Assembly (NCBI GenBank): GCA_015657535.1
Contig: JADHZB010001663.1
Location: forward strand, 30,091 to 94,090
DNA: 64,000 bases
Origin: Nephromyces sp. MM_2019
Taxonomy: Eukaryota; Apicomplexa; Aconoidasida; Nephromycida
Direction: 5' to 3'
Positions 1-64,000 of the stretch are shown piece by piece (the stretch's first letter is position 1; each line of letters opens with the position of its first letter). Below the pieces are notes generated by a model, which saw only the letters and a program-made list of their open reading frames with translations, made no database searches and had not been told where the DNA came from. Position numbers and translations under genes: made by a program.

Positions 1-313
1 AAATTCAGTGGAAATGGTGAATGGAAAGCATGCCAGTGAGCTTGCTTGCTAGCTGGGTAGTTGCACGACAGTATCAACCCAGTTTTTACGCACATTAGGA
101 GATTTTAGAAGAATATCGCACACAGGCAAATTACGCTAAGCAGCAGGACAAATCACAAGAAAACACACATATCTTAGATAAAACTAGTATAAATCAAATT
201 TTGAATCATGCCATATATTATATATCCAAAAAATGTTTCCACACACACTGCTATCCACTACATGCATCATACACACAAAGTACACCTATAACACATTCTC
301 ACACATAGCTAAC

Positions 314-2699
314 CTCCTGTCCATTCAGAAAAGCCATGACGCTTCGCTTTAAAGCCCTTTCTAGGGTTGCTCAGTTTGAAGGGCCACAAGAAGTTGTTTG
401 CCTGTTTGAAGTGCTCGCCACAGCTGAAGATTTCGTTGACAATATCATCAATGCCGTGAATGCCATACTGGCTGAGCTGCTGCTCAACAATGCTATTATC
501 AGTCAAGCGTACTCTCTGGCGACTTCCACGCTTGCCAATCTTGCCTGTAATGAAAAGAAATGGAGATAGTTTTAAAGAGAAACACACACAGAGAATGGAT
601 ATGCCAGTCTTTGCTTGTGACCCCAACATTGTGTTTACAACTCCTTTATACTAGATTAGAGTTGCACCCTATATGCATAAAGCGCTTCAATAGCTAAGCG
701 GGAAAACGGTGGATTACACGGGTTTGTGGCCTCACAAGCCACTAGAGCTCAGCATATACACACAGACGCAATACTACGCTCACTCATCAGCATGCAGCTA
801 AAGCCTTTAACACTACAGTTAAAATATACACACCAAATCCAACCGATAAAAGCAACTAACAAAGCAGCAATCACTCCAAGCAGCAAGCAATTTCTCTGTA
901 AAAAACATCATAAACGGGAAAACAGCAATTATATCAATACCCACATACACCAACCCACACAATACACACACATACCATATCCTCTCTTATAGATAAGAGT
1001 GCGAATCGTCTTCAATGTAGGAGGACCATACGTTACATAAGGAAGGATGCACTTCAGCATCTCCATAGTCGCAGTATTAACCTTAAGGAAAACACCATTG
1101 TTAATCTGAAGTAGCCTGAAGAGACGAAGAATCATCTTAGGCTTTGGAGGGAGCTTGTTGATACCTCTGATCCTTACAACGAAGAGAACCTTTGGTACTG
1201 GCAGTGGCACCATAAACCCTGAGAAGAGGTGGAGTTAGGGGAAAAAGTGTACAGAGTGTGTGTAGAAGTTACGAAGATGCACACACACACAAGTGAAGTA
1301 GATGCAGAGATAGAGGTGAAGGAGATGTACACACACACACAAGTTAAAGAGATGCATAAAGTACATTAAAGAAGCCCCACACTCAAATGTGAACGACTAT
1401 GCAGCATATGCACATCTGAATTTACACGCGCACTTCAACCAATTACCTACCTTTAGTCCTCAGCTTACAGTCCGTGTCGTGCTTCTGCTTCAATGTTTTG
1501 ACAATTTTCGAATTAAATTCCAGTTTCCTAATCTTCAGTGCCTTGGAAAGCAATGAAGCTTTCTGAAACGAGAAACATCACACGCATATAAGCACTATGA
1601 AATTGTACCGCTGATTTACGGGTATTCTAAACCTTTTGGGCGCACACACACACGGATATACATATACACACAAAAACCCACACACAAACCCCCCCACATA
1701 AACCCGCACACACATACCTTATCAGCCTTCTTGAGGGCAATAACACGCATGGCAGCTTGCTGGGCATTCCTCTCGATGAGCTTCTGCCTCAGATAGCTCT
1801 TTAAAAAAAAACATGAAGAAGATGAGGAAGAAACATCAATTCTACATAAATTTAATTGCCTAAAAACTAGAGTCAAACAACAAACTCAAATGCAAGAAAA
1901 TCTGCACTTTAAGATGCACCCACAAAAGCAGCTGGGCCGGAGCATATAAAATGCTGCAAAAAACTTTGCTGCGCCTATGGAAGAGGAAAAAAATATCCAA
2001 ACGCAAAAAAATTCCCACTAATATATAGAGACACATTCACACAGATACATAGATACGTATACATACAACACAGATATGTACACATACACAGACATACGCA
2101 CACATACACAGAGAAACATACACACACGCATTTCTGCGTATTGAAGAAAACGATACCCAAATGAAAACTTCATTGCCAAAAAGAATTAAAATTTTCAACA
2201 CAAATGAGAAAACAGCCAGAACCGGACAAAACAGCGTAGATGTGGAGTTCTTCTGCCTCCTCTTGATTTAAACACACACATTTAACAAAAAAACCTCCAC
2301 ATATTACATATAGTACTACTCAGATGCTTGCTAAAAACTAATCTCTCAGACACTGACTCAGAAAGCGTCTCCAAAGTTCACATTTCTAGCCGTCACATAA
2401 TATCAGCCATTCTTCCAGAAAAGCCATCCCCAGACATCGTGTATAACACTATAAAATCAAAACATCTCTTCACAAACAATACACACACATCCTCTTCATT
2501 CCACATATATACACAATCAAGCTGAAGTTGAGATTAGTGCTACATCCGCTACCATTCTGCTGATTATCTCCAAATCACCAATTTTTACTTGTTAATTTGC
2601 CATTTTAATATATCCAAAATTCAGGAAATTACCACATACAAGTCCACACACACACATCCAGCTTTTACTTACAGCGGGCTGCTCCTCAACTGAAGCCAT
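314..2699 (-). CDS. RPL7: 60S ribosomal protein L7, five exons, 3' end outside the window
   Basis: Component of the large cytosolic ribosomal subunit (uL30 family). Exons read 2699-2673, 1798-1718, 1562-1451, 1218-976 and 544-314; all junctions keep phase with GT-AG introns. The first exon encodes only nine residues (MASVEEQPA). The second and third give the basic helical N-terminus. The fourth holds the uL30 core ([37 protein letters not shown]). The fifth holds [11 protein letters not shown], a central helix and [16 protein letters not shown]. The family normally continues with GDWGNRE plus about ten residues. Here the frame reaches a TAG three codons after KRHGFSEW, but the same bases form a phase-1 donor (G|GTTAGC) that fits a split Gly codon. 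I therefore infer a final exon left of base 1. Introns begin with TG-rich tracts. Confidence 0.93.
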
Positions 2700-4113
2700 A
2701 GCGACTGGGTCTGCAGAAAATGTATGAAGAAGAAAAGCAGACACACCAAAAGATGGCGACTCCTACTGCGTGAATGTGAAGAGGGAAGTTATGAGGAAGA
2801 AGAGAAAGTATGCCGCGTTGAATGAAGTGAGTGGAGGCAGTTTGTCGCTTCCTGAAGCTACAGATGATGTGTGCGAAGTGCATATAAGGGAGGAGACCTC
2901 AGCTTTGTTATTACCAGTTTTTGGGTTAATGGGGGGGGGGAAGTGGGAAGAAGCTTCGCGCGGAGTATGGCGAGGGGGGAAGTGAGTATACACGGGTGAG
3001 TGGGGTTGTATCGGTAGCTGGCAGGCTTGTGTGTGTGAAGCTGTCGTGGGGAAGTGGTTTGGCATAGTATGTGTGTGTACGCTAGTGTGCGTGCATATTA
3101 GTATTATTGTAAGCGTATAGCAGTAGTGTGTGTGTGTAGTAAAACATGGACGAACAAGCCAGGATTTATTTCTATACATTCGTTTCAAGGCACCACTGCA
3201 AAGTTAGCAAATATTTTGCAGTTTACGCTACTTTGTGGAATTCTAGCACTTTTGAGGGGTAGCTAAACACAGCATAGATAACAAATACTCAGGAAGGCGT
3301 GTGTTAGCACGCATACATAGAATCGAGTTTTCAACACTCACACACAGAAAAATGCGATCACTCGGGTGTTATCTCAGCATCGTACCAGCTGCAGACACTC
3401 ATTGACGTTGATACTCGGGGTTTATCCTAAAGCTTAAGTGCACTGCTCACAAATTTCGTCACAAAGGTGCTACTCATCTCGTATCACACACACCTGCTAC
3501 TCATGCCATATCACACACACACCCTACTCCTGCCAAATCACACGCACACACATCTTACTAATCCAAATCACACGCACACACATCCTACTAATCCAGATAA
3601 CACACACAGCTCTTTGCTTATGTCATTTACTTGAAACTGCAAGGAAATAGAATTTTTCATCTCCACGCCTTCTCCAGCTTCTCCTTTAGACTTTCACTTG
3701 TTACTCTTTCTTTTTACTTGTTCATCATCTTTCACTTTCCCTCCTCGACTCCATCAAACTTCATTTGAAGAATTTTCAGCTGCCTAGTGTGTGTATCCCC
3801 TGCTTTGCTACTTACTTCCTCATTTCTAGCTTGTGTAATTTACTGCTTCCTTTACTTGAAGCTTCGAAAGAGTTTTAGGATTCCTCTAGGAGGCGCTGAA
3901 ATATCGTGTGATTTGCACACCATTATCGCTCCCTCCTCATCCATTTATCTCCTTTTTTTTGTTGATTTTTTGACCTTCCCTCTTTCCTCTTTCTTTTGAA
4001 GTTTTCACAGTTTTATTTTTAAGCTTCTTTTATTTGACGGAACCCTATTTTTCTTGTTACTTGGATATTTTTGGTATCTCTTTCATCATTTTTTTGAGAA
4101 TTGCTTTCCTCCG
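2700..4113. promoter_or_regulatory. Shared intergenic region between divergent RPL7 and V-ATPase c'' genes
   Basis: L7 runs left and V-ATPase c'' runs right, so these 1.4 kb must hold both promoters. I see a run of nine or ten G at 2932, several CA/TG stretches, a CA-rich minisatellite (listed separately) and a strongly T/C-rich tract from about 3660 to 4100 just before the V-ATPase start codon. The pyrimidine tract would suit a 5' UTR or a trans- or cis-spliced leader region, but I see no definite core promoter element. Short open frames here are CA-repeat translations. Confidence 0.5.
3477..3610. repeat. CA-rich minisatellite, about 30 bp unit, 4-5 degenerate copies
   Basis: Successive blocks read as ATCACACxCACACA followed by a CTACTxATxC spacer. 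The last two full copies (about 3535-3595) are nearly identical. Lies in the divergent promoter region. Confidence 0.7.
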
Positions 4114-7100
4114 ATGGCTGCATTACCGGTGGAAAACTGGACGGACCTGCTGCGCGCAATCAACCCCACCTATTGGGCAGCATTTGGTTTGGTATTCTCT
4201 CTGTGTGCGTCCACCATTGGAGCCGCATGGTTATTAGCTGGAGGGGGTGTGTGTATCATGTATTTGTATGTGTGCTTTTCAGATATTAATTTGAGTAGTT
4301 ATAAAGTTAGACTTTTTGGGGTGCAATTTTCTTTAAAAATTTTGTATTTTTCAGTTAAATTCTGCATCTAAGGCTTGTTTTGGTGAATTTTTGAGTCATT
4401 TTGTGAATCATAAACCTATTATGAGTAAAATTCTGCATCTAAGGCCTTATAGGTTATTCTTTTAATCATTTATAACAAAACTCTCGAAAGGTATGTCTTT
4501 TATTTTTGTAGTTCCCACGATAAATTGGTACTTTTATAGATTTGTGTGAAGACAGCGTCTTCAATAATCACTCAATCACTAGGACGCATTTATACTGATT
4601 TTACACAAAGTTGCTTTTTGTGTGTTGAATCGACTAATGCCTATCTTTTGAGGAAGATTTTGACTTCTAACTTGGTAAGGGCAATTCTTTTTACGTATTT
4701 GGCTGGTGCATGCCGTTTTCTAGTATATATTATTCAAGGTATTTATTTGGCATAGTATTTCCTTGTGTTTTCCCACACCCTTTCTTAGGGCGCATACTTC
4801 TGAATTACAAGGGCTTTTCATGCAAAGTTTTCAGCGCCAAAATTCGGCCCTTGAGGCGTCTGATGAGGTGGTCATGTGCACTCTTCACACTTTTTTGAAT
4901 TACATTTAATGTGTGAGGCTTACATAGACAAGCCTTTAACGTTGTTTTCATCCTTGAACACCACTCATAATCCTTCAATAGAAAGCCTAAAAAGTGAACC
5001 TTATACCCTAAACCCTACTGCCGTTCATCCCACACACACGTCTATCTTTGTTTGTAGGGGCATATTCATATGCGGTTCTTCAGTAATGGGGGCTTCCATT
5101 AAGTCCCCCAGAGTTCAGGGTAAGAATTTAGTCTCCATTCTCTTGTGTGAAGCCTCAGGAATCTTCGGATTCATCACGTCTTTCATTCTGCTAGGGAAGC
5201 TTGATGAGCTGGCTACTGCGCTTGCACAGACAGGAGGGCGACCTGTGCATGTTTATCCAAATGATGCAGTACTGTTAGGTTGGGTGATCTTCACTACCGG
5301 TATTACGGTTGGCTTATCTAACCTTGTTTCAGGGTAAAGGAAGGGGTGGTTGAAGAGGGGGAATTTTTGCCAGTGAGTGTTTCTTTTAATGCAGAAAATG
5401 GACTATTTCTCCTGCTAAAAAAACATGTCAAATGGTATAAAAGTGTGGCTTTGTGTGTGTTACGAACATTGTGTAGTATGTCTTATATGTCGTAACTTTT
5501 GGGCATTGCAAATGTGCGTGGTGTGGGTGACGTGTGTAGTGTGTGTGATGAGCACTTCATGATGTGTGTGGTGCATCCAGGAGGTGTTATTTAAGTCGTT
5601 AACATAAGCTGCATTATTTCTTAGGCATCGAAAGTTGCCAGTCGGATGGGTACACACGTAATGTCTGGCATGAATGTTCTCTTCAAGTGTACAAATGCCT
5701 GCTTTTTGCATACAACTTTTGCCGCTTCATTTTAGCACGTGTGTGCATCTTTTAAGCGCATTTGCTCAATTTTCGCTCGCCTTGTTTCCCTTGTTATCCG
5801 CCTTCAATGAGTATCTTCTAATTATAGACGAATGTCTTTGCTTTTTTGCTGTAGTCTCCCTCTCTTTTGAACTCACTCTACTCCTTTCGTACTCTTTCTA
5901 CAGTTTTGTACGTGCTATCGATGAGTGTGTGTGATTATGCGAATCAAGTGTGTTTTTTTTTTCTGACACCTCAGGGTAGCGGTTGGAATTACAGGTTCGA
6001 ATACTGTACTCAGTGATGCGCAGAGGCCAGAAACTTTTGTGAAGATGTTTATGGCAGAAATATTTGCTGGAGTGTTGGGTAAGATGTAAGGCTAGGATTA
6101 TCGTGTGTTACATTGCATATGTCAAATTATTCCGTGTGTGCAGCTATAATTTTTTTTTGGTACGCTGTGTGTTTGATTATTCCGTGTGTGCATGCTTATT
6201 CCTTTTGTGTTCTCATTTGCTGTATTTGCTTATCCGGTGAACCTTGCTTATTTCATGGGCGCGCTCCATTCAGTGTGTGCATAAGAAGATGTATACACTG
6301 ACTTTATGCGTTCGTGGGAGGGCGCATGATCCGCGTATACGCAAAGGAGTTCAAGAACGATGACATTCGCAGTTTAAGTGCTTTAATTAGTTCTATAGCA
6401 CTAACGGAAAAAGTATCAGCAACTAGCAGATTTTTACCCTCTTTTCAAAGCAGCATTATTGTATTGAAAAAGGAGTTCGAAATGCTCAGTTTGAAACCAG
6501 AAAGCAGAAAAATTATGACTTCATCTTGCTAAAAATAAGAGATAGAAAATAAAATTATATAAGTGATTAGTGTATCCGCCTGGAAGCATCCTAAAGGAAG
6601 CTGCCTTCGCAACTATTTTTATATTTTCTGATGCTTTCTAGTTGATATGAGAGCAAAAAGCTCTTCACTCTTTTAAATTGAAAAGCTGCTAAAACTTAGT
6701 GTGTAAACATACACACCGTGCGTGAGTACTCTTTTTTAACACAAATCTGTCCTGCCACAGTAGTATAAAACTTTTGAGAAACGGACTAGCGCTTTTGCCG
6801 GCTTACCGCTTCATCAATTCGCGTGTGTTTACACTCCACACGCTGCTTTTCCGGAAGACTAAGCGTGTGTGCGTGCGAGATCACTACTAAGTAGCATATG
6901 CTTGCTTGAACCAACACTTTGACGAGTATACACACATGTTTTGTTGCTCCAGCTTCACCTGCAATTTTATGATCTCCGCGGATGAGGTTTTATACATTGG
7001 ATACACGTTTTTGTTGCACACACGCTAGTGTATTTGTGAGTTCATTAAAAAGCACAATAAGACATTATTCTTTGAGCTTCTAGGCATAGCGCTAGTGAGA

Positions 7101-7546
7101 GGTTTGCTGAATGAGCTGCCTATACACTTCTGTGCAGTTGGATCTTATTGTTAGGAGTAATTTGTGAGCGATGGTTCCCTCGTGGCTCAAAATTTATGTT
7201 TTCCAATGCTTAGATTAGTTTGGATTTAGGACCTACTTACCCTGTACCTTTAAGATTTATTTTATTTGCAAAATTATACTTGTTTCTTGGAGTTTAGTTA
7301 AATTCCTCCACCGTGGTATGAGCCTTCATTGCTGTTTTATACGCATTTTACTTACAATTTTGATGAAGTTTCGGCGTTACCCCTAGAATGAGGGGTGCAT
7401 GTATTGGGAGGCGCTTATGTAGTGCACCAATACCAAGTATAGAGGAATTATGGAGTCAATTTTTTGCTTCTGTTGAACTACTGGCAGGTCTCTTTGGCTT
7501 CATTATCGGGATGCTTCAGTCTGCCATTTCTAGTGGTGCAACTTGA
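4114..7546 (+). CDS. VMA16: V-type proton ATPase proteolipid subunit c''
   Basis: Subunit of the membrane V0 rotor that carries protons across acidic-organelle or plasma membranes. Exons 4114-4229, 5058-5333, 5975-6078 and 7488-7546 join in phase to 184 residues, close to the usual length. The start MAALPVENW lies directly before the first hydrophobic helix. Key landmarks: GAAWGIFICGSS, SIKSPRVQGKNL, then LLCEASGIFGF with the membrane-buried carboxylate E70. A second carboxylate, E159, lies in MFMAEIFAG, followed by the last helix LFGFIIGMLQSA. E70 aligns with the family's essential proton-binding Glu. The first donor is GTTATT rather than GTAAGT. It is the only site that gives the conserved GAAWGIF junction, because reading on adds unconserved residues and breaks phase. 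Introns are 828, 641 and 1,409 bases, large for an 184-residue gene. Divergent from RPL7. Confidence 0.94.
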
Positions 7547-10399
7547 GTATACGCATTAAGGATGAAAAAAGGCTCATATCCTCCAGCAGATTTTTGGCCT
7601 TTTTTCTGTTTTCTGGCTGTTCAGCCGTTTTAAGGGTGTTTTGTGCCCCTCCAACTCAACTTGCTATTAAAATGAAATTTAAGTGAATGCAAACCCGTTA
7701 GAACGTCAAGTTTTCGTTTCTGAAAACGTCGTTTTCTTGATTTATATACATTTTTTGTGCTGATTTGTGGTTGCCCTTCTCTCGGTTTCTTGAGTATCAG
7801 AAAAAATATCTTTGAATATGAGGAAGATAATTTCATCACGTAGAAAAAAAGTGACTTTATTTCAGGAGCTGACCTATATGTTATTCATGCTATTTTTTTA
7901 ATATATGCCTATTCACGTTAAGTGTCACAAATGAATCAAAGATATTGCAGACCTTGCTTGTCTGATTGCTTCTTCCTGCCCTAAATTTGTCTGACCTACT
8001 AAACTTGCTGATTACGCATGTTTTTACGCATTTTGAGTCTTTTTTGACTCTTTTGTAGCTGTAATCTCGCGCTTGTGTCTGGCAGGATTCTCATTAGAAA
8101 AATCATCTTTTGCTCTCTCATAATCGACGACTGGGTTGTGCCAATCAAGCGAATATGCTTGTACATTTACCTCAGCACATTCACTAACCAGCAAAAGTAG
8201 TTCATGACGAAGAAAGAAATCTTCGCTTTTGTAATGCTTATTAGCATAGTAGTTTTGCAGAAAGAGGTTCTTTCTGTGTGAAGATTAAAACGTACTTCGG
8301 AAGCTAATCCTATAAATTGAAGGAAATCTAGTGGATAAAATATGCAAATATACATAATATGTCATGTACATTTTTGTTTCCTATGGAAAGGTAACTACTA
8401 CGCCACATATACCGTGGTAGCTTCATAGCCAACAGTATTTTGGCACGCGAATGGATTGGACTACTCTTTTACTTTAAAGGTTTCGGTATTTGTTAGCGTT
8501 GCTTGTATTGGCTTAGCGACCGCTTTGGCTCTCTTGCTCCCCTGCATTACTTCCTATATCCAAATAGCTGTTTATTCCCCTAAAGATGCAGTCTGAAAAT
8601 CTTATGAACGTAATTGCACACACTGATCATGTAGAGAATGCAGATTTGCGCTTTATCATTGAATGTTCTCGCGTCTACTTGGATTAACATACGATTCTGC
8701 ACAAAAAGCAGCGCGTGTAATTGGCCTAGTCCAGTTAGGGAATTGTTAATGGTTATATACGACGATTACTGTCGCAGCAATCCTTGTAATAGCACATATA
8801 ATGCGTAATACCTTTTTTCCTTGATCTCAAAAATACTCTGCTATATACTATTTATTGTGCATACTGCTCGTGTCTTGATTAATGCAGATTCAGCCGAGCA
8901 GCATAGCAACTTTTTTCTCAGTTTGTTTTTCACGAGTTCGTTCCTGACCCTTAAGAATCCGTGGTTGTACACAAACTGACTACCTTATATTCCTTCTGTG
9001 GAAACCTATAGTGATCACTCCGTGAGTGGCAGCGTATCTCTGAAAGCAAAAAAAAAGATAAATAACCGTCAGCGTATCATAAGCGCACGAAGCACTACTG
9101 GAGAATCGGTGGTTTTTTGCGCCAAATAGGGGATTATAGGCAGTTTTCTAGCCATGTTATTTAGATGTTGCCATTGGTCAGAAGCGGGGAATGAGTATGT
9201 TTTTAAGCGGACCACCAGTAATTCAAAGCGACGTGTGTATGCGTCTCTAGTTTCCTCGGTGTCCGCATATGCGTTGATAATGGTAAAGATGCCATTCACG
9301 TGCATCTATCAATCTACTTGAGTTTCGGTATGAATACATGTGCACCATAGAATTAGATTGTGCACACGAGACGTCGATAAACTTGGGCGGTGTTCCGTCC
9401 ATCCTTTTCAACGAGATAAAAACTATGCTTTCGAGTAGGGGTAGGGGAATCCATCGCTTGGCCAATGAATTGGCTATTTCATCAGTCAGACTCAGAGGGA
9501 GCTTTTCCAAAAACGATAGGCGGTGATAAGTAAGTTGAGCTTCCCTACGTGCTCTTATGCCCCCATTATGGCCGCACGTTCGTGCTGAGGAATTCTGACG
9601 CACTCCACTTTTCACATGGGGATACACTAGTGTAACCGCCTTCTGTGCCCTCGAAAAGCTATCGTATGTAGGCGTCGTATTGTGTGCAGTTTGGCATGCA
9701 CACCCTCAAGTGAATGTGTTCTTTTATGTGCTTGTCTACTGTATTTGCTTTTAACGTGTGTGCAGTTGCTTTATAATGTGCTTCAAGGTGCATAACTTCT
9801 GCTTTGAGTGTGTGTTTTATAATGCACTTCAAGGTGCATTTATTCTTATTGCAATTGATGTTATTTTTTGCGCATGTAATCTTATCAGTTTGCATGTTCT
9901 AATCTTGTATGAACCGTTGAATAGAGTTTGATATATGATGCTATGGCTTTCGCACACTTGAGTGGCATTTAAATAGTAATGCATGGTCGCCTTTTAAAGC
10001 ATAGGCGAGGCGCTTGCTTTGTAGCTTCTTCGGTCGCTGCCAATGTATCTCTAAAGACGTCTATGTATTTGTAATAAGTGATCCCCGCAAAACTTATTCT
10101 AGCGTAGGGCTCTGGCTCCATTCGTTTCCATACCTCCATGCCAAGCCTACTGTTTAAACCAACTGATTCTACTTCTTTGAGCTTCTATGCTTCCCTTGCC
10201 GACTACTTTGAACAATCCACATCCACTTGCCTCCAATACAATTACATACCCACTCGCTTATACCTCCGTCTGCTGCACGCTCTTGCGGTCCCCACAATAA
10301 AGCGATTACTTCATTAGCAACTCCTGCTGGAACACACATCACTAAAGTGGGCTTCTTATCAACGACATAGCTACTCGCTCGTATGAAATACTTCTCCAC
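7547..10399. other. Intergenic; two overlapping unassigned minus-strand frames at 9069-9627
   Basis: No recognised gene. On the minus strand a 126-codon frame (9627-9247) and a 78-codon frame (9305-9069) overlap by 59 bases in different phases, as if a frameshift or missed intron separates them. The second contains GIFTIINAYADTEETRDAY, faintly like the xIxNxYAPT strand of endonuclease/exonuclease/phosphatase domains of LINE elements, but no catalytic GDFN motif follows. From 10169 to 10390 an open minus-strand stretch (VVDKKPTLVMCVPAGVANEV) follows a good donor at the end of the next gene and could be its last exon. The rest shows nothing I can support. Confidence 0.4.
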
Positions 10400-12055
10400 T
10401 CACCAACAGAAATGTGCGTTTTCCATTTTGGGATTTCCTTGAGGTGAAGAGCGCTGGTATGCTTCCTTTGATGGAAGGTACCGAACGACTGGCTGCATTC
10501 GCCTACCTGGGTTCTCAATATGAACGCTTGCAATCCTCCGTCCATTCCCACCTCCCCTTTGTGGAAGGCGATAAGCCGCAACATATGCATCTCCGCTCTG
10601 ACCATATTCACGAGTAGTCGCCATGTACTCTCCCCTCTTCCTGGAAGTGTTGTTACTGAAAACCGTTGAATCCCCCCCCCTCGAGATGGAAGAGGCTATG
10701 GAACGCCCCTCATTCTCTGCTGCGGAATTCATTGAGCGGCTCTTAACCCCCACGACACCTCCCCAGGTAGTTGGATTTCCTCCCCCTGAAAAAGGCATAC
10801 CAGACTTTTTCAGTATCACTCTCTTTGTGTATATCCTTTCGGTAACCGCATCCGCATTCCCGTTTGTACTGGAGGTCTGTACTGAGTGCACTCGACTGCT
10901 GTTAGCGCCATTCCCTCTTTCAGTGACGTAGTTGTATTGTTCGTATGCGTCACCAGCAGGGCGTTGCCTCCGCTGGTATGAGCTAGGGTTCGGATAAAAT
11001 CTTACACCCTCTCTCTTAGGCGTGCTTACCTTCCTTGGAGCCTCAAACCATTCGGAAGTAAGTTTTACGCTATCATTCATTGTCCCACTCCGAAGGGGTC
11101 CGCTCGTCCCAACGCCATCCTTGACCGAGACACGAGTGGATTGCGTGCTAGGATAGTGAGAAGTATACCGATAGGTGATCCTGTGTCCCCCTTCCACCCC
11201 CTCACGATTTGGCAGCTCATTAGTAGGGTACTGAATGATGTCGAAGGTGCCAGCGGGTATGAGGCTGCTTGTCACCCGGCCCTCCTCCCTCTTTAAACGG
11301 TTAATATGTTGAGAGGATGGTGAGAGGGCGTACGCTGGAGTAGGGTGAGGTGCTGTGGCGTGAATTGGGGAAGGGGGGTGAGAGGATGTAGAATGATGTG
11401 GTGAAGGTGGAGGGATGTGGTGCCCAGGCAATGCAGCCAGGGTTGACACGCTATGGGGACTGGTGATGCTGTGTGGGCTTAGCAGGTTCTGGGGACTTGA
11501 AAAGCTATGCGGGCTCGTCGCGCCATGGGGACTTGACAAATTGTGAGAGTTTGGCATAACATGCACTGCTGGTAGGCTATGATGGAATGATAAACTATGA
11601 GGATTTGTGATACTCATGGAGCTTGGCATGCTATTGTTTATTGGAAGGGACTGCGCACCAGAAAGAGCTGTCGCACTTTGTCTGCCTGGAGACCCATCTG
11701 AATTACGAATGACATACCGCTCGATGTGCTGGTCGTTAGAAATCGTGCTCGCATGTTTAGGATTTCCAGAACCCTTCGATAATGAGTTTATTCCCTTCTT
11801 TGATGCAGTAAGAGCGTGAAACCATGTTAGACCATCTGAAGGGTACCCTTCCAACCCCCTGTCAGCATCTTTTTTAAAGCTTTTTCCCCCGATTATATCA
11901 CCGTTGGTGCTGAATAAATTTCTGTTTAGCTCAAATGAGGGCTGTTTACCCGCTTCTAATGTGGTATTCCATGATTTCATTGAATGTCTTCTTGTGGATT
12001 TTCGCCTCCTCTTGAATTGTCCTTTTTTACCATGTGTGCTCCAGCCTTGCCCCAT
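10400..12055 (-). CDS. Unknown Ser/Pro/His-rich protein with possible N-myristoylation start
   Basis: I do not recognise a family. One long exon is open for 576 codons from 12130. I prefer the internal ATG at 12055 because it gives MGQGWSTHGKKG, which fits the myristoylation pattern M-G-x-x-x-S/T with basic residues following (KKGQFKRRRKSTRR). That would predict a membrane-anchored cytosolic protein of about 551 residues. Roughly residues 145-260 are low complexity: about ten loose S-P-H-S/N repeats, then a Pro/His tract. The C-terminal half is Arg/Ser/Tyr-rich and has no helix-forming stretch. The frame ends with HFCW and a TGA that overlaps a good donor (TTG|GTGAGT at about 10402). A further exon near 10390-10169 is possible. 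Conserved domains: none seen. Coding is supported by frame length and by steady non-repeat composition outside the SPH block. Confidence 0.55.
   Translation of the reverse strand: MGQGWSTHGKKGQFKRRRKSTRRHSMKSWNTTLEAGKQPSFELNRNLFSTNGDIIGGKSFKKDADRGLEGYPSDGLTWFHALTASKKGINSLSKGSGNPKHASTISNDQHIERYVIRNSDGSPGRQSATALSGAQSLPINNSMPSSMSITNPHSLSFHHSLPAVHVMPNSHNLSSPHGATSPHSFSSPQNLLSPHSITSPHSVSTLAALPGHHIPPPSPHHSTSSHPPSPIHATAPHPTPAYALSPSSQHINRLKREEGRVTSSLIPAGTFDIIQYPTNELPNREGVEGGHRITYRYTSHYPSTQSTRVSVKDGVGTSGPLRSGTMNDSVKLTSEWFEAPRKVSTPKREGVRFYPNPSSYQRRQRPAGDAYEQYNYVTERGNGANSSRVHSVQTSSTNGNADAVTERIYTKRVILKKSGMPFSGGGNPTTWGGVVGVKSRSMNSAAENEGRSIASSISRGGDSTVFSNNTSRKRGEYMATTREYGQSGDAYVAAYRLPQRGGGNGRRIASVHIENPGRRMQPVVRYLPSKEAYQRSSPQGNPKMENAHFCW
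11350..11640. repeat. Degenerate in-frame SPHS-coding repeat inside the unknown protein
   Basis: On the minus strand the sequence encodes a series of S-x-S-P-H-S/G/N units 15-24 bases apart. On the plus strand they are seen as recurring GGGACTxGxxA/TGCTxTGxGGxCT words. Copies differ in length by whole codons, so the reading frame is preserved. Confidence 0.65.
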
Positions 12056-12130
12056 AATAGCGTGTTTGCAGCAAACACTTTCCGGATAAGCTAGTGTGCT
12101 CTGCGTCCACAAGCATAGGCTTGGTGGCAT

Positions 12131-14055
12131 GGATCTGCTTTGTGTAATTTTTTTCGGGTATACCGTATTTTTTTACTTTTTCTATTCAAGCAGCCCCATT
12201 ACAACATGTGAACAAGATATTTTCGCGTGAACCTGTTGATTTCATCCTCGAAACTAACATGCCCCGCAAATCGCACCCATCCGCGAAATAAGCTGTTTCC
12301 ACTCTCAGCACTTGAATATAAGGATCCCAATTTTGTCTCCGTAGTAGCAGCACAGGGTACAACCAGCCTGTAGTAGCACACAGGATTTACCATTATTGAA
12401 TAGCAGTAGCGGTTAAAACGGTGTGTGATATTCTTAAATTTACAAAACGTATGAGCTACTTGGCGTTATCCTGTTTGGAACACGGATTCACTACTATGAC
12501 GCACCAACGGCAGCGAGTTTCTAAGGCTCCTTGCTAAGGCTCTTCTGCTTATGTTTCCATCGGGCCATACGCATTGTCTGCATGTATCAGCAAGCATGCT
12601 AGAAATAGGCCCATACCATTAAGAAAGTCCTCACGCACACACTTGTCAAGTGACAAATGTCGAAGAACAGGCAAGCGGCAACTAACGTTCACATTGCATG
12701 GAGTCACGCTCACATGCACCCGCAAAAGCTTTTGACCCTTCAATATGAATCGATACGCATTTGAGGACTATGTTCTACATGCATACTCACTGTCTTACTC
12801 ACTTTCGCGCTGCTTCGAGCGCTCCAACCTCCCCATGAATGCTCTTTATAGAAGCTCCTACTAGCTCCTCACACACACACACACAAAATCAGTCATTTCT
12901 ACAATTTAGCTTGCAACGAGCTAACTCTCGCGTACAAGCATTGTCGAGAGCTTATTTGAAAAACTTCCTCAAGGCATGAAGCGCACCAGATTAAGTTGCC
13001 TGTATTCCGAATGGTAAACCCTTTTTTGAAGCTCAGCAGTGAAGTTATAGCCAAGTATCAAGTTCGTGCTTACCTTGTCTATAACTTGGCCTTTCCTATC
13101 GCACGTGATGGTGCATCAACCTATTGGTCTTAATTCGTCAAAAATAGACCTCTTGTGCACAAACACTACGGTGTTTTGCTAACGACTTATATGCATTTAA
13201 TTTGCTAGCAAGGGAATGAATTCACTTTTCTGAAGTCCGAGCTAATGGACGCATATTTCCCTCCTTCTAGCTTAATATATAGCTACCCATGTTTACCTAG
13301 GCGTATCGTGATGATCTAAGTGTCTGCTCACCTCTGATGTTATATCGTAGTAGAAATTTTCCCCTATCACACAGTGCCAACACTTTCCGTACTCTTTGTC
13401 AAGCGTTGTTTTGATTTGTCTCGAAGCTTGCTGAACAGAGTAATGGGGAACATGTGTATCTGCACTGGCAGAAAACTGTGAATTTTTTCATAATGGGACC
13501 GGGGCTTGCATTTTTGTGCGCCAGTAACCGATATGCGACATTGTGTGTGCCATCGTGCTGAATGATTAAGAGAGAGTACGAGCGGAATTATGACATTCTA
13601 CTTGCTCAAAGAGGAAGCTTTTAATTTGGTACACGGTTTCCTCTAAGCATTATCCCATCGTGAAACCTATACACAAACCTTAAAGAATGACTCTGGAAGC
13701 TGGAAATACGTGCTAGCGCGTGAAATCTTGTATAATTTTCAACATTTTTACAGGCACGAGCACAGACTTGCGCTTAACTCTAACTTATGAAGACATATTG
13801 GCAGAGGCACATACGCACTACCTTATACAAGGTAGTGCGTAGCATTACTCTCCAAATAATCATGAGGGGGTATGTAGTAGCCTTCTAATGAGCACTCCCC
13901 CAGCGTTGAACCTGGAGGCACGTATTCGTTTGCCATTTGCATTTTTTATTTTCGACATCTTTTTTTTTGCAACGTTTTTTAGCATTTCGGTTTGAGCATG
14001 GGCCAGTTGAACATGCAGCTTTGTTTCCAGTGGTAAGTATCTTCCATGAACCTAC
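12131..14055. other. Intergenic or intronic, no supported gene
   Basis: Only short minus-strand frames (12199-12393, 12549-12743) without splice support or recognisable motifs. The bases from 13800 to 13850 contain an inverted repeat, CTACCTTATACAAGGTAG (13818-13835), able to form an 8-bp stem with a 2-base loop. It may belong to an intron of the gene whose exons lie at 14.1-14.9 kb. Confidence 0.4.
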
Positions 14056-14864
14056 CTCCAAATTGATGGTGTCAGAGGCTAAATAACGCCCAGCTGCTTT
14101 TAGAATCACCTCTAGCACATCTGCTTGTATCTTATCCTGGAGGGAGGAGCGCTAAAGTACAAAACAGGATGGACATAGGAATACGGCATGCACAGCACAT
14201 TTATTACACGAAGTGTTTGAAATTAGCTCATTCGCAGATACTTCTGAGCTTGGTGAGGTGGCTTGCAACATTTATACTCTGCTTAATTTAATTCATGTTT
14301 CTGTAACGTTATAATGATGGTATACTTTCTTTGAGGAGGCATTCTCTAGCAGAGCCATTGTTATATTCATAAGTGCTTAGCTACTGGTCGACTTTCTAGT
14401 AAATTTTGCCGTGCCCCGTGCAGATAACTTGCGGAGCTTTTTAAAAGTGGTCTTGAAGATGACAGCTAATTGAATACAACTTGCCTACAAGTGAATACGT
14501 AAAATGACAGAAAATTGGCTGGCTTTCCATCCTAAAGCAGACAGTATTTGAGTACTTCAAAGTATACAGCACTGCAGACTATCGAAGATATGGAAGCTCA
14601 GAATACTAAAGCAGTCTGTGGAAAATTGATGCAAAGCATATAAGCGAGTCATTTTGATATAAGTCAGGCAACCGAGCAACATCCCTAAATTAACATGAAA
14701 TTTGCCACCCCGAGCAAAAGAAATTGTCACCAATACTTGTACGAAGAGGCCGGAGGATGGTACAACTACTTCTAAAGGTGTAGATCCCTCGAAGATAGCT
14801 GGCACTGGCGAAGCCATCAGTTGGAGAAGGGGCCAGGCGGGCTCCGAAAGTTTGCAGATAGTGG
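14056..14864 (-). CDS. Two exons of an unrecognised gene
   Basis: Exons 14864-14737 and 14151-14056 each have an acceptor (TTTTCAG; ACTTTAG), a donor (CAA|GTATTG; GAG|GTAGGT) and compatible phase. Together they encode 74 residues including KLSEPAWPLLQLMASPVPA, PLEVVVPSSGLFVQ and DKIQADVLEVILKAAGRYL. The second exon looks like one amphipathic helix plus a turn, as in helical-repeat proteins, but I cannot name a family. The upstream exon must leave one base (phase 1) and the downstream exon must start in phase 0. I could not find either with confidence. Exact open frame across both exons and paired splice sites argue for a real gene. The short length keeps certainty low. Confidence 0.4.
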
Positions 14865-17800
14865 CTGAAAATCATGGCGTGTTCACATTGCTTTTACTGC
14901 TTTTCGATTGAGCTTCTCGGGGTTCAAATTAGGTAACGGTCAAAATTTGAATAGTCAGCAAGAATCGAGATTGCTAGCTGCCACGAGAATCATTAGCCAA
15001 AATGTAAATCATTGCATTGATTGGCATACATGCTGGCATTTTCATGATTGGGCTGATTATGACCTCTCTGAACTTGCGAGTGGGTGAGCGGCTTTGTATG
15101 CTCATTGGTGCTTGCCTACGATCATGCTGGTCTTTTTGCCTCTGACTTTGAGCACCTGAATATTGGCTGCTATAAATTCCTCTCTATAAACTCCAATTTG
15201 TAGCACGTGGTTCACCACCTAAACTTTTGTGCCACTTATAAACAGCGCCATTAGACTGGCTAAGTGCAGTATTTAATTTCGGTGCATTTTCCGACCAGAG
15301 CAGTCTAAGTTGCTAGCTAAAAGGCCATAATGAACAATAGACTTTTCGGGGTAGCTTGCACTCAACTACACCACGGGAACGCATGTATGGAATAACATAA
15401 TACGCAGAGTAAGGCAAAAATTTGCAGCTTCGGAATATCTTACGAGAGCCGCGGATTCAAGCCATGTGAAATTGATAATATCAAATATGGTTGTCAAGCA
15501 GACCATCGAATACCTTCATTCCACTAGCTACGCAATGGTTCCTTCGAAGCATTTGCATGTAGCATAGCTTACAGGAAATGCAGGCATTCTAAAACTATGT
15601 GAAGGCCCTACTTGCACGACATACACATGCGGACGTGCACGCCTCCCACATTGCGGAGAATGTGTAGAAAGACCTGTACTCAGCATCTTGCTTACTCAGA
15701 AACGCTCATACAACAATAGACGAATTCACCTTAGTAGATACGCGGTGAATTACCTAGCTTCTCATGCGAAGGTGCGCTATTGCACGTTATGGCAACTACT
15801 CGTGCAGGGAATAAATTTGTTCAGCTCTTGATTTCCCCTTTCAGGATTTCTTCCCACACCCTACAGAAATAAGATCTACAAAGCAATCCCATTTTTGATA
15901 CTTTCTTCTTCACCCATAGACGAAGCCGGCTCCTAAGCACCAGGTGTATTACCGTGCCCCCAGCATATAAGAGCATTTATGAAGCATAAAAAAACCTTTT
16001 AGCCGTTTGGACAAGCTGTAGAGCCACACAAAATTTAAAGCAAGAATTGCTACCCCCAAGTACTCTGAAGTTGCATAACAAACGAAAAGGGGGTAGATAT
16101 ATCTAGTCTTCAATCAGTGCAGCTTTTCCTTACTATAATAACTTGCGTAAGGCTGCTAAATAGCCGCCAGTGAATAGGTTTGTTATTCTCCGTCTTTATT
16201 TTTATACCTTCTTTCACTCCCTAAGAGCCGCAGGAGCAATGATTTGACTCGAGAGCATTGAAAAGCTGGCTCGTTTATATGCATGCATCTACCAAAGTAT
16301 TCACGCACTCTCGTCAGCGCTTATATACATCTTTGTTTACCGAGGTAGCTAAGCCCAAGCTCATCTGCATGGATACTGCATTAGCACGTTTTTTTATCAC
16401 CCCTCGTTTCTGTCGAGCTTTCCAGCACAACTTTAGCCCATATACCACGCGAAATCCGAAGTCTACTATAATCGGGCTTGCCCACGGAAAGCATATGCAC
16501 GCTGGTCGCATTATCCCCTGCGCGAGCGGTGCACGTGTTACTGGATGCTACCCTCGGTGGGACCACCGGAAATCTCACCTTTCCGCGCAAGGTTGGTTCA
16601 AACGAAGTTCGTTGCGGATACGAGTGAGCATGTAGCATCGAAATTATTTGGGTCAGCGTAACCACGATGTCTGTATCTAGTGCGAAGACTGTGGGAGTGC
16701 CCTCATGTTCGTATCAGTTGATCTCGTCTACGAGCGGACACTGTGAAGATATCAGCTTTTCAGCATGATATCGTTAGGCTCGGCATTAATTTCTAGCACT
16801 GCCCGTCCAGGGCCTCTGCTGCCACGTAACCTTCACTCCACCGAAGTTGTGGAGGATTGACCCGCGCTGTTCCAACAGGCCACGCCATATTTCTGCTAAC
16901 CGAAATGACGCTTCGTAGCAGTGCCCAGAGATTCCGGAGATGGCACAAGATGCTCCTATAATCCTACGCAAACATGGTTACTTTTGCAGCACCAGCAATT
17001 TTGGCGACGTGATACATGCTAATAGCTTACCCTGGATTGGCGTTACCGTGAGCCCATCATTGTGGTTTCCCAAGCGTAATCGCGTGGATTATCAGCTTCA
17101 GCGCAAGCGTTTCCCATGAATGTCCGCATACCCCGTGAAAGTCCATAGCACAAGTGAGGCCATGATGCGTCTCATGCTTAGCTGGTAACCTACGTTTGGT
17201 GGCTGGTCCGAGGCTCGTGCAATGCCCAGTCGGAAGCTAATTCATATTGGTTGCTGCAAGGAAGTATGGAAAGCCATTTCAAGCGGTTACTGCAAATCAC
17301 TTAGTGACAGCAGTCTCGCAGTGTCGGTTGCTAGCACTTCTTTTTCGCAGATTAGAACCTAAGAATTAGCCGGTAGGCATCCCTTGGGGGTTACTAAATT
17401 GCTCTTTTGTATCCACCTCTTTACGAGTATTTCGTGAAATATGGTAGATGTAGGCGCCTCAAGTGGACTTTCGCTCCTTCTCATCTATAAAATACTTGCT
17501 CCCTAGTAACAATCTCTCGTCACCGGCTTGCAATACGCTGTTCCACTAAGCTCTTAATTTTTTGGGCTCTAGCTCACTAGCCGCACCCCCTCACCGTCTA
17601 CTACCAGCTTTTTTGTCGGCTACCTCGCTTACTATCCAGGAATGTTGCTGGTGCGCCCAACTCCTCATATGGGCCGCCGCAGAATATCCATAGCCCGTGA
17701 CACCACCTTTAAGTTACCGGCATGAATACATTTCTATTTGACTTCGCGGGTCAGCGCTAAACTATCACTCCGCTATCCATCCATATAATCACATACGCAT

Positions 17801-18657
17801 GCAGGCATTACCTTTTGCATCCATTCGGGTGTTGCGTGCATCTCAGCTACTACTTAGAGCAGCAACTTTTCAGCGTTAGAAGATTTCACTGGTATTCTAT
17901 GCATAGTAACCGTGCTTGTAGAAGTGCACAATGCGTTGGTGAGGGGTCACCTTGCAAATACTCGCGGCTACCGCTACCTAAAGTAGTGATGTCGGGTAGG
18001 AGTTTCTTCGCTCTCTACGATGATTACTAAGTATGTAGCATTAAATGCCACCCTGTTTTACCTCACGCACAAGCTTTTACGCAAACGTGCCAAACTACGT
18101 AGCCAGCTAGCCGCATCACCCGTACGACCACCCTCTCTTCCTTGATATAGAATTATTCAACCCATCGAACAATTAACTGAAAGCAAAGTGCGAGCATCGC
18201 ACAATCTGTTGGATGATACTTGTGTGACACTCTGTTGTACTGTCCATCTGCATGTAAGTTCGTGATACTACGGCTTTCTTAAAACTTGTAGGGCAGCTTG
18301 AGATGAAGGTGGTCACTGAAAGAATGTGCGACATTCTGTGCCAACAATCAACTCCCCTGACTGCAAGGGTAAAATTGTGTAAGCGAGACACTTTTTTGGA
18401 CTTTCGCCATGCAGACACTTATCGCACCATCGGTCGGTTCATGCCTCCAACCGTGCATAACGTGGTGCTCACTCGCTACATACACTAAAGTTGAGAAGTA
18501 TTTTATGCAGCATGCAGCTATCTTAGCAAGAATTCAAGGATTAGGAGTCTACCCCAGAAATTCCGATCTCAAGGACTAGAGAGTAGGTCGTGGAAACTAT
18601 CGCAACTCATTATATGGGCATGGCGAATTTGAACGGGAAGAAGACGCTATGAGCGCT
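14865..18657. other. Gene-poor stretch, nothing assignable
   Basis: No long frame, no microsatellite and no family resemblance. Around 16258-16665 both strands are open for 94-125 codons at once (plus 16258-16635, minus 16665-16381), which usually reflects composition rather than a gene. GC content seems higher from about 16450 to 18050 than in the flanks. I saw no tRNA B-box with a matching acceptor stem. Confidence 0.4.
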
Positions 18658-21600
18658 TTAAGCCGCTGCAGCCTCCGCTCCTCTACTTTCCTTGCGTTTC
18701 CTCACCGCAAAATTATGTACACGCGCGATGTTAACTTCCGCGATGGTTATCTGTACTCTGAGCCATTCTAGGTCTTTGTTCTAAAGCAATGATAGCACAG
18801 CCGTGAGTTAATTAGAAATTGAAGCTAGTAGGTCGGAAAATTCAGGGACGACCGCATTCCCAGGAACCAACCACAATGCAACAAGTTCATGGAAAACACA
18901 TAAAACCATTTTTACGCAAGTAAGTGCAAAAAAAAGAAAATTCACCCTAAAACAAATATAACACGGGAGCAGGCGCAAAACCTTCATTAAAGGGCTGAAA
19001 AATCTTTACAAAATACCAAGAACGCAAGCCTGCGCGCTAATTTTCATGTCCAAAGATACTTAGCGAGGCGATATATAGGCTGCACAATGAGAGGCACACA
19101 ATTATAGCAGAGAACTATGAGCAACGCATACTGCCAACTGTACATGCGTTTAAAAGGTGAAATGACACATATGTATACGCAAAATGAAACAATATTGACA
19201 ACTGGGCCATGACGACTACCCATTACAATTTTGATGTAAGTATTACTCAGAAAAAGAATCTCGGGATCCATGGGACGCAACCACAGCCTGCCATACACCA
19301 AAATCTACATTTAAGATAAACTTACAACGCTCTCGATAGTATCTTCGGCAATCTTCAGATTCTTCTCCAAAATATCATCTGCTTCGTCTAGCGTGTACTC
19401 CAGCATTGTATTGGACTGTTTAACACATAATCGCCGGAAAAATAAAAAACATACACCCCACGTTCACGGGAGCTGTTGAAGGAGTTGCAGCGATGTTACA
19501 TGGAGCGGCAGAGCTGCTTTCTCTGGTCAACAGCATAGTTTCACAGATATGCTTTTTACCAACGCAACTGTGCAGAAAGGGACCCAAATATCTAGCCTCT
19601 CATAAGAGACCCATTAACCTTTTTAAAAGAAAAATAAAGGTAGTACTGTGTCCAGCACACTACGTATCAAGTACAGTAATTTCCGCTTAACTCTGTTTGC
19701 TATGAAAAACAAAATCTTAACCTCATCCAGGCCTTATTTACACATACTTATCGCCCATTTATTGCTTAGGTGAACAGGCTGCTTGCGTACTCTCCATTCC
19801 CTAAATAGAGCCTTGTACATGCCGTGCTACAACCCTCCCTAAAGACTCGCTCAGAGGAATTCTTACGTAAATCCTTAAGAAAAAGAATCAGAAAAACCTC
19901 TTCCATTCAAAACTCATGAAATACACTCAAATTAAGGTAATTGAATCAACTTTGATTGCTCGATCAATCGTAAACGCCTATTCAACCCTTCCTATAGCTT
20001 ATAAGCAAAAATTACCTTTCTAAAACTTCAATTTGCTTGAACCAATCGATTTAAAACCTTACCACTCAAACATTTTCACAAAAACTAGACTTACCCCTAG
20101 CCACAGACAAACCCTATCCGTAGAAGGTATGGAAGCTTTCGCATATATGATATCCGCTAAGTTAAAATGGGTCTCAAACGGTTCACCCTAAAGGAAGAAA
20201 CAAGTGGATGCAAAAGTAAACTTATTAAGCAAGAGATTACGCGCGTTTCTAAGCGTTAAACAATTTAGCAGTATACGTGAATTGATAAAACTTTTTATTA
20301 ATTTTCTACATGCCAAGAACGCTGAAAAATCAAAAGCAAAATAAAGTTTTTAATGTCTTCAAGGATTGAGTTGTCTTGTACGCATGGTTGGAAAATAGCG
20401 CTGCACATACAATGATTGAAATGAAATCTTTTTATTTATGTGTCCATATGTTTTAGCGCTCTTTGTTTACGTGAGTAGGGACGAGTGTATTCCTGCGTCG
20501 TTCGTGAGAATATCTCGTGTTATCAGTAGGTTTAAATGTCCACACAAGATGCACGTGCGCGCATATGCACCCTACTGAATTGAGCCTATGAGTAATCCTG
20601 TATACCGCAGATGGCCGTATAGACGATTAGAGGAAATCTATACCAAACTTTTATTGTTCAATAAAATTTTTATAAAAATAGACTGCAATGTGCGTGCGTG
20701 AAGGCGTGTACTTAGGCATATATACGTAGGTGTGTATACGCTTAGCCACTTAACCTCGCGAAATAGCATGCACAAGTGCACGCACAAAGACTCACAGTAT
20801 ACCTTCTTTTCTTTGAGGAACTTCACTACTTGTAACGCATCTCTGATGTCTGGGATTTTGCTCCTAGGTGATGCCAACTGAGCCTTGAGGCTACGGTCCA
20901 TATAGTTGTATTTCCTATAAATAATGGCACTTAGTATAACCTATAGCAGCTGCTCATAAGAGCCCAACATCACAGACGAAGAAGAAATACCAAGATGTTG
21001 CAACTGGAAACGGGATAAAAATAGAATCTTCAATGTAACGCACCAAATTGAACATAAAACCCCAAGTAGAAGGGAAAAACCCCATTAAGATTTAATGAGA
21101 AACTCCTATAGCTAGATCAAAGGAAAGAAGCGCCTAAAAGATAAGGATTTTTGAACAAGAATACACGTACTAAACGTAGAAAGTGAAATTCACCCAGTAA
21201 GGGCAGAAGTCTTGAAAAAACTACAAATTTATAAGAAACATATCGCGGGATTGCACTAAAAAGGTAAGCTAACCAATATCCCAAGGCTAAAATGCTATTT
21301 AAAAAAAACCTTTGCACGCACACGCATCAGAACGAAAAAAATACATACACGCACATACTCAGCATGTGTCTCATTGGCTACAATTTCATACAACACTAGA
21401 GCAAGATAACAATATAATAAGGCGAAATTTACATACTCTTTATCCATAGAAACAGGTATAAAAAAAAGCAAAACAAACAATACTATATCCGCATGTGTGT
21501 TCTTACATCAACAGTTCCCTCAACTTGTCCTCTACTGAAACTGGTTCCCGAGTACCAACGAAATCCTCGACATTTTCCTACAAAAAGTAAGGCTCAGTTG

Positions 21601-22070
21601 AAAGGAGTGTGCAAAAAAAAGGTAAGCTTGTTGAGGTATAGCAGCTACACACAGCAACCAAGGCAGGGCCAGCGAATAACACACATACGACGGCAAATTT
21701 ACAAGCCCTTCATAACTGCTTGAACACCATACAGTTCAAATGGACATTAAAAATAAGACTGTTAAATAGAAGAAGGCTATATCATATGTCCAATATACCA
21801 TGTATGAGAAGCTGAGCTAATAGGTCAATAAAGTCAAGCCTATAAAATATTTTTCCCCCCAAACAAGATATAGTATGAGCAGCCAAGTTTCAAATAACTT
21901 CAAAAAATTGTAGCAAAATACCACCAAGCTTCCATTGATATACACACAAGCGCGAGCCCCGATATCTGAAAGTTCACACTTAAACATACAAGCATGCGAG
22001 CACTTACGATAAATCGACAAGCGGGAATATTTCTAGGTGTTTTCTGCGAGGTATCGAGCAAGTCATCCAT
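18658..22070 (-). CDS. PFDN3: Prefoldin subunit 3 (alpha-type prefoldin, VBP1 homolog)
   Basis: Alpha subunit of the hexameric cytosolic prefoldin that hands nascent actin and tubulin to the TRiC/CCT chaperonin. Exons 22070-22008, 21577-21507, 20914-20803, 20187-20095, 19415-19326 and 18780-18658 join in phase to 183 residues and a TAA. Landmarks align in order with human VBP1: IPACRFIENVEDFV, LMKYNYMDRSL, SKIPDIRDALQVVKFLKEKK (N-terminal coiled coil), THFNLADIIYAKASIP (beta hairpins), DRVCLWLGSNTMLEYTLDEA, and LRVQITIAEVNIARVHNF (C-terminal coiled coil). The tail is KRKESRGAEAAAA. I chose the ATG giving MDDLLDTSQ because the upstream in-frame codon is GTG. Donors are mostly GTAAGT or close to it. 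Introns range from about 430 to 1,310 bases, much longer than the exons. Confidence 0.93.
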
Positions 22071-25000
22071 GATTTCTCCGTATACAGATGGCAACCCAGA
22101 AGTATACTTCCAGGGTTTCACTAGGCGAAGAAGAGGGAAGATGCACTAATTTTTAAGCATAGATTACAAGCAAATCTTAAAATATGCGAGGAAAGGAAAA
22201 CTTCAATTATAGCACAAGAGAAGTTGCATAATGTAAATTCGCATTCGAGACCTCCAGATAACTCTCAGGGAACCTGCATCGATTAGCATAAAAAAAATGG
22301 AGGTAATATAAGGAGAGTGGCCGCTCAGTGTATTGCGCACAAAAACCTATGCGTCTACGGCTATTTCAAAAGTACATTTTTTGAGTTATGCTTTCTGATT
22401 AGCTTTTCAAATTACAGATAAAGCGAAAAGACTTACCCAAAGTCTGCGCAATTTTCAAACAAATACCACAAAAGTTACCAACAGCATCCTCAGCTCAATA
22501 GCTGCATAAAACTACAATGGCTTATTCGCTACAAGCTTCATGGTTCGATGGAAGCCTCAAAATTTCGTGCAAAGTATATAAATTTTTAGCAGCACACACG
22601 CATTAACGAAGGAGGCAATGTGCACATGTCATTGGATGCCTATGACATGTGACGAGGAATATTTTGCGTTGCAAAGTTGGCTAAGAAACCCCAGCAAACG
22701 CAATATCAACAAAAAAAGCCTGCATACAAACACAAACAAGCCTGAAGCTTAGCAGCTCCTCCGAGATACTCGTTCCACCTCTCTACGGACACCAAACTAA
22801 ACAAGATTACGATGATCCACGGTTAAAATTTAATAAAAAAAGGAGGAGTGCGCAAAAACTCAAACTACGCTTATAACGCCATTTTTCTACAAACTCATGA
22901 ACAAAAAAAAATTGCGCATAAAAAAAAAAAGATGAACATGTAGGTCCCCCACTTGAGCACGTGCCCACCCGATATATTTACCATAGTGTAAATATATTGA
23001 CTAATTGCAGACGATACCATGAGAAATTAGCAATTTACAAGGCTGCGCATTTCTTGACTGATTTCGTCCTTCCCGATACCATTGTCTTCACATATACCAC
23101 CAACTCATATTACACTTTTTCGCGTTGAAACTGAAACAACTCAGCGGACAACTGCGAAGCAAGTATTTGAGAGTGTATACGCCCGGCTTATTGCAGTTAA
23201 AAAGGTGTGGAAAATAGCATGGAGTTATCGGCATATTCGACTATTGCATGGTGACTGTTTTGTCATTAGGTCGAAGCACACTTTCCAGGTGCAGCTCCAC
23301 GTGGGCAAAGCTAGAAAAGTCACGCCAGGAAGTCACGTTGGGAAGTTACATTGGGGTCAGGCACACTTGGGGGTTACGTTGGGGTCAGGCACACTTGGGG
23401 GTTACGTTGGGGTCAGGCACACTTGGGGGTTACGTTGGGGTCAGGCACACTTGGAAGTTACATTGGGGTCATCATACTTTGAAAAGTCGTGCTGGGAAGG
23501 CACTGCTGAAACGCGTTGCTGCTCCCCATTCCTGCGATTTGGGTGCCACCAAGGAAGAGCGAAGTATATCAGCGCCAAAGTCTCAGCAATTCCAATAATA
23601 AACGGCAGAGAAGGCGGCTCAATAGACCTGGGTAAGCGCATGCTGATGACATCTGGCTTCAAAGTGCAGCTCTACCACTTGGGGGGCTCTTTGTTGAAAC
23701 ATACGATCAACCTGTAATGCGGTCGTCCTGGAGTACAGTGAAGTGAAGGTAAACTCATCACATTTCATGCTTTAAAATATATCATCTCTTCGCACTACCT
23801 TGAAATAACATACGAATACTTAGTTGTCAATATTTACAGCTTCCGCAATAGGGTGTTACGCCCCTCCATGTGTTTTTAAGCTTACGTAACACGAAGGACT
23901 GGTACTAGAATATCGAAATTTGTAAATGACACTGTGAACCTATATTTTCCTGAACTTTTGTAATTAATTATAACGGATCTTGCTTCCATGGAAAATGAAA
24001 AAATGTAACACAAACGGCCAAAAAACGGTGATGACAAACTGCAATTATTTAAAATGGGGCAATGATTCCTTGTAGCGGGCTATAATCAAGTCTCATAATC
24101 TGCAGGGGTTTTGTGAGCATTTCATTAGGAGATGAACCATAAAAGAGGAAGATACTAAAGGGAAAGCGATATTGAATTTTGGTATATAATGGTGAAATAA
24201 ATCGAGAAATAAAGAGAAAATTAGGCAAAGCATAAGCTATATTGCATATTGGTGATGGCATTGAAATTGCTTTATGCTACTCCGCACGAAGCGATAATCC
24301 GAACCTTATCCGTGCGATAACGTAGAGACTCATTGATGGTTTTGAGCACCATAAAAATAAAGCAATATTCAGAATACACCTTAGAGTGCTCGTACTAAAT
24401 AACGGAAAAAGTTGCTGAATGTTTTACTTGTGTTGCTGCAAGCTCTAGGAAGTGCAGAAAAGGCATAGAGTAGCCAGTATCGCGTAGACTGCTAATTACT
24501 TAATGTGAGCATCAGCAGTAGAAAATCAAAAACTGGAATGAGCATTTTTAATCTTGAACGGCTTTTACATCTCAATAACATGTAACTGAGCAGCTAGATG
24601 AAGTTTCAATTTATATATATTAAGCTGCAATTGACGTTTTACTGCGGAGGAAACATAGTATAAAAGTGTAAAGCCTTAAATGGCCAGTTCCAAATATGCG
24701 AGGAATTTTTAAGAGGCACTAAAGAAACGATGGGCGTTTAGTATAGCTCTTCCTCTAGACCATAGGGTATATAGTGACAGTAAAAAGTTATATACTTCAT
24801 TGAATAAGACAATCTCGATAATTTAAAGCGCACTAAGTTGCAAACTGATGTTAAAGGTGCTTTTTAACAGACATGTGCCAGCTGTGACCCCATTCAGCGA
24901 GACAAACGCAAGTATTTCCAAAATTTGATATTTTCTAAGCCTTTTTAACTTCTTTGAATAGCCAGCTGTAGGGGTAGGTGTGCGCTGTTTACTGAATGCG

Positions 25001-25964
25001 CAGAAAGAGTGAGCCCTGAATATGGGCACTATCGTAGAGTGGAGACCATTATTAGCTGCTCAGTGTATGGTACTACTAATGAAGAGAATTGGTGAGACAG
25101 CTAACGCTACCACATGCAGTCTTATTAGTGAAAGAAAGTATGTTGTAGAGTTAGAGGCGCGTATGTTGTAGTGGAAATTTTTCAGGGACTTGCATGTCTG
25201 CTACCAGAGTGTAGGATTAGCTCTAATTATAACTATAGTTTATGCTCTCCAAAGCACTTAAACACCGAAATCTCGGCTGTAATAGTTCGTGTCGAGCTTG
25301 CTACGAATATTCCTATCACTTGGCTACTTCAACGTACACCTTGGGATATTTATACAGGCTCAGTCAGTTGCCCATGGAATGATGTTTTAGCCGATTTGCG
25401 AGATTTACGCTGTTTTACAGGAATATCAAAGGTAGCACTCCCCCCGCTACAGCCGCGATTTGGCTCATCTCTCCGAGCAGGTTGTATATTTTTCACAACG
25501 ATGAGCAACAACGACTGTTTCATAAAAACTTACGTTTGCGTGTCGTAGACTTACATAAAAATGGATATTTCAGAACATTATAGATTTACTACGAAGATGA
25601 CTGCTGTAAGAGGCACTCTCGAGGTTTTCTGCATATTAACGCGTGGTACTATCATTAAAATGCTTAGACAGTGATGCACACTCATGCCCTAAACACTCGG
25701 AAAATATTTTGCGGTATTCTGCTAACCGCAAATACATTTGCTTGTTATATATGAATAGATGATGCACCCTCGATAAAAGTCCCACGATAAGCACATGGAT
25801 GGCACGCATATATATACTTTAGATAGCCTGTACATAAGCAGCAGCGCAAGCGAGGTGCAATTACTAGCTAAAAGTGGCTGAGAATCGTGCACCAAGAAAT
25901 GAGAACCGCGGCATCTCCAAGCTAAAATAGCATGCTTCCTAAAATACCGACAATACGATAACAA
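22071..25964. other. Intergenic between prefoldin 3 and the coiled-coil gene
   Basis: Two plus-strand frames stand out. The frame 23082-23717 (211 codons) runs through a 28-bp minisatellite whose unit is not a multiple of three, so its repeat part is unlikely to be selected protein. Its first 70 codons have no match I know. The frame 25171-25548 (125 codons) follows a TTTTTCAG acceptor and contains several Cys (CLLPECR, VSCPWNDVLADLRDLRCF) but no recognisable domain. The rest is A/T-rich sequence without features. Confidence 0.4.
23346..23485. repeat. 28-bp minisatellite, four copies plus a degenerate fifth
   Basis: Units start at 23346, 23374, 23402, 23430 and 23458. The unit TTACGTTGGGGTCAGGCACA is followed by CTTGGGGG. 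The inner copies are identical. The first reads TTACA for TTACG and the last diverges after 15 bases. The strand is strongly G-rich, with GGGG runs twice per unit, so it could form G-quadruplexes. Confidence 0.9.
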
Positions 25965-28900
25965 TTAAATGTGTTTTGAGAGTTCGGGAAACCTAGTGTT
26001 TAAGGCTTCAAGTGAAGGCATGCTGGACAGCCTCCCAACATGCTCGAGAAAGGACTCATCCTTGGAAGAAGCAGAATTAACTTTTTTTAACCTTTGTGGC
26101 GACCTTGTGCTGTACCCTCGCTCAAATCCCTTATTCATGCTTAACTCTTTTCCACTATCACATAATCTGATGAAGGGACCTCCATGTAGGTGCGAGGAGC
26201 GGAATGCCAATGCGTCGGGACCACTAGAGGCTGAAAGAAGACTTTCCTCTACTGGACGAAATCCCCAACCCCCAGAAATTTTATTAAAATATATATCGCG
26301 GTCAGCTGGTGGAGGAGGGAGTTGGGAAGGGCTCCTCGAGACAGGTAATGAAGTGAGCCCCAATGTAGAGTTGCGTAAAGATGGGAGAGTAAATGAAGAG
26401 TTGGGGAGAGGTAATGTCATGCTGCCTGTGGTAGAGCCATACGCGTTGAGGTTCGAGGCTTCTGCGTGTTGTGTAGTAAATATTGAAGATGATACTGCCG
26501 AAAAGTCATCTTCTGAATTGGCTGTGAAAGTAGGCCCAACATACCGAGGATCACGCAATCCATAGTCAAAGTTGTTCCCTTTTGCTTTACTGGCCACCAA
26601 AGAGTTTCCTGGCGTTAGGGATGGTTGAAAAAGGCTCTTGTTTGGCTTAAGTTCCGCTCCTGATGAGCTTAGACAGCATGAGTCAAGGTTAGTAGGGTTG
26701 GAGAGCCTTCTCAACGAGTAGAAGCCTTTATTTACGCTAGGACCTAGATTAGATTGCGATGGGTTATTTTCCTCAAAGCGGTTATCAGCGCGGTAAGATG
26801 AGTTCACGTTACGAGAAATTTCCTTGCTGCTGGAATAGTTGGACAGGTTTTGGTGAGGGTTGCTAGGTACCTGCGTAAGCGGAGATTTATCAGAGTGTAA
26901 AGGCATGGGATAGTCCGTTCTCTGAGATAAAAATCCATCTTTTTTTTGCTCTTGTTCGCTTTTCTGCAACTGTGGAATATCTGCATGAATACCTGTGACT
27001 CTTCTAAACCCCCCTGGAGGTAGTTCATTCTTTGTATCACTATGTTCAGATGAAGGAATATTCGATTTACTGATTGGGTCGGCAAATTCTTCATGTTCCC
27101 AAGAGTGTGAAAGAGGGAGGATAAGCTCATTAATAGCATTTCCCCCTGATCCTGGGTGTACTGCAGCTCCAGCGCCCGCAAAACCCTGGAGATTGGCTAA
27201 ACGATGGTTTTGGTGCAAGTAGACCGATTCATTAGGAGGCTTTGTCAACCTGCAGGGAAGCAAAAAAGTTTTTGAGGATGTATCTTTAATTGTATAGTTG
27301 CAAAGGGTACCCGGAGCCCAGCTTCTGGAATACTTATTAGTAGAAAGCTCTGATAAATTTGCTTCATTTACGACAAGGTAGGCTCTTCGAGCAACGGGTC
27401 TACAAACCAATCTTCCCGAGCTTAAAGCGGTGACTTAATACCTATGTTTGATATGAAACGCTTATAAGAATAATCATCGCAAATCTTCCTAGCTTACTTG
27501 TTACAGACAGATTGGCCACTGTTTAAGACTTCCATCTCCTTCATACGCAATTCAGATAAAAAACTTTTCTTTGCGGAATTAGTTTCATTGCTGCCTGTGC
27601 TTCCTGCTGCATACGTATTTTCTAGTTCATTAGACTCGGCAAAGCTGCATGGATGACGGCTGGATCCTCCAATGTTGTGGATAGCAGCTTTAGACCCCCC
27701 TGCATACTTTAAATTTCCTCCAGCTCCCAATGCACGAGGAGCAGGTGGAGTAGCAGAGACGCCGTTAACGCATAAATCCATCCCATCCCCGCTCCTCACT
27801 GCTGCCTGCCCGATTGGAATCTTCATATGCAGTTCATTTGACCGAAAACTTGTAGACGTATCTCCACCAACTCCTCCGGCTGGTGCCACTATCCGTGATT
27901 TGGAGTAGCCTTCATTCAAATGATCTACCTCAAACTGGCCGTAGGGGGTTGAACAACTAGGAAATAGTCTTGGAGGGGCAGATAACATGTTTCCCGCCCT
28001 GCCAGCTTCCCCAACCCCAGCTATGCCAAGCTCCGGAAGAGCAGAAAAACCCACAGTTGAAGAATGGGTGAGATAATGGGGGGAGGCAGGAAAGTTCAAA
28101 CCTTTTTCAGGATAAGCTAGGCATGAGGAATGATCGAAGTTGTAAGCTGGAGCGGAGAAATTAGCGCTTTCATAGTCTGGGGTGGTAGAGAAATGCTCTC
28201 CTCGCAAATTTTCCTGCGTGCACCCAGCATATATGTGCGTTAAGTTTACACGAGGAAAGGTACTGCAAGGGGTTTCATATTTTCGTATTGTCTGCATAAG
28301 GAATTTGAAGTTAAAGTGACTACTTAAGAGGACTTTAAAAGGCAGTAGTAGTTTTGGTTTAAGAGCATCTAAGCGGGTAGGACTGCTGAGAGGCGTGTAC
28401 GCAAGTATATTTATACCCAAAAAGATGCCATCTAGTGAAAAATAGCAGTATACACACAAGAAGACGAAAGATAGCTCAAATATTCAATCCGAGGTGCCAT
28501 AGCCCAATCGCTCATAAACGCATCGGACCATGCTAACGCACACAGCTGCACAAAGCCAAAATTGCAAGCTCATTCGAAAGCGCATACGCCTGCATACCTC
28601 AATTATCATGCTCACTTCATATTATTGCTGCACACAAACCTTTTTCTTTGCGGCAGTGCCTTCGATATTCGTAAGGAATTTCGTTAGTGTGTCTACTGCA
28701 TCTTCCCTATGAGAGTCTCTTACGCAATATCTCTCCAAGACCTTGTCCTCTAGCGGTGACCCCTTCTGTGATTACAAGTTGCAGTGGAAGTAAATGCAAC
28801 TGACGTGTGCCACATGTGTGTAGATTACCTATGCATAAACTCTGCTAGCTATCTATAATAATACTAAGAAAAAAATCCTTTGGAACCACTTTAATCTTCA

Positions 28901-31900
28901 TGTATGGTGCCACAGGATGCAAAAACCGTATCCGTAGCTTGGGAGAAGTTTGGTGCACGTTAGTATTTTGTACTGAATTTCAAAAAGAGATTTTCGTGCA
29001 GTTGACGTACTCACACCTGCACTGAATGCCTGCAACATACCCCTTAGTTGTGGGGTACGCACGCACACACACTTTCGCAGAATCTTATATGCGCATGCCC
29101 CCGCAGAAATATACATCGGCTCGTACATTGCCATAAAAATAGTCTAAAATATACCCACGCAAACCCTTACTTTCTCAAGGAATTCTCCAGTATTCTGAGA
29201 TAATTGGCAGCTTCCTTTTGTGACTAGTTCTTTCGTGGGCTGAAGAGTAGATGATTCTTGCAGAAGCTCCTTTTCTATGCGCCCGCAGTATTGACGATGC
29301 TTTTCCCTCAGTCTGCTATTTTCCTGGGATAGGTCCTTCAGTCTCTCGAGCATGTTTTTATGCTCCTGTTTCCAGTAGTCAATTTCGTGGACCAGCCTGA
29401 GGTTCTCACCCTTTGCTGCCTGAAGATGAAGGTATAGAAAAAAAGCAAGAGGAGTGGCATCTTGAGCATTTTAGAGTATGCAAACCGGCGTTTGATTATG
29501 CGAGCACTATAGTCGCTGCAAGCTTACGCAAAATTATCAACCTGTGAGTGATGAGTTTATTCTACGAGCATGCAAGGATATAATAGCTGCCACCCCTGGT
29601 AACATGATTACAAGTCAGGTAAGGTAACAGCATGCGCTTAAGATGTGTGTAAAGATGGCATCTTCAAGTGAGCTTATATTTTGGCCATGCGTTTGCGCAT
29701 ATAAGTGGGCATGCGTGGATACACGCACACAGGAGACTCTCATTTACGGATGTAAGAAGGGGAGTTGAAGCAGATTTATTCTCCACTGTATTTTAACCAC
29801 TAGAAAGTAGCGACCTGATTTTTCACTTCTTCTCTGCCTCTGGAATACATTTGAAGTGACCGTACACACACACGCAAGCCAGGGGTCGTGCTGGCGCTCA
29901 TCATTAACCTTGTACTATTGCCAGTCCAAAAAAAGCCACAAAGAATCGCAAGCATATATACCGTCGCCTGCGCTACCTCTGAATAGAAAACTATCATAAA
30001 TAAGAGCTAGTCTTGCACACCTTAAGCTCAGAAATCTCGGTATACTGAGTTTTTATGGTATTATTGAACTTTGCCAGCATTGAAATATTTTCCTGCTTGC
30101 TTTTCTCCAATTGAATAGCTAGATATTCGGCTTCTTTACGGGAATTACCGTACTGTGTCTACAAATATATGAGTTGTAAGTAAAGAAAAAAATTAACAAA
30201 GCGCTTGCAATGAAGTGGAGGAAATTCGTGAAGTTTTGTGTGTGCTTTCACTTTTTAGCGTCTAGTTTTCATCAAATCACTTACACGGATATATTTACTT
30301 CAGAGCACACAGGCTTGAATGCAGCAGCCCAGCTCTGTATTTTTTTACGAAAAGCAACAAACAATGAAGATAAAAAACGCCTTTTTTTAGTACACAAGAT
30401 AGTCTGGACAGCTAATAAATCCAAGCACATGCTCTTACAAAATACCAGCAAAAAGGAGAAAAAGACCATCCAAGCTAATGACAAAAATAAAAAATTTTAG
30501 CAAAAAATGCAATTTTCTTCCCTTTTTCGAATTGATAGAATTTTGATAGAAATTAATAGCCTTTTTGACAAAATGCCTTAAATGAAGAAAACGGGCCACT
30601 AGTAACATTGAGGCTATAGGCCTTGACTGCACACATCCTATTCAATTAAGCAGTTATTTGATCTTTAATGAAAAAGACACAGCAGCTGTTAACTGAAGAA
30701 AAAAAGCCTAAACAGTATCCTTTTTCTTTTGTTTCTTAATTTATATCGGGTGTATGCGAGTACTGTTATGCGAAATTTCTGTCAGTACTCCAGTTAACGT
30801 GTAACATAAAAAATTAGTAATTGAACAAGGAATTTATCTGCAGAAATACAACGAGCTTTAGGAAGAAAAGCAGAGGGGATCTCTTTGAGAAACAAACGAT
30901 TAGATATATACAGCAAAACCAAATTGCAGCCTACGTATAAAAAGCAGTGATAAAAAAAAATTCAATTTTGTGTGAAAAAGCATGTGCAATGATAGCAGAT
31001 TATAAAGAAAGACAAATTTTCAAAGGATGCCATTTTTTACCTCCAAGTTATGAACCTCCACTACCATATCGTTTTGCAAGAGCAGGTTTTTTTCTGCCTC
31101 AGCTTCATATTTCTTTTTCATATTATAGAGCTCGTATTGAAGTCTCTCCAGGTTTTCATATTGTGGAGGAGAAGATGCTGACTTTTTGGGTGAATTTTGA
31201 CGGGAGGAGGAATTCTTTGGGGGAGAATCAGCCTGGGAAATTAATATAGCGTAGGGAAGAAACAAACTCTATCTTGTCAAAATATAAAAAAATTTTGCCC
31301 ACAATTTAACTACTCTGAAGTTTATTTATTAATTTTTTCACTACCCTCTCTTCTTTATTTTTCGTGATTTTAATTTCCTTTATTTTTTGCTGCTTTTGTT
31401 TTCATTAGTTTCGTTGTTCAGTTGCTTTTTTCATTTTTTTACTATTTTTGCTAGTGCTCTTTCTCTCTTGTTTAGCCTCATTATTTTTTTACTTGTCCTC
31501 TTGTCTCACTTTTTCTTAATTGGTTTCTGCGTGATCTGCAACCGTTTACACTTTTTACTCATAAAAAAATTAGTTATTGTCTTCCTCTTTGGTTTTACGT
31601 GTACCCCTCTCTTTAAAGGATTGGACAGCATATCAAATGCTTTACATATTTTGATTTTATTTAGATTAATGTAAAAAAGTATCTTCTATCGGTAAGATAA
31701 ACTATAGAAAAATAATCTAGATATCCAGATACATCTTTTAAAAATACGCACATGCGCAGCAGCAGGCATACGCCATAAAAGCATTCTTTTCAACAAAAGA
31801 AATCTTTATCATGTGGTTATCAAGCCAACAGCTTTTATACGGAATAGTAACCATGTGCCATTCGTCTGAGAAGTCCTTAAGCTACAATTTTTACAGTTGT

Positions 31901-33998
31901 TTGTGATATAATGCTTCTTATGTCATTTTCATTACCTATAATAGCGGGCACTTCTTCTAACTTATCTGTGAAAATTGTCTCTAGAGTATTCTTAAAATTT
32001 TTAAAATCATATAAAGCAGCTTTCAATTGAGAAAATTTTATCTTTAAATTACGCTGAAAGCTGCTTCACTCTTAAATGTTCTCTTTGCGTATAAAATATG
32101 CATCTGTAAGCTCATGTGTCTAACGAACCTGCGTAGAATATATGCAGCCCTTAATGTCATCCATCTCTTTCTTCCAGTGACGGCTTTCTTGCACTGTATC
32201 ATCAAGTTTCTTTGCTAGATCTTCCTGTTGCTTATGTGATTCTGTTTGAACAGCGTTAAGCAAAAATTATTAAGCTGTGAAATTAGTGATTGTATGCTTT
32301 AAACTGTACCCCAGAAGATTCAAAAGATAAAATCATGGGGGAATTCAAGTTGTTGAGCTAAGGAAATTCCAGTTCAAACCAGTCTTAAGTAGCGTGTCTT
32401 TTTTTTTGCATTACTCCTTATCTTAACATCTGTATGTTCTCAAATTTTTCATCATTTTCTTCTTCTATAAGACGTTCTGTTCCCAGTTATTCATCGCTTT
32501 CTTATTTCACTTTACTAAATTCCTCAGACTAATATTGCAAATTACGAAGCTTTGCTCTTGATTTAATTCCCCTTAATTTTCATCTTTATTCAACTTTTTA
32601 ATTCTTCATGCGATTTTAACCAGTTTTGTAGCGTAAGTTCAATAATTCTTTTCGTACTAGATTTGTTTTATCATCTGAAAACCTTTTTTTACTGTTGAAG
32701 CACAAAATTGATTACATATTCCTTCTGCAGACAGCATATTCTACGAAATCGAACTTAGTACTTTGAAATAATACAATGCACAATATCAATTCTTTACATG
32801 TAATTGTCTCGTAAAAAGCACTGTTTTTTGCACCTTTTGAAATTAATCCTCCGGTTAATGCCGCGTAAATAAATTTGCCCCTCTTGGCTGCATGCATTCA
32901 TTTTACGAAAGGCTCACTACTTCATTTTGGCTGACCTACTCTTTTACACCAAGCTGATTTTTTATATACGTATAAGTTATCAGGCCCACAACCTCACACC
33001 CAGACCTTTGAAACCCATGCTGTTGAGTTTTGAAAAATGTCGTACACACCTTCATAAAAAGTAAATTCAACCAAAAAATATTCAAATCATAGCTTTCAGG
33101 ATATTTCTAACCGGAAAGTTTTCGTTTTAAATTATCAACTTCTGCTTGAATTTCCATGTTTTTCTTTTGCTCCTTGGAGGGATATTTACATTCTGTATTT
33201 TCAGAACTTTCTCTGTTAGGGCATTTAGTAATGTCATTCCCCTCTGGGTTAGCATATGTGTTGCATAGTAAATGAGGGAGTGATGCTTTCAAATGATTGT
33301 GCATATGAGGGTGATCATAGTACATTGGAGGTAAGAAGTTCTGTGGGATAATAGGTATCCATTGGCCGCTGCACACAAATCAGAGGGAAAAAGCAGTAAT
33401 TTGATCAATTGCAAAATTGCTTTTGCCCCTAGCCCCTAGCAGTACTTACAAGCTCCAAATCAAGCAGTATTAATACGTTCTGGCTTAGTCAGTTTTAAGA
33501 AATAGTTGAACAAGCAAATGTCGCATGAGCATCAATTTTCACATGACGATGCTGAAGCGAAAACATGGTGCATATAGCGAAAAGATGAACAAAGTTCTTT
33601 GCGTGGATATAGCTATTAACTATATCCTTAAATGCTGATGCAGTTATACAGCAAGCTGTACATATTCACGACAAAATTTACATTCAATGTGAAAAAATGC
33701 CAAGCAAGTAAATCAAGGGCCGTGCTGCACTTTCTAAAATTCTTAAAAAACCACTGAAAAATACTGAAATATTTCAGCCTCAAAGCTTGATTTTTTTTGC
33801 ACCTAAATTAAAAGAAGCAAATGAGTCAAGAAAAAATTAGAATAGCTACTGCTCTGACTTGCTTGCACTCGTCGCCGGATAATGGGGAAAAATAGGTTGA
33901 ACAGAAGATGGGGCCTGCTTGCTATCGGATTTTCCCTCATTAGACTGGGTTGAAGAGCCGTAATATTTACTTGGTGAAGCGGAATTAAGGTTTGCATT
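25965..33998 (-). CDS. Large coiled-coil protein of unknown function, eight exons
   Basis: Exons 33998-33859, 33368-33112, 32241-32129, 31232-31041, 30158-30021, 29419-29171, 28291-27498 and 27420-25965 join in phase to 1,112 residues plus TGA/TAA-type stop at 25965. The total is divisible by three without adjustment. The first part is Ser/Pro-rich. Residues from about 110 to 360 are heptad-like with many Glu, Lys and Leu (EIQAEVDNLKRKL, EDLAKKLDDTVQESRHWKKE, ENLERLQYELYNMKKKYEAE, EAEYLAIQLEKSKQENISML, MLERLKDLSQENSRLREKHR), a parallel coiled coil interrupted at exon ends. The last 750 residues are low-complexity Ser/Asn/Gly/Pro sequence ending LSSMPSLEALNTRFPELSKHI. No enzymatic motif seen. 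Such a layout is typical of cytoskeletal, centrosomal or scaffold proteins, but that is only inference. The first listed exon starts in phase 0 after an acceptor and has no ATG, so an upstream exon is required. One donor is GTTAGA (33111). Confidence 0.65.
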
Positions 33999-36585
33999 CT
34001 GATTATTAGCAATATGAGTTTTTTATATAAGTTTACAATGTCTGACTTTATCTGCTAGTTCAAGCAGATGAAGGCTTGAAAGGGGCATGTATGAAAACGA
34101 ACAAAAACAAACGATAGAAAATAAAAAAGCTCCTAGAAAGGAGGCAGACAGGTGAACTTAAAGAGCAGTATTGCGGTACATGAAGAGAGTTATAGGAAAA
34201 TAAGAAGCGGAAAAAGCTATCGCAATGACAATACTATGAGCAAGATGTATAGATTAAGCGAAAGAAAATCAAGAGAAAACAAAATATAATACCAAAACTA
34301 GGTGGCAAGCTAGGATATCTGAAGAGGTGAAGTTTACTACCTGAACTGTCGCATAGCGCATAAGAAAAGGAGTTGTAGGAGCTTGTTGGAAAGTAGATTA
34401 AGGCGTATTTACAAGCTGTTTATCTGTATGAGGCTTCTAATGACATGCAGCTTGCAACATTCATTGACTAAGCCAGAAATTAAGCACAAAAGCTAGGAGC
34501 TCTAGCCCAAGAAATAGAAAAAGTGATAAAAATTTTGACTACAGCCTTCGGAAAGAAAAAAGCACAGAAATGAAATGCAAAAAAAATATTATATGAAGGA
34601 AGTGAAATTCAGTCTTTCTTTCGTAGTTTTTTAATGAGGCTAGGTTTGCAAAAAGCTAGCTTTATCGCCTCCAGGTTTCACATAAGGAGCTATCCACTAA
34701 AGAATACTGCAATATATTCAATTGCTCTAAGGTAAATTTAAGCCAGTGTGGTGACACATGCTTGCGCATTAGATGAATGCTCCAAAACAATAAAAAATTT
34801 TCTCCTATGATGTGTACCTAAAGCTGTATGCATATTTATTTGATCTTAGCATATACACGCAGAAAATAAACCCTTTATTATTACGGAAAAGCACAATAAA
34901 AGCATGGCTAAGCTGGCCGCATGCAAGTCAAAGCTTGTCACAAGTGCGTTGAATACTTGCGCTTAAACTAGCGCTGAATAGGCAAAAAAGCTTAAAATAG
35001 CTATGGAGAGCAAAAAAAACCACGTGAAAGGACGAACTTAATATACATAAAGTACATCTATAAAAAAATTATCGTATATACCCAAGTTATAAATGGAATC
35101 AATCAGGTGTGCAAGAAGCAGTAGGTACAAACTTGCGTTCAAAACAATCAGTGGGTCACTATACGGTAACTACGTACTTTAAAAATGTTCAAATTATGAC
35201 TGAATGTAGGTGGCCATAGCGAAACGATAGTTCACGACCTAAATGTGAGTATTTCCTCATCAAACTAGCATTTTTTCTAAAGCGCGTTCAAGCACTTGAA
35301 CTTCTCGGATAAAATTAGTCTCTAGATCTTAAGACGCTATCATTTCATCGCTAGATGCTCACAAATCCCTATGAATAGCAAAATTCATTATTTCAGCGTC
35401 ATTTAGTTGTTTTCATTTATATTACAAAAACTCAAAAAGCAGGAAACTAATGTTTCACCCAACATTGTACCGTTTGTAAATCCTTTTTTATTGTGTGGCC
35501 ATCTGGGGTGCTACGCGTACGCAGCTTCGCCGAGTAGTTTTCTCTTTCATCGTGTGGATAAGCATCGTCTGCATTTTTAGCCCATGAGCTAGAAGCTCCA
35601 TGCCTCCGTACTAAAGAAGGAAAGGTTCATGTACCGTATCTTTTACCGGGGATAACTTAGTGAGGTTGGGATGAAGCTAAGGGTTATAGCTGTATGCATG
35701 TGTCTTCCTGCGTTTAAAAGTAATTGTACGTCGCACTCATCATAGAATATATGCTTGTCTATTATGCCACATTAAAAGGGAAACGCATACATAGGAGCTT
35801 ATTTTTATCGGTGAAAAAAACCTTCTACTAATAAAAGTGGACTGGAGGTGCAGCAAAAAGTGATTTATCTTAAATGCACGGAGTTTATGGTTTGTGTAGT
35901 CCACAATATACTATTCTAGTTGCACGTAGGCAACTGCGTGCACACTAGAAGCTAGTGACGGTAATAACTACTTAATTTTAACTAGCAAGTTGGATAGTCA
36001 TCAAACCATGGAAACTGCATGCGCTAAACAAGCATTTTCTGAAAGCTTTATGACCACCCACTACATGCACCCGCCACGTCAATCAATTAATGACATGGAC
36101 TCAATATTACAGAAGATGCAATGATATGTGGTATGGCTCACAAAGTTAGGCCTAATGGTAGCTGCTTTTACTGCAAGACATCTCTAGAATTTAAGCCGTT
36201 CTCTCATGCAGTCTTTTATGTAAAAAAGATAAACATGCGCAAAATTCAGCCACGTCAACACATATATATTTAAAAACACAAGTTCTAGATTATTCATGCA
36301 GCTACACAAAAAAAAATGCACCCCCAACCTCTTGGGGGTACGTAGATTCATCGGTACATATACCAGTTAAAGGAGTTATGTGTGTGAGCTCAGAGCGCCT
36401 ACTTTGAACCTTGAACCAACCAGATTCCCGTACTATAATATTTAGGGAGAAGCTAAATTTGTTTTATTCGTATGAATCCCCAAAAAAGGCGATATTTTTG
36501 CTGCTTTATTTTGCTGAGTCTTCCCGGGGATCTTACCGTGCTTTACTCCAACAGTATCCACCTCCCATGCACTCACACAAATTAC

Positions 36586-36983
36586 CCACCTTCACTTTCT
36601 GCTCTCCGCTTCTTTTTGCCCTTGCGGTGCCTTTTAGTGAGAGTGCTTCTCTCCTCTTCAGAGCTTATCTCTTCAAAGAGATTGTGAAATTGGGGAGGGA
36701 GAGGCCCTTGTTCTCTTTCAATTTCCTCTTGTTCTTCGTCTTGCTGCAGTCGCTCTTCTTTGGATTCCTCGCCATTTCCAAAGCTATGGTGGCTTAGGCG
36801 CCCAACATGGCGCGAATTTAACGAGGTTTGCATGCTATTCTTAGTTTTCCCAACCTTATTTGAAGGTGACTCATAAATCATATCCTCTTCTTCTTCCTTG
36901 GCATTTTCATCATCGAATATCCGCTCAAAGTCTTCAGACGTATATTTCTGATTGATCACATGCTGGAGGTGTTCCAGCTTCAT
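36586..36983 (-). CDS. Acidic ATG-containing exon, probable N-terminus of the coiled-coil gene
   Basis: Open from an ATG at 36983 for 132 codons to a donor (GG|GTAATT). It encodes MKLEHLQHVINQKYTSEDFE, an acidic DDENAKEEEED stretch, EESKEERLQQDEEQEEIERE and a basic end KRHRKGKKKRRAE. The charge-rich helical style and strand match the gene at 26-34 kb. Both donors available here leave one or two bases, whereas the next known exon (33998) starts in phase 0, so at least one exon between 34.0 and 36.6 kb is missing from the model. It could instead be a separate small gene. Confidence 0.5.
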
Positions 36984-39900
36984 TGCAAGTGCTCCAAAGT
37001 AAATATGAAAATGTGTCTGTGTATACCTATTTTATACTTCTGTCTTGGCAGGATTCGTAGCTTCGTTTGAAGTATAGAAGCTTTCAAGCTTGAAGTGTGA
37101 TGCAAGTTTGGATATTTTTTGGTTGAAGTTTCTGTGCTTTGATTGCTACAATCCCTATTAAGCGGATATGTGCTTTTTTTAAGCTTTTATCTTGTATTAA
37201 CGGAGTGCTCATGTCTTAAGGTACTTGTTGTGGTAGCAGGAATGAGTATTTTTTAGGAGATAGCTTAATATTCCTACAGGCGTTTTAGCGATAAGAAGCC
37301 TAGCTGTGGAGAAGCTAAGTACATTGTCGCTATAAATCCTTCAGTAAACAGATTCCTGGAAAACAGATGGAAAAATTCTGCTTTTTACCTCAATAAGGCG
37401 TGGCAAAGTATAAATATAAGCGGCTATGGCGACGACGAACCTGATGTAAAAACTCAAGGTATTCTAGTATAAGCTAAGTTAAAAGGATAAGCTTCAGTGG
37501 TAAATCATATTGAGAATATCGAATTTCCAGCTATCCAGGATATTTTTGAATGAGGAATTAGAAATAAAATCAAAGTAACAGATGAGGGAGTTTGAAGGGC
37601 TTTACGATGGTAAATAATTTATTCTTAAAAATTTCCAAAAGCTCTAATTTTATACACCACCGCAGTCTCGGCTTGCTTCAGGAAAGGGCGTAGTGAAAGT
37701 ATATTGTCAAAGTATGAGCTAGAAACAAAACATGCGGATTTAGTCGTTATGTACGCGATGTGCTACCTTGTGTGTATTCTCACAGCGAGATATGGCAGTG
37801 ACCTTTGCATACTACCACGCAACTAAGTGAATAAGAAGTACGTCTAGTCAATTAAGCTTTGCCTGCCACTGAAGGGAATCCTAATTTTCCTAACACAAAA
37901 GGGGAAAAAATGCTCCAACCACTGATAAAAATAAGGAAAAATTGCACAAGCACGTAGTAACTAAATCAGTATAAAGCAAGCGGTAGGATGCTTACAAGCA
38001 CATGTAACCTGAAACGCACTTATGCTGTGTGCACTGATCGAAGTGTAAGAAAAGCACGGATTATGTGCAAGTATCAAGATTCTGTGCTTCTCCAACCGCC
38101 AGAATGCTTAATACTAACTTTCCTGATGGAGCGAGTTATTTTCTCGTAAAATAACTATTGTTTTTCTATATTTTTATTTTTCTACTACACCTTGAGCATC
38201 TCTCGCTTCTGCTTCTTTCCTCAATTCTACTGTTTTTTGTCCACTAGCTCTGTGTTTTGAAGACTCTGGATTTTGTTTTCTAACTCCACTAAGCCTTTTA
38301 GCATAGCCTTTCTACGTCGGCATGCATCCTTACGTTCGCCTTATTGCATACCCCTTTGTTTCTAGATGTTCCCCCCGATATCTGGTTTCTATTGCTGCCC
38401 TCCTACTCGTGAATTTCTTTATTTAAGTGATAATCCACGTAAGAGCGGCAACTCAAAATATTTATTAAAAGATATATAGCCCTTTAATTGATGCATTATG
38501 TGGGGAGCAAAGTATATAGTACCCTTCAGTCTCATCGGTAGTATTACTGCTCCCAGTGAGTACATTCCGGGGCAGGCGCACAACTGGCTTAAATATAATT
38601 TCTTGCGTGTACTTTATTACTACGCGTCCAATCTCTAAATAGCCCCTACCACTACAATATTTCCCCCCTAAGAAAACACCTAGACTCACCGTTTTCTTTT
38701 TTTTTGGAAAAGAAACCCACTGGGAAACACCTACGCTGAGTACCCAGCAAATAACTCACGCAACTAGCGAAGCGACTTATACAATTTACACACGGTAGGC
38801 AAGCCGGAATATACTTGTATCATAAGACTAGGCGAGAAAAGTGTGCACATGTAAGCGAAACAATTACACTTACAGGCGCACTTGAAAATGAAGAGTATAC
38901 GCTGTATCCGTCTTGCTATGGTTTCAAAGAAACTTCTAAAGGTTCAGTAGCAGCAACAATGAACCTCACATACAATACTCGCAGCTGGTAAGTGGCTGTA
39001 TGAATTGCAGTATTTTTTTCTTGCCCTCCGGTAATCGCTCAATGGTATTAGCGGCAGAAACCTTGGAATCCTTTTGTGTCTACACTGAAAACTAATTAAA
39101 AATAGGTTTGCGGACGTTATGATTCACGACACACTTGCTTGAGATACCGTTTCGAAATGCGTATTCAGCAGCAAGAATGCGCGGCTTCTAATCAATGTAC
39201 AAAGGTTTTTTGTATGCGCGATAATTGGGAGATATGCACCGCGTCACGCCGGTATTTTCGCGGTATTCGGCGTTCATGTTAAACAGAGCAGTTTGTAGTT
39301 TTCTAAAGCAAGTCGACCTAGCTTAAGAATTTTCACAAGGGAAGTATAAGAAAAAGGTGATATCTTCTAATAATTCGCATCTAGCCTGGCATGTGCACCC
39401 AAAAAGAAGTGAATACATTATGCTGGAAGCGTAGCAAATTGCTCATGGTTTTTTTGTCTTCGCGCTTTTTGAAACAAGTTCAGAGCCAGGAAAATAATAT
39501 ATGCAACAAGATTAAAAAAAAGAAAATCTATACGATAACGAGAAGACGTAGATGTTATGTCTGCGCATTAATGATAAATAAGCTTCTATTAAAACTCAAG
39601 GCTATGCAGGCGTACATATACATATGCATCGAAGATACCTTTAACATGCATGCACTAGAATAACTGCGTGCGAGCAACTGATGAGCAGACATGATTTAGG
39701 TGAATCTATGCGCGAATAGAGGAGCTTCCGGTAAGAGTATATATCTATTCACATCCAGTCACTAATTTCTGGGTTTAGAGCACCTTTTGTACCCTGATGA
39801 AGCCTTTTCCTAACTCAATCTTACATGTTGTATAGATGAGCCAGAAGAGCTACCGCTGAAAAGCTAGCTTTCTTAAGTGATGGTATTCAAGATTGTACAG

Positions 39901-41530
39901 TTAACTTAAGTTTCTTCCTTCTTATGGATGATATACGGGATTATTATTTTGGGCTCGAATGGGTTAACTTGTTACAGCTAGAGCTAGAAAAGAAGGTGTT
40001 TTCTGTAAGACTTAGTAATACAATAGCGGGTGATTATACCAATATCACTTTTGGCCGTGCTATGGCTATGTACTTGCTATTCACAGAGAGCCCTATTGAA
40101 GCTGCTCACTTTCCAGTTCTTTGTGGTGCCGTAAAGGTTGCCCTACCGCAGGCACAAGCTTCGTAGCAATAAGATCCAATGTGTGCTCTTGTTATTTACA
40201 TTCTTTATGGCTGTAGCATCGCTTTTTTTTACAGAATTGCCCACGCTAAGTTCGTTTGCGACCACTTGGTGACAGTGATAATACTCCCTTTGCAAGTTCT
40301 AAATGCTGTAGATCTAAGTATATTGCTCCTTGTGTTTTGCGTGTGCGGATGCTTGATGCACATGTGCCATGTGTGCTTAATACTTGTATATCTAAATGAA
40401 AGTTTGTAAGCTGAGGCTAGCATGCCTTTTCATTTTTGTGTATTACACTTTCTATTTCTCTGCAGATACGAGCCCTTTAGTTTCCAGTTTAAGTAGGTCT
40501 ATTCAACTTTCATCGAAAACCCTCTGGCTTTTTTATTGTGAACATGTTCACGTGCATGCGTATGAACCGCATCAAATAGAGGGTGTGTGAGGCTGTTTGC
40601 AGGTATATATTTTATGAGGATTCCATATGAGCATGAGCACGCATATCATTATATTCCTGTTCCTGCATTTTGCGTGTGTAAAAATCACGGCAATTGAGCA
40701 CTGTTTCCTTCGCTGGTATCCTTTACTGGAAATTAAACCTCCCCTTTATGGTGTGATAGCGTGAGCACAAGTGAGTTTGAGCGTTTATACGAGTAACTTG
40801 GATGTTCTAAAGACGAAGTATATGCAGTCGTTATGGCATGCTTAAGTTACTGTTTGTAGGTCACCCTGACGATTTAGAAAAGTTTTTACCTCGCAAATTT
40901 TTAATAGGCTTGTGATAATCCTATAGGATTTTTGCTCAACTGTTGCATACAAATAGAGAAACAGCGGGGTGACAGTACTTCATATACCGGGCTGCTACTT
41001 TCCAGAAATGGGAGCGCTCTAAGTTACGCATCGGTGCATAATCTACAACTACGTGGAAGATGCGATACGCTACCATATAGATACGAATAGTTGGAAGTAA
41101 AAAAATCACACGTAGTGACCAAAAAAGTGGATATGTTTGGGCACAATAGAGTTTAGATACACCAGAGCAACGATAGTGCGTGCGCGTACATAAAAGAGGG
41201 AGTGTATGGTAGATAGAGTGTGTGTGAGTGAAAGGGTGTGACAGAATGAGAGCATATCCTTGTTTGCTCCTACAATCTTGATATAAGCAAGCGATAATGC
41301 ACTAGGGAAAAAACCTAGGCTTTTGGAAATGTGTTAGAAGAAATTTGTTTGAGGCAAAAATTTATTTAGCAGCACGACTATGCGCCAGTGTTCAAGCGTA
41401 GTCGTTTCAGGGTTGGTAACGCGTGTGTCCAGGTGAGTAAACAACTTCAAGGCGCGTGTATCTTTCAGTTTAGTGAGCTAGGTAACTAGTGTAAGGGAGG
41501 AGCATAGATCAGCAGCTTGTAGGCGACTAG

Positions 41531-41622
41531 GTGAGTAGCTTGAATGCTAGCAGGCGAGTAGCTTGAAGACTACCAGACCAGTAACTGAAAGACCATCAGA
41601 CCAGTAGCTTGAAGGCTAGCAG
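41531..41622. repeat. 23-bp minisatellite, four copies
   Basis: Copies at 41531, 41554, 41577 and 41600. The pattern is xxxAGTAGCTTGAAxGCTAGCAG with a partial fifth. Substitutions only, no length change, so it is an old tandem duplication. Confidence 0.85.
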
Positions 41623-43798
41623 ACTAATAGATTTACCTAGAAAATCTGCACCTACCATCGTTTTTAGTTCTCTGCAGATGTTTCTTGTGTGCGCCCGATA
41701 ATAGTGATACTCCTAGTGATCTTTTCATATGCGAGCACATCGGTAAAGAGGTGCTGCTAAAAAGAACTAGCGATAAGAACAGAGCTGTGCAAGTGGCTTG
41801 CGGAGCTATACCTTAGCCCAATGAATCGCCACGACAGAGAAATGCATATTCTGGACAAGATGAATGAAAATGGGCCTACTAAACATGCACATGTTCTGAC
41901 AATTTGATACGAGAAAAGTGCGTAGCATGTGAGAGTTCCTGCTTCTGGTCATGTAATGAGCTTTGGAGAATTAACGTGGATAAATACATGGTACTAAAAC
42001 TAGGATAAGCTTTATGCATGCCTATGTTGGCCGAATTGCTACATCACCTGGTTTTCGTATACTCAGTCGTCGTGAGCCACTCTTTACGGCATAATGTCTC
42101 GGAGGTTTATAGCTAGGTAGCACTCTTGCTTGGGTGGTTTTCTTTCCTGTACTTTTTCATCAACTACACAAGACTAACACAAGTGATACGGCTGCGAAAG
42201 TAGTGCTGTTTCCATATACCTTTGGAAGAAAGGAAAGCTCTGGTTTTGTTGGTAGCCCTAAGCTCGCTTGTGTCTGAGATGCTAACAGGGCGTAAATGAT
42301 TGACGTAAATAGCTTTGATTTCTTTTGTATGAATAAGGGCATACTTGCTCTATTCCTGATATTAGCAGCTGAGTATGGCTTCCTATTGCGATTAATGATG
42401 TGAAAACATGGCAACCTACCTGGGTTTATTTTTTCACACTATACTTCAGGTGTGCGTAGGGCTGCCGGGGAGCAGCCGTGAGCAGTTCTTCGCATAGTTG
42501 TTTTAAGAATTAAGACCAGCAGAAACATACCGGAGATGATTTAACTTACCGTGTGTGTGGGTGTGTAGACAAAGACGAAGCAAGGCATGCCAAAACGGTT
42601 GGCTGTAAGGGTTTCTATCTTGTGTATATACATGAATTGAATTAAGTTACCAGGAGAGTGTATCACAGCAGGTACTCATTAAAGTTGCAGCACAGATGCT
42701 TATGCTATACAAGCCACCTAGGAGGAATCCCCTAACCTGAGCATATACTTTTTGTGCCTTCATTAGAAACAAAGGCAACCATTTACACTCTACAATACGT
42801 TAACAGCCTAGAGAATGTGCTATTCTGCATGGCACTAAATGGTAGTAGAATAGCCAGCGGGATTAGCCACGTAAGAGACTACAAGTACTTCACTATATAA
42901 CAGGTTATATGTTGCATGCGAGTAGTTATTCAAGGTAATCACAAAACAAGCTGCTCTACGAGAAAAAGTAGAAAAACTACAGAGATACATAACTTCCAAA
43001 AACAGGAAGAGAGTATGTCATCAATTAGTGACCTGAGTGATTGTGTGCACTCCTACGAAACTCTGCCCTATGTGTTTATAGCATGATGTATCGCCGCTAA
43101 AAATATTGAAATAAACTCAGTGATTGAAAGCAAAGGCGATCACTGTGGATATACCGGTGTGTGCAAGATGCAATGGCTTTAACCAGGCTACTTTGATGTG
43201 GAAGAGAGTATCCTGATGTAGGAAAAGAGCTAGCAGATGTTCATTTACTCATATTTGGAGTGGCTCCAAAAATTCGACTTCATTCAAGCTTCTCAAAAGA
43301 TGGATATTTCATGAGAAGGAAGAAATCATAAATTGGTGATTTCATCACCAATCACTTCAAATAAGTATTTCCTACTGGCTTTTTGACGAAAATATCTCGG
43401 CTATTCATTGGGGTTTGGCAAAGTGCTGAATGTTTATGGGAGTTTCCTATAAATGTAATGAGGTTACATTATTTCAGAGATCGTCTGGGGGGGTCTTCCT
43501 GTACCGTTGAAGCAGGAAAAAATAAACTATACAATTGCAGATATACGCACAACAGCCCCGCAATGATCAGAAGCCGAAACTGAAGGAAAAAAGTTGGGTA
43601 TATTTACACACAGAATGCACACACATACGGGAACACACAAGACACCCGCACAATACATAATGTACACAAGACGAAACGGACATACACAATAGGCCCAAAA
43701 ATACATACAATAGACACGCAATAGACACACAATACACAGGCAATACATAAACACTAAAAACACACAATCCACCCACAATACACATACAATCCACACAC

Positions 43799-43890
43799 AA
43801 TACGTACATAATACACGCACACTACACACGCAATACGTACATACTACACGCACACTGCACACGCAATACGTACATACTACACACACACTA
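43799..43890. repeat. 32-33-bp CA-rich tandem repeat, three copies
   Basis: CAATACGTACAT recurs at 43799, 43831 and 43864, each followed by AxTACACGCACACT. It sits at the end of a 300-base CA-rich tract (43590-43900). The long minus-strand Cys/Val-rich frame across it is only the translation of this repeat. Confidence 0.8.
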
Positions 43891-44163
43891 CACATATGTA
43901 AATATATCCGCAAGGATAAATTTTTGTATTATTCACTATCCAAGTTTTCTCAGCAAGAATTACTCTTGGCGTGCGAATTAATATAAAAAATAGTGGAAAT
44001 TAACATCATCTCCTTTAGGTCCCGTCGTATGATACTAAATTCAAAGAAAACTACAATTTCTCCTCTATTAGCTCTTATAGCTTCTAAATCAAGCGTAATA
44101 GCACATGCAAACAAGCGGAATGGCGCATACAAAACGCTTTACTAAGCAAAGCCTTTTACTCAG

Positions 44164-44306
44164 TCAAAGAGGAGAACTCCCCCATCTTCGCGTGTATGTA
44201 CACCGGAATGAAGCTTCAAAAAGAGGCCAATGAAGGCGTTTTATTGATGATGCTGCAACACTCTCTTCAGGGTTGCATAGTTATGGAGAAATCCCTTGCC
44301 TTAAAG
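44164..44306 (+). CDS. Candidate internal exon of an unknown plus-strand gene
   Basis: Flanked by CCTTTTACTCAG on the left and AAAG|GTTAGC on the right, with an open frame for 47 codons ending in phase 0. It encodes KEENSPIFACMYTGMKLQKE and then a helix-like stretch ending SLALK. No family recognised. Downstream, at 44477-44544, the bases after AAAAAATCAG can encode SSPPEKKFRTHSKEH to a TAA, a possible terminal exon. Faces the 3' end of the GH35 gene (convergent). Confidence 0.3.
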
Positions 44307-45068
44307 GTTAGCATAGAGGGTATTACTTTACACATGGGTAGGAGGGATAAACCAACGAAAACCAGCCCTCCAAAAGCTCAAAAAGAATAGGAATAGTCAG
44401 GGAACAGCATCCTGTAGGAATCTCCGAAAAATATCTAGCACAAGGATTGTACTAACCTGTGCTAGTGCAAAAAAAATCAGCAGAAAGCTCACCACCTGAG
44501 AAGAAATTTCGCACACACAGCAAGGAGCATGATTCTATTCAAAATTAAACGAAAGAATCATCCCATGAATATGCAGCGACGGGGATGCAAACACGCCAAA
44601 ATTTCATCTAGGGATTGCTCACACACATTGTAACGACATCATGATATTAAAATTAGACAGTAAATTTATTCAGAAATTGCACACACAAAAAACAAATTCA
44701 AGGCTACTAATGTACGTCAGAGTCAGAAGCACTTTTATAAAGCAGCGCGCACATAGAATAAAGAGCAGCGCCTGCATACCCTCAAGCAACAAGTAGTGAA
44801 TCGTCTAGTGTGATTTTGTGCTATTTCAAGTTTCAAAAAGCGTATGTGTGTGTGGGTGTGCGTGTGTGCTTTGCCAGTATCTGTTTTGGTGTGTGTATGT
44901 GTTTTTTGATGTGTGTTTCATGTGGATGCGTGTGCTTTGTTGTGTATGTGAACAAATTCTCCGTCACGCACTATCATATGACTGCACAAATACAATAAAT
45001 AGGCAATTGCACTTGTTTTTGCAGATAAGCTAGAAAAAGTCTTCAAGCAAACACACGCATACACATAC

Positions 45069-48000
45069 CCATAGAACTCTGCGCTTAGATTTATCGCTCT
45101 TCTGCTGCCTAGAAGAAAGCCTTTTATCGCATAAAAGCTGCTCTGATGAGCTTGGAAGTTGGCCTTTACCTAAGAAGATACGGAAGAAGCTGCAAAAGCT
45201 TACGAAACAATGCAGCCATGAGAGCAAAAGTAAGCTGATACATAAGCAAGCGCATAAACACATAAGAAGCAGATATACAGTTGAACAGGAGTCCAAACAT
45301 TAGGTAGCACTTAGGGTCAAAACAAAACTGGCTCATAAGCATACACAGGGGCAAACGTACATATATAGCAATCTACAGGGAAACTCAAACACGCAGGAGC
45401 ACACAGAAACACACGTACCGAGAGAAAAAAAATACACGCACACACACAGAAACACAAGAAAAAGTGCACAAGCACACCCCACACACACGAACCCACACAC
45501 ATAAAATGTCTACACACACTAGCACACACACCCAAAAAATTCGTAAAGACAGCACCACTGAGAAGTAAGGTTTTACCAGGACCTGGTAAGAAGCCTGTGG
45601 GGGGGTTTTCAATGTATCCTTCATCTTCTGCTTCCTCACCAAAAATCATACTTTTGAATAGAATTTCATCATTTTTGCTAAAACTCTCAATAAGAAGAAG
45701 AACTTCATTGCTTCCAGACTTTATCCTGATATAACACACGAAAAATCTGCCGAATAATACGCGATTCGCACATGATTAAACAAGGATTATTTAAGTGTAT
45801 GTGCGTGGAAAGCATTTTGAACCTTATAAGGATTAGTATAGAGAAAAGTATATGTGGAAAGCATGTGACACCTTATGAAGCTGAATTTAGAGAAGTACGT
45901 ACGTGGAAAGCGAACGCACACAATCAGGCTTCCAAAAAGGCTGCTATGCTACACTAGGACACACAAACCGCCACATATAATGCAATGCATCCGTACTATC
46001 ACCCAAATATTTCAGGATAATATCCTGTATTCACAGGGAGACACAATCATAGTTGCAATAACAGTTAGCCACACATACACACACCAATTACACACGCAGC
46101 TGTAGAAAAACACACAATCCCAATCGAAAACAAAAAAGCGAAAAAACCCAATTATACGCACACTCGATCAAATACACATCCAATAATATATAAACATAGA
46201 TGCAATTGTATAAACTCAAGCGCCCAAAAATACTCAATCACGCTCAACCATAAAATACTCACTAAATCAAACCCAACGATCTACACACACCTACTCCATT
46301 GCACCAAATCACACCCACACACTCGCCCACTTAATCAAACCTAGCCACACACACACACTCAATGACACCCACACGTACACACACACTCTAAAAGTACTAA
46401 AAATCCTAAAATGTACACAAATAAAATAGAATCTCGCAAGAAGCCAAGCAAATCGCAAATTTCACACTTTTCACTATGCTAGATATAATAAAAGTGTTTG
46501 ATGAAGGAGATTAACTCTCAAAGAGGCGAGCGAATATAAGTTGCTCATTCGCATGAAAGTATGCTGAAAATGCTAGCTTTAACACACAAGGAGAAGATTC
46601 ATCTTCTTTTCAAGAATAAAAAAATGGAGAAAAAGACAAATTCACCATCTATTTGGTAGCTTAATCCAACGCTGATATTCCTCCTCTTCTTTTTTTGGAG
46701 ATTCTCTTGGTATCTCAAGAAATGTATCTAAAAAAAAGAAACAAAACTGAGTGCTTTTAAGCGCTCTAAACTTCTTTAACACTAGAAAGCCGGGGCCAGG
46801 CATAAACAGTTGTACGTACACACACACTACACTAAAAAAACCACAAGAAAAGTACAGCAACCATGAAACGGACAGAAAAACACCCAAAAACCACGCCAAA
46901 AAAAACACACACAAGCAACCACAAAACACACGGCAAAATACACACAAAAGCCCCCACATATTAAGGAAACCCTGCGAACTTACCAAGCTTATGATAATTC
47001 AAGAAAATCGAAACTAGTATAGGTTTCCTAGCAGAAAAAGATGACCAAGAGGAGGAAAATTCATCAAGTTTAAGGGAATTCTTGAAGAATGATGAGAAAG
47101 TTAGAGAGTAGCGAGAAAAGCAGGGAAAAGGCAGGAAAGTAGATTTTTCACCTCCTCCTGCTCCTCCCTTATAGAAAACATCATCAGATCCGCAAAAAAC
47201 CCCCAGATCATAGTAATGTCTATACCTGCAAACGAAAAAGAAGCTCATTCTTAGTAGTTTCTACCTCGAAGCTAAAAATTGAGGTATAGCAAGCCTCAAC
47301 GAAGAATGCTAAAGAAAAACCAGTGAAAAACACGGCGTTACACCAGATTTGCTACATCTTAATAACAAAAAACACACAAAATAGACATGCGCAGTACACA
47401 CAAAAAACATACATACACACACACAAGCGCACACAGAAAAAAAAACAGAACAAAAGCACTCAAGCATCATTACCAGGTCCTGAAAGATACCTTATTGACA
47501 TCTTCTTCATCTGCATAACCTACTCTTTGAAGATTCTTGGCATGATTCCCAATGCTTGGTGTATTGAAGTCCGGAGATGAGTGTACGTACACCGGAGGAA
47601 TCACATTATTTGGCGTGTATATAGATGATGCAATGCTCGATGAAGATGAGAAGACTGTAGATGTAATCCCATGCTCCGTGAGCTGCGTGAAATCTGCAAA
47701 ACAGTAAGAATTAAAAAAAAATAAGCAAAAAGTGTGTGTGTGTGAAAATTGTTGAAATGAGTTATTATAACGCCATGTAAATGCTTTCAAACGCTCAGTT
47801 CAAAGTGCGTGTGTTGAGCTTCAGAGAAAAATTTTTTTTCTCTGAAGAGGCTATGAATATAAAGCCTTGAAGATGGTAGCTCCAGCCTATACTTTTCACA
47901 AGCACGCACACATGAACTCTACACACTTAAAGCAAGTAGATGGGAGTAAACACCCATGCATATTCACCTGCATTCGCTCAGACACGTCCTTAAAAGCAAG

Positions 48001-51000
48001 AAATCATGAAATTATCACACACAGCTGTATGACCCACGTGCTTACCGCAATACTAGTCATAAAACTGATAGTTTGATTGGGCTGCGCACACGTGCATCCA
48101 AACACACATAGAGCCATGCGCAGCGAAATAAACACGGATATACAGTCAAACACACACGCGAACGCAGCCAAAAACGAGCATATATAACCAAACACACGAA
48201 TATGCATCCCGAACATACAAATAACTTGCAGATCCACACACACAACTACACCTACACACATGCAAATACCCATAAACACGGCGACAGATTCTGCCCCCCA
48301 CACACACTCATATTCCCCCAGAGTCAGCGACGAAACTATAGCTTCACAGTCCCCCAATCTTCACACTCACCATATATCCTCCATGAGCACACGAATTTCC
48401 ACACACAAAACTAATTTAGAAATTATAGAGCTTTATTTTATTGTCTATTAAAGTTCAAAAACCTGCACAAACACACCCAGCACACACTCGTAACCTCTAC
48501 ACACACATACCCTCCATACATACAATTTGAGCGCACGCACTTTCCACACACATACGAATTCTTCACACACAGCCTCCGCACACGTTTAACCTTCACACAC
48601 ACCCACCACACACACAATCCACACACGCTTACAATTCTCTGCGTTTCCCAAGGGTTGAGCTGCAGTATGAATCCAGAACTTCTCCAAGGGTAACGATCCC
48701 AACACCGCATAGTTTCTGCTTATAACATAGAGTGGACGAAGATTCTGCGTGTTCGCTGCTTCACTGAGAACATCAGCAAAGTTAATGAGAAGATCTATTT
48801 CAAGAGGGTTAGCTACGTTCCACTCTTTCATAAGACTTATAGGTAAAATTCGCTGTCTAAGCTTTCCAAGAAGAAGGAAAGAGAGTTTTTTGTAGGCTAA
48901 GAGAGATTTTGGCAGCTTTAAGTATATCGAACATTGTGAAGAGGCGCTTAAATGGCCTTGAAATTGAGTGTGTGTACGAAGCTCTGAAGTAGTATGAGTA
49001 AGAGGGAGCTTGGAGGTAGGGAGAGGCTGCTTATCATAAGAAGAAGAAGAAGAAGTTGAGTAAGGTGGTTTAACGTGAAGTAGATGTGGAGTCTCTTGAA
49101 TAGGTGAATCTGGAGAAGATGAAGAAGTAGAAGGAGCAAAATTTGATGAAGAAGAAGGCGAAAAAAAAGCAGAAGAAGAAGAAGAAGAAGAAGTTGAAGG
49201 AGAGGATTCCGACGAAGAAAAACAAGAGGAAAACGAAGGGAAACACGAGGAAAAAGATTCCAACGAAGGAGAAGAAGGAGCTTCAACTAAAGCTACATCT
49301 AATGCAGGATCCACCAAAAAATTGCATGTAGAAGGACTTATTGAAGAGGAAGTAACGCCTGAGAAACTAGGAGTAGAATCCACCAAAGCAATAGAAGCAA
49401 CATCAGAATTACTAGAAGCCCTTCTATGCGTGCTGATTGCCGTTTTTTTTCCACACTTTGAGTTCAAAACTGTGTGTGCGTATTGAATTCCGGGCTTGAT
49501 ATCGCCAGGAGCGCTACCATATGCATCAAAGTACCAGTCTGAAGCATTCTCAACCCTAAAAGCTCCATCGCCATAGCCTGAAAACCCCAAGAAACGAGGA
49601 AAAGCCCTCTTATTCTTGGGAAAAGTTGATGAAACTTCATCTCTCTCCATTAACAGCCCTCTGTCACCCTTTGAGGCGGAGATATCAACGGGAAGAAGGA
49701 GTGGGGCCACTCTATTTCTAGCAAAATCTTCAATTACCAGCTTCTGTGGTGCCCTAAGCTCTCCATCTTCTTTTAGTGAGTAATCTTCAACCATTTGGGT
49801 GTGAGGATGCGTTGAATAAGCTTCCTCTCTACTCGTTTCACTCAAAATTTTGCCGTCAAAAACTAGCCTGAAGATCTTCAAAATCCTCATTTTCAATGTT
49901 TTTCTCGTATAATCAAAGGAATCCCCTTCAGGAGATACTATCAACCCCCCCACTACCTCCAGCGTTTTTCTAAGCTTCGCAGCGAACTTCTGCACACCCT
50001 TCAATAGAGAGAGAATTACCGGATGCTGATGTATCGTGAGAAGCCTTATCTCCCTCTTTTTCAAGCTTTCCAGCAGCAAAAAAAAGCTATCAAAACCCCT
50101 CCTTCTTAGTTTCTCACTTCTCAAAGCACCGAAGCCTCCTCCAGATGCTGAAAAATCAGGAACAAAAACATGATTTTCACCTGCTTCTTCATCGTCTCTA
50201 CTAGTTGTTTTTCTAGCAAATGCATCAGTATCTTTTGCAGTATGAGCACCATACACACAGCTCAAGAAGCTATCGTTAAAGGTTTGAGGAAGACGAAAAA
50301 ATTGAAGAAAAAAGTTGCTATCCTCTGCAAAAGGAAGAGATTCTCTCTTCGAATGAAGGTTAGTGTAGGCTGCATCTGATGGGAGGAGGAGATCACACAC
50401 ACTTGTAATACGGGTTGAAGATGCTGAGCCCGCCGTGCTCATAGTAGCGTACTTGCACATTAGTTGGATGAGAAGCCTCCAAACTTTTTCTTCACTGAGC
50501 AACTTATCGTTAGGTACAAGAGAGGAAGCACATATATATACTCTTAATAGGGTGAGATCCTTCCCACACTCATTCATGAGGTGTGCAGGTACACAAGAGC
50601 CTGAAGGAGATGACAGCGACATTGAAGAGATGAGGTGTGGGAGAAGAGTGTGTGTGTGCGCATTGACGCGATTTCTAAGTCCTGGTGGAAGCAGTGAGAT
50701 TAGCAGGGAATTGAGAGAAGAGCCTAAATCTGGTGGTAGTTCCTCTGGTCGGGGATGAATCTTGTGTTGTGTGTGTGTTGCAAGCTGTCTCGAGGAACTT
50801 GCTTGGCCCGGTGGATGATGAATCCCATCTTGTGTGTGCATTTCAAGAGGCCTGGAGTAGCTGTGTGTTGCTGAATGTATTGAGCTAGCATTGCTATATA
50901 GTAACAAGCAATAACGCCTCAGCTGCAGCAAAAGGGGAAGAGCATACTGCCAAATATTTCGGAAGCAATTTGCACGGTGTGTGAGCCTGTGAGAGTGTGT

Positions 51001-54000
51001 GTACGAGAGGCAGTGATGCTCATCTCCAGCTGATACGTTCTCATCAACAGCTGTAACAGCACCTTTTGAATCGCCAGAAACTCTCTGTACTGCATGCTCA
51101 GTGTAAGCCTGAGAAAGCTGAGGGAAGCGTTTAGAGCTTTTAGGAAAATCTGCGAATGCATTGGATTCTTCCTCATTGTTTTGCATATCTTTCGCTACAC
51201 CTAAGAAGCAGTCTCCATATGCATGCTTAGAAGCCTTTTCTTCTTCTTTCCAATCAGGTTGCTTGCTTTCTCTCCAAACATCTTCTTGCTCATCTCTCAA
51301 AACGTATGTATCCACTTTAGCTACTTCTTTGTCATTTCTCCAGTCGTCTTCATCGTCTTCATCACCACCGCCTCCTATCTCACCTCCCCAAGTGTGTGTA
51401 TTCCCTTCGCTTCCTCCCCCACAACCGCTTCCCTCCTCATCTCTCAAATCGTCTTCATCATTCTCTTCATCCAGAAAACCAACGTCAAAAGTAGTAAATT
51501 CCATCAAATCAGCGAAATCTTCATCCAGAAAAGTCGCCAGTTTCGCTACTGAGAAACGCGTGGTGAGCTCTAACATCCCAGAATCCTCTGAAGAAGTAGG
51601 AATCAATTTCTTCTTCATAGAAAACATCATTTTCCCACTTTTATCTACATTAGAAGAAAAAAGACTAGGCTCAATCTTCGCCCGATTAAAGCTTGTAGAA
51701 TTGAAAAAAGAGGAAGGTTTTTCCTCTTCAACGAAAGCAGCTACTCCCTCCTCCACACTCTTTTTCCATGCATTTCGTCTTTCTTTGAGGTTTTTTTTTG
51801 CCTTCAGTCTGTCATTCTTCTTCCTGCTCATACCACCTCCTTCCACTCCCCTTTTATTCATTATCTTCTTATTTCCATCCTCCGAAACAACTTCATTCAT
51901 CAGCTTTGATGAATCTACAAAGCAAATCGCATGCTCTAGAGTTCCCACTTCTTCTTCTTCTGTAGAAGAATCTGCATTAGAGGGAGAAAGAGACTGTATG
52001 AATGCGCGTATATCCTTCAAAGCGTTGAAATCTAGGGAGTCTACGTTAAGCGAATACCTGAGGGGAAAGAATTACGAGGACTGGCGGGGGGTGAGTGGGG
52101 GAGTGAGTGAGGGGGGTAGCAGTAAGCCGGTGAGTGGAGGGGTGAGTGGAGGGGGTAGCAGTTAGAGAAATAACGCCGAAGAAATTCAAAGGGAAAGAGC
52201 GAAAACTCAATAAGAGTGACTTTAGGGGTGATGGCCTTTTGAGGGGAGGAGTAAGGGAGTGGTTTCACGATTGTGGGCGGGGTTAGAGTAGTCAGGCTGA
52301 TACGAAGGGTGTTGGTATGGCATTTACAGGTGAGGGGGTTAAGGGGGAAGGTTTGAGGTGTCAGTTATTCGAGGCGAACCATTAAACACAAAATAAGAGG
52401 CAGTTGGGAAGGTTTTATCTCCTTACAGAAGACTGATGCTTGTGTGTGTTATTCTAAACGAGATATTTGCAGTAGAGTCACACACTCACCACACACACGA
52501 ATACACCCACACACAGACAGATATATACACACATAAGAACACACGCACACACTCATACACGCATACACACCCATACACATACAAAAATAGCAAGAAGCGT
52601 GAAATTCGCTTGTAAATACTTCTGACTGTGTTGTGAATGCATACTTGCATCCTTAGGCTTATCACGCGGAATAAGCATGCACACACACATACCAAAAAGG
52701 ATCCTGCTGCGTTGAAGCTTGGAAATTTCCTGAGTAGCCTGAATCATCGCCAAAAAAGTAAAATTCATCGTTTTCTGCTTGATTCGTAGTCAAATTCCCT
52801 GCAGAATGCACGAAATTTGAAGAAGAAGAAGAAGAAGAGGGAAATGCCGTACTTTCGCAGTAAATTGGCAGATCCCTAAGGAGAAACGTTTTTGCCTGCA
52901 TTAAAGCACAAAAAGCTGCTGTTTCTACTGTGGAGAAAGGTAGAAAATATTTGCAAAACTATGGAATCGATAAAGCCTCTTCAAGGACATGTGCATGTGT
53001 GTGTGTTGCTTTGATATTTAGAAGAAATCTACTAGCATTTCAAGTGAAGTAGGTAGAACAGGTATAGAGGCACGAAAGAAAGAGCAGAAATCGAGGAAAG
53101 TTTTGCTGTGAAACGACAGAAAACGGTGTTTTTGTAGACAAAAAATATACCCGAGAAAAATAGCGATAAGGGAACACACACACAAAAATATAGAGCATGA
53201 CAGAGGAACACATGCCATATATAGTACGAGATAGACACAAAAAAATCTACACACACATAATAGGATACATAAGCCCACACGCACGCACACACAAATCAAC
53301 ACAAACACCCGCAAATATACACACACACACATACTACTGCTCTTCAACACCCCAGTATATCCCAAGAAAACAGCTTCTCGCTACAGGGCGCAAACATCAG
53401 CCAACAACCTCGCTTTAATCCTCATACTAGCAAACACCAGAAAAGCTACCTGAAGACCCGGTAGTAGAGCTCTTCCACCATGCTGAAGCCAAGAAGATAA
53501 CAGACACAAGGCATTTTCTTTCTGGTGCTTCACATCTTCATCAGATGAGGAACTAAGCAAGTCATGAAGATTCCTAAAAAAAAGGATTTTATCGTAATTT
53601 TTAGGCAAATTCGGAGGAAACAAAAGAATTTTTCCCTCCTCTTCAATCAGCAGACTTTCATCCATCTTCAAGCTTGAAATCTCGTCGATTTTCTCGATTT
53701 TCCTGGTAAAAAAAGGAATGTGGATCGCTATTTGTGAATAGAACAGACTGTCGAATAAGCAATAGTGTGAAGCAGGCTGTATGTACACTCGTTTATGCAG
53801 CGATTTTCAGAGAAAAAAGAGAGGAAAAACTATGTTTAGGGGGAATTTTAGGCTTGAAAAGCAGCAGTGTTGGCCAGAGTGGAGAGAAGGCCAAACAAGA
53901 AAAATTTTGCAGAGGGAAGCGTACGACACACACATAGAAGCAAAATGAAGAACACGAAGATATACTAGGAAGGGTAAACACGCAGGGTGAAAAACATTGA

Positions 54001-57000
54001 AGATATACTGGGATGCGATAACACACATACATACACACACACACACATACTTGAGTAAGCTTTTGTATAACAACTAGAAAGATGAAATGATGACAGAAAA
54101 AGTTTACCAGGGAAAGATCGCCTTTATTGCTACTTTGGTAAAATCAGCGGAGATCTTCTCTTCTTGCGCAGCAACTTCTTCACGAGGGAAGGAAGAAGAG
54201 GGAGAAGAAGAGGGAGAAGAAGAGGGAGAAGAAGAGGGAGCAGAAGAGGGAGAAGAAGAGGGAGAAGAAGAGGGAGAAGAAGAGGGAGCAGAAGAGGGAG
54301 AAGAAAAGGGAGAAGAAGAGGGAGAAGAAGAGGGAGAAGAAGAGGGAGAAGAAGAGGGAGAAGAAGAGGGAGAAGAAGAGGGAGAAGAACATGAAAAAGT
54401 GCTGAAGATAACGTTGAAGCTCTCATCCGTTATGATTCCGCAGCTGCGAATAGATAGCATCCACGCACAACAAAAGGAAAAAAACGTCTGAATTAGTTGA
54501 TATAACGAGAGAGAAGGCTACTTGCCTTCAGTTTGTGCACACACACTCACCAGCTTAGCGGTAGATAAACAATACATGCACACATACAAACTCTTAAGCA
54601 AGCATATCTACGCGGTACAAACAAGTTTACACACATGATTATGCACACATCAGAAAGGAAAACATGAAGAACATCCCAACACACTCCCAAAAGAAAACAC
54701 ACAGGCAAAACAAATACACAAACATACAAACAAAACAATAAAAACACCCAGGAAACAATGGCATATACACAGACACACAGGCAAAATTAGTAGCGTGCAC
54801 ACACACGCTTGTAAAATCAACGCACACACACTCACCGACATAAAAGCAATAGTGTACACAAGCTCAAAATCCCAACAGTTTGCACTCACAAGAAGAGTGC
54901 ACAGCTAAGCAAAAATAACTCGCGCACACACATGTATACACACAAGCAAGCATACGCTTCGAAAACTCTTCAGTGCAGACAGCAGTAGAAACGACTATTC
55001 TTCTTTACAAGGAAAGAACAGTAGTGTACGTACACTGCAGGGATAAAGAGGTGTTTTTCTCCGGCCAAAACTTCAAAAGAAACACCTAAAAAAAAGGCAA
55101 GCATATAAAAGTGTGTGTCTTTGGTTTTGTGTGTGTGTATGCATGTGGCTTTCACGAGTATATATGAGGGTGTTAAATTCTCGGCTTACCTGATGAGTTA
55201 AGAAAAAATTTCGCCCGGCAGCGATGGTAATACATCAAACCGTAGAATCCATTGAAATCATTTATTTGGGAATTCAAAGAGTAGAACATCTAAGAAAAAA
55301 ACAAATGGAAGCCTGTATGTGTTTGTGTGCAGGTGTGTGTGTGGGAGCGTAGGTGTGTGTGTTGTGGTAGTTCAACCCAGGGGAGCATCTAGAATTACCT
55401 CTAAAGTGGAAATTATCATAAGCTTGCTTTCCTTCAAATAAATGTGTGTGAGTAGTTTTTCACCGGGAAAGCTACTTAGGCACATAAAAAGTTCACGCAC
55501 AGTATGAATCACACAGTTACACACATCAAAACACAGCAAAACATACACCAGTACACACATTTATACATATCAATGCACACACCAACACACACGAACACAC
55601 CAACACACATGAACACACCAACACACACGAACACACCAACACACATGAACACACCAACATGCAAACAGGAAAAATACACAACCCCACCCATAGAGGCATA
55701 TAAGCTTGTAGAAACTCACACACACACACACACCATTATAATCAAGGAATGAAAATACCAAGTTTTCCTCACATTTGAAATTCCATTCCTTCTTGTTCTA
55801 TTCACAGACGAAGGCATTTCACCACACAAAAATGAAGATGAAAAGGGAGAATCCTGAAAATTCACGATATCTATACTTAGACCATCCAGCGGATCTACTG
55901 CAAAAGGAAAGATTCCGCATTCCTGTGTGTGAAAAAGAAAAAGAAGAGGAGTCAAAAGAAAAAGAAGATGAGTCAGAAGAAGAGGAAGAGGAGTCAGAAG
56001 AAGAGGAAGAGGAAGAAGAAGAGGGAGAAAAAGAGGAAGAAGAGGAAGAAGGAAAAGAAGCAGAGGAAGCACAAGAGCAACTAGAAGAAGAGGAAAAATC
56101 AAAATTAACAGCAAAAAAAATCAAAAAATCACCTTTTGAAGGAAATATCTGCCAAAGAAAATACTCAATTTCTCTTCCAATATTGAAGATCGCATCATCG
56201 GAAGCTCTAAAAGACGGAATCCCCAACTGTTATGAGGATGCAAGCAACTTTTTTCTGCATCTTCTTCTAAATGCCTCAAGAACTTTAGCATCTTCACAAT
56301 AGGCTGAAGAAGGGGGGATGTGGAGGGGTGTGGTGTGTGGTATACGGCGTTTAGTATGTGGTTTCTGGTATGTGGTGTGTGCGTTGTTTCCACTTAAGCA
56401 TCATATCATTCAGTGAAGAGCTCTATCTATATGAATATTGTATGACCAAAGAGCACATTAAAATAGGAAGCTGCACACATAAGTCATATAATGAAAACCG
56501 CAAACACACACACCTGAAACCTCAAATCTCTCTCTAAATCTTCTTCAAGCATCAAACTTCTCCCTTTAAAAGAAGATTCCATCGCTCCATCATCAGCAGC
56601 CTTCAGTACATCCTCCACGCTGTCTGATTGAGAAGAGAAGCTCAAGAACTACAGCAGTCTCTTAGGTAATGTCTAATATAGAAATAGCACACAGCGACGT
56701 ATATAAGCCACATTGAAATCTGGTAGAGATAGCAACATAAAAGCACACACAAGCAATGGCACACACAAGCAATAGCACACATAAAAATACGCATTTATAC
56801 ACGACACAAACACAGGGAATATGAACACACAGAATCACATGAAAATTCGTATTTAATGGTGCATATATGCATTCAAACACACACACATACCCGTGTATTC
56901 AAGCGCGCAGATACACGTATGTTGAAAAAAAAAACGCACACACATTCATCAGCACAAAAATACATGAATCAACCTACAAACAGATGCACTCGGACACCCA

Positions 57001-60000
57001 TATAGATGTGAAAAAAACACACACAGACATGCATCCACACACATACGCACATGCATTTAAGCGCATGAACATGCACACAAACACACACATACAAAAGCTT
57101 GCCGGAATCGCTCATAAATGCATCTAATACACACAGGAACAAAATTTAGCATAGATTTTCGCACACAGACAAAAAGCAAACATACACACACGCTAATGAT
57201 ACCGCATCAGTTGACAACTTAAGGCTTACTTGAAGAGAAGTAGATGAGGGAGTTGATAAGCCTTCTTCCATTAAGAATAGAGTTCAATACATTCAGAGAT
57301 ATCTTCTTCAGGGCTAAAATGCTGAAATCATCGAATGAAGATGCAGGGCTTTCAAGAGTTTTTAGCCGCTTCTCTGCTTTTATATCAAAAGAAGAGGAAG
57401 GGATTCCGTAAGGGGGGAAAAGACGCGGAAAAGAGGCTTTCCAAGCATCTTCTACAAGAGAAAAATATGGGAGGGAGGGGCGCGTGTGTGAAGGCACACA
57501 CAAGTATAACATAGAGCGATCAAAAATAGAGTACCGTGAAGAACTAGAAGAGGGGGGCTTGTAAGTGAAATTCACATACACGCTACCGCAGTGTGTGTGC
57601 TGTGAGTTAAAGAGACAGAAACACACACATATTTGTATCGAGGGCATCAAGCAATTACACTCACCGCGATTTAAGATAACTACAAACACCCACAAGAATA
57701 GACACTATCAAGGAATCATGCTTGCCGTGACTTGAAGTTAACATACATACACATACCAAAGTTGAAAGTCTTTTCATTCAAATTATAGTAGACATTGGAG
57801 GATTCCTTCGTCGAATCTCCAGAAGAGTCAGATGCTGAAACCTCCCTCCTCTTCCACTTCTCCACCTTCGGCGAAAGCTTCTTTGTCTTCATTGAAGAGG
57901 GGAGAAAATCGCCTGCTTGCCAGCCGAAACAGCTGATAATACGTAGCAAACTTTGCCTGGGCAAAAACCCTAAAAACAGGGTTTCTATCCATAAGAAGTA
58001 TCTTTGATGTTCCACTAAGAAATGCTCTTCTTCCATGAAAAAAATGGGAGATTTTCCATGCAACCTACAACCCACTTCATCTTCAAGAGGAGTGTACGTA
58101 AACTGAGGAAACAGCAGCTCAGAAGCAGAAGAAGAAGCTGTATCGTTCTCATTTAGAGCGTGTGTGTGTGAAGCTTTGGAAGAAAAGTGGGGGAGGTTTC
58201 TGTTGGCAAAATCGTTGACCTCATAAGAGAGGGAGGTTGGGGAAGAGGGGGGAATTTGGGAAGAAGGGGGGTTTGGAGAAGAGGCAGAAATCGATGAGGA
58301 GGAAGAAGAAAAGCCTAATGATTCACTAGGAATAACCAACTCAGTCACATCAGCTGCTCTGCTAGGGGAAAAATCAACATCTTCAAGCCCTGCATATTCA
58401 ATGTAAGTCAAAGCAGAGAAGAAGCGTAACACACAAAGAAAAGCCTCCCACAGCAGTCTTAGAGATGTAGCGATAAAGATGCTGCAGCTCGAAGATGTTA
58501 TAGCCGATGAAAACGACATACTGAAGCTTTGGAAGTCATTATTCCCTCCAGTATCTCCCATACACATGGAGGGGGGTGGAACATAGGATGCCTGCGCCGG
58601 AGACACACATCCAAGCGGCTCATGATCGAGGATAGTGAGCATATCCCTTAATTCAGCATTATAATCGTCGAAACCCCCCATCTCCCCTTCTCGTGTTACA
58701 CCCCCATTTTGACCCTCCAACGAATTGCCGAAACCTCCGCCCACCCCTTCCCTAGCCCAACCCCCCCCAGCCTCAAATAAACTATCCACACCTACCCTCA
58801 ACCCTTCGCTAACCCGATCCCTCCCCCCACCCTCCAGCAAACCAGCCACACCCAAGCCTACCCTTTCTCTTACCCGACCCCCCCTTCCACCCTCAAAAAA
58901 ATCACCCACACCCCCCCCCGCTTCCCAATGAGAGTGATCTAAACGAAGCAGATTCTTTGCGCGTTCATCGTAAGGGGTGTGAAGATTAGGAAGGCTGGAG
59001 GGTTGAAGATGAGGCTCGTGTGATGAGCAAGAAGAAATTTTGTGGTTATCTACCCTCAGGGGGGGTGGAGGGGGGGTGAGGTAGGGGTACCGGGGTGGAG
59101 AAGGTTCCTCATCAAGGACGGAAGATTGAACCAAACCATGCGTCTTTGGTGGATAAGTGATGGGTGCTATTTCAAAAGGCTTTGCCTTGATATGCTTCAA
59201 AAGCTTAGAACGCTCATAGAAGGGGTTGCATCCGCAAGGCTCAAGCTGAGCAGCAATGATAGGGCCTCCATAGTCGATTAGCTGCCCTTGTATTAACCCT
59301 ATCAAAGTGCGAAACCACTCGCTTACTGTGTGTGTGTAAGCTTCATTGGAGGTATCCCTCATCTGTTATATAGGGGAGTATTTTTTGGGGGGGTTTGAAG
59401 AGCTTTGTGTGTATGCGTATGTGTGTGTCATTACTAGAAGTTTGAAAAAGCAGCAGAGTTTCATTCTGTGCTCTAGAAGCTTCAATAGAGTATGATAACT
59501 ACTACTTTCCCGGCCAAAAGCCTTAAGAAGTCAAGGATACTACTGCTACTCTTGAGCTTCTTCACAACACACAATATTCAAGAGAGAAATTAGCTAGGCA
59601 ACACACAACTGCGAGGAAACACTGCGCCCTGAAGACAATTGTCTTTAGGTCCAAAACCCCCATGTACCTCCATCCCCACCTCCTCCACCAACCCCCCTCT
59701 CAGCCCCTCAACGAAACTCATCACCCCCATGCCCCCCCCACCTACCCCACACGCACACTTACCCTAAGACCTTCAACCAGCCAAAGCCAATCAGGCATCC
59801 CTATCAAGCCTTTATCACTACATATTGAAGGACCTACGTGTGCGACTCCATAAAGCCCCTCCTCTTTGAGTAGCTCACAGAAGCTTATCAGTTTTTTAAG
59901 GCTTTTGAAGTCGATTAAACCAGGCAGCCTCTCAAGCTCTGCCCAGTAGATGGGGAAGTTAACTGAGCGAATCTCATCTTCTTTAAGCATCTGGAAGAGC

Positions 60001-61734
60001 CTTCTCCACCTTGAGGAATCTGACACGCACACACACACGGCTAAAATCTTGTAGGATTAAGCGGAAATTTTTATGTGTGGCAGGTCGTCAAAAGGAAGAA
60101 AAAGGGATGAGAAAGGGGGGGCACACATGCACACTGAGGGACAGATGAGTGGTACCCGGGCAGAGGAATAGCAGATAAGAGGAATAGCACACACAGAAGC
60201 ACACACGCACAGAAGCATATACGAGAAACAACAGACGATGAATAGCAGACGCTAGAAATAAAACGCACAGAAGTGCGCACACACAAAATAACACAAAAAA
60301 AAATAAGACACACACGAAAGCACAGAAACACAAAATAACATACACGAAAGCCAATAAAGACGCACAAAAGCACGCGCACACACAAGCATACAGAGAGGCG
60401 CCTACACAAGTATATGGAGGAATGACGATGCCATCAGAGCTAGCACACTGTACATTCAGACGAGAATCAATAAAGCTGTATATACACTCAGAGGTAAGGA
60501 TTGACGCACTCGCGCTCATATGAAAGCATCATGTTATGTTCCTTAAATTTAGGGGCTAATCAAGTTTTACTTGTAAGTTGAACCATTGAAGTAATCGCAA
60601 TAGCTGAAGCAAAAACTAAGTATTAAAGGCAAGCATCTGGGTGGGTATGGATGTGTATGTGCTATGGCGTGTGTGTGTGGGTATGCGTGGGTATATGTGG
60701 ATGTGTGTGTGTTAGAGTTTGTGTGCCTATGGGTATGCGTGGGTATGTGTGGATGTGTGTTGGTGTGTTTGGCTGTGTGTGGGTTTATCAGCAAACATCT
60801 ATGTGCGTATGCCTAAATACATATGAGTGTGTGGGGGTGTGAAAAAGTGCGTGTGCAAGGCTTTGTAAGCTTATATCTATGCAGGCCCCTGTGTGCGTAA
60901 GCGCACACATGCTGGCAGCCTTCCAGCTTCGCTTACCGACATTCCAAAAATCTATTGATGCCGATAAGAGAAGCGATGAATCTTCATGAGCTCCACCTAA
61001 AGGCAAAGGCAGCTATAGTAGAAAGTGGACTAACACACACAGGAACATGTACACAAACAGGCAGACTCGCAAAAAGACAGATACATAGATAAGCACACAC
61101 ACAGATACGCAGACACATAGCCGAAGCCACAACGGCGCTTAAAAATACCTGCCTTAAAGTGCTGCAGTGTACTTGTAAGAAAGTTATAAGTATTCGCCTG
61201 AACTATTCAAAGCTGTCAAAACACACACCCTCAAACATCACAGCACACACATAAAACAGCATTACAGCGCAAGCAAACACGAAAACACGCACACAAATAC
61301 AACACACATCCAGGCACCACGATACACAAATAAGCACCACAACACACGAACACAACAACACCCAAGCATCACAACGCAAGCACCACAACACACACAAATA
61401 CCATAACACACACACAGCACTAACCATTGCTTCTGTTTATATTCCATTCTTCATTCCTTGCATGGTGAGCTGCTTCATTTAGCAAATCACTCTCACTTGT
61501 ATTCTCAAGCTTATACAATGCATGTGAGATGCTGTGTGCTGTATTCTCGAGTGTACATACACTAGAAATAAGAAAAAAAAACACACACAGTGTGTGTAGC
61601 GATTTACTAGCATTGTGTGTGACTAGGTAGGGCATCATAGAGATTAAAAGAGATGCTGTATGCCTCAGAGGTATGAGGAAGGGAAGCAGATAACACACAT
61701 AAGCAAGAAGCTGTTCTTTGGCGTGAATCATCAT
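45069..61734 (-). CDS. Giant GH35 beta-galactosidase-like protein, probably catalytically inactive
   Basis: Glycoside hydrolase family 35 relative. Exons: 61734-61425, 61202-61149, 60996-60937, 60019-59763, 59362-57757, 57451-57230, 56623-56514, 56303-56133, 55922-55773, 55431-55399, 55289-55190, 55085-55034, 54443-54108, 53702-53450, 52895-52693, 52057-48633, 47693-47474, 47225-46984, 46727-46646, 45725-45577, 45169-45069. All phases agree; sum 2,712 codons, against about 650-850 in the family. The N-terminus has hydrophobic stretches (signal peptide or anchor). Barrel landmarks are SASIDFWNVDSSRWRRLFQML, YGVAHVGPSICSDK, GMPDWLW and YGGPIIAAQLEPCGC. The jelly-roll is GFYGLMYYHR and GVSFEVLAGEKHLFIPAV. 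The C-terminal motif is YQRWIKLPNRW|IKSGSNEVLLLIE. The acid/base Glu of ENEYG is Cys here. Weakest parts are the start codon, the exon ends at 55034 and 55399-55431, and the true 3' end, because the last exon listed ends in a donor. Confidence 0.75.
47581..47592. other. Palindrome GTGTACGTACAC, copy 1 of 3
   Basis: A perfect 12-base palindrome in the coding sequence of the GH35-like gene (codes VYVH). Identical copies lie at 55024-55035 and 62414-62425. One-base variants are at 44192-44203, 58092-58103 and 61551-61562. Confidence 0.6.
48633..52057 (-). other. Single 3.4-kb exon of the GH35-like gene, mostly family-unrelated insertion
   Basis: Open for 1,141 codons between a CCCCTCAG acceptor (upstream exon supplies the first two bases of a Trp codon) and a donor at 48632. 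The exon begins YSLNVDSLDFNALKDIRAF. It carries an acidic/Ser block, a Lys/Arg-rich patch (SRKKNDRLKAKKNLKERR), Asp/Glu tracts, an unusual QYALPLLLQLRRYCLLLYS hydrophobic stretch, and an 80-residue Ser/Pro/Phe run (about 49290-49050). It ends with a compact, globular-looking segment (KLPKSLLAYKKLSFLLLGKL to LPLEKFWIHTAAQPL). The last segment is probably where the GH35 jelly-roll fold resumes. On the plus strand a 334-codon frame (51161-52165) mirrors the acidic part and is a shadow. Confidence 0.7.
54189..54389. repeat. 12-bp array GGAGAAGAAGAG, about 16 copies
   Basis: Near-perfect tandem array with three units carrying GCA for GAA and one carrying AAA. On the minus strand it reads Ser/Pro repeats (SSPS) in frame with the GH35 exon 54443-54108. 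It could alternatively be a pyrimidine-rich intron removed with the donor and acceptor near its edges. On the plus strand it is an uninterrupted Glu/Gly frame, which I regard as a shadow. Confidence 0.9.
55024..55035. other. Palindrome GTGTACGTACAC, copy 2 of 3
   Basis: Overlaps the inferred donor (GT|GTACGT) of GH35 exon 55085-55034. Same 12-mer as at 47581. Confidence 0.6.
55581..55658. repeat. 18-bp CA-rich minisatellite, four copies alternating two variants
   Basis: The unit ACCAACACACACGAACAC alternates with a copy carrying CATG for CACG, so the higher-order unit is 36 bp, repeated twice. Lies within an intron of the GH35-like gene. Confidence 0.85.
55923..56132 (-). other. Strongly polypyrimidine intron of the GH35-like gene
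   Basis: The donor AAG|GTGATT at 56132 and the acceptor CACACACAG at 55923 bound 210 bases. Except for its first 40 bases the intron is almost purely C/T in the sense direction. Removing it links two phase-0 exons (FFGRYFLQK to ECGIFPFAVDP). The opposite strand reads as a 175-codon Glu-rich frame that has no independent support. Confidence 0.65.
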
Positions 61735-63360
61735 CGCCCTAGTAGTCTACTCTGCATCCAGCAATCTGAGGATTTAGAGGGAGAAAGAAACTGCAGGTAG
61801 AAGAGGGAATCTTCCACACACATGATGAAGATTCACTAAGGAAAGTATTTAGCAAGGCTTAACATGGCTGTGTGGATAAATTCGTGATGATCGCGAGAGC
61901 ATGAGGAGGGAGTAGCCTGCACTCTCAGCGATATCGTCTTTAAAGCATGCACTTTGGAGCACAAAAGTGTGTGCCGCTGTGTGTGTGTAAGTTAGAGGGA
62001 GTGGGTACGTGGGGGGAGTGTGTGTGTGCAAGCTGCACTGGGAGTGTATGGGTAGAAGCGTGTATGTGTGTGCGTGTGTGTGAGTTTTTATAATTTCTGT
62101 AGCTGGTGCAAGTATAAGCATATACTCATACTGAAGAGTCTCTAATGATGTAAGCAAGCGATATACCTTATTTTACTGTGTGCGAAGCTACATCAGCATA
62201 ATTACCTAAAACACCTGTATTTACAAGTTTATTTATGAATAATTTTCCCAAAAATAAAGATAACACCTCTTCTCACATTTAAAAATGAATTTGCTCATCC
62301 TCAGCGAAGATGTAAATGCACCGCAAAGGAGGATGAATTCTTTGCTTTTTCATGGAAAATAATTGACGGATATCAAGCAAAAACGCTTGAACTCATTGAA
62401 GATGAAGGAGTGAGTGTACGTACACCCACCGCCTCTTCAATTCCGCTAAAATCTAGCAAAGTACAGTATATGCTATTCTTCATTGAGGGATCCCCTTTGG
62501 GAGATGTTCATTTACTACGTTTTCGTCCATTAAATAGGCGGGAAACACACGCATAGGGGGTGTAGTAGTCGGAACAAACACACAGAGGGTGTAGCAGTGG
62601 GAACAGACATACACACAGAGATACTCCTGCATCCAGAGGGATGCAGACGCACACACAGCTACAGCTTGAAGCACACACACAGAGGTACGGCTTCAAACAT
62701 TCACATAGATACAGATGCCCACATACAGATTCAGTTGCAAACACATATACATATAGAAACTACTAGGTAGGTGAAGATGACCAGAATAGCAAGATGGAAG
62801 TGTATGCACGTACAAGAAGTAGGCAATGTGTGGATACTGCAGAGTCACATCAGAATTCCGTGGAGTAATTGCAAAAGGGAGAATACGTGTGTATAGAGGT
62901 GTGACTGTTCGATGTGTGCGTGTGCGATTGTCTGGCATGCGTGTGTGTGCTATTGTCAGCTGTGCGTGTGATCGTTGAATGCGTAACCCTTTCTGTCGCT
63001 CGCCGGGGAGTTTGCTTGGCTGGGTGAGTTACTACGTTATTAGTGGACCGTATCGCGGTATCTCAACGCCGCGGCCTGGTCTTTCATGAGTTAGGATCGT
63101 TGTGGGTTCATGTGTAGCATACATTAGGTTTTGGTTTGTATGTGTGAAGCCAAACAGCTGTTAGGAACATCAATAGCCCCCGTGGACTAGATGGGCAAAC
63201 GCCGCGTTCATGCAAAAGTTCGTGATTCACAGTGGTGTGTCCATGAAAGCGGAACTTGACTTTTTTGTGTGCATAAAAAAGGACAACATAGAAACTCTCT
63301 TAAATCAACGATTGAAGGTAAAGCGCGGTGGCTTTTGCTTGAAACGGTGTGTTTATGCAG
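61735..63360. other. Upstream region of the GH35-like gene, TG-rich, no supported gene
   Basis: TG-rich tracts at 61970-62090 and 62880-62970 and CA-rich tracts at 62570-62760. Short minus-strand frames at 62157-61849 and 62744-62480 are mostly repeat translation. A first non-coding or short coding exon of the GH35-like gene could lie here: a pyrimidine tract with a CTAG acceptor at about 61560 precedes TGTATGTACAC, so the real first exon may be further upstream than 61734. Confidence 0.4.
62414..62425. other. Palindrome GTGTACGTACAC, copy 3 of 3
   Basis: Lies about 700 bases upstream of the inferred start of the GH35-like gene, a plausible position for a regulatory site. Confidence 0.6.
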
Positions 63361-63400
63361 TAATTATGCTATAACTGTGATGCCTCAGCCTATCGAGGCC

Positions 63401-63941
63401 CGTTAACAGAGGCAGTCAGGGGTGTGCCTAGGCTAGAGTGCCTTAGCACACACTGACTGTGTTAACGAGGCTAGGTGTGTAGTCGCAGACTTAGGTGTGG
63501 CTACCTAGTCGCTACACACTAGGCTAGGCTGCCGGCTGTTGACACACAGCAGCAGGCCTATGCCTAACCTTAGCAGAGTATGCTGTGTGTTAGTCTAAGC
63601 ACTAGGCCTGGACAACCTAGCTGCCTAGCCTACAGTTACTCTAGAGGCTAAGAGCTGACACTAGGCGATACTAGACATTAGCGCTAGTCCTAGTGAGTGT
63701 CTGTGTGTGTGGGATGGTGTGTTAGCCTCTCAACTACTATAGTGCAGTCACCCCCATTATACTAGTTGATAGCTAACACACACAGGGGCTAGGGCCTACT
63801 GTTGGACCTATAGATACTTGTCGTGCCCCGGGGTGGCACATAGCTATCCTCGAGGACGACTACCCCAAGATTGAGGCGGGTGACACATGGTCTACCTCGG
63901 ACCATGTGCTAGCGGTCACCTTTCGTAAGAGTACGAAAGGT
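63401..63941. ncRNA. Run of consecutive stem-loops, possible structured RNA or folded repeat
   Basis: At least eight perfect or near-perfect inverted repeats follow each other. 63401-63467 pairs CGTTAACA, CAGTCAG and GTGTGC with their complements. 63475-63519 pairs GTGTGTAG with CTACACAC, with an inner TAGGT/ACCTA stem. 63657-63701 pairs GACACTAGG with a bulged complement. 63718-63780 has arms of about 22 bases. Then come 63823-63839, 63847-63856 (TCCTCGAGGA), 63884-63908 (9-bp stem CACATGGTC) and 63918-63941 (10-bp stem ACCTTTCGTA, loop AGAG). CTAG occurs about 14 times between 63427 and 63700. Strand unknown. I do not recognise it as rRNA, snRNA or RNase P RNA. It may extend beyond the window. 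Confidence 0.45.
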
Positions 63942-64000
63942 TGACAACTGTGCTTGCTGCCATAAATGAGGTAGATAGGTGGGTATAGGTATCGGAGCCT

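What the first reader, a model, noticed from the sequence alone, without database searches (positions are those of the whole stretch)
45069..61734. A GH35 beta-galactosidase relative expanded to at least 2,712 residues
The fold landmarks of GH35 occur in the right order on one strand across 16.7 kb: barrel N-terminus, GGPIIAAQ strand, jelly-roll GFYGLMYY and VSFEVLAG, IFPW, and the C-terminal RW..P..W plus SGSNEVLLLIE. They are joined by exons that are all in phase. The insertions more than triple the usual length. I know of no GH35 protein with this architecture.
Basis: partly seen in the sequence, partly recalled or inferred. Interest (0 to 1): 0.85.

Follow-up and report, generated by a model that had tools for sequence, protein, structure and literature searches.

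The report
Expanded GH35-like gene, catalytic glutamate lost
A gene of an apicomplexan (the parasite phylum of Toxoplasma) descends from sugar-cutting beta-galactosidases but looks swollen with extra sequence and lacks a residue thought to be needed for cutting, so it may bind sugars or proteins rather than digest them.

Summary
A GH35-derived gene is real on the minus strand. Exons 60009-59763 and 59362 onward, joined at a GTAAGT donor, hit Pfam PF01301 with 82 bits, E 7.6e-23. About 13 kb downstream a two-exon C-terminal GH35 motif (QRWIKLPNRW / IKSGSNEVLLLIE) scores 47.2 against at most 17.2 in 5,312 control pairs, with an intron at the same place and phase as in a homologue. One gene of 2,712 residues is possible but unproven; two open frames (549 and 1,161 aa) lie far beyond shuffles.

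Two homologues in the same assembly (contigs C158, C820) also lost it, differently, while keeping the nucleophile motif; 15 of 16 reference GH35 rows keep it. A V-ATPase gene in the window places the organism in Apicomplexa; two word-based protein searches returned no apicomplexan GH35. Best reading: an insertion-rich pseudoenzyme branch related to plant-type GH35, perhaps a galactoside-binding protein.

The parts
59763..60009 (-). Exon coding the first part of the GH35 barrel (WRRLFQMLKEDEIRSVNFPIYWAELERLPGLIDF...GPSICSDKGLIGMPDWLWLVEGLR), donor GTAAGT; true 5' edge uncertain by some bases
   Evidence: PF01301 45.8 bits for the open frame, 42.5 bits in the six-frame scan; edges from spliced alignment, donor read
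57757..59362 (-). Exon (part of a 549-aa open frame) that starts MRDTSNEAY, carries GGPIIAAQLEPCGC (lost acid/base Glu), then about 480 residues with Gly/Ser/Pro-rich stretches and no detected homology; 3' edge at a possible GTATGT donor
   Evidence: Joined to the previous exon: PF01301 82 bits, profile 23-147; 549 aa against a shuffle maximum of 264; same edges in one of two spliced alignments
48589..52071 (-). 1,161-aa open frame between the barrel and the C-terminal motif; no Pfam match; membership in the same gene is inferred from position and strand only
   Evidence: Shuffle maximum 193 aa in 200 shuffles; 0 Pfam families at E up to 1; single-sequence AlphaFold mean pLDDT 35.9, uninformative
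46646..46681 (-). End of the penultimate GH35 exon, EYQRWIKLPNRW, phase-2 donor inside the Trp codon (TG|GTGAAT)
   Evidence: QRWIKLPNRW ranked 1st of 2,151 ORFs for its block; splice sites read; joint test
45535..45725 (-). Next exon, IKSGSNEVLLLIESFSKND..., acceptor CAG|G; same intron position and phase as C158 (W|LKIGSNVVIILEE); 3' edge a guess
   Evidence: alone only 13th of 2,151 ORFs; C158 sequence
60409..60528 (-). Tentative N-terminal GH35 exon (...IYSFIDSRLNVQCASSDGIVIPPYT)
   Evidence: Aligned by MAFFT to the C820 and C158 N-termini; did not show among the top rows of the N-terminal block scans
54107..54517 (-). Tentative exon with a Ser/Pro-rich 12-base repeat array (repeat at 54192-54389, 16.5 copies)
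   Evidence: Open frame, repeat; no homology
45033..45299 (-). Tentative C-terminal hydrophobic stretch followed by a basic tail, possible membrane anchor
   Evidence: Hydropathy maximum 2.87 over 19 residues; a stretch after the C158 GH35 end has the same value

Best explanation
The locus is a multi-exon apicomplexan gene of GH35 descent, related to plant-type beta-galactosidases, enlarged by low-complexity coding insertions and by introns. Its protein has probably lost hydrolysis: the asparagine and the acid/base glutamate of the ENE signature are replaced (Pro and Cys here). Shown: GH35 homology at both ends, absence of the NE pair here and in two homologues, very long open frames. Inferred: one transcript joins both ends; the protein is secreted or membrane-bound; the altered barrel with its beta-domains now serves to bind (a galactoside, a glycoprotein or another protein), in the manner of alpha-Klotho in GH1 or of the inactive elastin-binding splice form of human beta-galactosidase.
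For: PF01301 E 7.6e-23 for the joined exons. C-terminal two-exon motif 47.2 against a control maximum of 17.2 in 5,312 pairs, same intron phase as C158. Acid/base Glu: 15 of 16 reference rows keep it, 0 of 3 loci here; nucleophile Glu kept in 14 of 16 references and in C158 and C820. Pocket Glu of CAEW: Glu in 14 of 16 references and Asp in 2; here Gln in C158, Arg in C820, Asp in the window. C158 matches the galactose-binding domain PF21467 at E 1.1e-5, just under its cut-off (25.9 against 27.3 bits). In the lenient of two settings a C-terminal profile scored 85.0 in the target against a maximum of 71.0 in 13 controls. Named best hits of the V-ATPase c'' gene are Toxoplasma and Eimeria at 50-52%.
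Against: No GH35 signal was found between about residue 128 of the barrel fragment and the last 25 residues, so the second half of the barrel, the nucleophile and the beta-domains of the window gene are not located. In the stricter setting the C-terminal profile scored 37.1 (controls up to 39.9), and the barrel's second half was within controls in both settings (71.4 against 75.9; 45.5 against 53.5). PF21467 gave no match in the genome exon by exon; PF17834 gave none either, but its control genomes gave none, so that says little. Pfam finds nothing in the C-terminal fragment alone. The window's Asp in the CAEW place also occurs in 2 of 16 references. C158 and C820 keep the nucleophile, which an idle site need not. 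There is no expression evidence, and binding is analogy only.
Confidence: 0.5

Rival explanations
1. Two or three genes: a barrel-bearing gene at about 60.5-57.2 kb, a separate gene around the 1,161-aa frame, and a C-terminal GH35 remnant or another GH35-like gene at 46.7-45.3 kb.
For: No homology links the middle to GH35; the 1,161-aa frame has no Pfam match; no transcript data.
Against: The two GH35 ends lie in the right order on one strand; in C158 the same two ends lie about 4.7 kb apart in what reads as one gene; C820 spreads its GH35 exons over 7.2 kb.
Confidence: 0.22
2. An active glycosidase or transglycosylase that uses another residue as acid/base, for example a Glu or Asp supplied by one of the insertions.
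For: The nucleophile motif WIE(A/N)W is kept in C158 and C820; unalignable sequence begins right after the lost motif in the window gene.
Against: Three loci lack NE in three different ways and the CAEW pocket Glu is changed in all three, though only to Asp in the window, which looks like relaxed constraint on the pocket.
Confidence: 0.15
3. A decaying pseudogene.
For: Very long branch in the tree (3.57); active-site loss; conserved middle not found.
Against: Open frames of 549 and 1,161 aa against shuffle maxima of 264 and 193; a homologous GT-AG junction intact at the C-terminus; two homologues lack the same residue pair.
Confidence: 0.1

Closest known systems
Plant-type GH35 beta-galactosidases (tomato beta-galactosidase, PDB 3w5f/6ik6; Camellia P0125)
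   Same: Barrel N-terminal half aligns up to GGPII; C-terminal QRW..P.SWLK..N motif; the homologue C158 aligns with them over much of its length, including PWS and NYSWY/DYLWY motifs of the beta-domains; best hit of the profile search.
   Different: No NE pair at the acid/base place; large unalignable stretches in the window gene.
alpha-Klotho (GH1 pseudoglycosidase; passages seen in PMC8302672)
   Same: A membrane protein with glycosidase-fold domains whose catalytic glutamates are substituted (N239 and S872 in human, as that paper states) and which acts as a co-receptor.
   Different: Another GH family; no sequence link was tested; function here is unknown.
Elastin-binding protein, inactive splice variant of human beta-galactosidase (passage seen in PMC2397404)
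   Same: A GH35-derived protein without enzyme activity that works as chaperone and cell-surface receptor (that it is GH35 is recalled).
   Different: Arises by alternative splicing, not by substitution of the catalytic residue in the gene.

Membership tests
GH35 (sequence family) | Significant match to the GH35 profile PF01301 | tested here: met
   82 bits, cut-off 27, E 7.6e-23, profile 23-147 of 319
GH35 (sequence family) | C-terminal beta-domain end (RW..P..W(L/I)K..N) | tested here: met
   Joint score 47.2, control maximum 17.2 in 5,312 pairs
GH35 (sequence family) | Second half of barrel and jelly-roll domains (PF17834, PF21467, block motifs) | tested here: inconclusive
   Not found in the window (one search had no working control); C158 reaches E 1.1e-5 for PF21467, under its cut-off
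Active GH35 beta-galactosidase | Acid/base Glu with preceding Asn (ENE) | tested here: not met
   QLEPCG in the window; 15 of 16 references have NE
Active GH35 beta-galactosidase | Nucleophile Glu (WTE.W) | tested here: inconclusive
   Not located in the window; present in C158 and C820 and in 14 of 16 references
Active GH35 beta-galactosidase | Hydrolysis of beta-galactosides | not testable with these tools
   Needs expressed protein
Plant-type (BGAL) subgroup of GH35 | Grouping with plant sequences in a tree | tested here: inconclusive
   The three loci group together, not inside the plant group; long branches, fork 80/87

The most novel reading that the evidence does not exclude
Some apicomplexans carry a family of catalytically dead, plant-type GH35 proteins anchored in or secreted to the cell surface, in which the galactosidase fold was turned into a galactoside or glycan receptor, and one paralogue was blown up to well over 2,000 residues by insertions.
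Probability: 0.3. Interest if true: 0.65.

Novelty: new variant of a known kind. Interest (0 to 1): 0.45.

Why it matters
Two protein searches returned no apicomplexan GH35 protein (both need shared five-residue words and have a length limit), and the literature listings seen showed none. A GH35 pseudoenzyme family there would be a new case of a glycosidase fold turned to another task and a candidate for how these organisms meet host or own glycans. It would also show how far low-complexity insertions can stretch an old fold.

Tried and rejected
Rejected: reading GFYGLMYY, VSFEVLAG and IFPW as jelly-roll strands (for the animal/bacterial-type blocks; for plant-type ones). Rejected: my own by-eye remapping of the middle to C820 (GFY = GYYC, FEVLAG = WIEAW, QHGGRAL = SQGGSII, FNALKDIRAF = YGHLKELHRA): the best ordered chain in the target scored 58.0 with 9 of 43 controls as high or higher, and my by-eye choice scored below that. 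Weak support for one item of it: the intron after the GFY/GYYC motif is phase 1 in all three loci. Uninformative: the single-sequence AlphaFold model of the 1,161-aa frame. Led nowhere: Rfam scan of the window (0 matches); PF17834 and PF21467 in the genome; the TSA prefixes of the best V-ATPase hits in PMC6733595 (0 occurrences); a search for a paper on the tomato enzyme's mutant. The spliced aligner finds GH35 exons in C820 but not in the middle of the window gene.
Full report
What was checked. The window lies in a 48.3-Mb assembly of 1,127 contigs (C859:30091-94090). A six-frame search with PF01301 gave three places: the window exon (42.5 bits, over the cut-off), C158 (25.1 bits) and C820 (24.5 bits), the last two below the cut-off as single exons.

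The organism. The V-ATPase c'' gene on the + strand of the window (about 4,100-7,540, exons joined by me) has its best hits at 51-54% identity in transcriptome records with prefixes GHVS and GHVT, then Toxoplasma gondii and Eimeria species at 50-52% (the best 120 of 245 hits were listed). So the contig is apicomplexan, with no close relative in that database. The fetched, readable part of C158 is 30.5% GC, that of C820 43.9%, the window 41.4%. Alpha-tubulin open frames that look near-identical by eye lie in loci of 30.3% and 43.5% GC (L009, L016). I infer, tentatively, that the assembly holds two related organisms and that C820 and the window belong to one of them. CACACA density does not sort cleanly: it is 8.1-11.6 per kb in the window exon locus and C820 loci and 0.4-0.65 in three C158 loci, but 4.8 in a fourth C158 locus (L008) and 0.31 in L016.

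The observation. Exons 60009-59763 and 59362 onward join at AGG|GTAAGT and CACAG|ATG (the acceptor from the frames). The join matches PF01301 at 82 bits, E 7.6e-23. Its best solved relatives are tomato beta-galactosidase chains, and the two alignments printed stop at QIE(N)/QLE(P), just before the missing acid/base place. The C-terminal exons EYQRWIKLPNRW and IKSGSNEVLLLIE are split by a phase-2 intron inside the Trp codon. C158 has the same split, NIPISW|LKIGSNVVIILEE. Scoring TG|GT(A/G) donors with AG|G acceptors that could give such a split within 1,500 bases, the window pair reaches 47.2 while the best of 5,312 pairs from nine control stretches reaches 17.2. C158 is one of the four reference rows of that test, the other three being plants. 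Singly, QRWIKLPNRW ranked 1st and IKSGSNEVLLLIE 13th of 2,151 ORFs. These two ends are GH35.

The middle. Between them I could not find GH35. An HMM of five GH35 sequences finds the first exon (43.7 bits), the second weakly (5.6 bits), and nothing else above the best control ORF (1.6 bits). Plant-type block HMMs put no middle landmark on top; block matrices neither, in the part of that output that was not cut. A chain of four barrel blocks scored 58.0, with 9 of 43 controls as high or higher. Control stretches overlap one another. Spliced alignment of the barrel's second half was within the 13 controls in both settings; the C-terminal profile beat all 13 in the lenient setting (85.0 against 71.0) but not in the strict one (37.1 against 39.9), and the lenient path ends in IKSGSNEVLLLIE. 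The two long frames, 1,161 and 549 aa, exceed the maxima of 200 shuffles each (193 and 264), so the stretch is very likely coding, but whether it belongs to the same transcript is inferred.

The homologues. C158 yields a multi-exon GH35 of plant type that aligns over much of its length with plant enzymes, with PF01301 at E 4.8e-27, PF21467 at E 1.1e-5, just under its cut-off, and a hydrophobic stretch after the GH35 end (hydropathy 2.87; the join to it is my reading of a GT-AG pair). C820 gives PF01301 E 2.9e-23 over profile positions 4-315. A tree of the barrel N-terminal half groups C158 with C820 (94/86) and the window with both (80/87), on long branches that may attract each other. A search of the own genome with the window gene's exons found 8 places, all on C859; with C158 it found 19 places: 16 on C158, 2 on C820 (E 2.2e-4 and 0.004) and 1 in the window gene (E 0.05).

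The active site. In an alignment with 16 reference rows (P0001-P0004, P0125-P0135 and tomato), the acid/base column is Glu in 15 of 16 (not P0004) and the nucleophile in 14 of 16 (not P0004, P0135). The window has QLEPCG, C158 QLDSNF and C820 QFDHST, so NE is absent in 3 of 3; C158 (WIENW) and C820 (WIEAW) keep the nucleophile; the window's is not located. The CAEW Glu is Glu in 14 and Asp in 2 references; here Asp, Gln and Arg. That these columns are the catalytic acid/base and nucleophile is recalled knowledge of GH35; it fits that PDB chains 6ik6 and 6eon, printed beside 3w5f and 3d3a, have Ala there. Three different replacements at three loci are hard to explain as sequencing errors.

Mechanism. 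The most likely course is loss of hydrolysis with the fold kept for binding. Precedents, from passages only: alpha-Klotho, whose glycosidase domains lost catalytic glutamates and which acts as a co-receptor (PMC8302672), and the inactive beta-galactosidase splice form that works as elastin-binding protein (PMC2397404). Binding, ligand and membrane anchoring of the window protein are inference.

Novelty. Protein searches with C158 (4 hits among 6,731 candidates) and with the three-row alignment (11 hits among 7,992 scored candidates) returned named plant proteins and unnamed ones, none named as apicomplexan. These searches need shared five-residue words and a limited length range, so distant apicomplexan relatives may be missed. 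Literature searches for GH35 or pseudoenzyme glycoside hydrolases with apicomplexans gave 0 papers. Looser ones listed 20 of 74 papers and 5 of 2,153; no apicomplexan GH35 shows in those listings, and none's five contains the word GH35.

Verdict. The finding is real at both ends, overstated in the middle, and more interesting for what it lacks than for its length.

Noticed in passing
window 4100-7543 (+): V-ATPase proteolipid subunit c'' gene, about 184 codons spread over several exons in 3.4 kb; best hits are apicomplexan at 50-54% identity.
   Followed up: yes
G000 contigs C158, C210, C925 (loci L002, L009, L016): The assembly may hold two related organisms: loci of about 30% and of about 41-46% GC, with alpha-tubulin frames that look near-identical in both kinds; CACACA density does not sort them cleanly.
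   Followed up: partly
L004 and L005 (C158): A long plant-type GH35-like gene on an AT-rich contig, acid/base Glu replaced by Asn, nucleophile kept, hydrophobic stretch after the C-terminus; a replication-helicase-like (MCM) open frame lies downstream, named by eye only.
   Followed up: partly
L006 and L007 (C820): A GH35-like gene whose acid/base Glu is lost and nucleophile motif AWIEAWTG kept; Ser-rich open frames and wide gaps between conserved exons.
   Followed up: partly
P0004 (protein database hit): An unnamed GH35-domain protein that lacks both catalytic glutamates (QNESAW, VTSFES): another possible GH35 pseudoenzyme.
   Followed up: no
window 54192-54389: Twelve-base repeat array, 16.5 copies, coding for Ser/Pro on the minus strand and Glu/Gly on the plus strand.
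   Followed up: no
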